This document shows, piece after piece, positions 1-44,488 of a stretch of 44,488 bases of DNA. The stretch comes from a virus. Where the stretch lies: positions 1 through 44,488 of the IMG/VR virus record IMGVR_UViG_3300035698_008371. One strand, 5' to 3'. Position numbers and translations under genes: made by a program. The notes under the pieces were generated by a model, which saw only the letters and a list, made by a program, of their open reading frames with translations, searched no databases and was not told the origin of the DNA. Positions within the stretch are counted from its first letter, which is position 1; every line of letters starts with the position of its first letter.

Positions 1-129
1 GACGTGCCCACCCGCAGCAACGGCAAGTTCATTGCCCGTGCGGTGCGCGAAGAGATGCTGGCAGAGCTGGTTGCAGCATACAACGGCGAGACTGTCAAGC
101 AGGAATCTGAAGAAATGGAAACTGCATAA
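1..129 (+). CDS. 3' end of an unidentified gene (partial)
   Basis: The reading frame is open from the first base and ends at TAA 127-129, giving the last 42 residues of a protein. The tail is charged and helix-prone (ARAVREEMLAELVAAY) and ends in a Glu-rich stretch. No family can be named from this piece. Base composition matches the small plus-strand genes that follow. Confidence 0.6.
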   Translation, partial: DVPTRSNGKFIARAVREEMLAELVAAYNGETVKQESEEMETA

Positions 130-140
130 AATAGCACAAC

Positions 141-163
141 GGGCGCAATGAGAGGTTGCGCCC
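141..163 (+). terminator. hairpin after the first gene, overlapping the next -35 box
   Basis: GGGCGCAA and TTGCGCCC form an 8-bp stem around a 7-base loop just after the stop codon of the upstream gene. No T-run follows, so intrinsic termination is doubtful; the right arm also contains the -35 box of the next promoter. Confidence 0.35.
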
Positions 164-184
164 GCCTTGCCAATCTGCTATAAC
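156..184 (+). promoter_or_regulatory. early promoter P1
   Basis: TTGCGC (156-161), a 17-bp spacer, and TATAAC (179-184) with an extended TGC before it. Start would be near 191, only about 26 bases before the ATG of the next gene. Confidence 0.7.
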
Positions 185-216
185 TATTGAGTAGAGCAAA
201 CACAAAGGAACACAAG

Positions 217-426
217 ATGACACTGGTAGTTCGTTACAATAGCAAAAAAGATTTGAAGGCAGCAATTGGTGAGCGCCTGCGCTATATTGAGACCAGCATG
301 TTTGGACCCGAGTACCAGAGCACCGGCAGCTTTGTGGTTGCAGGGCGCCCGAACATTACAGGCATGAAGCGCGAGTTTTTTGCCAACGTGACAATGGCAG
401 ACGGGATGATAACAAAGGTCTCTTAA
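217..426 (+). CDS. small conserved phage protein, 69 aa
   Basis: Start is ATG 217, with AAAGGA 204-209 as ribosome site. A longer frame opens at TTG 187, but this lies upstream of the expected transcription start and is excluded. The protein contains TSMFGPEY and KREFFANVTM motifs. From memory, small phage proteins with ETSMFGPEY-like and REFFAQVT-like segments occur widely; no function is known to me. It is followed by the next hairpin promoter, so it is probably monocistronic and early expressed. Confidence 0.8.
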   Translation: MTLVVRYNSKKDLKAAIGERLRYIETSMFGPEYQSTGSFVVAGRPNITGMKREFFANVTMADGMITKVS

Positions 427-438
427 TGTAAAAAAAGG

Positions 439-467
439 TAGACAGCGGCAACGCTGTCTGCTATAAC
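439..467 (+). promoter_or_regulatory. early promoter P2, hairpin class
   Basis: TAGACA (439-444), 17-bp spacer, TATAAC (462-467). The spacer is occupied by a perfect 8-bp hairpin, AGACAGCG-GCAA-CGCTGTCT (440-459), with a GNRA-type loop. It is preceded by eight A's, so on the minus strand it reads as a hairpin followed by a T-run. Confidence 0.8.
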
Positions 468-499
468 TATTGAGTAGGGCAAACACAAAGGAACGCAAG

Positions 500-703
500 A
501 TGTTGCATGTTTATCTCGAAAGCGTTAAAGAAAACACAGACGGCACAGTTGACGCGGTAGTGCATTGCGACGAAACACGCCTGCAGGTTACAGGGCTGGC
601 ATGGCTTGACGACGACGCAGACAACGACTATATGCTGGCGCTGTTTGAAGAATGGCACACATTGGCGCTGGAAGGCGAAGAAGGATATACTATACTTACA
701 TAA
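500..703 (+). CDS. small acidic protein, 67 aa
   Basis: ATG 500 follows AAAGGAA at the usual distance; an in-frame GTG/TTG-type extension upstream would lie inside the promoter. The protein is strongly acidic (a WLDDDADNDY run and EEGEEG-like tail, very few Lys/Arg). Small acidic early phage proteins sometimes act as DNA mimics or inhibitors, but nothing here proves that. No family recognised. Confidence 0.75.
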   Translation: MLHVYLESVKENTDGTVDAVVHCDETRLQVTGLAWLDDDADNDYMLALFEEWHTLALEGEEGYTILT

Positions 704-711
704 AAAAAAGG

Positions 712-740
712 TAGACAGCGGCAACGCTGTCTGCTATAAC
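712..740 (+). promoter_or_regulatory. early promoter P3, hairpin class
   Basis: TAGACA 712-717, 17-bp spacer containing the same GCAA-loop hairpin (713-732), TATAAC 735-740. Confidence 0.8.
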
Positions 741-772
741 TATTGAGTAGGGCAAACACAAAGAGGTACACA

Positions 773-943
773 ATGAAATTGATCCGCGCGCAAGACTTTA
801 CCGCTTGCGATGGCGACGCACATTTCGACCGCGTTTGTGCCAACGTCGAGGCGATCGGTTATGCTTACTGGTTCACGCAGGACAGCATAACCCACTATCG
901 CCACTCCGTGACGCAGCATGTGGCTGAAATTGTCTGCCACTGA
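773..943 (+). CDS. small protein, 56 aa
   Basis: Starts at ATG 773 after AAGAGG (761-766). No recognised domain; contains several His and Cys residues near the C-terminus (ITHYRHS, IVCH). The short leader and private promoter are the same as for the neighbours. Confidence 0.7.
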   Translation: MKLIRAQDFTACDGDAHFDRVCANVEAIGYAYWFTQDSITHYRHSVTQHVAEIVCH

Positions 944-958
944 CACATAAAAAAAAGG

Positions 959-987
959 TAGACAGCGGCAACGCTGTCTACTATAAC
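959..987 (+). promoter_or_regulatory. early promoter P4, hairpin class
   Basis: TAGACA 959-964, hairpin spacer, TATAAC 982-987. Near-identical to P2 and P3, with CTAC in place of CTGC before the -10. Confidence 0.8.
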
Positions 988-1019
988 TATTGAGTAGGGC
1001 AAACACAAAGGAACACAAG

Positions 1020-1223
1020 ATGTCAAATATGAGCTACTGCAGATTTGAAAATACGCTGGGCGATATGCGCGATTGTGCTGCTTTTCTGGAAGAGGAGCTC
1101 GAAGAGGGAGAGGCGCTGAAGTTGAGCCTCAGCGAGCGCCGCGCCTTTAACGAGATGTATAACATGATGCAGGACATGCTGACAAATATGGAAGCCATTG
1201 TGGAGCGCGATCCTGTCAAATAG
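1020..1223 (+). CDS. small conserved phage protein, 67 aa
   Basis: ATG 1020, ribosome site AAAGGAA. The N-terminus MSNMSYCRFENTLGD is, as I recall, typical of a small phage family of unknown function in which MSYCRFENT is the conserved start. The middle is acidic (EEELEEGEA), followed by Met-rich helix (NEMYNMMQDMLTNM). Likely an early helical protein. Confidence 0.8.
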   Translation: MSNMSYCRFENTLGDMRDCAAFLEEELEEGEALKLSLSERRAFNEMYNMMQDMLTNMEAIVERDPVK

Positions 1224-1226
1224 AGG

Positions 1227-1255
1227 TTGACGCTGCCCTACGCCAATGCTAGTGT
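1227..1255 (+). promoter_or_regulatory. early promoter P5, dyad class
   Basis: TTGACG 1227-1232, 17-bp spacer, TAGTGT 1250-1255. First of the second cassette type: a dyad with outer arms TGCCCTAC (1234-1241) and GTAGGGCA (1262-1269), centred on the -10 box. Confidence 0.75.
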
Positions 1256-1286
1256 ATTGAAGTAGGGCAACACAAAGGAACATGCA

Positions 1287-1493
1287 ATGAAAAATACCAC
1301 ATGCGCGCGCAACATCACCAACTGCACCCTGAAGGGATTGCTTGCAACACTGGCAAGAGAAGCAGACGACGACCGTGAAGCAATGAGCAACGCGAGCTGG
1401 GATTGGATGCTCACTGAGTCGCTGATGAACGGAGACGAGTTTGACTACGACGGTCCTATCACATCGGTTGCGACAAACTCGGTCTGCTTTTAA
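1287..1493 (+). CDS. small protein, 68 aa
   Basis: ATG 1287 with AAAGGAA upstream. The protein has a Cys-containing N-terminus (TTCARNITNCTL), an acidic core and DEFDYDG near the end. No family recognised. An overlapping out-of-frame ATG at 1282 leads nowhere useful. Confidence 0.7.
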   Translation: MKNTTCARNITNCTLKGLLATLAREADDDREAMSNASWDWMLTESLMNGDEFDYDGPITSVATNSVCF

Positions 1494-1526
1494 GCAATCT
1501 CTACCCAAAATTCGTCAAGCTAATGG

Positions 1527-1555
1527 TTGACACTGCCCTGCGCCAATGCTATTGT
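1527..1555 (+). promoter_or_regulatory. early promoter P6, dyad class
   Basis: TTGACA 1527-1532, 17-bp spacer, extended -10 TGC-TATTGT (1550-1555). Dyad arms: TGCCCTGC and CCAAT left of the -10, ATTGG and GTAGGGCA right of it. Confidence 0.8.
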
Positions 1556-1587
1556 ATTGGAGTAGGGCAACACAAAGGAACACTGCA

Positions 1588-1887
1588 ATGTTTGAAGCAC
1601 TTGAAGAGATTGAAGAGCAAGTAAACCAGTTGGTATCAGAGCATATGACCTGCAGCAATGCCGCGGATCTAGGGTTGGACCCGCGCGCTGGGTATCGTAT
1701 CTATGTGGGCGACGGTATGCTGGCAGTAGACGCAGACACCAACCGCATACTGCGTTACTACGGCGGCTTTGAGTATGTAGACGCACAGTTTGTCAAGAAT
1801 ATGGGCAATTGGGTATTTTACATCGAAGACGAGGACGGGCGCGTGAGCGATTGCTTGCAATTCTTTTCAGAAAAAGATGCTGATTGA
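1588..1887 (+). CDS. small acidic protein, 99 aa
   Basis: ATG 1588 chosen by AAAGGAA at the standard distance; an in-frame upstream ATG lies in the promoter. N-terminal amphipathic helix (FEALEEIEEQVNQLV) followed by a beta-rich, acidic half (GDGMLAVDADTNRILRYYGG, YIEDEDGRV). No recognised family. Confidence 0.75.
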   Translation: MFEALEEIEEQVNQLVSEHMTCSNAADLGLDPRAGYRIYVGDGMLAVDADTNRILRYYGGFEYVDAQFVKNMGNWVFYIEDEDGRVSDCLQFFSEKDAD

Positions 1888-1890
1888 CCA

Positions 1891-1919
1891 TTGACACTGC
1901 CCTGCGCCAATGCTATTGT
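1891..1919 (+). promoter_or_regulatory. early promoter P7, dyad class
   Basis: TTGACA 1891-1896, 17-bp spacer, TATTGT 1914-1919, same dyad as P6. The -35 box sits four bases after the previous stop codon. Confidence 0.8.
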
Positions 1920-1950
1920 ATTGGAGTAGGGCAACACAAAGGAACACGCG

Positions 1951-2190
1951 ATGACAAACTATAGCGTAGGCAAGTTTACATACCTGGACAATGTATATTC
2001 CGCAGAAGCAAGTGATCTTGCCATTGCGCCGGGTCAAGTACCGCTCAGCTTGGGTATTACACATCGCAGTGGCGTTGTCAGCAAGTTTCGTTTTGTTAGC
2101 GATAGCGTTGTCAACGGCGAAGTGACTGCATTTAATTATGTAGGAAGCTCGGACATCTTGCCCGCAAGATTGGTATTGTTTAACGATTAG
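1951..2190 (+). CDS. small beta-rich protein, 79 aa
   Basis: ATG 1951 after AAAGGAACAC. Beta-strand-like pattern throughout (KFTYLDNVY, GVVSKFRFVSDSVVNGEV). No recognised family. Confidence 0.75.
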   Translation: MTNYSVGKFTYLDNVYSAEASDLAIAPGQVPLSLGITHRSGVVSKFRFVSDSVVNGEVTAFNYVGSSDILPARLVLFND

Positions 2191-2193
2191 AGG

Positions 2194-2222
2194 TTGACTG
2201 CAAGAACGCGATACGCTATAAC
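2194..2222 (+). promoter_or_regulatory. early promoter P8
   Basis: TTGACT 2194-2199, 17-bp spacer, TATAAC 2217-2222. It has neither the hairpin nor the dyad of its neighbours, though the -10 is of the P1-P4 type. It drives a two-gene unit. Confidence 0.7.
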
Positions 2223-2254
2223 TACACATAGAAGAAACGCAAAAGGAAAGCCAC

Positions 2255-2335
2255 ATGGGAACGATTGTAGGTTGTTGGTTGTTTTTTGTGTTTCTTGCTG
2301 TAATAACTGTAATTTTTGAATCTCACAAGGAGTGA
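2255..2335 (+). CDS. 26-aa hydrophobic membrane microprotein
   Basis: ATG 2255 follows AAAAGGAAAG. The product is a single membrane-spanning helix (IVGCWLFFVFLAVITVIF, residues 4-21) with a charged tail ESHKE. Its stop codon lies inside the ribosome site of the next gene (AAGGAG 2328-2333), which suggests translational coupling or a leader-peptide role. Small membrane peptides of phages often disturb the host envelope or exclude superinfection; that is only an analogy. Confidence 0.6.
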   Translation: MGTIVGCWLFFVFLAVITVIFESHKE

Positions 2336-2340
2336 ACACC

Positions 2341-2808
2341 ATGAAGACATTTATCGTAGCAGGCATCAGCACCGAGAACGACCAGATTAAGTTCCGCGTT
2401 GCAAACGACCTTGCAGCACGCACAGCTATGCTGGTTCGTTGCGGCAACACCGCGATCCAGCTGGTGACGCTGCCCACTGCAATGGACAAGACACAAGCGG
2501 CTCAGCACTGTCTGACGCTTGCAGAGTTTGCCGAAGCAGCTGACGTGATTGGCGCTGTCGCAAACAAGGAAGCCGCGGAGCCAAAGGCACCAAAGGCACC
2601 AAAGGAACCTAAGGCACCCAAAGCAACGTCAACCACGCCCGTACAGGAGGGGACCCCGGACGAAGACGGCTTTATTGAGCCCGCAGACGAAGCTACACAG
2701 GTAGCAATGAGCAAGCTGGCGCAGGCATATCCAGGGCTCAACGGCGACCAACTGTTGAAAATGGTGCATCTCAACCAAACACCGGAAGCGTTTGAACCAA
2801 GTTTCTGA
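2341..2808 (+). CDS. protein with Lys-Ala-Pro linker, 155 aa
   Basis: ATG 2341 is preceded by AAGGAG at 2328-2333; an in-frame GTG at 2332 overlaps that site and is less likely. Three parts: a beta-rich N-terminal domain (residues 1-75), a repetitive KAPKAPKEPKAPKA linker (about residues 84-97), and an acidic helical C-terminal domain with a LAQAYPGLNGDQLLKMV-type helix pair. This two-domain-plus-linker layout resembles phage nucleic-acid-binding or scaffold adaptors, but I do not recognise the family. Confidence 0.75.
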   Translation: MKTFIVAGISTENDQIKFRVANDLAARTAMLVRCGNTAIQLVTLPTAMDKTQAAQHCLTLAEFAEAADVIGAVANKEAAEPKAPKAPKEPKAPKATSTTPVQEGTPDEDGFIEPADEATQVAMSKLAQAYPGLNGDQLLKMVHLNQTPEAFEPSF

Positions 2809-2837
2809 TTGACACTGCCCTGCGCCAATGCTAGTGT
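2809..2837 (+). promoter_or_regulatory. early promoter P9, dyad class
   Basis: TTGACA 2809-2814, 17-bp spacer, TAGTGT 2832-2837. The -35 overlaps the upstream stop. The right dyad arm is GCAGGGCA, so the arm position that is a G/T mismatch in P6-P7 is a true G/C pair here. Confidence 0.75.
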
Positions 2838-2870
2838 ATTGGAGCAGGGCAACACAAAGGCGCAAAGAAG

Positions 2871-3038
2871 TTGGATGACCAAACTCAAAAAAACAATCAG
2901 CGGTTGATACTTAACAAGCAACACGCCGAAATAGCAATGGCAGAATACGATGCTTGTAGTTACGAGGAGCGAAAGCAACAGCGCAGAGCGCAGGGCTTTG
3001 GTCTAAGAGAACTCAAGTTTGCCGTAGATTACGATTGA
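2871..3038 (+). CDS. small basic protein, 55 aa, probable TTG start
   Basis: An open frame from TTG 2871 to TGA 3036-3038 fills the space between promoters P9 and P10. AAAGG (2856-2860) is the nearest ribosome site. Sequence is charged and helical (YEERKQQRRAQGFGLREL). An out-of-frame ATG at 2875 gives only ten codons; an in-frame ATG at 2937 would give 33 aa. The stop codon overlaps the next -35 box, as elsewhere in this region, which supports the frame. Confidence 0.5.
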   Translation: MDDQTQKNNQRLILNKQHAEIAMAEYDACSYEERKQQRRAQGFGLRELKFAVDYD

Positions 3039-3063
3039 CACTGCCGTGATGAAATGCTATTGT
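3035..3063 (+). promoter_or_regulatory. early promoter P10
   Basis: TTGACA 3035-3040, 17-bp spacer, TATTGT 3058-3063 with TGC extension. The dyad is eroded here (TGCCGTG on the left against CAGGGCA on the right). Confidence 0.75.
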
Positions 3064-3091
3064 AACTGACAGGGCAAACAGGGAGAACAAG

Positions 3092-3397
3092 ATGCAGCAA
3101 CAAGTTCAACAGTTGATCAACGCAATCTGTGCAGACTATGCGTGCGGCGGGTGGCCTGCGCATATGATCAACGACTTCAACGGCAACATCCGTGCGGAAG
3201 TCAAGAAGAAATATATCAAAATCATCACACAAGGTAGCGTCTGGGGCTTTGTGCAGGTACAGGCAGATCAGCAGTTTGCAGCCGGCGATATCCTTAAGCC
3301 AGCTGGGTACAATATGCCCGCCCGTAATGTGGCGCGCGGCAACATCATCACTGGTGGATACGACGCTTGTTGGACCGGACCACGCAACCTGAAATAA
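3092..3397 (+). CDS. small protein, 101 aa
   Basis: ATG 3092 after GGGAGAA. Mixed alpha/beta: N-terminal helix QQQVQQLINAI, then strands with two conserved-looking Gly-rich turns (AAGDILKPAGYN, NIITGGYDACWTGP). Possibly a small enzyme-like or beta-barrel fold, but no family recognised. Confidence 0.75.
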   Translation: MQQQVQQLINAICADYACGGWPAHMINDFNGNIRAEVKKKYIKIITQGSVWGFVQVQADQQFAAGDILKPAGYNMPARNVARGNIITGGYDACWTGPRNLK

Positions 3398-3401
3398 CCC
3401 G

Positions 3402-3430
3402 TTGACACTGCCCTGCGCCAATGCTATTGT
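3402..3430 (+). promoter_or_regulatory. early promoter P11, dyad class
   Basis: TTGACA 3402-3407, 17-bp spacer, TATTGT 3425-3430, full dyad as in P6. Confidence 0.8.
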
Positions 3431-3461
3431 ATTGGAGTAGGGCAACACAAAGGAACACACG

Positions 3462-3764
3462 ATGAGCACCAATTATTATGTGAACACAAAGGACGGCTTA
3501 CTGCACTTTGGCAAGAGCAGTTCGGGATGGGCATTCAGCTTGCGCGTTCATCCAAAGAGAGGGATCAACACGCTGTATGACTGGATCCTGGTAATGTCCA
3601 GTCCGTGGACTACCATTAGCAACGAATACGGCGACACTGTGACCATGGCAGACCTGATGTGTATTGTTATGGATCGCGATGTTCGTTGTCCAGCTGGATA
3701 CGTTAAGGACTTCTGTATGCCCGGCGAAGGTACCTGGAATTACTGCAATTACGATTTCTGTTAA
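3462..3764 (+). CDS. TNYY/GKSSSGW family protein, 100 aa
   Basis: ATG 3462 with AAAGGAACAC upstream. The N-terminus MSTNYYVNTKDGLLHFGKSS followed by SGWAFSLRVH matches, from memory, a small family found in many phages and some bacteria whose signature is TNYY near the start and H(I/F)GKSS-GW-FS. Function is unknown. Several Cys/His residues in the C-terminal third (CIVMDRDVRC, DFCMPGEG, YCNYDFC) could bind metal. Confidence 0.85.
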   Translation: MSTNYYVNTKDGLLHFGKSSSGWAFSLRVHPKRGINTLYDWILVMSSPWTTISNEYGDTVTMADLMCIVMDRDVRCPAGYVKDFCMPGEGTWNYCNYDFC

Positions 3765-3770
3765 TTGTAG

Positions 3771-3799
3771 TTGACACTGCCCTGCTCCGATGCTATTGT
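3771..3799 (+). promoter_or_regulatory. early promoter P12, dyad class with compensating changes
   Basis: TTGACA 3771-3776, 17-bp spacer, TATTGT 3794-3799. Left inner arm reads TCCGAT instead of GCCAAT: the change at the first base turns a G/A mismatch of the dyad into a T/A pair. Confidence 0.8.
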
Positions 3800-3830
3800 A
3801 TTGGAGTAGGGCAACACAAAGGAACACACG

Positions 3831-4166
3831 ATGCAAAAAGAGATCCAAGAAACTATTGCAGAGATCACCCGCCACTTGAATACCGCAACGGTGTTGCAGA
3901 ACTATAAACTGCCGGCGGAACACGTCACTTGCGCCGACGGCACTGTGCTGAGCATACAAGCCAGCGAATATCACTATTGCACGCCGCGCTACAACGAAGG
4001 CCCCTGGACTCAAGTGGAAGTGATGGTGATCTCCAGCGGTGTGACGCCACTGAACTGGAAATACGACGATAATCAAACCCCCGAGACGCAGTTGGCAAGC
4101 TGGGTTCCGATTGAAGCGGTGGCAAAAGAAATTATCCAGCGCGGATATTTGATGTTGACCAAGTAG
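3831..4166 (+). CDS. small protein, 111 aa
   Basis: ATG 3831 after AAAGGAACAC. N-terminal helix (QKEIQETIAEITRHL), then a beta-rich middle with aromatic strands (SEYHYCTPRYNEGPWTQVEVMV) and a C-terminal helix. The middle looks like a small beta-sheet ligand-binding domain. No family recognised. Confidence 0.75.
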   Translation: MQKEIQETIAEITRHLNTATVLQNYKLPAEHVTCADGTVLSIQASEYHYCTPRYNEGPWTQVEVMVISSGVTPLNWKYDDNQTPETQLASWVPIEAVAKEIIQRGYLMLTK

Positions 4167-4183
4167 TCGATTACTGCTATAAC
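4155..4183 (+). promoter_or_regulatory. early promoter P13
   Basis: TTGACC 4155-4160, 17-bp spacer, TATAAC 4178-4183 with TGC extension. The -35 is inside the end of the preceding coding sequence. Confidence 0.7.
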
Positions 4184-4212
4184 AGTATATAGGCAAACAG
4201 GTAGGGCAAAAC

Positions 4213-4554
4213 ATGCAAGTGACCAGAAGCATACTAACCGAATTGATCACACGCGGGGATGCTGTGAGCATGAACGCAGTGGGGCGCGCGCTGGTACACT
4301 TGCTCCACCGCCAGACACAACAAGAAGCACAATACAACAACACAACGGTGGCAAATGCGCGCGGCTTTACCCCGGGCGATGCCTATTACGGTAGCATCCA
4401 TGCCAAATACTTCCAGAAGAACAAGTACCTCCAGCACTGGCAGATCAACTACTGGCTGCGCCCAAATGCACAAGGCGTTCCGCGACTCAGCAAGTATTGG
4501 GCGCAGATCAACGAAGAAGCACAGAAACGAGCGGTTGCAAAGTTGATGACATGA
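4213..4554 (+). CDS. basic protein, 113 aa
   Basis: ATG 4213; the ribosome site is weak (AGGTAGGG about 10 bases upstream). The protein is basic and helical at the start (TRSILTELITRGDAVSMNAVGRALVHLLHR), with an aromatic, basic second half (YFQKNKYLQHWQINYWLRP). It may bind nucleic acid. From memory, phage proteins with the pattern GDAYYGSIHAKYF...W are recurrent but uncharacterised. Confidence 0.75.
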   Translation: MQVTRSILTELITRGDAVSMNAVGRALVHLLHRQTQQEAQYNNTTVANARGFTPGDAYYGSIHAKYFQKNKYLQHWQINYWLRPNAQGVPRLSKYWAQINEEAQKRAVAKLMT

Positions 4555-4563
4555 TGCTATAAC
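4535..4563 (+). promoter_or_regulatory. early promoter P14
   Basis: TTGCAA 4535-4540 within the upstream gene, 17-bp spacer, TATAAC 4558-4563. Confidence 0.65.
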
Positions 4564-4587
4564 TGATTGAGACACAGGGAGTCCTAA

Positions 4588-4830
4588 ATGACTGCAATGA
4601 CCAAAGTTACGTGCAAGTGCTGCAAAAACGTATTTGCTGCAAGAACTGCAGATGTTGCAAGGGGATGGGGCAAGTTCTGCTCAAAAAGCTGTAAGGCAAA
4701 GGTGCAAGAAAAACGCAACGGACAACACGCTGCATATCTTAATGGACGAGGTGTGAGCAATCTCCACCCAGAACGGCTTGATGATCAGCAAGCGTGCTCA
4801 GGAATCTTTGACGGACACGGACAATGGTGA
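4588..4830 (+). CDS. zinc-finger protein, 80 aa
   Basis: ATG 4588 after GGGAG; a second in-frame ATG follows four codons later. Residues 9-35 hold a treble-clef-like zinc site: C-K-C-C, then KFCSKSC. This KFCSKSCKAK element is common to small phage zinc-finger proteins and to HNH-type proteins, but no nuclease motif follows, so a binding role (DNA, RNA or a host protein) is more likely than catalysis. Confidence 0.8.
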   Translation: MTAMTKVTCKCCKNVFAARTADVARGWGKFCSKSCKAKVQEKRNGQHAAYLNGRGVSNLHPERLDDQQACSGIFDGHGQW

Positions 4831-4831
4831 G

Positions 4832-4860
4832 TTGACACAGGTCCTGTATTGTGCTACATA
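4832..4860 (+). promoter_or_regulatory. early promoter P15
   Basis: TTGACA 4832-4837, 17-bp spacer, TGC-TACATA (4855-4860). An alternative TATAAC at 4859 would need a 21-bp spacer. Confidence 0.65.
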
Positions 4861-4891
4861 TAACTAATGCAACACACAAGGACACAACACA

Positions 4892-5212
4892 ATGACACCC
4901 GAACAATCCACACAGGAATGGATTCAACGTAATTTGCGAGCGATCGGCGGCGAACCCGAGAAGATTCTCAGAGCAATGCAGGTACTAGGCTATACGCTGG
5001 TTTTTATCCGCAAAGACGAAGACGGAGACTCTTCGTGGATTGTGAAATATCAATCACCTTCTGCAAGACCTCATAGCGTGAAGACAACTGATATTACAGA
5101 ACCATGGATGTTATACGTAGTGGCACAGGATGTCAACCTGATCAGCGATGTTGCAATCCAACTAATTTGGAACGAGGTTGCAAGGTTAACCGTTGACAAC
5201 GATCAGCTATGA
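4892..5212 (+). CDS. small protein, 106 aa
   Basis: ATG 4892 after AAGGA (4879-4883). N-terminal helix pair (STQEWIQRNLRAIGGEPEKILRAM) then strand-turn-strand with DEDGDSSWIVKYQ and a C-terminal helix. No family recognised. Confidence 0.75.
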   Translation: MTPEQSTQEWIQRNLRAIGGEPEKILRAMQVLGYTLVFIRKDEDGDSSWIVKYQSPSARPHSVKTTDITEPWMLYVVAQDVNLISDVAIQLIWNEVARLTVDNDQL

Positions 5213-5221
5213 TGCTATAAC
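5193..5221 (+). promoter_or_regulatory. early promoter P16
   Basis: TTGACA 5193-5198, 17-bp spacer, TATAAC 5216-5221. The -35 lies in the last codons of the previous gene. The segment GACAACGATCAGC is repeated in P17. Confidence 0.75.
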
Positions 5222-5245
5222 TGATTGAGACACAAGGAGACGCAA

Positions 5246-5596
5246 ATGGGATACTACACCAACTATACAATCGAAGTAAAAACTATTGATGATCACACAA
5301 TGGTTTCCAGTGAACAGATGAACTCGATTGCGGAACTGGTGAGAACCACCAGCGGATACCAAAGCTTCCACGCAATGGGCAATTTCATTACCGGAGACGA
5401 TGCAATCAAATGGTACAAATGGTTGGCGCATATCACCGAGATTAGCCAAACTTATCCACAACTTGTCTTTGTGGTCCGAGGCGCAGGAGAAGAGCACGGC
5501 GACAACTGGATTGCATTCCTTGAAAACGGAGTGGGCGTGACAGGCAACGCAACCTTGGTGTTCCCTACAAAAGAACAATGTATCCCTATACGATAA
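5246..5596 (+). CDS. MGYYT-type small phage protein, 116 aa
   Basis: ATG 5246 after AAGGAGA. The start MGYYTNYTIEV is, from memory, shared by a group of small phage and bacterial proteins with unknown function (MGYYTxY then alternating hydrophobic strand). The body looks like a ferredoxin-like alpha/beta fold: strand, helix (SEQMNSIAELVRTTSGY), strand, helix (GDDAIKWYKWLAHITEI), strand (LVFVVRGAGEE). Confidence 0.8.
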   Translation: MGYYTNYTIEVKTIDDHTMVSSEQMNSIAELVRTTSGYQSFHAMGNFITGDDAIKWYKWLAHITEISQTYPQLVFVVRGAGEEHGDNWIAFLENGVGVTGNATLVFPTKEQCIPIR

Positions 5597-5599
5597 CCG

Positions 5600-5628
5600 T
5601 CGACAACGATCAGCGGTGATGCTATAAC
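5600..5628 (+). promoter_or_regulatory. early promoter P17, no clear gene behind it
   Basis: TCGACA 5600-5605, 17-bp spacer, TATAAC 5623-5628. It resembles P16 but no gene longer than 19 codons starts behind it. Confidence 0.65.
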
Positions 5629-5827
5629 TAACATATAGGGCAACACACGCACCAATGGCCCTGCTGTTAGGGACATTGCTCAACACAGCGACGAACTCGC
5701 TTGACCCTGCCTAGGTGTAGGAACAACCCGCGCCCGATGCGCAGGGCTTCGAATTGCCAGCCGTGGCGCGCCATAATCTTGTACGCGGTATTAGATACCG
5801 CAACAAAAAGACAACATCAATTAGAGG
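5629..5827 (+). other. transcribed stretch of unknown nature (possible small RNA or 19-aa peptide)
   Basis: Promoter P17 points into about 200 bases without a normal gene. The only small frame with an ATG is 5655-5714 (MALLLGTLLNTATNSLDPA), lacking a ribosome site. The stretch is GC-rich and has foldable pieces, including a perfect 7-bp hairpin GCGGTAT-TAG-ATACCGC (5785-5801) and a GCGCCC...GGGC pairing near 5730-5746. It may be a small RNA or a decayed gene. Confidence 0.35.
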
Positions 5828-5856
5828 TTGCATGGAGGCTGCGAATCAGTTATAAA
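5828..5856 (+). promoter_or_regulatory. early promoter P18
   Basis: TTGCAT 5828-5833, 17-bp spacer, TATAAA 5851-5856. Confidence 0.65.
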
Positions 5857-5880
5857 CAATTAACAGCAAGGAGAACAAAG

Positions 5881-5994
5881 ATGGCGCATGTAGTTTATAA
5901 CACAATCACAACGCGATTGCTAGGCGGCAACCACTATGCAACCGAAGCAGCAGCCAAAGCAGCACAGCACAGTAGCACAGCACAGCTAGTATAG
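5881..5994 (+). CDS. short YNTxTTRLLG protein, 37 aa, probably truncated
   Basis: ATG 5881 after AAGGAG. The start MAHVVYNTITTRLLGGNHY plus YATEAAAKAA matches, from memory, a family of small phage proteins that are normally two to three times longer. Here the frame breaks down in a run of CAGCACAGTAGCACAGCACAG-like repeats (5966-5986) and stops. Slippage in that repeat may have truncated it. An upstream open extension to 5701 has no start signal and is not used. Confidence 0.65.
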   Translation: MAHVVYNTITTRLLGGNHYATEAAAKAAQHSSTAQLV

Positions 5995-6064
5995 CAAGTA
6001 ACGTATTGTTACAGTGTGTTACAAAAAGGTGTCAAGTGTTAAAATAAAAATAAAAATAAATTTA

Positions 6065-6123
6065 GGGGTTGACAGTGTTTTACACTTGACAAATAAAATG
6101 TCAGGGCCGTAAGTGAAATAAAA
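6065..6123 (+). repeat. 59-bp direct repeat, copy 1
   Basis: Identical to copy 2 except one base (6109 G against 6183 A). Each copy contains TTGACA twice, the small palindrome GTGT-TTT-ACAC and the inverted repeat TGACA-aataaaa-TGTCA. A partial third copy of the end of the unit is near 6206-6218. Confidence 0.9.
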
Positions 6124-6138
6124 AAAGAAATATATTTT

Positions 6139-6197
6139 GGGGTTGACAGTGTTTTACACTTGACAAATAAAATGTCAGGGCCATAAGTGAAATAAAA
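6139..6197 (+). repeat. 59-bp direct repeat, copy 2
   Basis: Second copy, offset 74 bases from the first. The regular offset (about seven helical turns) would place both on one face of the DNA. Confidence 0.9.
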
Positions 6198-6262
6198 GAA
6201 AAATAAAAAATGTCAGGGGGGTATATAGAGAAAATCTCTTGACAAGATAAATGCGCAGCAAG

Positions 6263-6302
6263 TCTCTTATTCTCTTATTCTCTTATTCTCTTATTCTCTT
6301 AT
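6263..6302 (+). repeat. 8-bp tandem repeat, five units
   Basis: TCTCTTAT repeated five times without change. A pyrimidine-rich strand such as this is prone to slippage and may vary between isolates. Confidence 0.9.
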
Positions 6303-6483
6303 TCACATTTTTAAAAGTGAAGGGGTAAAAAGCACCACCCAACTTTGAAAAGTACTTCCCTATCTTTTTTGGTAACGTATTTTTTTAGGGTACAATTACC
6401 GGTTGGGCAATCTCGTCTAGGTTAAACACCAGGGTGGGGATTTTTTTTGCGCGCAATTTTTTTAAGTTGCTTAGTGTACTCTC

Positions 6484-6491
6484 CATAAATA
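6484..6491 (+). promoter_or_regulatory. late-type promoter, four bases from the ATG
   Basis: CATAAATA, close to the T4 late consensus TATAAATA. Only CTGT separates it from ATG 6496, so transcription would begin at or next to the start codon. Confidence 0.6.
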
Positions 6492-6495
6492 CTGT

Positions 6496-6909
6496 ATGAG
6501 AATAACTTCGTTTGAAAACACTGAAATACCGTTTGTAGATTTAACATCGGTCTCTCCTATTCACGGAGTAGCGTTACCGTTTGGCAATCTCAAGAACTAC
6601 GGTAGCAATGCATTATTATTTGACCAATGGGGTCCATCGGGGCAGTTTGTTCAAGTAATAGCACATGTTCACGTTCTACGTCAAAGTAGAATATCGGATC
6701 GTTTGATACAGTTATGGGACGGTACCAAGTTGATCGGCAAGAGTGCTCATAGTAGCAGTACAGAGAATATCCAAACATATATGTTCTCGGGTAACTTCAC
6801 GGTAGATCACACCTTTGGCATAGTATTAGATTTTGCTCCTCATCCTGAATACCCAAGTTCTACTACAGTGGTAATCAAGCAAGTAACATTGACATTTGTT
6901 GCAGCTTGA
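6496..6909 (+). CDS. beta-rich late protein, 137 aa
   Basis: ATG 6496 directly behind a late-type promoter; no ribosome site. The sequence alternates hydrophobic and polar residues throughout and ends with a strand (TTVVIKQVTLTFVAA), suggesting an all-beta jelly-roll-like fold such as those in tail fibre heads or capsid decoration proteins. Promoter type also suggests a virion role. No family recognised; it stands alone between the repeat region and the converging helicase gene. Confidence 0.7.
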   Translation: MRITSFENTEIPFVDLTSVSPIHGVALPFGNLKNYGSNALLFDQWGPSGQFVQVIAHVHVLRQSRISDRLIQLWDGTKLIGKSAHSSSTENIQTYMFSGNFTVDHTFGIVLDFAPHPEYPSSTTVVIKQVTLTFVAA

Positions 6910-6938
6910 TAGCTGTATAAAACCACGTCAAACTGTCA

Positions 6939-6990
6939 ACCGTGTCAACCACTGCTTATCGACGTGTCAACCACTGCTTATCGACACGGT
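6939..6990. terminator. palindrome with internal tandem repeat between converging genes
   Basis: ACCGTGTC (6939-6946) and GACACGGT (6983-6990) are exact inverted repeats. Between them lies a 22-bp unit starting CGTGTCAACC in two perfect tandem copies (6941-6962, 6963-6984). The position between converging genes suggests a bidirectional terminator, although T-runs are absent. Confidence 0.45.
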
Positions 6991-7065
6991 CAATTCAGTT
7001 TCAAACTAGTACATGGTTCAAGTACACGCGGCGCTGACTGTGAATTAACCGTGTGTTTTAATATT

Positions 7066-7081
7066 GTAAAATTTGTTTTAC
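7066..7081. terminator. small hairpin upstream of the helicase stop
   Basis: GTAAAA and TTTTAC around TTTG. On the minus strand it follows the helicase stop and is T-rich, so it may help end the helicase message. Weak stem. Confidence 0.3.
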
Positions 7082-7103
7082 GCACTGTTTCACAGCTTCT
7101 TGA

Positions 7104-8501
7104 TTAATTTGCGCCCAAGTTATTTAAAAAGTTTTTCAGTTGATTTGTGCTAGTATCCACTTGCACCTTTTTGGTCTCTTGCTGTATTTGCCTTGGTTGT
7201 GCAGTTCTTTTGAGAGTATCCAGCACACTAGCACCAGTAGCAGTATTATCATCTTCTTGCTCGCAGTCGGATATTCTAAGAGTATCTACATCAAAGTCTA
7301 AATCCACCTTACTGCCCACGCCGCTGCTATTTCTAGTTTTCATCAGCTGGATTTGATAGCGTCCTCGTTCTCGCATTGCTCTAGTAGTAAAGATACCAAA
7401 CAAGTTATCAGCTGTATTGATCTTACTAATACCGCCGGAAATATGACTATGATCAAACTCGATTTCGTCGATGCTGCTTCGATTCAATTGGCTAGCAGTA
7501 ACAAATATGGTTTTTAGTTCCATTGCCAAGTTACGTAATTCTTCGCTCACATACTTGTCTTTGACAAACAAGTTCTCTGCGGAGATTTTTTGTCCCATTG
7601 GGTACATAAGGTCCAGATAGTCTACTAGTAGTACATCCACTTTTCTATTGGTTTTAATTTCATATTCTTTAATATAAGCTCGTATGTCGTTGGCATTCTT
7701 ACCGGTGGGCATATATTTTACCTGTATGCTACCGCTTTTCTTGCCAATTATTCTCACTCGCATTTCCACGTCGTCGATATTTTTAAAGATGTCTTTGCTA
7801 GGGATGCCTGTTAGCATACTATCAATTCTCATACTTACTAGGTTTTCACTAAGTTCAAATGTAAGGTAAATTACGTTTAGTCCTGCCAATGCCCAATTGA
7901 CTCCGAGGTTGGCAAGAAACAAGCTTTTGCCTGAACCGCTAGAACCTGCAAATATGTTTAATTCTCCGGAGTTCATTCCTCCGTAAAGTTTTTTATCCAA
8001 GCTAGCAAACCCTGTGCTTACTTGTCCGTTGTTGTCCTTGATAGCATTTAGACGTGATCTAGGATCTAAGAAGTAGTCAGTGCCGAGATCTTTTTGCAAA
8101 CTGATTTGTACAGCCTTTTTGATCAAGTCTTCCACTGGACCGTATTCGCCTTTTTCTAGTAAGTCGGCACTTTTTAATATAGCTGCTTCAAGTGCTTTGT
8201 GTCGCGAAAATGTTTCAAATTCGTTTAGCAGCCAGTCATAATGATTTTCCTGTAGCGGGCCCGGATGACGTAGATCCATTTGAGTAGCGGCATTGATCAT
8301 GTCAAATGTGGGCAATGCATTATGGTCAGTAACGTAGTTGTTGAGAAACTCCGCAGCCGGTGTCAATCTTCGATCAAATGCAGCAGGATTAAATACTCCC
8401 TGGCATCGCACAAAGCTAGCAGCATCACTCATAAACATTTCGAGATACACTCGTTGGATGTCGTAACCATAGTTGGTATTTTGTCTTGTTGTAATGGTCA
8501 T
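7104..8501 (-). CDS. 41: replicative DNA helicase, T4 gp41 / DnaB family
   Basis: 465 aa. Hexameric helicase that unwinds DNA 5'-3' ahead of the phage polymerase and works with the gp61 primase encoded just upstream. Residues 1-140 form the helical N-terminal (primase-contact) domain. The RecA-like core follows with Walker A GSSGSGKS (186-193), Walker B LLVDYLDL (291-298) and the TASQLNR sensor motif (335-341). The C-terminal 60 residues are a polar, probably flexible tail. The ATG overlaps the stop of the small gene before it (ATGA), so translation is coupled. Length and motif spacing agree with gp41 (475 aa in T4). Confidence 0.95.
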   Translation of the reverse strand: MTITTRQNTNYGYDIQRVYLEMFMSDAASFVRCQGVFNPAAFDRRLTPAAEFLNNYVTDHNALPTFDMINAATQMDLRHPGPLQENHYDWLLNEFETFSRHKALEAAILKSADLLEKGEYGPVEDLIKKAVQISLQKDLGTDYFLDPRSRLNAIKDNNGQVSTGFASLDKKLYGGMNSGELNIFAGSSGSGKSLFLANLGVNWALAGLNVIYLTFELSENLVSMRIDSMLTGIPSKDIFKNIDDVEMRVRIIGKKSGSIQVKYMPTGKNANDIRAYIKEYEIKTNRKVDVLLVDYLDLMYPMGQKISAENLFVKDKYVSEELRNLAMELKTIFVTASQLNRSSIDEIEFDHSHISGGISKINTADNLFGIFTTRAMRERGRYQIQLMKTRNSSGVGSKVDLDFDVDTLRISDCEQEDDNTATGASVLDTLKRTAQPRQIQQETKKVQVDTSTNQLKNFLNNLGAN

Positions 8502-8665
8502 AGCTTGCCTTTATAGTGTATAGATGATTGCGTTATGTTTGTGGTATTCTTTACTTGTCCGCAGTTTTCGCAATGTATTAAACAAACGATATAAGTATGC
8601 ATTCCTACAGTTATAGGTTGTTGGTGTTTTATTATTTTAATAGCATTACAACATCCAGATACCAT
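8498..8665 (-). CDS. unannotated-length small protein between primase and helicase, 55 aa
   Basis: The frame runs from ATG 8665-8663, which overlaps the primase stop as TGATG, to a TGA that overlaps the helicase start as ATGA. Such double coupling is strong evidence for a real gene. Residues include GCCN (4-7) and HCENCG (31-36), so four cysteines could form one zinc site; the C-terminus is basic and polar. I do not recognise it. Position suggests a primosome accessory, by inference only. Confidence 0.75.
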   Translation of the reverse strand: MVSGCCNAIKIIKHQQPITVGMHTYIVCLIHCENCGQVKNTTNITQSSIHYKGKL

Positions 8666-9657
8666 CAATGAATTTTAAACCACTTTTTTGCTCGTAGTCT
8701 AATCTTCAACGGGCTGTATTCGGCCGCAGTTGCAATACTGTATAATGTATATAGCCTTCCATAACGTGCTACTGCGTCGCTTATGTCATTACAGCTATAA
8801 TGCCACTCAGGAAGACTAACCTTCCAGTCACGATCAATTGCCATTTCTACCAACTTGCTTCCTTTGTAGTCTCTGTCCGGTACTACTATAATATCTCGAT
8901 TTAGTTTGTCTAGTAATTGTGCGTGAACATCGTTTATTTCGCTGCCGCCTAATGCACACCCTTCCACATGTATTGCATCAAATTGCCCTTCGCATACTAT
9001 TGTAAATGCTTTATCAAAGTGTTGCTGGTCCAGGCCGTATACAAACCCCGGTTGCGATTCTGTAAGGTATCGCGGATTTGTGTCTGTAGTTATTACTCTT
9101 GCTGTCCAACCTACTATACGAGATTGATAATAAAAGGGAACAATTAGTCTATCACGATAGGATAATTTTGAACTCCAGTAATAATCGGTATCAGTTAGTT
9201 GTAGATTTCTATGCGACATATATTCCATCACCGATATCCCAAACTTGTTGAAATCTTGAATTTCTAAAATTTTTACAGCACCCTCGGGTAATTCGACAGT
9301 ATCAAATGTAGGTAACTCTATTTCGCGAGTTGCTACTTCTACCCCTTCGTTGATACGCATTACATCTAATGCCAGTTGATTTATTTCTTGATCTGATGCA
9401 TTTAGCCATTGTAGTAGTTTTCGTAACTTATGTGATAGCGGGCGTCCAGGTTGCCAGCTGGCTTTGAATCCACAGTTAAAGCAAGAAAAGCTTAGTTGAT
9501 CGCCACTGGTAATTATACCTCCGCGAGCTCGAGTGTCTGCAGATTGCCCATTGTGTACACAACACGGTGCATTTCCAGAAAGCCATCCACTAGGAGTAGA
9601 CTTGGTTTTTCTACCTTGGCTCCAGTGCATAATAAGGGTGTCTGATACAATACTCAT
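8665..9657 (-). CDS. 61: DNA primase, T4 gp61 / DnaG type
   Basis: 330 aa. Makes RNA primers for lagging-strand synthesis with the gp41 helicase. N-terminal zinc-binding module: C32, C33, H35 and C59-x2-C62 (FSCFNCGFKA). TOPRIM core: VCEGQFDAI with the catalytic Glu at 223, and DRD at 261-263. RDRLIVPF (168-175) matches the primase RNA-polymerase domain. Start ATG 9657 lies five bases behind a TATAAT box, so the message is probably leaderless. Helicase-primase adjacency supports the call. Confidence 0.93.
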   Translation of the reverse strand: MSIVSDTLIMHWSQGRKTKSTPSGWLSGNAPCCVHNGQSADTRARGGIITSGDQLSFSCFNCGFKASWQPGRPLSHKLRKLLQWLNASDQEINQLALDVMRINEGVEVATREIELPTFDTVELPEGAVKILEIQDFNKFGISVMEYMSHRNLQLTDTDYYWSSKLSYRDRLIVPFYYQSRIVGWTARVITTDTNPRYLTESQPGFVYGLDQQHFDKAFTIVCEGQFDAIHVEGCALGGSEINDVHAQLLDKLNRDIIVVPDRDYKGSKLVEMAIDRDWKVSLPEWHYSCNDISDAVARYGRLYTLYSIATAAEYSPLKIRLRAKKWFKIH

Positions 9658-9662
9658 ATTAT

Positions 9663-9690
9663 ATTATAACATTGAAGCAATAGTTGTCAA
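9663..9690 (-). promoter_or_regulatory. sigma70 promoter of the primase operon, leaderless
   Basis: On the minus strand: TTGACA (9690-9685), 16-bp spacer, TATAAT (9668-9663), then five bases and ATG 9657. The transcription start should fall on or beside the start codon. Confidence 0.75.
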
Positions 9691-10467
9691 TTAATTTCTA
9701 ATTAATATTTTTTCAATGTCGTCGGTAGCAGCCCGGAATCTCAAATAAGTATATACTCCATTGAAGTTTACAGGAGTAGGTGCTGTTTCTGTTCCGTCAA
9801 ACACCACAGTAGTTACAGTTGCCCAAAATTCTGGATCTGTGCTATTTTCAAGAGTTGCTTGTATTATCAAGTCTCCAACATACCCATTGGAATATATTGC
9901 AACAGTATGTAAAGCTTCGTTTCCATTAATGCCCGGTTCTGCACTAAGATGTTTGCCTACTACATCAAGAGTAGCAACATAGTAATCGTTTTCTTGATAC
10001 CAGTTGGTTACTACTTTGCTACTCTTAACACCAGGAAAACTACTTCCATTTAGGTATATTATCCCGGCACTATCAAAGTCTCTGTTTGAGTAGGTTAGCA
10101 ATTTATCGTCACCAGATCTGATATAAATATTATAGGACAAGTATTGTGCCTGTATATTTAATAAATCATTTTCAAACAATATTACTTCAAACATGCCTTT
10201 AGTAGCAGGAGAGCTATCCTCCATTATATTGCATTCTCGTTCAATTATTTGATTTTGATTTTCGTCAAACACTACAAATATAGGAGTACCGTTTATAGTC
10301 AACGGTTTTTGATCTGCATTTAGTAGTCTAAATTGCAGGGCATTATCAACGCCTCTATAAACTTTTAATTGTCTACTGTACACTGGTCTATACTCCACTA
10401 TGTAACCGGTTTCGCTTGAAATGACATAAGTAATATTGTCGACTAAATACCTAGGTGTTAGTTGCAT
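9691..10467 (-). CDS. beta-rich late protein, probable virion component, 258 aa
   Basis: ATG 10467 is chosen because AAAGGA lies seven bases before it; a frame extension to TTG 10500 runs into the late promoter. The N-terminal domain (residues 1-125) carries LKVYRGVDNALQFRL and a FVVFDENQNQI strand pattern, the C-terminal one a beta-sandwich ending in YTYLRFRAATDDIEKILI. Similar two-domain proteins in aquatic T4-like phages are, as I recall, labelled structural. Expression from a late box supports that. Its stop lies just upstream of the primase promoter. Confidence 0.7.
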   Translation of the reverse strand: MQLTPRYLVDNITYVISSETGYIVEYRPVYSRQLKVYRGVDNALQFRLLNADQKPLTINGTPIFVVFDENQNQIIERECNIMEDSSPATKGMFEVILFENDLLNIQAQYLSYNIYIRSGDDKLLTYSNRDFDSAGIIYLNGSSFPGVKSSKVVTNWYQENDYYVATLDVVGKHLSAEPGINGNEALHTVAIYSNGYVGDLIIQATLENSTDPEFWATVTTVVFDGTETAPTPVNFNGVYTYLRFRAATDDIEKILIRN

Positions 10468-10489
10468 ACTCAATCCTTTAATTATAGTG
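10462..10489 (+). promoter_or_regulatory. possible promoter for the 122-aa plus-strand gene
   Basis: TTGCAT (10462-10467), 16-bp spacer, TATAGT (10484-10489), about 14 bases before ATG 10504. It faces away from the late promoter of the neighbouring gene and overlaps its leader. Confidence 0.4.
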
Positions 10490-10497
10490 TATTTATT
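10490..10497 (-). promoter_or_regulatory. late-type promoter for the 258-aa protein
   Basis: AATAAATA read on the minus strand, about 22 bases before ATG 10467, with AAAGGA between them. Confidence 0.5.
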
Positions 10498-10503
10498 CAA
10501 AGA

Positions 10504-10872
10504 ATGTTATTAAAAGAAATAGAAAATCAGTTTCCGTATATTAGTGTGGTATCCTATGGCACTCACGAATATGTAGGAATCATATCAAATCAAGACCAAC
10601 ATGTTACTACAATGTTTGTATATACTGCATTACGTCACGAGTTGCATAAACGAATGCTATTAGATCTTGGCGAAGTTTGGTGGTGGGAATCCAATCGTCT
10701 TATTCCTATTAATATTTTTTTACGAAAAGAAATCGAAACGTTAAAGTATTCTATGATGACAATGAATTCCAAGGATGTTAAAGTTATAGTTGGGCCATGT
10801 GTAAATGTACACAATTTAGCAGCAAGACGTGCTAAGAGAAAAAGTTTTCAGTTAGTTAGGCTTCCGAAGTAA
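10504..10872 (+). CDS. conserved protein of T4-like aquatic phages, 122 aa
   Basis: ATG 10504; the ribosome site is poor (CAAAGA). The sequence has clear conserved blocks: PYISVVSYGTHEYVGIISNQ, DLGEVWWWESNRLIPINIFL and IVGPCVNVHNL. I recall close relatives in cyanophage and pelagiphage genomes with the same WWWESNR-x-PINIFLR block, all of unknown function. It is the only plus-strand gene inside a 35-kb minus-strand region apart from one homing endonuclease. Its 3' end overlaps the end of the converging mini-DnaE gene by 17 bases. Confidence 0.75.
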   Translation: MLLKEIENQFPYISVVSYGTHEYVGIISNQDQHVTTMFVYTALRHELHKRMLLDLGEVWWWESNRLIPINIFLRKEIETLKYSMMTMNSKDVKVIVGPCVNVHNLAARRAKRKSFQLVRLPK

Positions 10873-11422
10873 TTTGTTCACATAATAAATTCATATGAAC
10901 TGCTACTGCTACTGCGTATGAGATTCCATGGGCATGTTTAAAATAATATGCGCCGTCTGTTGGAATATTCCATACTTGTGACATAATGTTGCTCCACGGG
11001 GTGTTTAATAGGTGTCGTTTTGCAGGACGAATAATTGCCAGGGTAGCAGCCAACTGTTCTATACTATTAGGCTTCAATGTTCTTAAAATATTTCCGTGCC
11101 CGCTTACATGAAACAGCTGATCAGTAAACTCGTCTGCTTCTAATAATTCCCATATAGGCTCTTTATTCATTAATTGTTGTAGATGCAATTCGTCTTTGAC
11201 ACCTTTGTATATACTAACATTAAGAAAATCCAATTTGAAGTAACCACGCTGTTCTGCAGTTTTATAATCAATTGTTGCTACTTCATTAAACGGGTTGTGC
11301 GGAATCTCAGTTACATAAACTCCTGTGTTATGAGGTTTACCGTTGAGCAGCTTGGCTACTCGATGTGTTATCTTTGAAAGTACAACTTCTCGATTGGCAA
11401 AGTCAATATCGATATCGGTCAT
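10856..11422 (-). CDS. miniature DNA polymerase III alpha (DnaE) derivative, 188 aa
   Basis: The whole protein aligns piecewise with the bacterial DnaE palm, thumb and fingers. TDIDIDF (2-8) equals the PDFDVDF strand with two catalytic Asp; HNTGVYVTE (31-39) equals HAGGVVIAP; YFKLDFLNV (61-69) equals LVKFDFLGL with the third catalytic Asp at 65; LFHVSGHGNILRTLKP and LAIIRPAKR equal VFQLESRGMKDLIKRLQP and VALFRPGP; YYFKHAHGISYAVAV equals FNKSHSAAYALVSY. Everything between these blocks is deleted, and there are no PHP, OB or beta-binding domains. Relatives occur in aquatic T4-like phages. Starts by ATGA overlap with the upstream gene. Whether it polymerises is unknown. Confidence 0.8.
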   Translation of the reverse strand: MTDIDIDFANREVVLSKITHRVAKLLNGKPHNTGVYVTEIPHNPFNEVATIDYKTAEQRGYFKLDFLNVSIYKGVKDELHLQQLMNKEPIWELLEADEFTDQLFHVSGHGNILRTLKPNSIEQLAATLAIIRPAKRHLLNTPWSNIMSQVWNIPTDGAYYFKHAHGISYAVAVAVHMNLLCEQITSEA

Positions 11423-12108
11423 AAGTTTGCTTCTTGTGCTATCTGTTTTACTAATTCTACATCATTGACTTGACGTTTAAATCTCAATGCCCAATGTTGT
11501 GGATTAATGATGTCTATAAGCATTCCTAGCTGTTCGTCGTTAAAGTTAGACAGTGCTACTTTTCCAGACTTGCAATTTAATATTAACCACGGTGATATTT
11601 TTCCATCTTTGATATCTCGGGTAATTCTGTTAGCACTTGCGATTTTAAAGTAACTATTATATACATTATCTTTTTGCCCAGCCCACTCTACCATAGTTTG
11701 TATACTTCGTTCTAATGCAGTTTCTACATTTTCCTTAAGTATCAAGTCCAACGCATACTTTTCGTACATTTCGTCTTTACACCATAAATCTAGTTTAACT
11801 CCACTTGTTACTACGTAGTCAATATATTTTTCTGGATACAAAGGCTTTACGTTTGATACAAAACTTCCAAAATTAACAAATGCATTATAAAAACTACTAG
11901 TGCAAAATTCTTCGTATGTCTTTTCGGTTTTATTGCCAGCACTGAGTTTATAAAATCGCTGAAACGAATACAACCCTAGTCGTACTCGCTTTTCGTCTTT
12001 TTGCAATGTTCTCAGCTTCTTTTGGCACATGTGTACCAGTAGCGTACTTTCCTTTGTATATCCTTTGTGACAATATTCACATACAAATTTAGATGTCAAT
12101 TTTTTCAT
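11419..12108 (-). CDS. zinc-finger protein conserved in aquatic T4-like phages, 229 aa
   Basis: Start ATG 12108; the frame also extends to TTG 12126. The N-terminus has a C2H2-like finger, C10-x2-C13-x12-H26-x-C28 (FVCEYCHKGYTKESTLLVHM). The rest is helical, with YNAFVNFGSFV and a SPWLILN block near residue 190 that I recall in cyanophage and pelagiphage proteins of unknown role encoded between gp62-type and DnaE-like genes. The same order is kept here, so a link with replication or late transcription is plausible. Confidence 0.75.
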   Translation of the reverse strand: MKKLTSKFVCEYCHKGYTKESTLLVHMCQKKLRTLQKDEKRVRLGLYSFQRFYKLSAGNKTEKTYEEFCTSSFYNAFVNFGSFVSNVKPLYPEKYIDYVVTSGVKLDLWCKDEMYEKYALDLILKENVETALERSIQTMVEWAGQKDNVYNSYFKIASANRITRDIKDGKISPWLILNCKSGKVALSNFNDEQLGMLIDIINPQHWALRFKRQVNDVELVKQIAQEANL

Positions 12109-12559
12109 ATCCGTGTTGAACCGCAAGTTCTTTAATTTCTTTTTTAGTAGATATCTTAGCCAGCAATTCCAGCTCGTCGATTTTTCTGTGTGGATAAATC
12201 CGTGCTAGTAATTTAACTATCTTAGTACTACCGTCGCTCTTTTTCTTTAACCCAATCCACGGATGCATTGAACTTTTTCCAACATGCCCGGCAACACATA
12301 GCAATTGCCATTGTAGTTGTACATGATTGGTTCCGCCTAGAACGTTCCAATTCTTATTGTAATACTCGTTGACCTTAAGTACTGCTAACTCTTGTGTTTT
12401 TCTATTTCCGTTAATACTACTAATGTATCTGTTAAGATTCCACAAGTCTTTTTTAATATCTTTTTTGCCATCAGCACCTGCTGCTTCGTACAGGTCCTTC
12501 ATATTGTTGTCAATTGCAGGAATTAATACTTTAAAAAGATCTAGTTCAATATTTGCCAT
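12089..12559 (-). CDS. 62: clamp-loader small subunit, gp62-like (tentative)
   Basis: 156 aa, all-helical, basic. NLNRYISSINGN, LQWQLLCVAG, then KIVKLLARIYPH followed by a final helix pair (LELLAKISTKKEIKELAVQHG). The last part matches the pattern of T4 gp62, where IIKLLAKRY is followed by a helix and a KELKGL-type end. gp62 works with gp44 to load the sliding clamp. gp44 is not in this window. Identity rests on pattern and on gene order, not on a clear motif; it overlaps the next gene by 20 bases. Confidence 0.5.
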   Translation of the reverse strand: MANIELDLFKVLIPAIDNNMKDLYEAAGADGKKDIKKDLWNLNRYISSINGNRKTQELAVLKVNEYYNKNWNVLGGTNHVQLQWQLLCVAGHVGKSSMHPWIGLKKKSDGSTKIVKLLARIYPHRKIDELELLAKISTKKEIKELAVQHGYEKIDI

Positions 12560-12591
12560 TGTGCATCCTTGTAATCAGTAGTTGATGTCTA

Positions 12592-12620
12592 AGTATAACA
12601 TGTGTTGTAACAATTGTAAA
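12592..12620 (-). promoter_or_regulatory. sigma70 promoter for the gp62-like operon
   Basis: TTTACA (12620-12615), 17-bp spacer, TGT-TATACT (12597-12592). It gives a leader of about 27 bases with AAGGA before ATG 12559. Confidence 0.7.
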
Positions 12621-12627
12621 CAAGTGC

Positions 12628-13134
12628 TTAGAGCAGCTTTCCATAATCAATTAATTCACATTGCCGACTTATGTCTTTTACAAAAAATGCACATTCTGGA
12701 ACATTACCGGTTGTAATTGGTACACTTAACAGATGTCCTGCGCGCATCTTTGGAAAGAACCACTTTACATCGTTATAAAAATTAATAATTTCTATTTTTC
12801 CAAATCCTGGCATTACTCCGGTTAATGGGTTAAATAGAAATGCTTCAAATCCCCTGTCATTCAAACTAGACAACGGCAACACTTCTAAGTCACTGCCTGC
12901 TTCGTGACACCCTACAGCAATACACCAGTCCAAAGGCATGGTCAATTCGTTGCCGTTAATTTCTAATACGATTGCAGGACTATTAAAACTTTCTAGAAAT
13001 ATTAATGGATGAAAGAAGAAATCAGGGTCTTGCGGATTTGAATTATCAAGTATTGAAAATCTAAGATCGTCTTCAACACTTTCGGGTATTTGATTTAACG
13101 AGTATGACTTGTTTTCTAATGTTAGTATCCGCAT
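12628..13134 (-). CDS. conserved T4-like phage protein, 168 aa
   Basis: ATG 13134. The ribosome site GGAAG lies in a relic of the uvsW end (see 13133-13160). Conserved blocks: PLIFLESFNSPAIVLEINGNE, MPLDWCIAVG, LNDRGFEAFLFNPLTGVMPGF and VKWFFPKMRAGHLLSVPI. I recall the same blocks (LIFLESF, TMPLDW, FNP-x-x-G-x-MP-F, WFFPK) in aquatic T4-like phage genomes without assigned function. Mixed beta fold. It has its own consensus promoter and so does not depend on read-through past the homing endonuclease. Confidence 0.75.
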   Translation of the reverse strand: MRILTLENKSYSLNQIPESVEDDLRFSILDNSNPQDPDFFFHPLIFLESFNSPAIVLEINGNELTMPLDWCIAVGCHEAGSDLEVLPLSSLNDRGFEAFLFNPLTGVMPGFGKIEIINFYNDVKWFFPKMRAGHLLSVPITTGNVPECAFFVKDISRQCELIDYGKLL

Positions 13135-13160
13135 TTATTTCTTCCAATCAATTTTTATAC
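13133..13160 (-). repeat. relic duplicate of the uvsW 3' end
   Basis: Seventeen bases (13133-13149) are identical to the end of uvsW (14984-15000), and diverged similarity continues for about ten more. Read in frame the relic encodes IKIDWKK-stop, against QKIDWKK-stop in uvsW. It lies on the far side of the homing endonuclease gene. Confidence 0.8.
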
Positions 13161-13189
13161 ATTATACAACTATCTAACAACAATGTCAA
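13161..13189 (-). promoter_or_regulatory. consensus sigma70 promoter for the 168-aa protein
   Basis: TTGACA (13189-13184), 17-bp spacer, TATAAT (13166-13161). The leader then passes through the uvsW-end relic, whose TGG-AAG codons serve as ribosome site. Confidence 0.8.
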
Positions 13190-13208
13190 ATAGATTATTC
13201 TACTAATA

Positions 13209-14981
13209 TTATTGCCATAACCACACACTATTGCCACAATTCCAATATCGGTCATAGTTATTAACCTGCATATTTTTCCATTCGGTAAGTATAGGATCAA
13301 ACACAGTTAGTACGTTTGCAAGTTTGTGCTTTTGATACTTAATTCTATTTTCGAGTCCTATATAGTTATTTGTAGAGAAATATGAGTATCCGGGTACACT
13401 GTAATGAGACATAATAAACCCTAACTGTTTATACATGTTACCAGTGAACAAGCTTCTATCTGCATAGGAGATTACTCCGCCTGGATTGTATGTTTTGATA
13501 AAATGCGCAAACAACCTACTGGCGCCGCCTACTACAGTAGTGCCAGTATGTTGACTATATCTTAATAATTCCCATTCTACTTTTTTATTGTAACGGCTTT
13601 TGCCCATTGTCATTACAGCAACGATATTGTTATTATATTCTAGGGCAATATTTACTTTGCTGTTTACACTTCCTTGTATATGATGTGTGTTCAAAAACAA
13701 GTCACTGGCGGTATGCTCAATTTGTATTATCTTGCATTTTCTTGCATAATACTTGGCAGACATGCCCAACGATGATTGTATTATTGATTTAACAATAGCA
13801 TTATTAGTATACCAGTTGTCATCTATTATGTGTAACAATCGGTATCCGTTATGTTCGCACTCTTTGCTTTTATTTAAATGATAATATCGGTCCTTTCCGT
13901 GTAGCTCGCTGTGCCAATACACTCCGTTACATTCAATTGCAATTTTTTTAGATGGTACAACAATGTCTAACTCATATGGTCCGATGAGCTTTCTATCATT
14001 ATACAATATGTCTGCTGGATCAACGATAGATTCAACAAAAAGCCTAACTTGTTTTTCAAAAGTAGATACACTATTTGGATTGCATTTTCTACATAACGGG
14101 CTTGTACCATTTATAATACTGCGCTGAAACGTGTTGTTACATATATTGCACTTCCACATATAGTCAAGTGTGCTGCCTTTATATGCGTCTAGCTCAAACA
14201 ACGGCGACACGTCAGTAGTCACGCGATTGTGCAGATTTAGATAAAATTTCTCTCGATTGGTTGATTTAATTTTTTGAATTATATCCGGGTGTTTAAATGG
14301 GTTGTCTACTCCGTACTTTTTTAAATTGGTTTTGCGTATCTGCTGATCAACTCCTGGAATGTGTCTGGCATTAGTCACTCCGTATTTGTTAAGCAAACTA
14401 TTACGATGTGTTTGTAGGTGTTGTTGCTTATTAGCGTTCCATGTGTTGACTTGTTTAATTTTTACTTCTGGATGCTTAGACGGGTTGTCCACTCCGTACT
14501 TTTTTAAATTGGTTTTGCGTATCTGCTGATCAACTCCTGGAATGTGTCTGGCGTTAGTCACTCCATGCTTTTGCTCGATTGCAGTTTGTATCTTAACAGT
14601 GTTTTCAAACTGATTTTTAATGCCATATCTCTGCAAATTGGTTATAGTTCTGGTATGGTTAATTGCTTGTTGTCGACTGTTAGTATACTTACTCTTAGTG
14701 CTGCTTACTTTTTTAGCAGTGGAGTTTTTTGCACAATTGCAAATACTTGCTGGGCCACAATACACATATCCAACTGAAAAAGACCGAAACTTTACTTTAT
14801 TTTGTGGACATGTTTTGTCAGACTGGTACATAAAATTATAAAGTGTTTCGCCGTCTGACGGGTAACAATTAACAATGTTATCCCATAATCCTTGTGCTTT
14901 GAGAAACGCAATTACTCTTCTGCTGTTGTTGTTATATTCATTAAGTTTTGCAACAATAATGGTTTTTAACGACTTGCTCAT
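13209..14981 (-). CDS. free-standing homing endonuclease, VSR-like nuclease type, 590 aa
   Basis: Domains: Cys-rich N-terminal part (residues 58-86); repeated NLKKYGVDNPxKHP-type DNA-reading modules (about 115-240), with one segment duplicated almost exactly; zinc ribbon C278/C281/C297/C300; nuclease core with E309, YELDI (336-340) and IECNGVYWHS (349-358), the pattern of VSR-like EDxHD homing nucleases; and a C-terminal acyltransferase-like region (HHIQGSVNSKVNIALEY, GGVISYADRSLFTGNMY, LGF). Such genes spread by cutting DNA that lacks them. It starts four bases after uvsW. A second gene of the same type is at 35414-36937. Confidence 0.85.
   Translation of the reverse strand: MSKSLKTIIVAKLNEYNNNSRRVIAFLKAQGLWDNIVNCYPSDGETLYNFMYQSDKTCPQNKVKFRSFSVGYVYCGPASICNCAKNSTAKKVSSTKSKYTNSRQQAINHTRTITNLQRYGIKNQFENTVKIQTAIEQKHGVTNARHIPGVDQQIRKTNLKKYGVDNPSKHPEVKIKQVNTWNANKQQHLQTHRNSLLNKYGVTNARHIPGVDQQIRKTNLKKYGVDNPFKHPDIIQKIKSTNREKFYLNLHNRVTTDVSPLFELDAYKGSTLDYMWKCNICNNTFQRSIINGTSPLCRKCNPNSVSTFEKQVRLFVESIVDPADILYNDRKLIGPYELDIVVPSKKIAIECNGVYWHSELHGKDRYYHLNKSKECEHNGYRLLHIIDDNWYTNNAIVKSIIQSSLGMSAKYYARKCKIIQIEHTASDLFLNTHHIQGSVNSKVNIALEYNNNIVAVMTMGKSRYNKKVEWELLRYSQHTGTTVVGGASRLFAHFIKTYNPGGVISYADRSLFTGNMYKQLGFIMSHYSVPGYSYFSTNNYIGLENRIKYQKHKLANVLTVFDPILTEWKNMQVNNYDRYWNCGNSVWLWQ
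14308..14369 (-). repeat. internal duplication in the homing endonuclease, copy 1
   Basis: 62 bases identical to 14491-14552, with 11 further matching bases after one mismatch. It encodes the RHIPGVDQQIRKTNLKKYGV segment. Confidence 0.9.
14491..14552 (-). repeat. internal duplication in the homing endonuclease, copy 2
   Basis: Copy 183 bases from the first. Near-identity at DNA level, not only protein level, means the duplication is recent or is kept uniform by conversion. Confidence 0.9.
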
Positions 14982-14985
14982 TTAT

Positions 14986-16452
14986 TTATTTCTTCCAATC
15001 GATCTTTTGTATAGTAAAAGGATATTCGGCTTCGGTATAAAATTTCTTACGTTCTCTTAAATGTCGTTTAGCAAACTTGCATGTACTCGTTAGATCCCAT
15101 ATTTGTACAAAGTCTTTGTCCTTGGCTTTTCTAACACCTCTGCCAATACTTTGAATTACTCTTACAAAACTCTTTCCTGGTTCAAATAATACCAAGTTAA
15201 ATATGCGAGGTATATTGAGTCCTACCGCAGCTACTCCATATGTTGCAATAATAACTTCGTTAGTACCTTCGCGGATTGTGTCGTATGTTTCTTTGCGAGC
15301 CTTTACTTTAACAGCGCCACTTATAAAAGTGCTGTTAGGAATCAAGTCTCGCAATGCCTCGCCTGCTGCTATTCTATCTACAAGAATAAGAGTATTACCT
15401 GACTGAGACACAGTGTTCATTAACTTACCAATATAGGCTATCCTATCGGCGTCGGATGTTAAGTATTTTAATTCACTTTGGTAATTAGGATGTGCAACTA
15501 TGTCAATTAGCTGCAAGACATTTACATGACAATTTGAAATTACTCCTTTGTCTTGTAGTTCTTTAGCAGTAACTCGGCCTATTACCGGGCCTAAGCTAGC
15601 GTGAATTGCTTCAAATTCAAATCGTTCTTTAGGGATCGTGCCAGTTAACCCCCAGCGTATCGGTGCGTTACGTAAGTTTTGAGTTAGAAGATTTTTCAAA
15701 ACGTCCGCTTTTGAAGTATGACACTCGTCGACTATAACAGTTTGTACGTTTTCTAAAAACTCTGCCAAGCTTAATACTGCGGTGCCACTTTTGTGTTTTT
15801 TGTCAAGGATACTTAAACTTTGCCAAGTACAAATAGTATGTGTTTTTCCTAATTGTTTTCTGTCGCCAAAGTAGACTCCTACATCTAATCCGCAGTTAAT
15901 ATAATCTTCTTCGGTTTGTTCTACTAGACTCTTATTTGGAACAATAATTACACTCCTGCCTACGCTTTCAACAACTTTGCTTAGTGTCGAAGTAATAATG
16001 GTTTTTCCAGCCGATGTTGCAATTGCTTGTAAGCTCTGCGGATTAGCCAAGAAATTATTAATAGCAGTTACCTGGTGATCTTTTAATATAATTTCTTCCC
16101 CGGCAACAGGATGCCCTATTGGCCACCGTATTCCTTGATCTGCCCAATAGCGTTCTGTAACTGGTGTAAAATTAAACTGAACATGACGTCTGCGATCGTC
16201 GATGTCAGCAATCCTTACGTTATTTTTTTCAAGTATGGCTTGCACAATATCAAGGTGATTAACATACCCTGTACCGCTGATTCCAAAGAATGCTACTTTG
16301 CCATCCCATCTTCCTAGCTGAAATTGCGGCATATGCTTTGCATAAGGTACTTCAAACTTGAGTGCATTTGTTATCTCTCGACGTACATTGACTGCTAGTC
16401 CTTCTATTTTAAAATTTACTTCGTCTTCGATAATTAATTTACAAGTGGCCAT
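14986..16452 (-). CDS. uvsW: UvsW-type DNA/RNA helicase (SF2)
   Basis: 488 aa. In T4, UvsW rewinds and branch-migrates DNA, removes R-loops and switches replication from origin to recombination mode. The N-terminal DNA-binding domain (1-100, with MPQFQLGRWDGKVAFF) is typical. Motor motifs: I ATSAGKT (145-151), II DECH (242-245), III GLTGT (268-272), VI QSIGRGVRK (434-442). LKDHQVTAI (123-131) is the Q-like motif. Its start overlaps the 404-aa gene by 14 bases. In T4 uvsW adjoins uvsY; here a glycan gene block lies between them. Confidence 0.95.
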   Translation of the reverse strand: MATCKLIIEDEVNFKIEGLAVNVRREITNALKFEVPYAKHMPQFQLGRWDGKVAFFGISGTGYVNHLDIVQAILEKNNVRIADIDDRRRHVQFNFTPVTERYWADQGIRWPIGHPVAGEEIILKDHQVTAINNFLANPQSLQAIATSAGKTIITSTLSKVVESVGRSVIIVPNKSLVEQTEEDYINCGLDVGVYFGDRKQLGKTHTICTWQSLSILDKKHKSGTAVLSLAEFLENVQTVIVDECHTSKADVLKNLLTQNLRNAPIRWGLTGTIPKERFEFEAIHASLGPVIGRVTAKELQDKGVISNCHVNVLQLIDIVAHPNYQSELKYLTSDADRIAYIGKLMNTVSQSGNTLILVDRIAAGEALRDLIPNSTFISGAVKVKARKETYDTIREGTNEVIIATYGVAAVGLNIPRIFNLVLFEPGKSFVRVIQSIGRGVRKAKDKDFVQIWDLTSTCKFAKRHLRERKKFYTEAEYPFTIQKIDWKK

Positions 16453-17653
16453 TCATTCTCATATTCTTTTTAAACAAGCTCGGTGCTTTGTCGTGATGTG
16501 CGATCAGGTCACATGTTTTATTCATATAAAGATTAACATGCGAATGTGTTCGCGTTCCGGTTAATGTTAGTGCAGCAATTGGATTCCATTCTGCTGTAAT
16601 CAACAATTTAGGAAGTTTATTCTTATTAATATAAACAATTTTAGTGTGGTTGTCAACCCAATTATTTAATTTATTGTCTCGTACAAAGTGGTTTATATTA
16701 TACTTAATTTGAGCAGGTACTCTAAATAATACCGATTGCTGAGAAGCTGATATTATCGTAGAAAATGCTGCCACAGTGTCTGATACTTGTTGTAATGTGT
16801 TATCATCGTCGATTGCTACCAAGAGTGGAAATCTATCTAATTCTGTAAATGCCTCGGCAACATTTTTAAGAGAATATATTGCAGGGTCTATACTTATTTC
16901 AACATCGGGCCTGAGAGCAATCTTACTAATCAAGTCTCCGTTATCTTCCACATCAACTCTGTTAATGTTGTACCGACGCTTACGATCGGCTATCTTTATT
17001 AACGATGCAGTATTAATTTCACCAACTTCTGCAAGTATTAATTTGTTTACGGCAGGTACAATGTTGTTTTGTAAAGTTGCTGTTATAGTTGTTAAATATG
17101 TATCTTTGTTAGCAATAATAGATTCTATAAGATTATACTGTTCAAGTAGTATTGAATCTATTTCAAATTTTTTATTTTTAAAATATCCAATTACATCTTT
17201 AACTGTAGATTCGGTTAATCTAAAGTAGTGTACATTTGATCCTACTTCGTGATGGTACTCGATACTAAAACGAGTTGCAGATAATTTAATTATCATTGCA
17301 ACAGTTTTTTTAGAAAACGGAAATTTAATCTTCATCCATTTCCACGCAACATTTTGTCTCCGAATTAAGTTACTGGATTTTTTCTCATCTTCCTCAACAG
17401 AAGATACTATTGTTATACTTTTTGTACGATCGATTACTCTTAATGGGTACTGCAATTTGTCAACATATTGATTAACATCAAATTTAAATTGTGCGTGATG
17501 CTGTTGAATTTTTAATTTAACTAATTGATGTTGTCGATCACTAAGACTGACTCCTTTTTTTACCTGACAGGAAATGCTAGATAGTATATGACTATCTGCT
17601 GGATTGACTTCAAGAGAGTCAACTAATAAGTGCAATATATCTTCTACAAACAT
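16439..17653 (-). CDS. unidentified 404-aa protein co-transcribed with uvsW
   Basis: ATG 17653 is six bases after a TATAAT box, so the message is probably leaderless. The N-terminus (GVSLSDRQHQLVKLKIQQH) resembles the small helical module near the start of some phage primases or helicases; the middle has IKFPFSKKTVAMIIKLSATRFSIEY; the C-terminal half looks like a Rossmann-type fold (FPLLVAIDDDN, KIVYINKNKLPKLLI). No Walker motif is intact. It could be a degenerate helicase-like or recombination partner of UvsW given the coupling, but I do not recognise the family. Confidence 0.7.
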   Translation of the reverse strand: MFVEDILHLLVDSLEVNPADSHILSSISCQVKKGVSLSDRQHQLVKLKIQQHHAQFKFDVNQYVDKLQYPLRVIDRTKSITIVSSVEEDEKKSSNLIRRQNVAWKWMKIKFPFSKKTVAMIIKLSATRFSIEYHHEVGSNVHYFRLTESTVKDVIGYFKNKKFEIDSILLEQYNLIESIIANKDTYLTTITATLQNNIVPAVNKLILAEVGEINTASLIKIADRKRRYNINRVDVEDNGDLISKIALRPDVEISIDPAIYSLKNVAEAFTELDRFPLLVAIDDDNTLQQVSDTVAAFSTIISASQQSVLFRVPAQIKYNINHFVRDNKLNNWVDNHTKIVYINKNKLPKLLITAEWNPIAALTLTGTRTHSHVNLYMNKTCDLIAHHDKAPSLFKKNMRMNGHL

Positions 17654-17659
17654 AAATTA

Positions 17660-17687
17660 ATTATAACAGCTTACATGTATTTGTCAA
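17660..17687 (-). promoter_or_regulatory. sigma70 promoter of the 404-aa/uvsW unit, leaderless
   Basis: TTGACA (17687-17682), 16-bp spacer, TATAAT (17665-17660), six bases, ATG 17653. The -10 contains the stop codon of the upstream gene. Confidence 0.75.
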
Positions 17688-18515
17688 TCGAGCAAGCGGA
17701 ATGCCCTGTGCTATTTCTTCTGTTGTCCATTCAGTATATGCTAAATTGTTTACCCATTGCTGTCGTAAACTATACAAAGGAGTTTCAATACTCCGTAAGT
17801 TCTGTGACGACACGTCGGATGCCAGCGACGACGGTCCGACAATTGCAGGAACTCCGTTTAATATGCTATGTATACCGCAAGTACCGTTCCAGCTTATAGT
17901 AGTCCATATATTTTCAAACGATATATCATAGGTATCATACGTATTTTTTAATTTTTGAGGAAGTTGCCAATGTACATGTTTAAACAAGTGATCGAATTTT
18001 GCCACTGGACACCGCGGATGTGGTCTTATTAATATAGGCCGATCGGTAACAGCTCTTAAATTTATTATGGTATTCTGTATCCATGTGCTCATAGTTGGCT
18101 GTCCGTGCCATAGTAAACTTTTGTTGTGTTGCCCGCAAATTAGAATGTATTCGCCGTTTGTATTCCACGATTTAAATTCTAATCCAAGTAGTTTTGCACG
18201 AGTACTGTCATCTTTGGAAGATTTGACATATGCATGTTTGTCAACGCCATTAATGCCAACTTTCCACGTGGCATTTCTTTGTAATGTGCCAACTTCTAGT
18301 ATGACAACAGGTTTGTGCATTGATCTCGCAGTTTTCCAAATGCCATAATTACCAAGCATTCTGCCATTAAATAACACGCTCCATATAACGTCTACATCGC
18401 TATTACTGTCATTATAGACTACTTCGTGTCCAAGTAATTTGCATCCTTGGGCAAAGGCTTCGAATATCAGCGAGCTATTGAGCGCACCAAATTGTGTCCA
18501 TAGACTAAATTTCAT
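17661..18515 (-). CDS. capsule-synthesis-like glycosyltransferase (GT-B/KpsC-like), 284 aa
   Basis: Last gene of the glycan block. ILIRPHPR (161-168) and SWNGTCGIHSILNGVPAI (208-225) form the signature seen in capsule polysaccharide and CDP-glycerol/Kdo-type transferases (RxHP, then a small-residue loop ending in NG-PAI). The first half is a weaker Rossmann-like domain with WSVLFNGR. Probably acts in the cytoplasm on a sugar-nucleotide. Start overlaps the previous gene by 11 bases. Donor and acceptor cannot be told from sequence. Confidence 0.7.
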   Translation of the reverse strand: MKFSLWTQFGALNSSLIFEAFAQGCKLLGHEVVYNDSNSDVDVIWSVLFNGRMLGNYGIWKTARSMHKPVVILEVGTLQRNATWKVGINGVDKHAYVKSSKDDSTRAKLLGLEFKSWNTNGEYILICGQHNKSLLWHGQPTMSTWIQNTIINLRAVTDRPILIRPHPRCPVAKFDHLFKHVHWQLPQKLKNTYDTYDISFENIWTTISWNGTCGIHSILNGVPAIVGPSSLASDVSSQNLRSIETPLYSLRQQWVNNLAYTEWTTEEIAQGIPLARLTNTCKLL

Positions 18516-19353
18516 TCCAGTATTTTTCTGTTCGTGTTGTAATAATATCGCTCTTATTAGACTTTCCTTGAGTTTTACGATCGCCTTTTAGATGATCGAT
18601 CCATTGTCCTAATTTGCTATTAATTAGCGGATGCCCGCCTCCACCGCTTTTTGCAGAATTTAAATATATTTCTGCACTATAATCAAGTACATTAGGAGCA
18701 AGTATTTTCATCCGGTTTACAATGTAACCAAATACAAAACTATCGTGCCATTCAACTAATTTAAATATTCCGTTATTTGCATTTTCGTACATACATTTAA
18801 ATTCTCTAATAAATTCTTGGCAAACTGTATCATTTAAATTTAGCCCATAAAACCCGCACTCGGGCCAGGTTTGCGACCCTTTACCACGTCCTACATACGT
18901 AATCCAGCTAGTGTCCGGTAAACATTTCTTAAACTCGTTATAACTCCAATGGCTGTGTACAAATGTGTCTGCATCCATCCAGACACACCATCCTGTGCTA
19001 CGTTCACATGCATCAAACACTGCATATGTTTTATTAGCAAATCTCACAGCATCCCACTTAAATGATTTGTTCCAGTCAGCCCGACCACGGCGGGCAGAAT
19101 GATGACTAATATCACCGTTTGCATACGGAGTATCTTTCCAGCGTTGCTTAAATGCAGCTAACTGAATTAGAATTTGTGCATCTAGTATTTCTATCTGAGA
19201 AGGATCAGGATTATTTGGAACACAGGATTCGGCATATACTATTAATTTAATGCGTTTGTCTACGTTTGCTGCAAAGCTGTCTAGGAATCGCTGTCCATAA
19301 GCAGATAGCCCATCTGCGTGAAATGTTGTTACTACCGTAATATGTTCGATCAT
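18505..19353 (-). CDS. glycosyltransferase-like protein with DxD motif, 282 aa
   Basis: ATG 19353 overlaps the upstream stop as ATGA; an extension to GTG 19383 is not needed. Strand-turn start (IEHITVVTTFHADG) and WMDADTFVH (125-133) identify a GT-A-like nucleotide-sugar fold with metal-binding DAD at 127-129. RGRADWNKSFKWDAVRFAN before it and a GGGGHPLINSKLGQWIDH tail are distinctive. I recall similar proteins in aquatic phages. Substrate unknown. Confidence 0.75.
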   Translation of the reverse strand: MIEHITVVTTFHADGLSAYGQRFLDSFAANVDKRIKLIVYAESCVPNNPDPSQIEILDAQILIQLAAFKQRWKDTPYANGDISHHSARRGRADWNKSFKWDAVRFANKTYAVFDACERSTGWCVWMDADTFVHSHWSYNEFKKCLPDTSWITYVGRGKGSQTWPECGFYGLNLNDTVCQEFIREFKCMYENANNGIFKLVEWHDSFVFGYIVNRMKILAPNVLDYSAEIYLNSAKSGGGGHPLINSKLGQWIDHLKGDRKTQGKSNKSDIITTRTEKYWNEI

Positions 19354-20282
19354 TTTAGTGCCCACTTTCTTAGATGAGTCCACGCGCTACCGTCTTTTAG
19401 CTCGTCTAGTGTCCAGTGCATCTGTGCCATCTGTTGTATCCATAGTTCTCTGTCAAATTCTTTTAAATTTTCAATTTCTGAAATGTAATGCTGAGATACA
19501 ATTGCTGCCTGACTACGGTTAGGATCGAGTACAATTACTGGAATTCCTTCAATAGCTGCTGCCACTGCAGGGCTACTATTAAAGGTTATTACGCAATATG
19601 CATTTAAAAAATCTGTTAATATATCTTCGTTGCAACTAATTTTAACATTAGGAAATTTATAGTTTTTTAAATTTTTCTTATGAATAAGTATATTTTTGTC
19701 ACCTGGATGAAATCTAACTATAATTTTTCGTTGACTGTGTTGACGAACTTGATGGATGGTTTTTGTTATCCACTTTATTAGATCCAATCCCGACATACTC
19801 CAGCCGCCATCGCGCTGACAACATATTAAAATGTTAGTTCCGAGAGATTTCCAAGGTTTTAACTTTATATTAAGTCTTGATTGTATTAAATTCCATCTTT
19901 TTGGATCGGGTACACTATTACAGTATTCTCCAGTGTTTGGAAAAACTCCATCATAGCTGTACCGCAGAAACTTATTTAAATTTCCTTTGTCGGCATACAA
20001 AAATAAATTGCTATCTACAATAATACTACGTTTTTTTTGTGCATGTTGTGTATCAAATACTGCTTTTCTTAATTGTAAATGTTGAGAATTTTTACTGTTA
20101 TTATGTACAAATCCCTGTATTACTGCTACATCGGCATTGATTAAATTATAATCAGAAACTACATGCCCAATGTCACCTAGTTTTTTTACACCTTCGATAA
20201 AATTGGTAATTATTAACGGTTTCTCGATATTGGTATTTTGTGACGGAATGCCCTTTAAATAAGATGCCACGGTCAATTTCAT
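19350..20282 (-). CDS. capsule-synthesis-like glycosyltransferase (GT-B/KpsC-like), 310 aa
   Basis: ATG 20282 by ATGA overlap with the gene before it. IIVRFHPGD (187-195) and CVITFNSSPAVAAAIEGIPVI (230-250) give the same signature as the 284-aa and 269-aa proteins of this block, and the three are probably distant paralogues. N-terminal half has SYLKGIPSQN and VIQGFVH blocks. Likely transfers a sugar or sugar-phosphate; specificity unknown. Confidence 0.7.
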   Translation of the reverse strand: MKLTVASYLKGIPSQNTNIEKPLIITNFIEGVKKLGDIGHVVSDYNLINADVAVIQGFVHNNSKNSQHLQLRKAVFDTQHAQKKRSIIVDSNLFLYADKGNLNKFLRYSYDGVFPNTGEYCNSVPDPKRWNLIQSRLNIKLKPWKSLGTNILICCQRDGGWSMSGLDLIKWITKTIHQVRQHSQRKIIVRFHPGDKNILIHKKNLKNYKFPNVKISCNEDILTDFLNAYCVITFNSSPAVAAAIEGIPVIVLDPNRSQAAIVSQHYISEIENLKEFDRELWIQQMAQMHWTLDELKDGSAWTHLRKWALK

Positions 20283-21088
20283 ATTTGCATATCCTGTAAT
20301 ATTCTCCATGCTGTACCATTGTTCATTTCTTCTTGGCTGAATTGCGAATAAGACAAATGCATTAAAAACATATATACCTGAGAACGAGAAGGAATTTTTG
20401 GAGTTTCAATATTAAGTAAGTTAGTTTCGCATATTAGTTGGGCAGCGTTTGGGCCTAGTGTGATAGCCGGTTTGCCTTCCATTAATGCTTCGGTAGCTGC
20501 AATACTATTATAGGTGATCAAGCAATGTACATCATCGGAAAGTGCTTGCTGAATAGTACTAGTGCTAATACGATCTCGTCTAATTGGTTTTAATCTAATT
20601 TCGATAGGACGATCTGTTAATGTAACTAATTGCCTAACTACTCTATTAGTCCATTCTTTTGCGTTACCTTGTCCAAATAAACTCATAACCTTGTCGCTTG
20701 GCGGACATATTAGTATCTTACGTCCAGGAGTAAATGGTTTATAAATTTCAGTAAATGTTTTTTTTAATTGAATTTCAAATCGGTCTGTAGGTAGTTTTAT
20801 TAAAGTATTTATATTTTGAAGAGCGTTATATGTTATCCGATGCCATATTTTATTTTTGTTGTTTCCAAAATAGCCAGTATCTATAGCAAAGAACGAGTAA
20901 TTAGTTTTCCAGCACAATTTAATAGCTCGTTGGCTTGCACCGCCGAGTCCACGTATAACCATTGTATTATTAATAAGAGTATTTTGTTCCCACATTGGGG
21001 TTGTTTCGCAAATTCCTCGTATAAAGCTACTTAAATAAGGATCGTAGTGTTCACTTTCTGTACTAGTAATAGTTGCTACTTTATTCAT
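20279..21088 (-). CDS. capsule-synthesis-like protein (KpsC/S-like), 269 aa
   Basis: IEIRLKP (162-168) replaces the usual RxHP, and ITYNSIAATEALMEGKPAI (191-209) keeps the loop signature. The third of the related trio in this block. Overlaps the upstream gene by 8 bases. The His of the RxHP motif is Lys here, so activity may differ. Confidence 0.65.
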   Translation of the reverse strand: MNKVATITSTESEHYDPYLSSFIRGICETTPMWEQNTLINNTMVIRGLGGASQRAIKLCWKTNYSFFAIDTGYFGNNKNKIWHRITYNALQNINTLIKLPTDRFEIQLKKTFTEIYKPFTPGRKILICPPSDKVMSLFGQGNAKEWTNRVVRQLVTLTDRPIEIRLKPIRRDRISTSTIQQALSDDVHCLITYNSIAATEALMEGKPAITLGPNAAQLICETNLLNIETPKIPSRSQVYMFLMHLSYSQFSQEEMNNGTAWRILQDMQI

Positions 21089-21761
21089 TCATCATAGCAT
21101 GTAGTTCTGCTTTCCATTCGCGGTGATATTCGCAATTTCTATAATTTTCAAAATACGGACCGCCTTCGGTGTAATGTATTAACTTAGGCTTGCCGTCAGT
21201 TGGTTCTTTGTACACCCCAACTAACCAATTCCACTCATGACTAATTTCTCCAATTTCGTTATCGTTAAGCCAACTAAACCGGTGTAGGTACGCGCCGTTG
21301 ATTTCTGGGTTGTTTACCATATCTTGCGTTAATACAGCATTGCTAGGGTGAGCACAATTAATTAACATTACACTACTCCAATTTTTACGAGGATATACTG
21401 TCTGTACTTGCCCGTCCATTTTAATTCCTTCTTTAGGAGTATAGTCGTGCTTTGCACACATAACAGCATATTTGTCGTCTGCTTGATCAAATAATTCTTT
21501 AATGTCGTTTAATAAAATTACGTCGCAATCTATAAATAATGCCCATCCTTTAAAATTACAAAGTTCAGGCACAAGAAATCTAGTAAATGTGAATTCGGTA
21601 CTTGCTAAAGCATCAGGGTACCTCGAATACCAACCTGCTGATCTAAGATCTTTTTGTATTAATGGTTTTATTTCAGCAGCAGGTTGCTTGTTAATTATAC
21701 TGTGTTTGCATACTTGGTATGCAATGTCTTCTCGCGAGTCGTATCCTACAAATATTTTCAT
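21081..21761 (-). CDS. glycosyltransferase, GT-A (GT8-like), 226 aa
   Basis: Opens with MKIFVGYDSREDIAYQVC, typical of phage-borne and bacterial GT8-like enzymes. ASTEFTFTRFLVPEL (53-67) and ALFIDCDVILL (74-84) contain the DCD metal site at 78-80; NWSSVMLINC and a LIHYTEGGPYF end fit the family. Likely a sugar-nucleotide transferase decorating a polysaccharide, protein or DNA. Starts by ATGA overlap. Confidence 0.8.
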   Translation of the reverse strand: MKIFVGYDSREDIAYQVCKHSIINKQPAAEIKPLIQKDLRSAGWYSRYPDALASTEFTFTRFLVPELCNFKGWALFIDCDVILLNDIKELFDQADDKYAVMCAKHDYTPKEGIKMDGQVQTVYPRKNWSSVMLINCAHPSNAVLTQDMVNNPEINGAYLHRFSWLNDNEIGEISHEWNWLVGVYKEPTDGKPKLIHYTEGGPYFENYRNCEYHREWKAELHAMMNE

Positions 21762-22531
21762 TGAGTCCTTCTTTCAATATCATTTTCAGTTAACACATCA
21801 CCTAACCATACTTCGATTACCTTAGCAATGTTAGTACCTACGTTACTAGCTCGATGCCACGTATTAACAGGTATATCTATACTTTCTCCAGTATTATATA
21901 TCTTTGATGTTTGACGCTTATCTGCATATTCTAATTCCATAAGTATAGATCCTTGTACTACATGCCAATGCTCAGTCCGATGGGAATGTCGTTGATCGCT
22001 AAGAGATTGATGGGGATAAAATGCTAATTCTTTTACCTGCCACCCTACATTTTTATCTAGAACTGTGTATGTGCCCCAATCTCTAGTAGTAGTTGGCTGC
22101 TTCCACTCTTTGAGTATCCAACTACTACTATTTTTTTTATCCTCTCCTCCGACTCCAAATGCAAATTCTATATCAGGATAGTCCCCGTATACGTTGTATT
22201 CAGGAGTAGTAATATTTGTTCTGTCGCCGCCGTTGGCAAACACCAGTTTACAATTTTGCAACTTAGTTGATAACACCTGCATAATAGCAGCACATGCACT
22301 ATTGTCTTGATCGTCGAACCCTATTACCTCGTTAACACATGCTAGTTCTTTGATGATCAAAGTGCGTTCGTTAAAGGACATAAATGGCTTACCTTTTTTA
22401 CGCGATAGCCATTCGTCGGAGTTTACTGCAACTATTAGATAATCCCCTAATAATTTTGCTGCTTTAAAATATGCAATATGCCCACTGTGTAACGGATCAA
22501 ACCCGCCAGAAATTAATACAATTTTATTCAT
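21758..22531 (-). CDS. nucleotidyltransferase-cupin fusion, 257 aa
   Basis: Start chosen at ATG 22531 because GGFDPLHSGH should lie close to the N-terminus; frame extends to 22552. Residues 1-145: cytidylyltransferase-like fold with FDPLHSGH (11-18), NGGDRTN (100-106) and the NSSSWIL loop (134-140). Residues 150-257: a cupin like the C-terminal half of mannose-6-phosphate isomerase, HSHRTEHWHVVQG (182-194) and IPVNTWHRASN (220-230) supplying metal ligands. Probably activates a phospho-sugar or polyol (CDP- type) and isomerises or binds a sugar. Fusion in a phage is unusual. Confidence 0.8.
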   Translation of the reverse strand: MNKIVLISGGFDPLHSGHIAYFKAAKLLGDYLIVAVNSDEWLSRKKGKPFMSFNERTLIIKELACVNEVIGFDDQDNSACAAIMQVLSTKLQNCKLVFANGGDRTNITTPEYNVYGDYPDIEFAFGVGGEDKKNSSSWILKEWKQPTTTRDWGTYTVLDKNVGWQVKELAFYPHQSLSDQRHSHRTEHWHVVQGSILMELEYADKRQTSKIYNTGESIDIPVNTWHRASNVGTNIAKVIEVWLGDVLTENDIERRTQ

Positions 22532-22539
22532 ACAGATAT

Positions 22540-23169
22540 TTAACATTGCCATCCAAATATATAGTCCTTTCTGACACTTGTCAATTCAACCGCGCCGTAA
22601 TGTCTTAAAAAATCTCCAGCATTTTTAATTTTGTTATGTTGTTCGCAAACAATAATCGGCTTGTATTTGAGAATAGTATGTATTGCTCCTTGCAGGACTT
22701 CAATTTCGTATTGTTCGCAATCTAATTTAATCATTCCAAACTTAGGTAAATTTAAGTCGTCTAGCCGTTTAACGGTTATTGATCCATGTCCTAGGGATGT
22801 TTTGTCCACATATGTTGCACCGGTATTTTCACAATTGTATACTAAATCCAATGTGCTATTAACATTTCCTAATGCAAACTGATTGAGTTCAACCGAGAGC
22901 ATACTTACATTTTTTTCTAAGCATTTGTAAACTTCATGCACTGGTTCATACGCAATAACATGTTTAAATCGTTGAGTAAGAGGGCGTGTCCATAATCCAA
23001 CATTTGCGCCTACATCGATGCACAATTCAAAGTCAGATACATAATTATATGCTGCGGATCGTACATCGTCTTGATATTCCGGCGGTCCGCCATTTTTAAC
23101 ACGTTTAGTTATCATCTTTTCAAAATGAATATCGCTATCGGGCATCCAATATTCATAAACTTTTTTCAT
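22540..23169 (-). CDS. FkbM-family SAM-dependent methyltransferase, 209 aa
   Basis: SAM site IDVGANVGLWTRPL (51-64), acidic ribose contact VIAYEP (71-76), and the FkbM block MIKLDCEQYEIEVLQGA (146-162) followed by IIVCEQHN. The family mostly O-methylates sugars or polyketides; in this block a sugar is the natural substrate. Starts by ATGA overlap with the gene upstream, ends 8 bases before the next. Confidence 0.88.
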   Translation of the reverse strand: MKKVYEYWMPDSDIHFEKMITKRVKNGGPPEYQDDVRSAAYNYVSDFELCIDVGANVGLWTRPLTQRFKHVIAYEPVHEVYKCLEKNVSMLSVELNQFALGNVNSTLDLVYNCENTGATYVDKTSLGHGSITVKRLDDLNLPKFGMIKLDCEQYEIEVLQGAIHTILKYKPIIVCEQHNKIKNAGDFLRHYGAVELTSVRKDYIFGWQC

Positions 23170-23804
23170 AAATCTACCTTGTATGTATTAAACGTATTGA
23201 GGTATTTATCGGTAAGTTTTTGGTTACCTTTTAATGTTAAAAAGATACAGTTATCTCTGGGCTTTCCGGATATTAACCAACGATCGGCAACTGGGGTATA
23301 TTTATATTTTATATCTAATTTTGCAAGTATATGTTGATCGCGCCCCCATTTCCACTTGTCCAACGGAACATGATTAAGCATGTTTGCATAATCGTATCGA
23401 AAATCCCCTGCGCCAAACGACACCAAACTTGCTAGCCATTTATTGTTCTTATGATGTTGTTTAACATATAGTGCCTTAAACAATTCTGCAAAGCATTCTT
23501 TAGTAAAACTCTGGGTGCAGATAGTATCTGCATCCAGCGTAATAAAATTTTCATGCAGTGGAATTTTTGACGCTGCTATAAATCTCACAGCTTGAAAGTA
23601 TGATATCTTTGATATATCGTTTTTAAAGACAATTGTTTCCGTAGTATATTCAACATACGGTAATTTAATTAATACAGAAGGATTAACTATGTGACATCTT
23701 AATTTAATCCACGGATTATAAAAATGTATAGACTTAAGTAAGTGTACACTCCAGGTATCGTAATAGAGTTGATCGCAACCTATTACGATACTATAATGTT
23801 GCAT
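23166..23804 (-). CDS. glycosyltransferase-like protein with DxD motif, 212 aa
   Basis: ATG 23804 lies inside the end of uvsY (14-base overlap), so the glycan block is translationally attached to uvsY. YSIVIGCDQLYYD start and FITLDADTICTQSF (87-100) with DAD 91-93 indicate a GT-A-like fold; GRDQHILAKL and RDNCIFLTLKG complete it. Substrate unknown. Confidence 0.7.
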   Translation of the reverse strand: MQHYSIVIGCDQLYYDTWSVHLLKSIHFYNPWIKLRCHIVNPSVLIKLPYVEYTTETIVFKNDISKISYFQAVRFIAASKIPLHENFITLDADTICTQSFTKECFAELFKALYVKQHHKNNKWLASLVSFGAGDFRYDYANMLNHVPLDKWKWGRDQHILAKLDIKYKYTPVADRWLISGKPRDNCIFLTLKGNQKLTDKYLNTFNTYKVDL

Positions 23805-24246
23805 CTTCCATTCCAGCAACTCTTAATCGAGTAATGTTGTTAATTGAAAACCCCTTTGAATCAAGACCCTTTAATATGCCCAACCACTTGTTGCGCATTA
23901 ATGCAAATTCATTAATAATTTTTTCATAGTCGACTACATCGGCTTCGCCATCGACATAACGTTCGGCATCGCGACTGCTCAATAATCTTTGATAAGTTTC
24001 AAGATATGATCTAAAAAAGCTACTGCGTAACCTACGAAGTTCAATATTAAGATAATTGAGAATTGCTTCAATTTCTTGAAGTTGATTAAATCGATGTTCT
24101 ACAATTCCGGGCATTTCTGCAGATGCCTTTTCAACATTGCCTTTGAGTATTACATCGGCTCGTGCAGATATTAATTCGTTTTCAAAGAATTGTATAGCCG
24201 CTGGAATTTCATTTATGTCTCGACTTACACGGCTATACCATCCCAT
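23791..24246 (-). CDS. uvsY: recombination mediator UvsY
   Basis: 151 aa, helical. In T4 UvsY helps UvsX displace gp32 from single-stranded DNA. The C-terminal block W121-LGILKGLDSKGFSINNITRLR matches T4 UvsY, where WGILLDFC is followed by AIKSRGFAIKHIQDMR. A charged coiled-coil-like middle (FNQLQEIEAILNYLNIELRRLR) also fits. The location just downstream of uvsX and gp32 supports it. The N-terminus is not closely T4-like. Confidence 0.75.
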   Translation of the reverse strand: MGWYSRVSRDINEIPAAIQFFENELISARADVILKGNVEKASAEMPGIVEHRFNQLQEIEAILNYLNIELRRLRSSFFRSYLETYQRLLSSRDAERYVDGEADVVDYEKIINEFALMRNKWLGILKGLDSKGFSINNITRLRVAGMEDATL

Positions 24247-24248
24247 TC

Positions 24249-24470
24249 TTACTCTTCCTCGATTTCTGCTTCTGCTTCGTCAAGCTCTAGATAATAAGAA
24301 ATTGCATTATCTAGTTCGTTGTCAGTGCCAAACACGCCTTTTAGTGTAATATCGTCTACGCCAAAATCTGCTAACAAATCAACGTATTTTTCAGCAGCCA
24401 TTTCGGTATGCTTTTTATCTAGATACGGCTTCATCATCATCCAAATATCAGCAATGTATTCTTCATTCAT
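24249..24470 (-). CDS. small acidic protein between uvsX and uvsY, 73 aa
   Basis: Starts inside the end of uvsX (8-base overlap) and stops two bases before uvsY. Helix-rich N-terminus (IADIWMMMKPYLDKKHTEMAAEKYVDLL) and an extreme acidic tail (LELDEAEAEIEEE). I recall comparable small acidic proteins in the same slot in aquatic T4-like phages; function unknown, recombination-linked by position. Confidence 0.75.
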   Translation of the reverse strand: MNEEYIADIWMMMKPYLDKKHTEMAAEKYVDLLADFGVDDITLKGVFGTDNELDNAISYYLELDEAEAEIEEE

Positions 24471-25548
24471 CGTATATTTCGTCCTCTGGTTGATCTAGTA
24501 CATCTTGAGAATTACTAGAGTTAATAGGTTTATTTGCAAGTTTTTCTTCAAATTCGTTCATAATCATGTCAAGCTTAGGACCAGTCCATTGCTTGCGGAA
24601 GTCTAAGTGTTCGTTTCCTGCTAAGTCGATGTATTTAAGACGATTGCCTTGCTTTTCAAGTAACCCTCTTTTTTCAAACAACTCAATAAGTCCACTGTAA
24701 GGATTCATTCCTGTTTCGTAAGGAATCTTTACTTGTACTCCTTCAAACGGTTTTGCATATCGAGTTTTCATTACTTTGCAACCGGCGCGAATACCCATTA
24801 CTTCTGTAATTTTGTTGCCGTCTACGTCTTCTTTAAGTTTCATTTTCTTCATTGCAACAACGATGCTAGATGCATAGATAAACCCTGCGCCTCCAGAAAT
24901 CTTGTCGTCGGGGTCAAACATATCTTGACTTGCGTATGTGTGATTAGTACATACTAGACCAACATTTAACGATCCGATCATGTTAACAGTGTTACGTACC
25001 AAAGAAGTAAGTTGTTTAGGCTTACGTCCCATGTCGCCTTTCATGTCGCCTTTTGTAAACTGATCCACGTCTGTAGGTGTCAACAGCATTCCTAGACTAT
25101 CGATTACAAACAATACTTTAGGACGATCAGCCTCTGGCATTGCTTTATAATCTGCAATAAATGTAGATATTGTCTTAGCAACATCATCAATTAATGCCAT
25201 GTTAAGCTTTAGTAATTTTTCTGCCGATGTATCTACACCAAGTGCGTGCAACCAGCTTTCGTCAAGTGCATTTTCAGAATCAATTAGTACAACAAAGATG
25301 CCTTGTTGTTGTGCATTTTTTACAATGTTTCCTGAACAAAAATACGATTTACCAGCGCCTGACTCGCCTGCAAATACAGTTACTTTTCCTAGTGGAACGC
25401 CTCGGTGGAAATTTCCACTAATAAGATAGTTTAGTGCATATGAGCCGGTGCTGATCCAGTCAGTTGGATCATTAAATCCTGAACTCATACCTTTAATACT
25501 TTTAGTTAGTTCTTTTCGAAATTTAGAAACGTCAAACGATTTAGTCAT
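24463..25548 (-). CDS. uvsX: RecA-like recombinase UvsX
   Basis: 361 aa from ATG 25548, which has GGAGA six bases upstream; an open extension to 25638 runs back into gp32 and is excluded. Walker A GESGAGKS (61-68), Walker B VLFVIDS (145-151), TNH after LVC (strand exchange core) and the GAGFIYASSIVVAMKKM region are as in UvsX. It forms filaments on single-stranded DNA for recombination-dependent replication, assisted by UvsY and gp32 encoded on either side. Confidence 0.95.
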   Translation of the reverse strand: MTKSFDVSKFRKELTKSIKGMSSGFNDPTDWISTGSYALNYLISGNFHRGVPLGKVTVFAGESGAGKSYFCSGNIVKNAQQQGIFVVLIDSENALDESWLHALGVDTSAEKLLKLNMALIDDVAKTISTFIADYKAMPEADRPKVLFVIDSLGMLLTPTDVDQFTKGDMKGDMGRKPKQLTSLVRNTVNMIGSLNVGLVCTNHTYASQDMFDPDDKISGGAGFIYASSIVVAMKKMKLKEDVDGNKITEVMGIRAGCKVMKTRYAKPFEGVQVKIPYETGMNPYSGLIELFEKRGLLEKQGNRLKYIDLAGNEHLDFRKQWTGPKLDMIMNEFEEKLANKPINSSNSQDVLDQPEDEIYDE

Positions 25549-25578
25549 GCTTTCTCCATTTAAGCCAATATAAACAGA

Positions 25579-25604
25579 GTTGCAGCAATTAATTATGCTG
25601 CAAC
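25579..25604 (-). terminator. hairpin between gp32 and uvsX
   Basis: Nine-base arms GTTGCAGCA/TGCTGCAAC around ATTAATTA. On the minus strand TCTGTTTAT follows, a poor T-run, so it could end most gp32 messages while letting some through to uvsX, or protect the gp32 mRNA end. Confidence 0.6.
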
Positions 25605-25618
25605 CCTTTATTAAGTGT

Positions 25619-26614
25619 TTATTGTGTTTGGCGCGCACGGATCATTGCAAGAATGTCTTGTGCGCCTCCGGTTACTGCTGGCTGAGGAGCAGGAGCAGTA
25701 GCCTGTTTGACCCCCTCAGTTGACTTAAAAGGGATTTCGTCATCACTAATAGTTGACGAAATCGGTGCGCTCTGGCTAGTAGCAGTTGCCTTAGCTGATG
25801 CTGCAACTTGCGGATCGCCTGTACGAGCTGCCATTCCGCTTGGACGGAAGTACTGACTCCATCGATCGGGATCATATGCTTCGCCATCAACACTTGCTTC
25901 AAACATTTCTTTAAGGATCTTTACGGCTGCTTCATCTGGCTTCTTAGGTAAAAAGTCACCAAGATTAAAAAGTCCGTGTGTGTTAACTGCATTCATTTCT
26001 GCATCAGATAACGGACGGCTACGACGAGCCCAGTTGCTTGCGCCATAATCTGCATATCCTCCTTTAGATCCTTTACTAAGACGGAAGTCTACTCCTGCTG
26101 TATAGTCAGTAGGAAGTTCGTCCATATCCGGATCCATCAAAGCTGCCTTAATAAGTTGGAAGATTTGTGGACCTATAATAAAGCGACGAATTGGATTAGC
26201 AGGCGCTTCTTCTTGCAATGGGTTTTCTACTACAAATCCCTGGAATACGTAACTACGCTTTTTCCAATATTTACGTCCCATGTCTTCCAAGCTAGGATCT
26301 TTAAACCATCCTCTTACCTCTTGTAAGATTGGGCAATTTTCAGCATACATTTCCATACACGGAACTTGTACCTGAACTGGACGAGAATCCGTCTCTCCTT
26401 TTACTCCGGCAAAAGGAAGCTTGATCATCAAGCGTTCTGCCCAAAAGAAAGTATTTTCTGTGTTACCGTCTGGTACAAAACGGAAGGTGGATTGCTCGCC
26501 TTCTTTTATATTCCAAAACGGATAAACTGCATTGTCGCCTACGTTAGAGTTGCCGAGCGAGTTGCGAGTCTCTTGTTCTTTAAGTTTTGCTCTAATTTCT
26601 GATAGTGATGCCAT
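25619..26614 (-). CDS. 32: single-stranded DNA-binding protein gp32
   Basis: 331 aa. N-terminal self-assembly region with basic LAST-like stretch (IRAKLKEQETRNS), OB core from YPFWNIKEGEQSTFRFVPDG (31-50), Cys at 86 and 94, WKKRSYVFQGFVVENP strand, and an acidic-tailed Gly/Ala/Pro-rich C-terminus ending AQDILAMIRARQTQ. T4 gp32 holds zinc with one His and three Cys; only two of those can be matched here (VPCMEMYAENCP), so the zinc site may be altered or lost. It coats ssDNA and organises the replication and recombination proteins. Strong ribosome site AGGAGG before the ATG. Confidence 0.92.
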   Translation of the reverse strand: MASLSEIRAKLKEQETRNSLGNSNVGDNAVYPFWNIKEGEQSTFRFVPDGNTENTFFWAERLMIKLPFAGVKGETDSRPVQVQVPCMEMYAENCPILQEVRGWFKDPSLEDMGRKYWKKRSYVFQGFVVENPLQEEAPANPIRRFIIGPQIFQLIKAALMDPDMDELPTDYTAGVDFRLSKGSKGGYADYGASNWARRSRPLSDAEMNAVNTHGLFNLGDFLPKKPDEAAVKILKEMFEASVDGEAYDPDRWSQYFRPSGMAARTGDPQVAASAKATATSQSAPISSTISDDEIPFKSTEGVKQATAPAPQPAVTGGAQDILAMIRARQTQ

Positions 26615-26655
26615 AGTGGTGCCTCCTAAATGTGTTTTGCCTATGTGCTTTAATT

Positions 26656-26671
26656 GCAGTTAAGTAACTGC
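26656..26671 (-). promoter_or_regulatory. gp32 leader hairpin
   Basis: GCAGTT-ACTT-AACTGC in the approximately 80-base gp32 leader. In T4, gp32 represses its own translation through a folded leader; this hairpin is a candidate for the same role, which is an inference. Confidence 0.45.
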
Positions 26672-26700
26672 GTAGTGCCTAAAATGTGCATTACTTTTAT

Positions 26701-26729
26701 ATAATACACAATGTTATTTATCTTGTCAA
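26701..26729 (-). promoter_or_regulatory. sigma70 promoter of gp32
   Basis: TTGACA (26729-26724), 17-bp spacer, TATTAT (26706-26701). The spacer also contains GATAAATA, a late-type box, so gp32 may be transcribed both early and late. Confidence 0.7.
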
Positions 26730-26794
26730 CGGTTTTTTTTAATTTTATTTGAATTAGACAATTATTTTAAAACATCTAACTCTTTTTTTTGATA

Positions 26795-29038
26795 TTACAT
26801 AGTGCAATCGTTATCACGAAATCCCATTCTTTCTGCTACAGTATTATTAATACGTTCAATAAATTCTGTTGCAGGTTTTACAAATTGATTTCCGTAATCT
26901 TTTTGTACTGCGGTTAGTATTGCAGTTTTGCCTTTTGGAAACTGCCCGGATTCTCTATCGAAGTGACTAAGGATAAACTCGCCTAGCGGAGTTTTTTTCT
27001 TTTCTGTAGGTTGATCCGGAACGTCCACGGAATCAAACGTGTTACGATAACTATTTTTTCCCATTGACCGTCCGGAACCAATTACTGCGTTACCTTCGCC
27101 TGATTGTAATAAGTCGTACATCAATGCGATAACGTCCATGACAGATTTTTTAGATAAAATCTGTCGCTTGAGCCATTCTACTTTATTAGGTTGCATTGGA
27201 CGTTTTGATTTAGATGATATTAATTCAATTGCACGATCCTTTACAGCGTCGATACTATTAATTTTCTGTAACTGTAATATATCATCTCCGGAGAAATTAG
27301 CTTCTTGCTTTTCATCAATTGACGACTCAGTAAAACTACGTTCCTGGTCTATTGTAACGTTGGTTTTACCGTATTGTTCAATAGCATTGGGCATATTAAT
27401 AAACTTCATAAATTGTGTATATGGTTTGTTATCCATTACAAATCCTCGGAAATTTGGACGATAATACGCTTGCATAAAATCTGGCATTTGTGTTTTTAAG
27501 AAAGACATTAATGCTTTGTTATCAATTGTAAAATACCGAGTCATTTTTTTATCCGGAGCAGTTGCAGTACTGTCTCCTGATGCAGCATGGCCCTTGGGTA
27601 AACGTTTTTTTACGTTTCCTTTTTCGGTATTACGCTCCGGCTTAGTTGGAACTTCGACAGCAATCTTATCGCCGCGATAGGATGATATCCAATCGTAAAA
27701 TTCTCCTAATTGCGGAAATCGATCTTCTGCACCTGATGGATCACGATATAGCACTATCTTTCCTGCTGACACGAATATCTTATCGTTCATCATTTTTTTA
27801 ATCATATTTGCAATATCGTCTTTGCTTGTAAGAGTAGTAAACTTTCGTAGAGCATTTGCATATGTTAACTCTTTTGGATCTTGGTGGAATCCAGCAAACG
27901 CAATCAAGTACCCTTGCTTACCTTCTGGACCGGATCCAGGAGTTTGCTTAGTTCGAAATTTTACATACAAGTTACCTAGTTGTGAAGTTTCGTCGTCGGC
28001 TAGTATGTTACTAGGTAATGACTCTGTAATTCCTATTTCCGATGTAACATCGTCGGGTCCCAAGTCTTTGGATAATTTAACTTCACCAATAAGTTTGTAT
28101 ACATATGGAAAGATATCAGCTAGCTCTTCGTTAAACTGTTTGATAGTAAGTTGATCAATCCAATTTTCTCTTACATCATCTGGAATATCTTCTACTATTG
28201 AAACTACATAACTAGACACTGCTTCTTTATAGTAAGCTTCTTTTTGTAAGTTTTGTATTTCTTTTTTAACTTCGTTGACTCGCTCTTTTACAACATCAGA
28301 ATATCCCGATAAGGTTTCTGCCATAACTGCACTTCTACCTATATATTGGTTGAACTTACGTAGTTTAGATACTTCCTCACTCAATCCAGATATGTGTTTA
28401 CCAAAGTCGTCGTATGCAGTGCCGCCTTCGCTTACATGGCGTGCCATTGCTCGCGCACCGCTAATATGTTTAAATGGATATTTATATCTTTCGCCGTCTG
28501 GTGCTTCTATGAATATTGCACCAATTTTATGTATTCTACCCGTTAAACTTTCAGTGTTTATCGGTGCCGAATGTTTAATAGCTAACCTTGCATTACCAAT
28601 GCGTTGATAACTGGTTTTATTTGTTCCGTACATTTTTGATTCGCTCATAGTAGGATCTCCGCTGCGATTGTTGGCTAAAAACTTATAATCTCTTTTATTA
28701 AGGTTTGATTTATTGATGTCTCTCACATCAAACGGCATTATACGTTTTTTTGCAAATATTCGCAACTCTCGTAGGAAATCATACCACCGTTGTTGTACAC
28801 TTTCTAGTTGACCTTGTACAATATCTCTGCTAACTAATATTATCACACCATCAGCCTCGTCGAGGCTCACACTTACTCTGCCTAGTTCCTTTCCCTCTTG
28901 CATAAAAGGAAAATCAAAGTATCGAGCATCGCCTGGAACATTTGTAACATTACCCTCGGCATCACCGATGGTTAGTGTTTCAAATCTTCCTCGAATTTTA
29001 TTAAACAAATCGTCTGCTATGGTTTGTAAATTTTTCAT
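26795..29038 (-). CDS. large conserved protein of aquatic T4-like phages, 747 aa
   Basis: ATG 29038 lies four bases behind a late-type promoter; an open extension to 29116 overlaps the terminase gene and is excluded. Blocks: QQRWYDFLRELRIFAKKRIMP, DVRDINKSNLNKRDYKFLA, SESKMYGTNKTSYQ, GERYKYPFKHISGARAMARH with EGG-AYDDFGKHI, and a middle coiled coil. I recall long marine phage proteins sharing the RDYKFLA, MYGT-x-x-TSYQ and ARAMARHV-x-EGG blocks, with no assigned role. A late promoter and position after terminase suggest a virion or packaging role. Confidence 0.75.
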   Translation of the reverse strand: MKNLQTIADDLFNKIRGRFETLTIGDAEGNVTNVPGDARYFDFPFMQEGKELGRVSVSLDEADGVIILVSRDIVQGQLESVQQRWYDFLRELRIFAKKRIMPFDVRDINKSNLNKRDYKFLANNRSGDPTMSESKMYGTNKTSYQRIGNARLAIKHSAPINTESLTGRIHKIGAIFIEAPDGERYKYPFKHISGARAMARHVSEGGTAYDDFGKHISGLSEEVSKLRKFNQYIGRSAVMAETLSGYSDVVKERVNEVKKEIQNLQKEAYYKEAVSSYVVSIVEDIPDDVRENWIDQLTIKQFNEELADIFPYVYKLIGEVKLSKDLGPDDVTSEIGITESLPSNILADDETSQLGNLYVKFRTKQTPGSGPEGKQGYLIAFAGFHQDPKELTYANALRKFTTLTSKDDIANMIKKMMNDKIFVSAGKIVLYRDPSGAEDRFPQLGEFYDWISSYRGDKIAVEVPTKPERNTEKGNVKKRLPKGHAASGDSTATAPDKKMTRYFTIDNKALMSFLKTQMPDFMQAYYRPNFRGFVMDNKPYTQFMKFINMPNAIEQYGKTNVTIDQERSFTESSIDEKQEANFSGDDILQLQKINSIDAVKDRAIELISSKSKRPMQPNKVEWLKRQILSKKSVMDVIALMYDLLQSGEGNAVIGSGRSMGKNSYRNTFDSVDVPDQPTEKKKTPLGEFILSHFDRESGQFPKGKTAILTAVQKDYGNQFVKPATEFIERINNTVAERMGFRDNDCTM

Positions 29039-29042
29039 ACTG

Positions 29043-29050
29043 TATTTATC
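29043..29050 (-). promoter_or_regulatory. late-type promoter, leaderless
   Basis: GATAAATA, then CAGT and ATG 29038. It lies in the last codons of the terminase gene. Confidence 0.6.
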
Positions 29051-30632
29051 AAAAACTACTACTGATGAAGATCGGCATTGGCATTTCAAAGTCATCTTCG
29101 GAATCAATTTGTACAAAGCTTTTATAAATTACAGGATCCCAATCTTTCATAACTGCAATCATACGTAATGCCAATAACATCGAGCTTACTAAGTCGTCGC
29201 TTATACCAGGTTTGGCTTGAAAACTACTACCAGTTGCAACAAACCCTTTAATTTCACTAATGAACGGTTTGCTTTTAATTGTTAACTGATTATTTTCGAT
29301 CATAGTTTTTAATCTTGCACAAGCCGTTACTTTGCTGCTATGTGTGGTGTTAAATCCTTTGCGAAACTTTCTTACGTGGCCTTTGCGCATTGGTTCGCTA
29401 ATAAACAACCCGGGTATATTTTCTTCGCCATAATCGTTAATTACTAACAACGCTGCTTCGCCTAAGCCGTTGTTTTCTACACTCCAGTATATACCTTCTT
29501 TAAATCCGCGTTCTTCGGCAATGTATTTAAGGATATCTGTTAATACTCGTATTTGTCCAGGAATGCCAGTATTGTTGTGTTGCCACTCTCCTACTTGTTC
29601 GTATGCAGGTAATTCCAATATTTGTATAGCAGCATAGTTGCCGCCTGTGCCCATGCTAGGGTCTAGTGCAACTATGTAAGTGTTATCTGGAGATATTTTT
29701 TTGTACCAGCGTGTTTGTCCCATATTAAGATACGGCACAATTCCTTGCAACGAAGCTAATTTTATACTATTGATTAGAGTCTCTTCGTAAATTAGAAATT
29801 CAATTCCGTATTCACGTCTAAACTTTTCTTCGCCGATGCGGCCAACTTCTCCGGCTTTCCATGCCTCGTCTCTGTCTGGGTGTTCGTTCCAGTGTGCCTT
29901 AAACGAAAAGAATCCGTTGCGTCCAAGAGCCTGTTCGTTTCCGTGTTCGTCGAATCTATCCTCGGCTTGTTTCCAAATAGTAGCAAACGTATCTTCGTCG
30001 CTGTTCGGCGTACTTGTAATAATTGCGCGTCCGCCTGTTGTCATAGTTGGCGAAATACTTGTCCAAAATTCTTCTGCAATATTGGGTTGCACAAACGCAA
30101 ATTCGTCAAGATACAGTAACGAAATACTCATACCGCGTCCGGTGTTGCCGGTTGTAGTCTGGCTTACAATACGACTTCCGTTTTCAAATTCAATACTACC
30201 TTTGTTGTAACTAGTTACGCCTGCTCTTATATGATCAGGACACATTTCATATACATACCGTATACGCGCCATAATTTCCTGTGCACCAGTGTATTTGTGT
30301 GCAGCAATAAGGCACGTTTGATCAGCATTAAACATTGCAAACCATGCTAGGTAGATAGCAGCACAAGTAGTTTTTCCTGTTTGACGGGGCATCATATTGA
30401 TATTAAATCGATGACTATGATAGCTGTCCATTAGTCGTAACTGATACTCATAAGGAGCAAATAGTAACTTACCCTGTACTGGATGCTGAATGTATGCAAA
30501 GTTTTTTGCAAAGTACAGATATCCAGTGTCAGGATCCATGCATTTTAGCAAGTCGGCTACTTGAATTTCTGTAAATGTTTCTTGTCGATTTGCTTTCTTG
30601 ATTAACACTCCGTCGAGTATACGAGATGACAT
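29049..30632 (-). CDS. 17: large terminase subunit gp17
   Basis: 527 aa. Packaging motor: ATPase with Walker A MPRQTGKTT (81-89), Walker B LLYLDE (172-177) and coupling motif TSTP (207-210); then a nuclease domain starting ALDPSMGTGG with Asp at 324, a second acidic cluster at WSVENNGLG and a final D near GISDDLVSS. Cuts concatemers and drives DNA into the prohead with gp16. Preceded by AAAGGA and a weak late box. Confidence 0.96.
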   Translation of the reverse strand: MSSRILDGVLIKKANRQETFTEIQVADLLKCMDPDTGYLYFAKNFAYIQHPVQGKLLFAPYEYQLRLMDSYHSHRFNINMMPRQTGKTTCAAIYLAWFAMFNADQTCLIAAHKYTGAQEIMARIRYVYEMCPDHIRAGVTSYNKGSIEFENGSRIVSQTTTGNTGRGMSISLLYLDEFAFVQPNIAEEFWTSISPTMTTGGRAIITSTPNSDEDTFATIWKQAEDRFDEHGNEQALGRNGFFSFKAHWNEHPDRDEAWKAGEVGRIGEEKFRREYGIEFLIYEETLINSIKLASLQGIVPYLNMGQTRWYKKISPDNTYIVALDPSMGTGGNYAAIQILELPAYEQVGEWQHNNTGIPGQIRVLTDILKYIAEERGFKEGIYWSVENNGLGEAALLVINDYGEENIPGLFISEPMRKGHVRKFRKGFNTTHSSKVTACARLKTMIENNQLTIKSKPFISEIKGFVATGSSFQAKPGISDDLVSSMLLALRMIAVMKDWDPVIYKSFVQIDSEDDFEMPMPIFISSSF

Positions 30633-30655
30633 TTATAGTTCCTTTATTTTCAAAG

Positions 30656-30663
30656 TATTTAGT
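30656..30663 (-). promoter_or_regulatory. weak late-type box for terminase
   Basis: ACTAAATA about 24 bases before ATG 30632, one change from the GATAAATA form seen elsewhere. AAAGGA follows it. Confidence 0.4.
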
Positions 30664-30668
30664 CATAA

Positions 30669-30692
30669 AAATAGCGCCTACTGGCGCTATTT
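30669..30692 (-). terminator. terminator between the 290-aa gene and terminase
   Basis: Ten-base arms AAATAGCGCC/GGCGCTATTT around a 4-base loop, continuing into TTTATG on the minus strand. A good intrinsic terminator for the gene group ending at 30706. Confidence 0.8.
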
Positions 30693-30705
30693 AAATTTAC
30701 TAAAA

Positions 30706-31578
30706 TTATCCGTTTAATCTTTTTAAGAATTGTTTCATTCTTAAAAAGTCTGCAGATTCCTTTACAGCTTCTTTTTTAGCAAACTGCGGAGGAACTTTGC
30801 CCTTTGTTGGTTTACTAGACTTGTTAGCTACTGCTTTTTTCATTGGTTCTTTTTTATCGCCGTCGTTGTCTAAGTCTAAAAAGTCTGGCTTTGATGATTT
30901 AGTTTCATTGGTCTGTTTATCTTTATACTTCTTTTTTGCTGTAGGATTATCTTTCTTTTCAGCAAGTGCTGCCCGGAGACGCTGGCGCATTTCTGTTGCC
31001 ATTGGACTATCTCCACTTGCAGCTGGTTTAAACATTTTCTTCTTACCGTTGAGTCCGCCACTCATTGTATTAATCATCATATCTGTATCGGCATACATTT
31101 CGTCTGGACTTGTTGATGCATCGTAATTTGGCTTATTTTCTTCGCCCATTTTCTTAACAGCGCCGCCGAGTGCGTCCTGTGCTGCACTCCCAGCAATACC
31201 GCCGCCGATTGCTCCGGGTATTCCGCCCACTGCTCCGCCTGCAATTGCTCCGCCGATTGTTCCCATAAATCCAGCTTTTAGATCAGTGTCACCGTCGACG
31301 TCGTCAAGCCCGGGAATAGTCGGATCATCTTGAAATGCAGTGTCCATTGGCTCGCGGGTAGCAGCGACAGGCGCAGTACTTGCTGATTGCACCCCGCTTA
31401 ACGCTTTTAAAATGTCTGCCATTGATGCTGCATCGCCTGTAATGTTAATACTAACAGGATTCGATGTTGCAGGCTTTGCAGGCATCATAGACATATCGCT
31501 ACAGCTTTCGCAACTTTCATTTAGCTGAGATTTTCCAACTCTATCAAGTTTTTGTAATATTTTTAGCATATCGCTCAT
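30706..31578 (-). CDS. glycine-zipper protein with EF-hand-like motif, 290 aa
   Basis: Low-complexity, multi-part protein. Residues 103-140 are a glycine zipper (GTIGGAIAGGAVGGIPGAIG and similar), typical of membrane-inserting or multimerising segments. Residues near 233-246 read DFLDLDNDGDKKEPM, a calcium-loop-like motif I have often seen in marine phage proteins. The C-terminus is basic. Late expression with terminase subunits suggests a virion-internal or lysis-associated protein; unresolved. Confidence 0.65.
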   Translation of the reverse strand: MSDMLKILQKLDRVGKSQLNESCESCSDMSMMPAKPATSNPVSINITGDAASMADILKALSGVQSASTAPVAATREPMDTAFQDDPTIPGLDDVDGDTDLKAGFMGTIGGAIAGGAVGGIPGAIGGGIAGSAAQDALGGAVKKMGEENKPNYDASTSPDEMYADTDMMINTMSGGLNGKKKMFKPAASGDSPMATEMRQRLRAALAEKKDNPTAKKKYKDKQTNETKSSKPDFLDLDNDGDKKEPMKKAVANKSSKPTKGKVPPQFAKKEAVKESADFLRMKQFLKRLNG

Positions 31579-31580
31579 GA

Positions 31581-32135
31581 TTAACTCCCCATTACACTTT
31601 TGGTGCTTTGCGGTTCCTTTTTCATTGCTTCTGCTTTGAAACCGTCTTGATTACTGCTGCGTTCTTTCCGTGCAGTTTCTAACTCTTTTAATAAGTCCAT
31701 TACTCTATTGTTTCCAACACTGGATTGCGCGCTGGTGCCGCCTAAATCTTCTTTGGTTAATAATACTTCATACGTAGTATCGGTATCTAACTGATCCGGC
31801 GATTGTTTTTCGAGTGGCGAATTTGCATTGCGTACCACAATTTTACTTTTACTAATTGTACAAGTATTACTGAGATATTCTTGTAGTACTGCATCGGTAG
31901 TAGGATATTTAATCTCGACATCCCAATATGTAACTTCGGTGTTTTCCATTTGAGGAAAATCTAACGGATGTTGTTGTATTGGAGTTTTTTTACCAACACT
32001 AATGCTAGCAACACTAAATTTTTCCATAGCGGATCGCAGACTATCATTAAACCCTTCTGGAATATCTCCAGCTACTCCGATCTTAAACGGATAAGTTTTA
32101 GATGACTCAGTAAGATATTCTATTAAACGTTTCAT
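31581..32135 (-). CDS. conserved virion-region protein, 184 aa
   Basis: ATG 32135 after AGGACC. SSKTYPFKIGVAGDIPEGF, FSVASISVGKKTPIQQHPLDFP, ENTEVTYWDVEIKYPTT and NNRVMDLLKELETARKER are strongly patterned blocks that I recall from aquatic T4-like phages in the same gene neighbourhood. No function is known to me. Alpha/beta N-terminal domain, helical tail. Confidence 0.7.
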   Translation of the reverse strand: MKRLIEYLTESSKTYPFKIGVAGDIPEGFNDSLRSAMEKFSVASISVGKKTPIQQHPLDFPQMENTEVTYWDVEIKYPTTDAVLQEYLSNTCTISKSKIVVRNANSPLEKQSPDQLDTDTTYEVLLTKEDLGGTSAQSSVGNNRVMDLLKELETARKERSSNQDGFKAEAMKKEPQSTKSVMGS

Positions 32136-32157
32136 ATTTGTAAGGTCCTATTATGCA

Positions 32158-32673
32158 TTATTTATCTTTATCAAAGCCTTTTAGGCGTTGTAACAAACTG
32201 TTTCGATCGGTTACAACATATCCGTTACCTTCAACAAATCCCTCAGTTGGTGCTACTGTGTCGTTGTCTATTTTTTGTTGTTTAAGTTGTAAATCTACCA
32301 TTTTTAACTTTTTATCCAACTTAGCTACTCTTGCACCAAGATGAGTGTTTAGCATTGCTCCTGCAACTTCAAATATCCTGCCGCTGTATCGAGCTTCTAC
32401 ATTCATTCCAAGATCCATTAAATTTTCATATGCTGCCATTGCTTTGTCAGCTACTTCGTCTAGCTCTTTGTCAGTTGATGTTCCTAGTCCTCTAACTTGA
32501 GGCAATGCACTTGTAATTTTATTAAATTCCAAAATATCGCGTACTTTTTCAGTTTCTTCCATAGACACATGTTGAGCAACTTCTCGGTCAGATGCTCGAT
32601 CTTTTCTTGATTGTTCTTTGATAAAATCCTTTGTATCTGATAATCCGAGCAGTTCTTCTAATTTGCGAGTCAT
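32158..32673 (-). CDS. 16: small terminase subunit gp16-like
   Basis: 171 aa, helical. The central pair of helices (LDEVADKAMAAYENLMDLGM and RIFEVAGAMLNTHLGARVAKLDKKLKMVDLQLKQ) matches the coiled-coil core of T4 gp16, where NLYSVIEKGQEAL is followed by RAYEVVGQLLKT and KLMDLHKKM. gp16 forms a ring that recognises DNA and stimulates gp17. Encoded a few genes upstream of terminase. Confidence 0.7.
   Translation of the reverse strand: MTRKLEELLGLSDTKDFIKEQSRKDRASDREVAQHVSMEETEKVRDILEFNKITSALPQVRGLGTSTDKELDEVADKAMAAYENLMDLGMNVEARYSGRIFEVAGAMLNTHLGARVAKLDKKLKMVDLQLKQQKIDNDTVAPTEGFVEGNGYVVTDRNSLLQRLKGFDKDK
32159..32166 (-). promoter_or_regulatory. late-type promoter for the 184-aa protein
   Basis: GATAAATA on the minus strand across the gp16 stop, with a leader of about 20 bases and AGGACC before ATG 32135. 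Confidence 0.6.
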
Positions 32674-32699
32674 GATAGTGTCCTATAATATGCTGCTAT

Positions 32700-32707
32700 T
32701 ATTTATC
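32700..32707 (-). promoter_or_regulatory. late-type promoter for gp16
   Basis: GATAAATA, overlapping the gp4 stop codon; AGGAC lies between it and ATG 32673. Confidence 0.6.
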
Positions 32708-33146
32708 TTCGTTTGCTACTAGTTCCAGCAAACATATCATGTTCGGTTACTATTCTAAAAGTAATACCTTGCTGTTTACAATACGCTCTTGCTGCTTCCC
32801 ATTTGGCTGCATTCAATGCTGAATGAGCTTGATTATAAGTATTACGCTTTGCTTCTGCTTTGCTAGTTTGATTTTGTGGCTTAACTTCAATAATTTCCAC
32901 GTGTTGTTTTCCGGCGCCGTCGATATATACTATAAAGAAATCTGGAACATATATAGTATGCTTTCCGGTAAACGGGTTTCGATAAGGAATCTTAATCGAT
33001 TCGCTTGCCCATTTTAGTATACTGGAATTTTCGTCACAAAATTTACAAAATGCAAATTCCCAACTACTACGGTAGGTAGGAGTTCTTCCTCCTATGTATT
33101 TTTCAGGATTCTTTAATTCAAACTTTCCTTGGGCAAATTTTGACAT
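32703..33146 (-). CDS. 4: head completion protein gp4
   Basis: 147 aa. Matches T4 gp4 along its length: KYIGGRTPTYRSSWEFAF, ILKWASESIKIPYRNPFTGK, YVPDFFIVY, EIIEVKP and FRIVTEHDMF. The E30, D69 and E87-x-K89 arrangement is the TnsA/PD-(D/E)xK nuclease-like pattern. In T4 the protein finishes the DNA-filled head before tail joining. Start overlaps the previous stop as TAATG. Confidence 0.88.
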   Translation of the reverse strand: MSKFAQGKFELKNPEKYIGGRTPTYRSSWEFAFCKFCDENSSILKWASESIKIPYRNPFTGKHTIYVPDFFIVYIDGAGKQHVEIIEVKPQNQTSKAEAKRNTYNQAHSALNAAKWEAARAYCKQQGITFRIVTEHDMFAGTSSKRR

Positions 33147-33514
33147 TAATATATAATATTTCTTGATTCAATAACGTTTAACTGTTGCTCAGTACGATAT
33201 CCTAATTTGCTAATTTTACTACGATTATTGTTTAGTATTGCCGTAACAATGCTGTTTAATTTTATTCCATCGTAGTTCGTTAGCTGATCTAATAGACCTA
33301 ATACGTTGACATTATCGATACTTGCTTGCTCTAATAAAACACTAGCAACACTAATTGCAGCACCTTTGTCAAACCCCCGATTTTCAAAAAATCCTACCAC
33401 TGCATCTACCCGGTTACTTGGATAAGAAATGGTCTTTGTAAAGAACCGATCAAACAACTGCCTAGTAGGTTGCTGGCTATCAGTAAGTTCTGTATTTGTA
33501 CGTATACTCGACAT
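33146..33514 (-). CDS. conserved virion-region protein, 122 aa
   Basis: PYPSNRVDAVVGFFENRGFDK-like block (SYPSNRVDAVVGFFENRGFD), SVASVLLEQASIDNVNV and NNNRSKISKLGYR with a YESRNIIY-type end. I recall the same blocks in marine T4-like phages, usually labelled structural. Helical. Located between the tube-family protein and gp4, so a baseplate or head-completion role is possible. Confidence 0.65.
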   Translation of the reverse strand: MSSIRTNTELTDSQQPTRQLFDRFFTKTISYPSNRVDAVVGFFENRGFDKGAAISVASVLLEQASIDNVNVLGLLDQLTNYDGIKLNSIVTAILNNNRSKISKLGYRTEQQLNVIESRNIIY

Positions 33515-33523
33515 ATAATCTCT

Positions 33524-34579
33524 TTATATTGTTGATTGTGTTGCTTCGGTAATGCTGTTATTTATAGAAGAGCTAGAAAAGGTGGTACTACCAAACGTAT
33601 TCTCACTAACATTACCAGTTTGTAATGCTGCTGACTGTAGGTCTTTTAGATTAGCCACTGTTAACTGACTACGAGTAAATGCCGGTCGATAATTTCCTGC
33701 TCTTAATTCTTCAATTGTATTATTAGCACCGGCAATAGTGTTTAGGGTGTTAGCAATCAAGGAAGGATCTGCTGCTAATCCGCTAGGGGCATTATCGTAA
33801 TGCCATTTTCCAAAATCGGGCGGAGCACTGTCGGGTACCGTGTATCCTCGGTTGTACTGTACACTTTCATAGGATATAGTCATGGCATTTTCACTAAATG
33901 CATTACCTTCGGATTCCATCGAATCGTGTTGAAAGTTATCTATATACGGGTTAATCAGTGTAAAGCTAGTATATGTACTTCGACCGTCTTGCGGAGATAG
34001 TTGATAAACTGCAATGCTTGTAAAAAAAGCAGTTTTCTTGTTAGGTCGATCTAGCCCATAACGATATCGTTGCGAATCGCTAGATGTCATTACATTATTA
34101 ATCCCGTTTGGTCCTCTGGCATATGCATCTACTGAGATCGCCGGAGTACCGTCTGGATTCTTTTTTACATAATTACTGTCAGTGTAATAGTATCTAAAAT
34201 ATGATTCCCACAACAAACTAGTTAATCCAGCATTGTCGTCGTGAAATCTCATAGTAATTGGTTGATACTCAACTCCGGTTTGTATTATTTTTTTTCTATT
34301 ATACTGATTGACAGTTTCTGTCTGTATGTTATACTTGGGCAAATCCACTTGTTTACATAGTAGGTTTACTTCTGGTATATATAGTTGTTCTCTTAACGGA
34401 CTACGCTCTCTAACAAACGGACTAATATTCAATACTACATGATATAGGTGCTTAAATTTAGGTGTTAGTCGAAAATTGTTTGCACGATATAATCTAGAAG
34501 CATGTTGATAATCTCCTAAGTCGCCCTTAAGAGTTCCGTACTGCTTGAAGTTGTCATAAAATCCGTTTAAATAGCTCAT
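33524..34579 (-). CDS. tail-tube-family protein, gp54-like baseplate tube initiator (tentative)
   Basis: 351 aa. LLCKQVDLPKYNIQTETVNQ, KIIQTGVEYQPITMRFHDD and LLWESYFRYYYTDS are the tube-fold hallmark, also present in gp19-like proteins. It is longer than gp19 and has a Ser/Thr/Asn-rich tail. T4 has three such proteins (gp19, gp48, gp54); I favour the gp54/gp48 group because gp19 itself lies next to it. ATG 34579 is five bases behind a late box. Confidence 0.6.
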   Translation of the reverse strand: MSYLNGFYDNFKQYGTLKGDLGDYQHASRLYRANNFRLTPKFKHLYHVVLNISPFVRERSPLREQLYIPEVNLLCKQVDLPKYNIQTETVNQYNRKKIIQTGVEYQPITMRFHDDNAGLTSLLWESYFRYYYTDSNYVKKNPDGTPAISVDAYARGPNGINNVMTSSDSQRYRYGLDRPNKKTAFFTSIAVYQLSPQDGRSTYTSFTLINPYIDNFQHDSMESEGNAFSENAMTISYESVQYNRGYTVPDSAPPDFGKWHYDNAPSGLAADPSLIANTLNTIAGANNTIEELRAGNYRPAFTRSQLTVANLKDLQSAALQTGNVSENTFGSTTFSSSSINNSITEATQSTI

Positions 34580-34584
34580 ACTAT

Positions 34585-34592
34585 TATTTATC
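34585..34592 (-). promoter_or_regulatory. late-type promoter, leaderless
   Basis: GATAAATA followed by ATAGT and ATG 34579; no ribosome site. Confidence 0.6.
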
Positions 34593-34618
34593 TAAACTAT
34601 AATACGGGCGCTTAATGA

Positions 34619-34643
34619 CAAAAGAGGGCATTGCCCTCTTTTG
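34619..34643. terminator. terminator after the tail tube gene
   Basis: Eleven-base arms CAAAAGAGGGC/GCCCTCTTTTG with a three-base loop. On the minus strand TTTTGTC follows, suited to ending the gp19 message. Confidence 0.85.
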
Positions 34644-34665
34644 ATGCAAATTATATATCTAGTAA

Positions 34666-35283
34666 TTAACCGGCGCCTGTTATCATAGAACCATTAGTTC
34701 TACCAACGTTTTGACCAACTCCGGAATCTAGCTGAACTGCGTTATCATATTGAATAGTTAACGCAACGCTAACTGGCTCGCTGTTTGCATACGCAAGAGT
34801 ACCATAGTTAGCTTCGGTAATAAAGCAGCCGTAACACTCCCATGTTTCGAGTACGTTTGGAGTAAACGCACCGTTTCCGCCATCAAGGATTTCAATCCTT
34901 GTAAGAAATTTATAGTCTTGACCGCTAGCAGCACTAGCTTGCTCCATAAAGTCAAATTGCTTTTGGATCTGTTCGCCAACTAGTTTTTGAACGTTATTGT
35001 TTACATCTTCACGTAGGTTAAGAGTTAACGGACTCCAAGTATGTTTACCAGCCAGGTATACTTTTGAATTATATACCGGAATTTCCATATTTTCAAAAGT
35101 AAGGTTAGGACGAGTTACGTCTTGTACTTGCTTGGTAAGTTCGGTAGTAGGAGTACTAATTCCAAACCCCTCGAGCATTACTCTAAAACGATATTGCAGT
35201 TTGGGCATTAGCAATCCCTGTGACGATGCACTATCGTTGGTTGCTAATGGAACTGTAATTTTACTTAACGATGAGATTGCCAT
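34666..35283 (-). CDS. 19: tail tube protein gp19
   Basis: 205 aa. LMPKLQYRFRVMLEGFG, TKQVQDVTRPNLTFENMEIP and STVYLAGKHTW-like (KVYLAGKHTWSPLTLNLRED) blocks are typical; FLTRIEILDGG and WECYGCFITEANYGTL complete the fold. It polymerises into the inner tube of the contractile tail. Ribosome site AAGGAG and an upstream late box are good. In T4, gp18 is directly upstream; here a homing endonuclease separates them. Confidence 0.92.
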   Translation of the reverse strand: MAISSLSKITVPLATNDSASSQGLLMPKLQYRFRVMLEGFGISTPTTELTKQVQDVTRPNLTFENMEIPVYNSKVYLAGKHTWSPLTLNLREDVNNNVQKLVGEQIQKQFDFMEQASAASGQDYKFLTRIEILDGGNGAFTPNVLETWECYGCFITEANYGTLAYANSEPVSVALTIQYDNAVQLDSGVGQNVGRTNGSMITGAG

Positions 35284-35308
35284 TTATATATGTCTCCTTA
35301 TTCAAAAG

Positions 35309-35316
35309 TATTTATC
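35309..35316 (-). promoter_or_regulatory. late-type promoter for gp19
   Basis: GATAAATA, with AAGGAG between it and ATG 35283. Confidence 0.7.
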
Positions 35317-35374
35317 ATTATGGGTAAAAATATTTTGTCAGCAATTAAATTTAAGATATCATCGTACTTAAATG

Positions 35375-35382
35375 CATAAATA
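35375..35382 (+). promoter_or_regulatory. late-type promoter for the antisense homing endonuclease
   Basis: CATAAATA on the plus strand, about 31 bases before ATG 35414, with AATAAGGA between. Confidence 0.55.
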
Positions 35383-35413
35383 GTCTGTAACGGTTCAATA
35401 AGGATGTATAACT

Positions 35414-36937
35414 ATGATAATTTGTAAAATATGTAATAAGCATTTTGCTAATATGATCGGGTGGCGCCACCTGAAGTTACATAATATTACCACCGTAGAA
35501 TATAAGGCATCTTATGGCGAAGTAGTGTCTGAAGAATTTCGAAAAGCCAAACAGGCACAAGGTTTGGGAAAAAATAAGGGTAATACTCCTCATAATAAAG
35601 GCATTGCAATGAGCAATGAACAAAAGTTATTATTATCCACCGCTGCACTAGTTCGCAATCAAGCTTGGAGAGAAACCAATTCACATCCCGTTACTGGTTT
35701 AAAGCGAACTACAGAAACTAAAGAAAAAATTCGTCAAAAAAGAGCATCTCAGGTAATAACGTCGGAACAAGTACAAAAAGCAATTAATACTAAACGACGA
35801 AGCGGTAATGATTTAGCAGTATTTAGAGGTAAAACGCATTCAATAGAATCACGAAAGAAAATATCAATCTCTTCTAAAAAGGCAGCAGCAGCTAAAACAT
35901 TAAAAAGTATAACAACTGCTAGTAGTCGTCTTGAGGAGAACGGATATACTCTTTCTCATATTAGTGGAAACATTGCTACTATCAAATGCCATCGATGCAA
36001 CAATAGTTTTACTAGAACACGTCAGTATATGTCGCCTGGAAAAATATCTACTAATATATGTCCTTATTGCTACCCGGCTGCAAGTGGGACAAGTATACAA
36101 GAACAGGAAGTTGTTGCATTTCTATCCACATATAACATTTCTGTTTATCCTAATACTCGTAATGTTATTAGTCCCAAAGAAATTGATATATTTCTTCCAG
36201 AATACAATCTTGGAATTGAATATAACGGATTATACTGGCACAGCAATATTTACAAATCACCAAACTATCATCAAGAAAAAACCGAGCTTGCTAGTCAACT
36301 AGGATTGCAACTTATTCATATTTTTGAAGACGAATGGGTCAACAATACAGATATTGTAAAATCTCGATTACAATCATTAATTGGAAGATCGGATAATAAG
36401 ATTTTTGCTAGAAAATGCCAAGTTAGAGAAGTTGATTCTAAAACTGCTAACCAATTTCTCAAGCAAACTCATTTACAAGGCACAGGAAGATCTAATATTC
36501 GAATTGGTTTGTATTACAATGACCAACTAGTAAGTCTTATGACATTCTTAAATAACGATATATCTAAGAATGTTAAGGGATGGGAATTAAATAGATTTTG
36601 TAGTGTACTCAATACAAATATAATAGGCAGTGCCGGAAAACTATTTTCTTATTTTGTAAAAAAATATAATCCAGAATTAATTACTAGCTTTAGTGACCGA
36701 AGGTGGAGTAACGAAACAGCAGTTTATAGCAAATTAGGATTTGAATTTATACATAATACTGTTCCAAACTATTGGTATTTTATGCCATCCGAGTGCAAAC
36801 GATATCACCGATATTCATTAAGAAAGCCGGCTAATAGTATACTATCAGAAAAACAATTGCGGGAACAACAGGGGTATCTTCGAATATACGATTGCGGAAG
36901 CACTCGGTGGCAATGGTCATCAAAAAAGGCAGTATAA
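35414..36937 (+). CDS. free-standing homing endonuclease between gp18 and gp19, 507 aa
   Basis: On the strand opposite its neighbours. C2H2 finger at the start (C4, C7, H19, H23), NUMOD3-like helices (GKNKGNTPHNKGIAMSNEQK; RGKTHSIESRKKIS), a zinc ribbon (C192/C195/C216/C219), then the same VSR-like nuclease core as the uvsW-linked gene: EIDIF (256-260) and IEYNGLYWHS (268-277). The acyltransferase-like C-terminus (THLQGTGRSNIRIGLYY, ELITSFSDRRW, LGFEF) is also shared. The two are paralogues with different N-terminal targeting parts. Confidence 0.85.
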   Translation: MIICKICNKHFANMIGWRHLKLHNITTVEYKASYGEVVSEEFRKAKQAQGLGKNKGNTPHNKGIAMSNEQKLLLSTAALVRNQAWRETNSHPVTGLKRTTETKEKIRQKRASQVITSEQVQKAINTKRRSGNDLAVFRGKTHSIESRKKISISSKKAAAAKTLKSITTASSRLEENGYTLSHISGNIATIKCHRCNNSFTRTRQYMSPGKISTNICPYCYPAASGTSIQEQEVVAFLSTYNISVYPNTRNVISPKEIDIFLPEYNLGIEYNGLYWHSNIYKSPNYHQEKTELASQLGLQLIHIFEDEWVNNTDIVKSRLQSLIGRSDNKIFARKCQVREVDSKTANQFLKQTHLQGTGRSNIRIGLYYNDQLVSLMTFLNNDISKNVKGWELNRFCSVLNTNIIGSAGKLFSYFVKKYNPELITSFSDRRWSNETAVYSKLGFEFIHNTVPNYWYFMPSECKRYHRYSLRKPANSILSEKQLREQQGYLRIYDCGSTRWQWSSKKAV

Positions 36938-36950
36938 AACTGCCTTTTTT
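36922..36950. terminator. bidirectional terminator, endonuclease and sheath genes
   Basis: Arms AAAAAAGGCAG (36922-36932) and CTGCCTTTTTT (36940-36950) with T-runs on both strands. It overlaps the endonuclease stop and follows the sheath stop on the minus strand. Confidence 0.85.
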
Positions 36951-36966
36951 GTGTTATATTAAGTAA

Positions 36967-39900
36967 TTATAATCCTGCAATTTCGCCAGTGTTCTTTAGG
37001 CGTAACGGAATGTAAATAAATTCAATAGCCTTAACAGGTTCAACTGCTATGTCTACATACAATTCATTTCGGTCAATCCTCGACGGAGTATTATTTGTTT
37101 CGTCGCATACTACTAGATAGTCGTATATTCCTCTTAATCCAATTAACTCAATCATTAGTGTCTCCACTTGTTGTTTGATTTCGTCACGAGTAATCTTATC
37201 GTTTGGTTCAAAGATATACGGTTTAGCCAATTGACGTAGTTGGCTACGTAGATATATTACTAGACGTGCTACGTTTACTCTGTCTAATGCACTTGCATCT
37301 CTGGCGCGAGTTTTTTGTCCAAATACCACTAATCCTGATCCGCTTATAAAAGTAACAGGGTTAACATTGTTTTGATACAAAGTATTGCGCTGACTTTCGT
37401 TTAGTGCAGTACTTATAAATTCGCCTTCGTTGTTAATATACCCAGATGCACTTGCATTAGTAACACCGCCTCGGCGTGTTCCTGCTGGAGCAAACCACGG
37501 ATATGCAACTTGGTCGTTGAGTGCAATAGTACGTAATACCATATGACTTGCTGGAACAACAATATTGTTGCCTGCATTATCGCTAGTAAATCCGCTTGGA
37601 TAATAAATTCCCAAGTATTCATCTCGACTTACTAATCCAACATCGTTGTCTTCAACCGCTAAGTTAACATTACTTGCCCAATCACTAATCGAAGTAGTAT
37701 TAGGCGGTAGTCTCGGCGGGCTATCACCAACTATGAATGCAGTTAATCCTCTATCGTAATTTAATGTGATCATTTCATTGATTAGTTCAGGATATCCTGG
37801 TGTTGCAATCAAGTTAAATATGCGAGTTTCATCGTCGCGAATATCTTCGTTACTGTTTACCATTGCTTGTAATGATTGTACGACTACCTTACGCTGTGCA
37901 ATTCTGCCAAATGAGCCAGACCCGTCTTGATTATTAGAACTTTCGGTAACCCATCGATTGACGTAATAATTTTCTTGCGATTCATTATTAAAGCGAATAT
38001 TTTCGGCATTAACATCAATCCAATTACGTTCAAATCTTTTAACATTAAATCCACTGCGACGAGTATTAAACAATATCATGCCTCTTGGATACAACGCAGG
38101 ATCCGGCGCATCTGTATCTAGATAGTCACTGTTTAGCATATCTGGAATATCACCAGCAATAGCACTATTAGCGCCGGCAGTATTATATCTAGCATCCGCA
38201 AATAATACTCCGTTTTCAGTAGTCTGATCAGTTTTATCTAGCAACACCCATTTGTCATCGGTGCTTCTACGATATATAGTTGGATAATTTTCAATATCAG
38301 CTGTACTAATCCATATGTCGCCGGCAACTAGTAAGCTATTGGTAGAATTAGCAGTTGGCTCTCTAGCTGCAACTATTGGACCGTTTGCATCTGTAAGCGG
38401 ATATGCAGTTGAATTTTTGTATCCAACCCATGTATTGCCATTATGGTACATAATATCAATTTCGTCAACAATACTACTGTACCATAATGCATCCTGTGCA
38501 GGAATAGTAGTCGGTGCAAAATTACTAGCAGTATATGCTAATACTTTCCATAGTGATGCAACATACTCGTTAACGGTGTCGCCAACGGGTGCAGTATAAA
38601 AATTAGTTGTACTAATTGGATTACTTGCATCAAACACTATAAACAAGTTGTCGAGTATGTTCGATGCATCATCAAACCGGATGTCGCCGCCTAGCGCATG
38701 TGAGATTATCACACGATTCTGACTGTCAACAGTTGCTGACACATTTATTAGTCCTGCAGAGTTAATAGCAGTTGCAATTATTTCTGCATCTAATACTGCG
38801 CCAGTAGCAGTAAATGTCACAGGCAACGATGTACTTAATGATGCTTGTCCTGAGATGCTTTCTCTAATGTTTATTGAATAAGTTCCGGAAGGAATCGAAC
38901 TACTAGAAATCTTGTTGCTAACAATAGTAGTAGGTCCGCTTGCATTCTTACGTAAGATTTTAAATGTTCCTAGATCGTTAGAACCTTCTGCAAAGTTTGA
39001 TTGTATAAACAATGCACCAGCTGCTATATTTGCTCCGCCGCCAGTACTATCAATTCCGTGTATAGCAGCGTGATTAGTTGCATATATCGGTGCTACCAAA
39101 CTTGTCCATGCTGCAACATTTTGATCATATTTTTTAATATTCCAATTTGCACCAAGGTTTGGCGCAGTAGTTTTAATCCAAATGCTACCGGATGGACGAC
39201 TTGCAGTATCTGTGGTTTTGTACTGAGGTACTATAGTATGGCTACTTATTTGTACTTTTGGTGTTCTATATATACCTAGTGTAATACCTACCAACCCAAG
39301 CAACGCGCCGTCGCCGGATATTTCAACACTGTCGCCCGAGGTTCCGTTGCTGTAAATTGCCAGTCTACTATTACGTAAGTACGCAAATACTCCTGCTGCC
39401 GCTAATGCAACTGTGCTATTAATATCGTTGACCAAACTTGCAATAGTTGTGCCGGATGTAGTAACAGTATAAGAAGTGCTGTCACTTAGTGTAAAAGTTA
39501 TATTAGTACCAATACTAATTGCACTTGTTCCTGTTCCGCTAACTACTGGATGACTAGCTTTCCATGCTGGACCGCCAACTTCGACCCACGATCCTCTCGT
39601 TGCTACATGGTCTACCCCATATCCTGCAGATTTATACCACATGCGATTAGTTGTCGTTACTGCAACAACTGTATAGTCTCCAATAGATCCAACACTACCT
39701 AACGGAGTATAATCCGACCCACTAAAGTTAACAACCTTAGAAGTGTCTGTAATCACCGATGGTACACGATTAGAAAAGCTTTGTCCACTTGCGGTTGTAG
39801 GTGGCGCAGCATTCCATTCAAAAATACCGTACTTTGTATCATTTGTATCAAACCAATAAGCACCGTCAACTGGTAAGCCGGCTGTAGGAGTTGCGCTTGC

Positions 39901-40260
39901 GTTTAGCGCTGCTAAATCGATACCTGCACGAACTACATATGCCCGGTTAGCTGCACCCAAATACGAATAGGCAGTTTGTAGACCGTATTCGTTTTGTTCG
40001 CTACCGTGTATTGGGTTGTTATTGGAATCTGTATAGAAGGTCGGATCACCAAACGTTTCAGCAAGCTCTCTCTGAGAGCCAATAAGGTAAACTTTTCCTG
40101 CATTGGAAGCTAATGTTCCTGGTGCTATTCCTGTTCTTCCTGGATTGGCCTTGTTTTGTTTTGTTGCTACAAATATGATTGGAGTTGTACCGGGTTCAGA
40201 AGGAGTATAAAAACTCTCGTTTACAACTGTAACCTGTACGCCGGGGGACACTAATGCCAT
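36967..40260 (-). CDS. 18: tail sheath protein gp18, enlarged
   Basis: 1097 aa, against 659 in T4. N-terminus ALVSPGVQVTVVNESFYT and QRELAETFGDPTFY are standard; the C-terminal core (VNVARLVIYLRSQLRQLAKPYIFEPND, then VEPVKAIEFIYIPLRL) supplies the contractile lattice contacts. Between about residues 120 and 700 it carries extra domains with recurrent (G/D)-x-(I/L/Y)-W-(I/Y/F) plus (Y/D)G-x-x-W units (GAYWFDTND, GSIWIKTTAP, DALWYSSIVD, DIWISTADI). Forms the contractile outer tail. AGGAG precedes ATG 40260. Confidence 0.93.
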   Translation of the reverse strand: MALVSPGVQVTVVNESFYTPSEPGTTPIIFVATKQNKANPGRTGIAPGTLASNAGKVYLIGSQRELAETFGDPTFYTDSNNNPIHGSEQNEYGLQTAYSYLGAANRAYVVRAGIDLAALNASATPTAGLPVDGAYWFDTNDTKYGIFEWNAAPPTTASGQSFSNRVPSVITDTSKVVNFSGSDYTPLGSVGSIGDYTVVAVTTTNRMWYKSAGYGVDHVATRGSWVEVGGPAWKASHPVVSGTGTSAISIGTNITFTLSDSTSYTVTTSGTTIASLVNDINSTVALAAAGVFAYLRNSRLAIYSNGTSGDSVEISGDGALLGLVGITLGIYRTPKVQISSHTIVPQYKTTDTASRPSGSIWIKTTAPNLGANWNIKKYDQNVAAWTSLVAPIYATNHAAIHGIDSTGGGANIAAGALFIQSNFAEGSNDLGTFKILRKNASGPTTIVSNKISSSSIPSGTYSINIRESISGQASLSTSLPVTFTATGAVLDAEIIATAINSAGLINVSATVDSQNRVIISHALGGDIRFDDASNILDNLFIVFDASNPISTTNFYTAPVGDTVNEYVASLWKVLAYTASNFAPTTIPAQDALWYSSIVDEIDIMYHNGNTWVGYKNSTAYPLTDANGPIVAAREPTANSTNSLLVAGDIWISTADIENYPTIYRRSTDDKWVLLDKTDQTTENGVLFADARYNTAGANSAIAGDIPDMLNSDYLDTDAPDPALYPRGMILFNTRRSGFNVKRFERNWIDVNAENIRFNNESQENYYVNRWVTESSNNQDGSGSFGRIAQRKVVVQSLQAMVNSNEDIRDDETRIFNLIATPGYPELINEMITLNYDRGLTAFIVGDSPPRLPPNTTSISDWASNVNLAVEDNDVGLVSRDEYLGIYYPSGFTSDNAGNNIVVPASHMVLRTIALNDQVAYPWFAPAGTRRGGVTNASASGYINNEGEFISTALNESQRNTLYQNNVNPVTFISGSGLVVFGQKTRARDASALDRVNVARLVIYLRSQLRQLAKPYIFEPNDKITRDEIKQQVETLMIELIGLRGIYDYLVVCDETNNTPSRIDRNELYVDIAVEPVKAIEFIYIPLRLKNTGEIAGL

Positions 40261-40294
40261 TTTATATTCTCCTCGTGAATAAACTATTACTATG

Positions 40295-40302
40295 TTATTT
40301 AG
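40295..40302 (-). promoter_or_regulatory. weak late-type box for gp18
   Basis: CTAAATAA-type sequence (GCTAAATAAC) about 35 bases before the ATG. One base off the GATAAATA form. Confidence 0.4.
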
Positions 40303-40334
40303 CTTATCATAGAAAAATATAGCGGTTTTAGTAG

Positions 40335-40835
40335 TTATCTATGTATATTACTCATTAATTGGGTAATATTAAACTCTAAATCAGCAAGTGTGCTATTATT
40401 ATCAATAGTGAAATCTGCCATCCATTGCTCAAGGCTCATTGAACTAATGTCTTCTAAGGGAAGATGTTCACTACGATCCACCCAGAATGCATAATCAAAT
40501 ACTTTGGTATTTTTCATAGCGTGGAACTCTTTTTTATTTCTTAATCCGCAATAGATATCATGTTCTCGAAATATCTCTCTGCCTAGGCGGGCAGCATCAG
40601 GAACATTATAATTGCAGATAGCATCATACCATTCTGCTCTGTGATTATGGCGGTGTTCATAGCAATCTTTTTCATTAGTATATCCATATTTCACCTTTAA
40701 ATTATCGTAAATAAAACGTTTATTGCAAAATTGACTACTGCTTTCAAAGCTGTAGTCGTATTTGTCTTTTAAAATTTCGCACACGGTATCTTTGCCATGG
40801 CGTCCGTGACCAATAATTAATATTTTTTTCTTCAT
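40335..40835 (-). CDS. P-loop kinase, dNMP-kinase-like (gp1-like)
   Basis: 166 aa. Walker A GHGRHGKDT (9-17) at the end of the first strand; ESSSQFCNKRFIYDNL resembles the nucleotide-monophosphate lid entry, and AAFWVDR-like (YAFWVDRSEH) the Asp-Arg strand. The layout is that of dNMP/adenylate kinases such as T4 gp1, although short. Probably phosphorylates deoxynucleotides for phage DNA synthesis. Its promoter is a perfect sigma70 consensus, unlike its late neighbours. Confidence 0.65.
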   Translation of the reverse strand: MKKKILIIGHGRHGKDTVCEILKDKYDYSFESSSQFCNKRFIYDNLKVKYGYTNEKDCYEHRHNHRAEWYDAICNYNVPDAARLGREIFREHDIYCGLRNKKEFHAMKNTKVFDYAFWVDRSEHLPLEDISSMSLEQWMADFTIDNNSTLADLEFNITQLMSNIHR

Positions 40836-40840
40836 ATCTT

Positions 40841-40869
40841 ATTATATCTTATAATATATATAATGTCAA
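40841..40869 (-). promoter_or_regulatory. perfect consensus sigma70 promoter, leaderless
   Basis: TTGACA (40869-40864), exactly 17 bases, TATAAT (40846-40841), then AAGAT and ATG 40835. An early-type promoter within the late block. Confidence 0.85.
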
Positions 40870-40878
40870 GTAAAAATA

Positions 40879-41643
40879 TTATCCAATTACAAAATAATAT
40901 CCAGTCCCGCCGGCCATTGCTTGTGCTAATTCGTTTTCTAATTTTTCTATTTCTGCTTGTGCTTCGGCTTTTAACGCATCGCCGTTAAGCGAAGTTCCGC
41001 CTTGCGGTCCAGCAACTACACTAAACTTACTACGAGCTTCGCCTAACATATATTTACAGCTTGCAAGAGTGTAATCTCTTAGCCATTGCTTTGCCAGATA
41101 GTCAGTTAATAATTGGCTATCTGGACGATAGTTGTAACACCATAGTAATACTTCTTCACCAGCTCTGGGTCTTTGTAATATAGTAAGTTTCTTTGTTGCA
41201 GTATTCCATCGAAATTCTATAAAGCTACCAAACATTCTGCCAACTAATTCTTGCTTGCCAGCAAATAGTTCATATGTAGCAAGCCCGCCCATACCAGATC
41301 CGGCTAACAGGTATGTATTAGTATAAGCAAGATTAAACGGATCGAACAATGTTCCTCCATCGCCGCCACCGCTACGACTTCCTACGCTACGTCTAAAAAT
41401 TTGACGTACTTCGATAATCTCATGCGGTAATGTATAATCATTCTGATCTTCTACTAGCTTAAGAGAAATATAACTTTCTTCGACACTGCCGTCACTACGT
41501 TGTCGGTACTTTGCAAGTGCTCGTTCTAGTCCAGTTTCGTAATGTATAGGATCTAATTCTACGTCAATCATAGATCCGCCTAACATGGCGTTTACATAAT
41601 TAAATACTTGTTGTTTTTGTGTTACTAATTCATTATCGGCCAT
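40879..41643 (-). CDS. 13: neck protein, gp13-like
   Basis: 254 aa from ATG 41643 (GGAG seven bases upstream). Blocks ADNELVTQKQQVFNYVNAML, MIDVELDPIHYETGLERALAKYRQRSDGS, EVRQIFRR, LVGRMFGSFIEFRW and GEARSKFSVVAGPQGGTSLNGD are, from memory, those of the neck protein usually numbered gp13 in cyanophages and pelagiphages. Neck proteins close the head vertex and accept the tail. Numbering against T4 is less certain than the structural role. Confidence 0.65.
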   Translation of the reverse strand: MADNELVTQKQQVFNYVNAMLGGSMIDVELDPIHYETGLERALAKYRQRSDGSVEESYISLKLVEDQNDYTLPHEIIEVRQIFRRSVGSRSGGGDGGTLFDPFNLAYTNTYLLAGSGMGGLATYELFAGKQELVGRMFGSFIEFRWNTATKKLTILQRPRAGEEVLLWCYNYRPDSQLLTDYLAKQWLRDYTLASCKYMLGEARSKFSVVAGPQGGTSLNGDALKAEAQAEIEKLENELAQAMAGGTGYYFVIG

Positions 41644-41658
41644 GTTGTTCTCCAACTG

Positions 41659-41666
41659 TATTTATA
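41659..41666 (-). promoter_or_regulatory. consensus late promoter for gp13
   Basis: Exact TATAAATA on the minus strand, 15 bases before ATG 41643. Confidence 0.8.
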
Positions 41667-41667
41667 A

Positions 41668-41675
41668 CATAAATA
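41668..41675 (+). promoter_or_regulatory. late promoter for gp14, divergent
   Basis: CATAAATA on the plus strand, one base from the late box on the other strand. Start near 41681, before AGGAG 41687-41691. Confidence 0.7.
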
Positions 41676-41698
41676 CTATAACACATAGGAGAATCAAC

Positions 41699-42850
41699 AT
41701 TCCGAGACTGAGCCTATACCGTCCAAATAAGACTGCCGATTATGAGTTTATCGATAAAATGATCTATGGACAATTTTCCATAGGAGGCACTGATATATTA
41801 ATACACAAATATCTAGGACCAAAAAATACCAGTATTGAAAATGCCACAGCGGATCAACCGCATTACGACGTTGTTGCCGAAACTAATATACAAGACATGT
41901 TGTTTCTTGAAAATAGAGATCGAAAATACGATCCCGATATATATTGCATACGCGGAATATACAATGTAAGTGACAACGACTTCAATCTTAGTCAATTTGG
42001 TTTATTTTTAAGTAATGATACAATCTACATGACCATACACATTAATAGCAGTGTTAAGACCATTGGTAGAAAAATTATAAGCGGTGATGTGTTAGAATTG
42101 CCTCATCTCATAGACGAATATGCATTAAACGATTACTCCGCTGCACTAAAAAGGTTTTATGTAGTAGACGAAGTTACTAGAGCCGCGGAAGGATTTAGCC
42201 AAACATGGTTTCCTCATTTATATCGCATTAAACTAAAACAAATTGCTGACAGTCAAGAATATAACGATATACTCGACTTACCAAGCGGAGACGGAGAACA
42301 CAGCTTGCGAGATATGCTGAGTACATTTGAAAAAGATATGCAAATTAATAATGCAATAGTTGCACAAGCCGAAGTTGATGCTGGTAAAAGTGGATATAAT
42401 ACCAGCCATTTTTATACGTTGCAAGTCGATGCTACCGGCAAACCGGAACTTGTTACTACAGATATGAGTACACTAGACGCCAGCAGTGGAATTTTAGCTA
42501 ATAGAATAAGTAAAAGTCCAACACGGTCTGGCTATGATGGATATTTGTTAGGCGACGGCATTCCGCCTAACGGAGAGGCATTTGGAGTAGGAATTAGTTT
42601 TCCGCCGGATAATGCTGCAGGTGACTATTATCTGAGAATTGACTTTGTTCCTAATCGTTTGTTTAGATACGACGGAACTAGGTGGTTAAAGATAGAAGAT
42701 GCAGTACGTCATACTCTTAGCAACACCGATACTAGACAAACACAAAAAAGTACGTTTATTAATAATACTAAAACTGCTACCATCGGCGGCGATGTTGTAG
42801 AAGAGAGACAAAGTTTAAGCAAGGCTCTTAGACCGCGCGCTGACAACTAA
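41699..42850 (+). CDS. 14: neck protein gp14-like, apparent ATT start, 383 aa
   Basis: The conserved N-terminus (M)PRLSLYRPNKTADYEFIDKM begins at an ATT codon, 41699-41701, seven bases after AGGAG (41687-41691). The nearest in-frame ATG downstream would delete 20 conserved residues; an upstream ATG at 41642 lies before the late promoter and inside the gp13 start. Blocks GGTDILIHKYLGPKN, NIQDMLFLENRDRKYDPD, GIYNVSDNDFNLSQFGLFL and RAAEGFSQTWFPHLYRIK match aquatic-phage gp14. Near residue 325 a YYLRIDFVPNRLFRYDGTRW module is added. Head-tail connector component. Confidence 0.8.
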   Translation: MPRLSLYRPNKTADYEFIDKMIYGQFSIGGTDILIHKYLGPKNTSIENATADQPHYDVVAETNIQDMLFLENRDRKYDPDIYCIRGIYNVSDNDFNLSQFGLFLSNDTIYMTIHINSSVKTIGRKIISGDVLELPHLIDEYALNDYSAALKRFYVVDEVTRAAEGFSQTWFPHLYRIKLKQIADSQEYNDILDLPSGDGEHSLRDMLSTFEKDMQINNAIVAQAEVDAGKSGYNTSHFYTLQVDATGKPELVTTDMSTLDASSGILANRISKSPTRSGYDGYLLGDGIPPNGEAFGVGISFPPDNAAGDYYLRIDFVPNRLFRYDGTRWLKIEDAVRHTLSNTDTRQTQKSTFINNTKTATIGGDVVEERQSLSKALRPRADN

Positions 42851-42863
42851 TTAGGAAATAGAT

Positions 42864-44354
42864 ATGCAATGGACATACGACGGTCAGATAAGACGATATC
42901 TTACTCAAATTGTACGAATGATGAGTGGGTTTTCCTACAAAGACGGTGACGGAAGATTACGAAAGATTCCAGTTGCATACGGAGATTTAACTAGACAAGT
43001 TGCTAGTATTATTCGAGATAACTCAGAAAATAAACTTCCTAGTGTACCTCGAATGAGCGTATACCTTACTGGGCTTGAAATAGATCGTAGCAGGACCAGT
43101 GATAGTAGTTTTGTTAGCAAAGTAAATATTAGAGAACGAGCATACGATTCTAACGGAAACGAATACTTAAACACGCAGGGTAAAAACTATACAGTAGAAC
43201 GACTGATGCCGTCGCCGTATACTCTTACAGTTAATGTAGATATTTGGAGCTCTAATACCGATCAAAAATTACAAATATTAGAACAAATATTAACGTTGTT
43301 TAACCCAAGTTTAGAAATACAAACTTCTGATAACTATGTAGACTGGACTAGTTTAACTGTGGTTAATTTAGAAAGAACCGAAATAAGTAATAGAAGCATC
43401 CCGGTGGGCACAGAAAGCGAAATCGATGTTGCTACTTTGGCATTTAGCACTCCTATCTATATTTCGCCGCCGGCAAAAGTAAAGAGACTAGGCGTAATTA
43501 CAAGTATTATTACAAACATATTCAATGAAGCAAACGGCGATATTGACTTGGGGTTAACTGCTCCAATTATTAACGAATATGCAGATGACTTGCCATTAAT
43601 TAATAAAGATACTGTGATATGGAACGGTATTACTGCAAAAGGAACTATAGTTAATGCCGGCGGTATACAATCAGTAACTGGTATTACGGACACTAATTCA
43701 GAAAGAGTTGCATTAATAGAAACTTTTAAGCAATACGGAGTATATATTGAATCCAATATTGCAAAACTAATATATAGAAATACCATCGGCGGTACTAGTT
43801 GGAGAACACTAATTGAAGCGTATCCAGGAACCTACCAACCTATGATTAGTCAATTACGACTGCGTCGTAGCGATAGTAACAACTCAATTGTTGGTACAAT
43901 AGAATTAAATTCTACCGACGAAACTGAACTATTAGTTACATGGGATACCGATACGCTGCCAGCTAATAGTGTAATTGAAGGTCCTTCGAGAAATTCAAAT
44001 AGCTGGACTACACTGGATTATATTATTAATCCGCAAAGATGGAATCCTGTAGACTATAAGGTATCCGGATTACGTATACTGTTACTAGACGATGTCGGTG
44101 ACGAATCTAACATCGACGGACCCGATGCATGGAAAAGTACCTTAGGCATAGACTTTGTTGCCGACATAAATGATATTATCGAATGGGACGGCGTTAAATG
44201 GAATTTAATATTTGATGCAAGTGTTAGTACCGATGTTGTCTATACCAGTAATTTAAACACAGGTATACAATATAGATGGACAGGAACTATGTGGACTGTG
44301 TCCTATGAAGGCGAATATTCACAAGGCGCATGGATGTTGTATTTAGAAGCATAA
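42864..44354 (+). CDS. 15: tail completion/sheath stabiliser gp15-like, 496 aa
   Basis: Residues 1-210 match the aquatic-phage gp15 type: YDGQIRRYLTQIVRMMSGF, VPRMSVYLTGLEIDRSRT, YTVERLMPSPYTLTVNVDIW, QKLQILEQILTLFNPSLEIQTS and EIDVATLAFSTPIYISPPAKVKR. In T4 gp15 caps the tail and is 272 aa; the C-terminal half here is an added beta-rich region with IIEWDGVKWNLIF and YRWTGTMWTV modules. It starts 13 bases after gp14 and lies in the T4 order 14-15. Confidence 0.75.
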   Translation: MQWTYDGQIRRYLTQIVRMMSGFSYKDGDGRLRKIPVAYGDLTRQVASIIRDNSENKLPSVPRMSVYLTGLEIDRSRTSDSSFVSKVNIRERAYDSNGNEYLNTQGKNYTVERLMPSPYTLTVNVDIWSSNTDQKLQILEQILTLFNPSLEIQTSDNYVDWTSLTVVNLERTEISNRSIPVGTESEIDVATLAFSTPIYISPPAKVKRLGVITSIITNIFNEANGDIDLGLTAPIINEYADDLPLINKDTVIWNGITAKGTIVNAGGIQSVTGITDTNSERVALIETFKQYGVYIESNIAKLIYRNTIGGTSWRTLIEAYPGTYQPMISQLRLRRSDSNNSIVGTIELNSTDETELLVTWDTDTLPANSVIEGPSRNSNSWTTLDYIINPQRWNPVDYKVSGLRILLLDDVGDESNIDGPDAWKSTLGIDFVADINDIIEWDGVKWNLIFDASVSTDVVYTSNLNTGIQYRWTGTMWTVSYEGEYSQGAWMLYLEA

Positions 44355-44357
44355 GTA
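44350..44357 (+). promoter_or_regulatory. possible weak late-type box
   Basis: CATAAGTA, one base from CATAAATA, five bases before ATG 44363, at the same spacing as the other leaderless late starts. Confidence 0.25.
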
Positions 44358-44362
44358 TTTTT

Positions 44363-44488
44363 ATGAAGAAAATTATTTGCAGTGGAGCGTTGTTTTATGC
44401 GCTAGATACGAGTCGTTTATTATTGTTACATCGAACACAAAGCAAGCAAAGTAATGTGTGGGGAATAGTAGGCGGAACTAACGAAGGA
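44363..44488 (+). CDS. Nudix hydrolase, N-terminal part (cut by window end)
   Basis: First 42 residues: MKKIICSGALFYALDTSRLL, then HRTQSKQSNVWGIVGGTNEG. The SG(A)LFY start and W-G-x-VGG-x-x-EG block is the opening of a Nudix fold, just before the catalytic box, which is outside the window. Phage Nudix enzymes clean up nucleotides or decap RNA. No ribosome site. Confidence 0.75.
   Translation, partial: MKKIICSGALFYALDTSRLLLLHRTQSKQSNVWGIVGGTNEG

Follow-up and report, generated by a model that had tools for sequence, protein, structure and literature searches.

Evidence for AUU Initiation of a gp14-like Neck Gene in a T4-like Phage and for Its Repeated Exchange with Predicted Leaderless AUG Starts among Relatives

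The gp14 Locus and Its Neighbours

The stretch of DNA analysed here in full (the window) is the 44,488-base IMG/VR virus record IMGVR_UViG_3300035698_008371, which comes from a T4-like phage. The features of the gp14 locus are collected in Table 1. A sequence-only reading of this DNA had pointed to an AGGAG seven bases before an ATT that opens a gp14 neck gene, and this layout is present as described: PRLSLYRPNK follows the ATT in frame, and the frame remains open until the stop codon at 42848-42850. In T4-like late promoters, the box TATAAATA occupies positions −13 to −6 (PMC1524935); by this rule, transcription of gp14 in the window is predicted to start at 41681, leaving a leader of 18 nt.

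Table 1. Features at and around the gp14 locus of the window.
Feature	Position	Strand	Evidence
gp13-like head-tail adaptor Ad2, ATG start (control gene)	40879..41643	-	phrog_211, E 6e-32
gp13 Shine-Dalgarno (SD) GGAG, 6 nt 5′ of gp13 ATG	41650..41653	-	sequence
Late-promoter box TATAAATA of divergent gp13	41659..41666	-	sequence
gp14 T4-type late-promoter box CATAAATA, 7/8 match to TATAAATA	41668..41675	+	sequence
gp14 SD AGGAG, 7 nt 5′ of ATT	41687..41691	+	7 nt spacing in 72/85 non-ATG relatives
Predicted gp14 initiation codon ATT (AUU)	41699..41701	+	codon set seen in relatives
gp14-like neck gene, ATT start, 383 codons + stop	41699..42850	+	open frame, block alignment, phrog_11591, Foldseek
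gp15-like tail sheath stabiliser, ATG start	42864..44354	+	PF16724, E 4e-24

The gp14 product belongs to phrog_11591, annotated as “virion structural protein”. Its gene is flanked by homologues of gp13 and gp15, just as gene 14 of T4 lies between genes 13 and 15, and by this synteny its identification as gp14 is sound. By fold the identification is probable: the best PDB matches found by Foldseek for the AlphaFold model, which is of low confidence (pLDDT 61), are T4 gp13/gp14 neck complexes, with E values from 1e-5 to 2e-4. In contrast, sequence similarity to T4 gp14 is barely detectable (hhalign probability of 4% over 41 columns), and T4 gene 14 differs also in having an ATG start.

The late-promoter boxes of gp13 (−) and gp14 (+) stand back to back at 41659-41675, one base apart, and form the near-palindrome TATTTATAACATAAATA. 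This divergent promoter pair is kept in relatives, with varying spacing. Elsewhere in the window, a homing-endonuclease-like gene (phrog_3339, 35414-36934, +) adjoins the tail sheath gene, the two lying on opposite strands.

The Initiation Codon of gp14

The codon preceding the PRLSLY block was scanned in IMG/VR, with NTG codons (BTG, ATG) being scanned separately from the others. The scan of codons not ending in G, with the first two bases left free, gave 107 stretches, as did a scan restricted to ATT/ATC/ATA, with ATT in 99 other contigs, ATC in 7 and ATA in 1, while with the same freedom no stretch carried a codon ending in AG, CG or GG. The CTG/GTG/TTG scan gave 53 stretches, about 50 of them with TTG or GTG. 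When checked by tblastn, the stretches from the ATT/ATC/ATA and CTG/GTG/TTG scans were nearly all found to code for gp14 relatives. In the 80 nearest IMG/VR relatives (70-82% identity), the codon is ATG without exception (80/80). All codons scanned at this position are ATG, ATT, ATC, ATA, TTG or GTG, which clearly indicates that the position is a start codon.

The spacing from the GGAG to the start is constant at 7 nt in most (72/85) of the non-ATG unique contexts. Among isoleucine codons, ATT prevails over ATC/ATA at the gp14 start by 56:3, while Ile usage within the same genes is 644:757 (p = 3e-15). The residues P2, R3, L4, S5, L6 and Y7 that follow are invariant among relatives and make up the most conserved N-terminal block. 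Judging by these comparisons, the AUU at 41699 is almost certainly the true initiation codon of gp14, as had been proposed.

It is very improbable that translation begins elsewhere, at the in-frame ATG 41642 or ATG 41759. Both are indeed ATG codons in frame, and a mechanical ORF list restricted to ATG, GTG and TTG starts opens the gp14 frame at 41642. However, the ATG at 41642 lacks an SD, lies 5′ of the site where transcription is predicted to begin and overlaps the start of gp13, and no upstream in-frame ATG, GTG or TTG exists in 67 of the 85 non-ATG relatives. The start at ATG 41759 was rejected because it would remove the invariant block from P2 to Y7. A sequencing or assembly error at 41701, considered in the sequence-only reading, is hardly credible. 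The virus is known from one contig: a near-exact pattern detected no second copy in viral and genome contig collections, and a megablast search of the window against phages gave no match. Nevertheless, the layout of an SD followed by ATT recurs in the 99 other contigs, which come from many metagenomes. Of the 94 unique contexts in which family members have the SD, 85 carry a start other than ATG, so that with such an SD in place a codon other than ATG is what one would expect to read.

Leader Type and Start Codon Go Together

We compared leader type with the start codon in at least 235 unique contexts and found that the two are tightly coupled (p = 3e-54 for the cross-table). In the leaderless class, 4 to 8 nt separate the end of the late-promoter box from the codon, which is ATG throughout (at least 136 unique contexts, 0 other); this class is a sample from the ATG scan, and its true size is larger. 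With the box so close, the mRNA is predicted to begin at about the start codon, and the transcripts of the ATG class would thus be leaderless. The strong-SD (GGAG-type) class is nearly the reverse, with 85 non-ATG starts (ATT 56, TTG 14, GTG 12, ATC 2, ATA 1) and 9 ATG starts in 94 contexts; the small weak-SD class has ATG in all 5 contexts and no other codon. A complete separate scan for GGAG with ATG yielded 16 stretches vs. 153 strong-SD non-ATG loci. By the T4 late-promoter rule, most ATG starts are predicted to have leaders of −1 to 3 nt, and non-ATG starts leaders of 13 to 44 nt. AUU had been called very rare for such a gene; in fact, no other start codon is as common as ATT in those members of this phage group that have a strong SD.

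Weaker codons tend to go with stronger SDs (rank test, p = 0.005), a trend that is not significant on the tree; a graded compensation of AUU vs. UUG/GUG by SD strength is suggestive only. Folding of the leader RNA into a structure that hides the gp14 start was no better than that of shuffled sequences.

The nine cultured jumbo relatives examined all have ATG at gp14, which indicates that the non-ATG habit belongs to the environmental lineage. Most of them also have an SD (AGGAG in PA5oct, GGAG in 121Q and RaK2), and strong initiation therefore appears to be tolerated outside the group.

Repeated Switching on the gp14 Tree

The tree was built from 200 representative gp14 proteins with the start residue left out. 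This tree requires at least 28 switches of leader type, and the pairing of SD and non-ATG thus does not go back to one old event. In 26 well-supported independent pairs differing in ATG vs. non-ATG, the SD accompanies the non-ATG member in 22.5 and the opposite holds in 0 (sign test, p ~5e-7). Among the SD-led non-ATG members, one weak start codon has been swapped for another 13 times.

The window gp14 sits among leaderless ATG relatives that have no SD, the nearest being L003 (82%). The ATT would therefore have come, along with the SD-bearing leader, in one change of the 5′ end. The origin suggested earlier, a single G-to-T change from an ATG, does not fit, since the context in the nearest kin is not equal.

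The contigs L093 and L283 carry nearly identical gp14 bodies, while their upstream DNA is unrelated and the first ~15 codons differ. A NUMOD3 endonuclease gene lies in the L093 flank, upstream of 4732, suggesting that homing has been accompanied by co-conversion of the gp14 start. Part of the gp14 leader switching may accordingly be module exchange, and with 5′ ends exchangeable in this manner not every co-switch need be a fresh adaptation. Endonuclease insertion as a general cause of SD plus non-ATG was rejected, as most members adjoin gp13 with no insert.

gp13, gp15 and Other Genes of These Phages

As a control we used gp13, which was read in the contigs that supplied gp14 and starts from the intergenic region shared with it. 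It starts with ATG in 210 of 210 relatives scored, including 93 strong-SD and 101 leaderless contexts. The retention of ATG in all 93 strong-SD contexts indicates that the non-ATG effect is specific to gp14. The start caller is biased toward ATG, yet for gp14 it finds the start in 182 of 190 cases. About half of the gp13 genes (101/210) look leaderless, and leaderless late mRNAs may, to go by promoter positions, be common in this phage group.

For gp15, most relatives (137) have an ATG start behind a weak SD, and 8 of the 44 strong-SD cases are non-ATG. Behind a GGAG-type SD, gp15 has an apparent ATT start in L107 and L152 and an apparent ATC start in L137 and L354.

Among the genes of three long records (267, 157 and 129 kb), only gp14 shows a clear SD with an ATT start and no nearby ATG. 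Genome-wide use of AUU was considered and rejected: the other SD-aligned ATT/ATA codons in these records nearly all lie beside an ATG served by the SD. No phage tRNA with an unusual initiator anticodon was found; there is one tRNA-Met(CAT) in G002 and none in the window. The 267-kb phage record (G001, contig L403) carries a tmRNA-like gene at 8987-9409, identified by ARAGORN, with the tag ANDEFALEDIRLAA.

Discussion

We consider it fairly probable, from sequence comparison, that AUU makes initiation at gp14 weak and that this weakness has been selected to keep the dose of the protein low. The late promoter would give a short mRNA, and its strong SD would dock the 30S subunit so that AUU lies in the P site. 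The fMet-tRNA would pair poorly with AUU and IF3 would discriminate against it, such that only part of the dockings lead to initiation and the amount of neck protein remains as low as a six-copy ring requires. Most relatives would reach the same low level by another route, with almost no leader and no SD, where the start must be AUG. If so, the two designs would be expected to interchange in evolution, because selection would act on the output rather than on the sequence. As proline follows, the first methionine is probably cleaved off, and the choice of start codon would therefore alter only the amount of the protein.

The gene had been taken to encode an abundant virion protein, which does not agree with T4, where gp14 is a six-fold ring in the virion neck (C6 in the PDB titles), so that little of it should be needed. 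In S. aureus, AUU/AUA starts with an extended SD work at ~10% of the AUG level (PMC13009471), and in Streptomyces the GTC start of sigR is required for maintaining a protein ratio, replacement by AUG leading to overproduction (PMC5472188). With the support of these results, we infer that initiation is low in both classes and that the dose is under selection.

Several facts count against weak initiation as a selected property: most of the cultured relatives combine ATG with an SD, nine strong-SD contexts within the group use ATG, 5′ ends can be exchanged as modules, and gp13, presumably low-copy too, shows no such restraint. Excess gp14 might be toxic or assemble off-pathway, which would be one possible reason why gp14 but not gp13 is restrained. 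The wider proposal is that stabilising selection acts on the initiation output of one virion gene, whereby a T4-like lineage toggles more than 20 times between leaderless AUG and SD with AUU/UUG/GUG, and strong SD with AUG is avoided at gp14 and less so at gp15; we see the case for it as evenly poised.

Two other explanations accept the AUU start and differ as to its role. AUU might make gp14 synthesis respond to IF3 or to the ribosome state late in infection, thus acting as a switch and not as a mere brake. Starts with AUU, AUC and AUA are indeed of the kind repressed by IF3 (PMC5472188), with infC and sigR as models. However, the canonical starts TTG and GTG, largely accepted by IF3, fill the same niche in 26 of the 94 strong-SD contexts, the leaderless AUG relatives do not have the IF3-sensitive feature, and a search of five records, some of which are fragments, revealed no phage-encoded IF3 gene. 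Such timing is accordingly quite unlikely. It is also unlikely, if slightly less so, that weakness has not been selected at all and that the SD with its non-AUG codon is a 5′ cassette inherited or recombined among phages, partly with homing endonucleases, in which AUU is merely tolerated. The pair L093 and L283, with the endonuclease gene beside one of them, speaks for such a cassette; nevertheless, 46 of the 65 strong-SD non-ATG representatives lie directly beside divergent gp13 (gap <150) and have no insert, the weak codons replace one another, and gp13 in the same contigs has never lost its ATG. Dose tuning through weak initiation, one of the possibilities raised in the sequence-only reading, is thus the best-supported role that can be suggested for the AUU start on comparative grounds.

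Several known systems resemble gp14 in part. T4 gene 26, as Nivinskas et al. reportedly described in 1992, has an internal AUU start; here, too, AUU initiates in a structural gene of the T4 type, but it gives a shorter product, whereas in the window gp14 AUU is the main start. The E. coli pcnB gene is said, after work by Binns and Masters in 2002, to start at AUU, and its dose is likewise held down by the inefficient codon; it is a cellular gene, unlike gp14, and we know of no exchange of it with a leaderless AUG form. The infC genes of E. coli (AUU) and Streptomyces (AUC) underlie autocontrol by IF3 (PMC5472188), and there a start of the AUU type limits initiation as well, but the feedback loop acts on IF3 itself, whereas the virion protein gp14 is not known to be connected with IF3. 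In sigR, a non-AUG start sets a protein ratio, as would be the case for gp14; the codon (GTC) is different, the product is a regulatory protein, and dependence on IF3 has been shown by experiment (PMC5472188). The closest in layout are S. aureus cvfC1 (AUU) and ccpN and infC (AUA), where an extended SD (PMC13009471) similarly combines a strong SD with a conserved non-AUG start and an output of about a tenth of that of AUG. These genes are cellular, and the pairing exists in one form, with no toggle to a leaderless one.

The combination of a non-AUG start with a strong SD is therefore already known from S. aureus cvfC1 and ccpN, while its recurrent toggling in a virion gene appears to be new: a conserved non-AUG start repeatedly exchanged with leaderless AUG in a virion gene was not found in the literature searched, a body that leaves most subscription journals outside. 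If the proposal is true, these phages offer a natural series of more than 20 independent swaps converging on one translation output, and a test bed for the trade-off between SD strength, leader length and start codon; it would also mean that a conserved virion gene can have AUU as its usual start codon. For annotation, gene finders limited to ATG, GTG and TTG misplace the gp14 start in these phages, and in the window their first choice falls 19 codons upstream of the ATT, before the predicted promoter.
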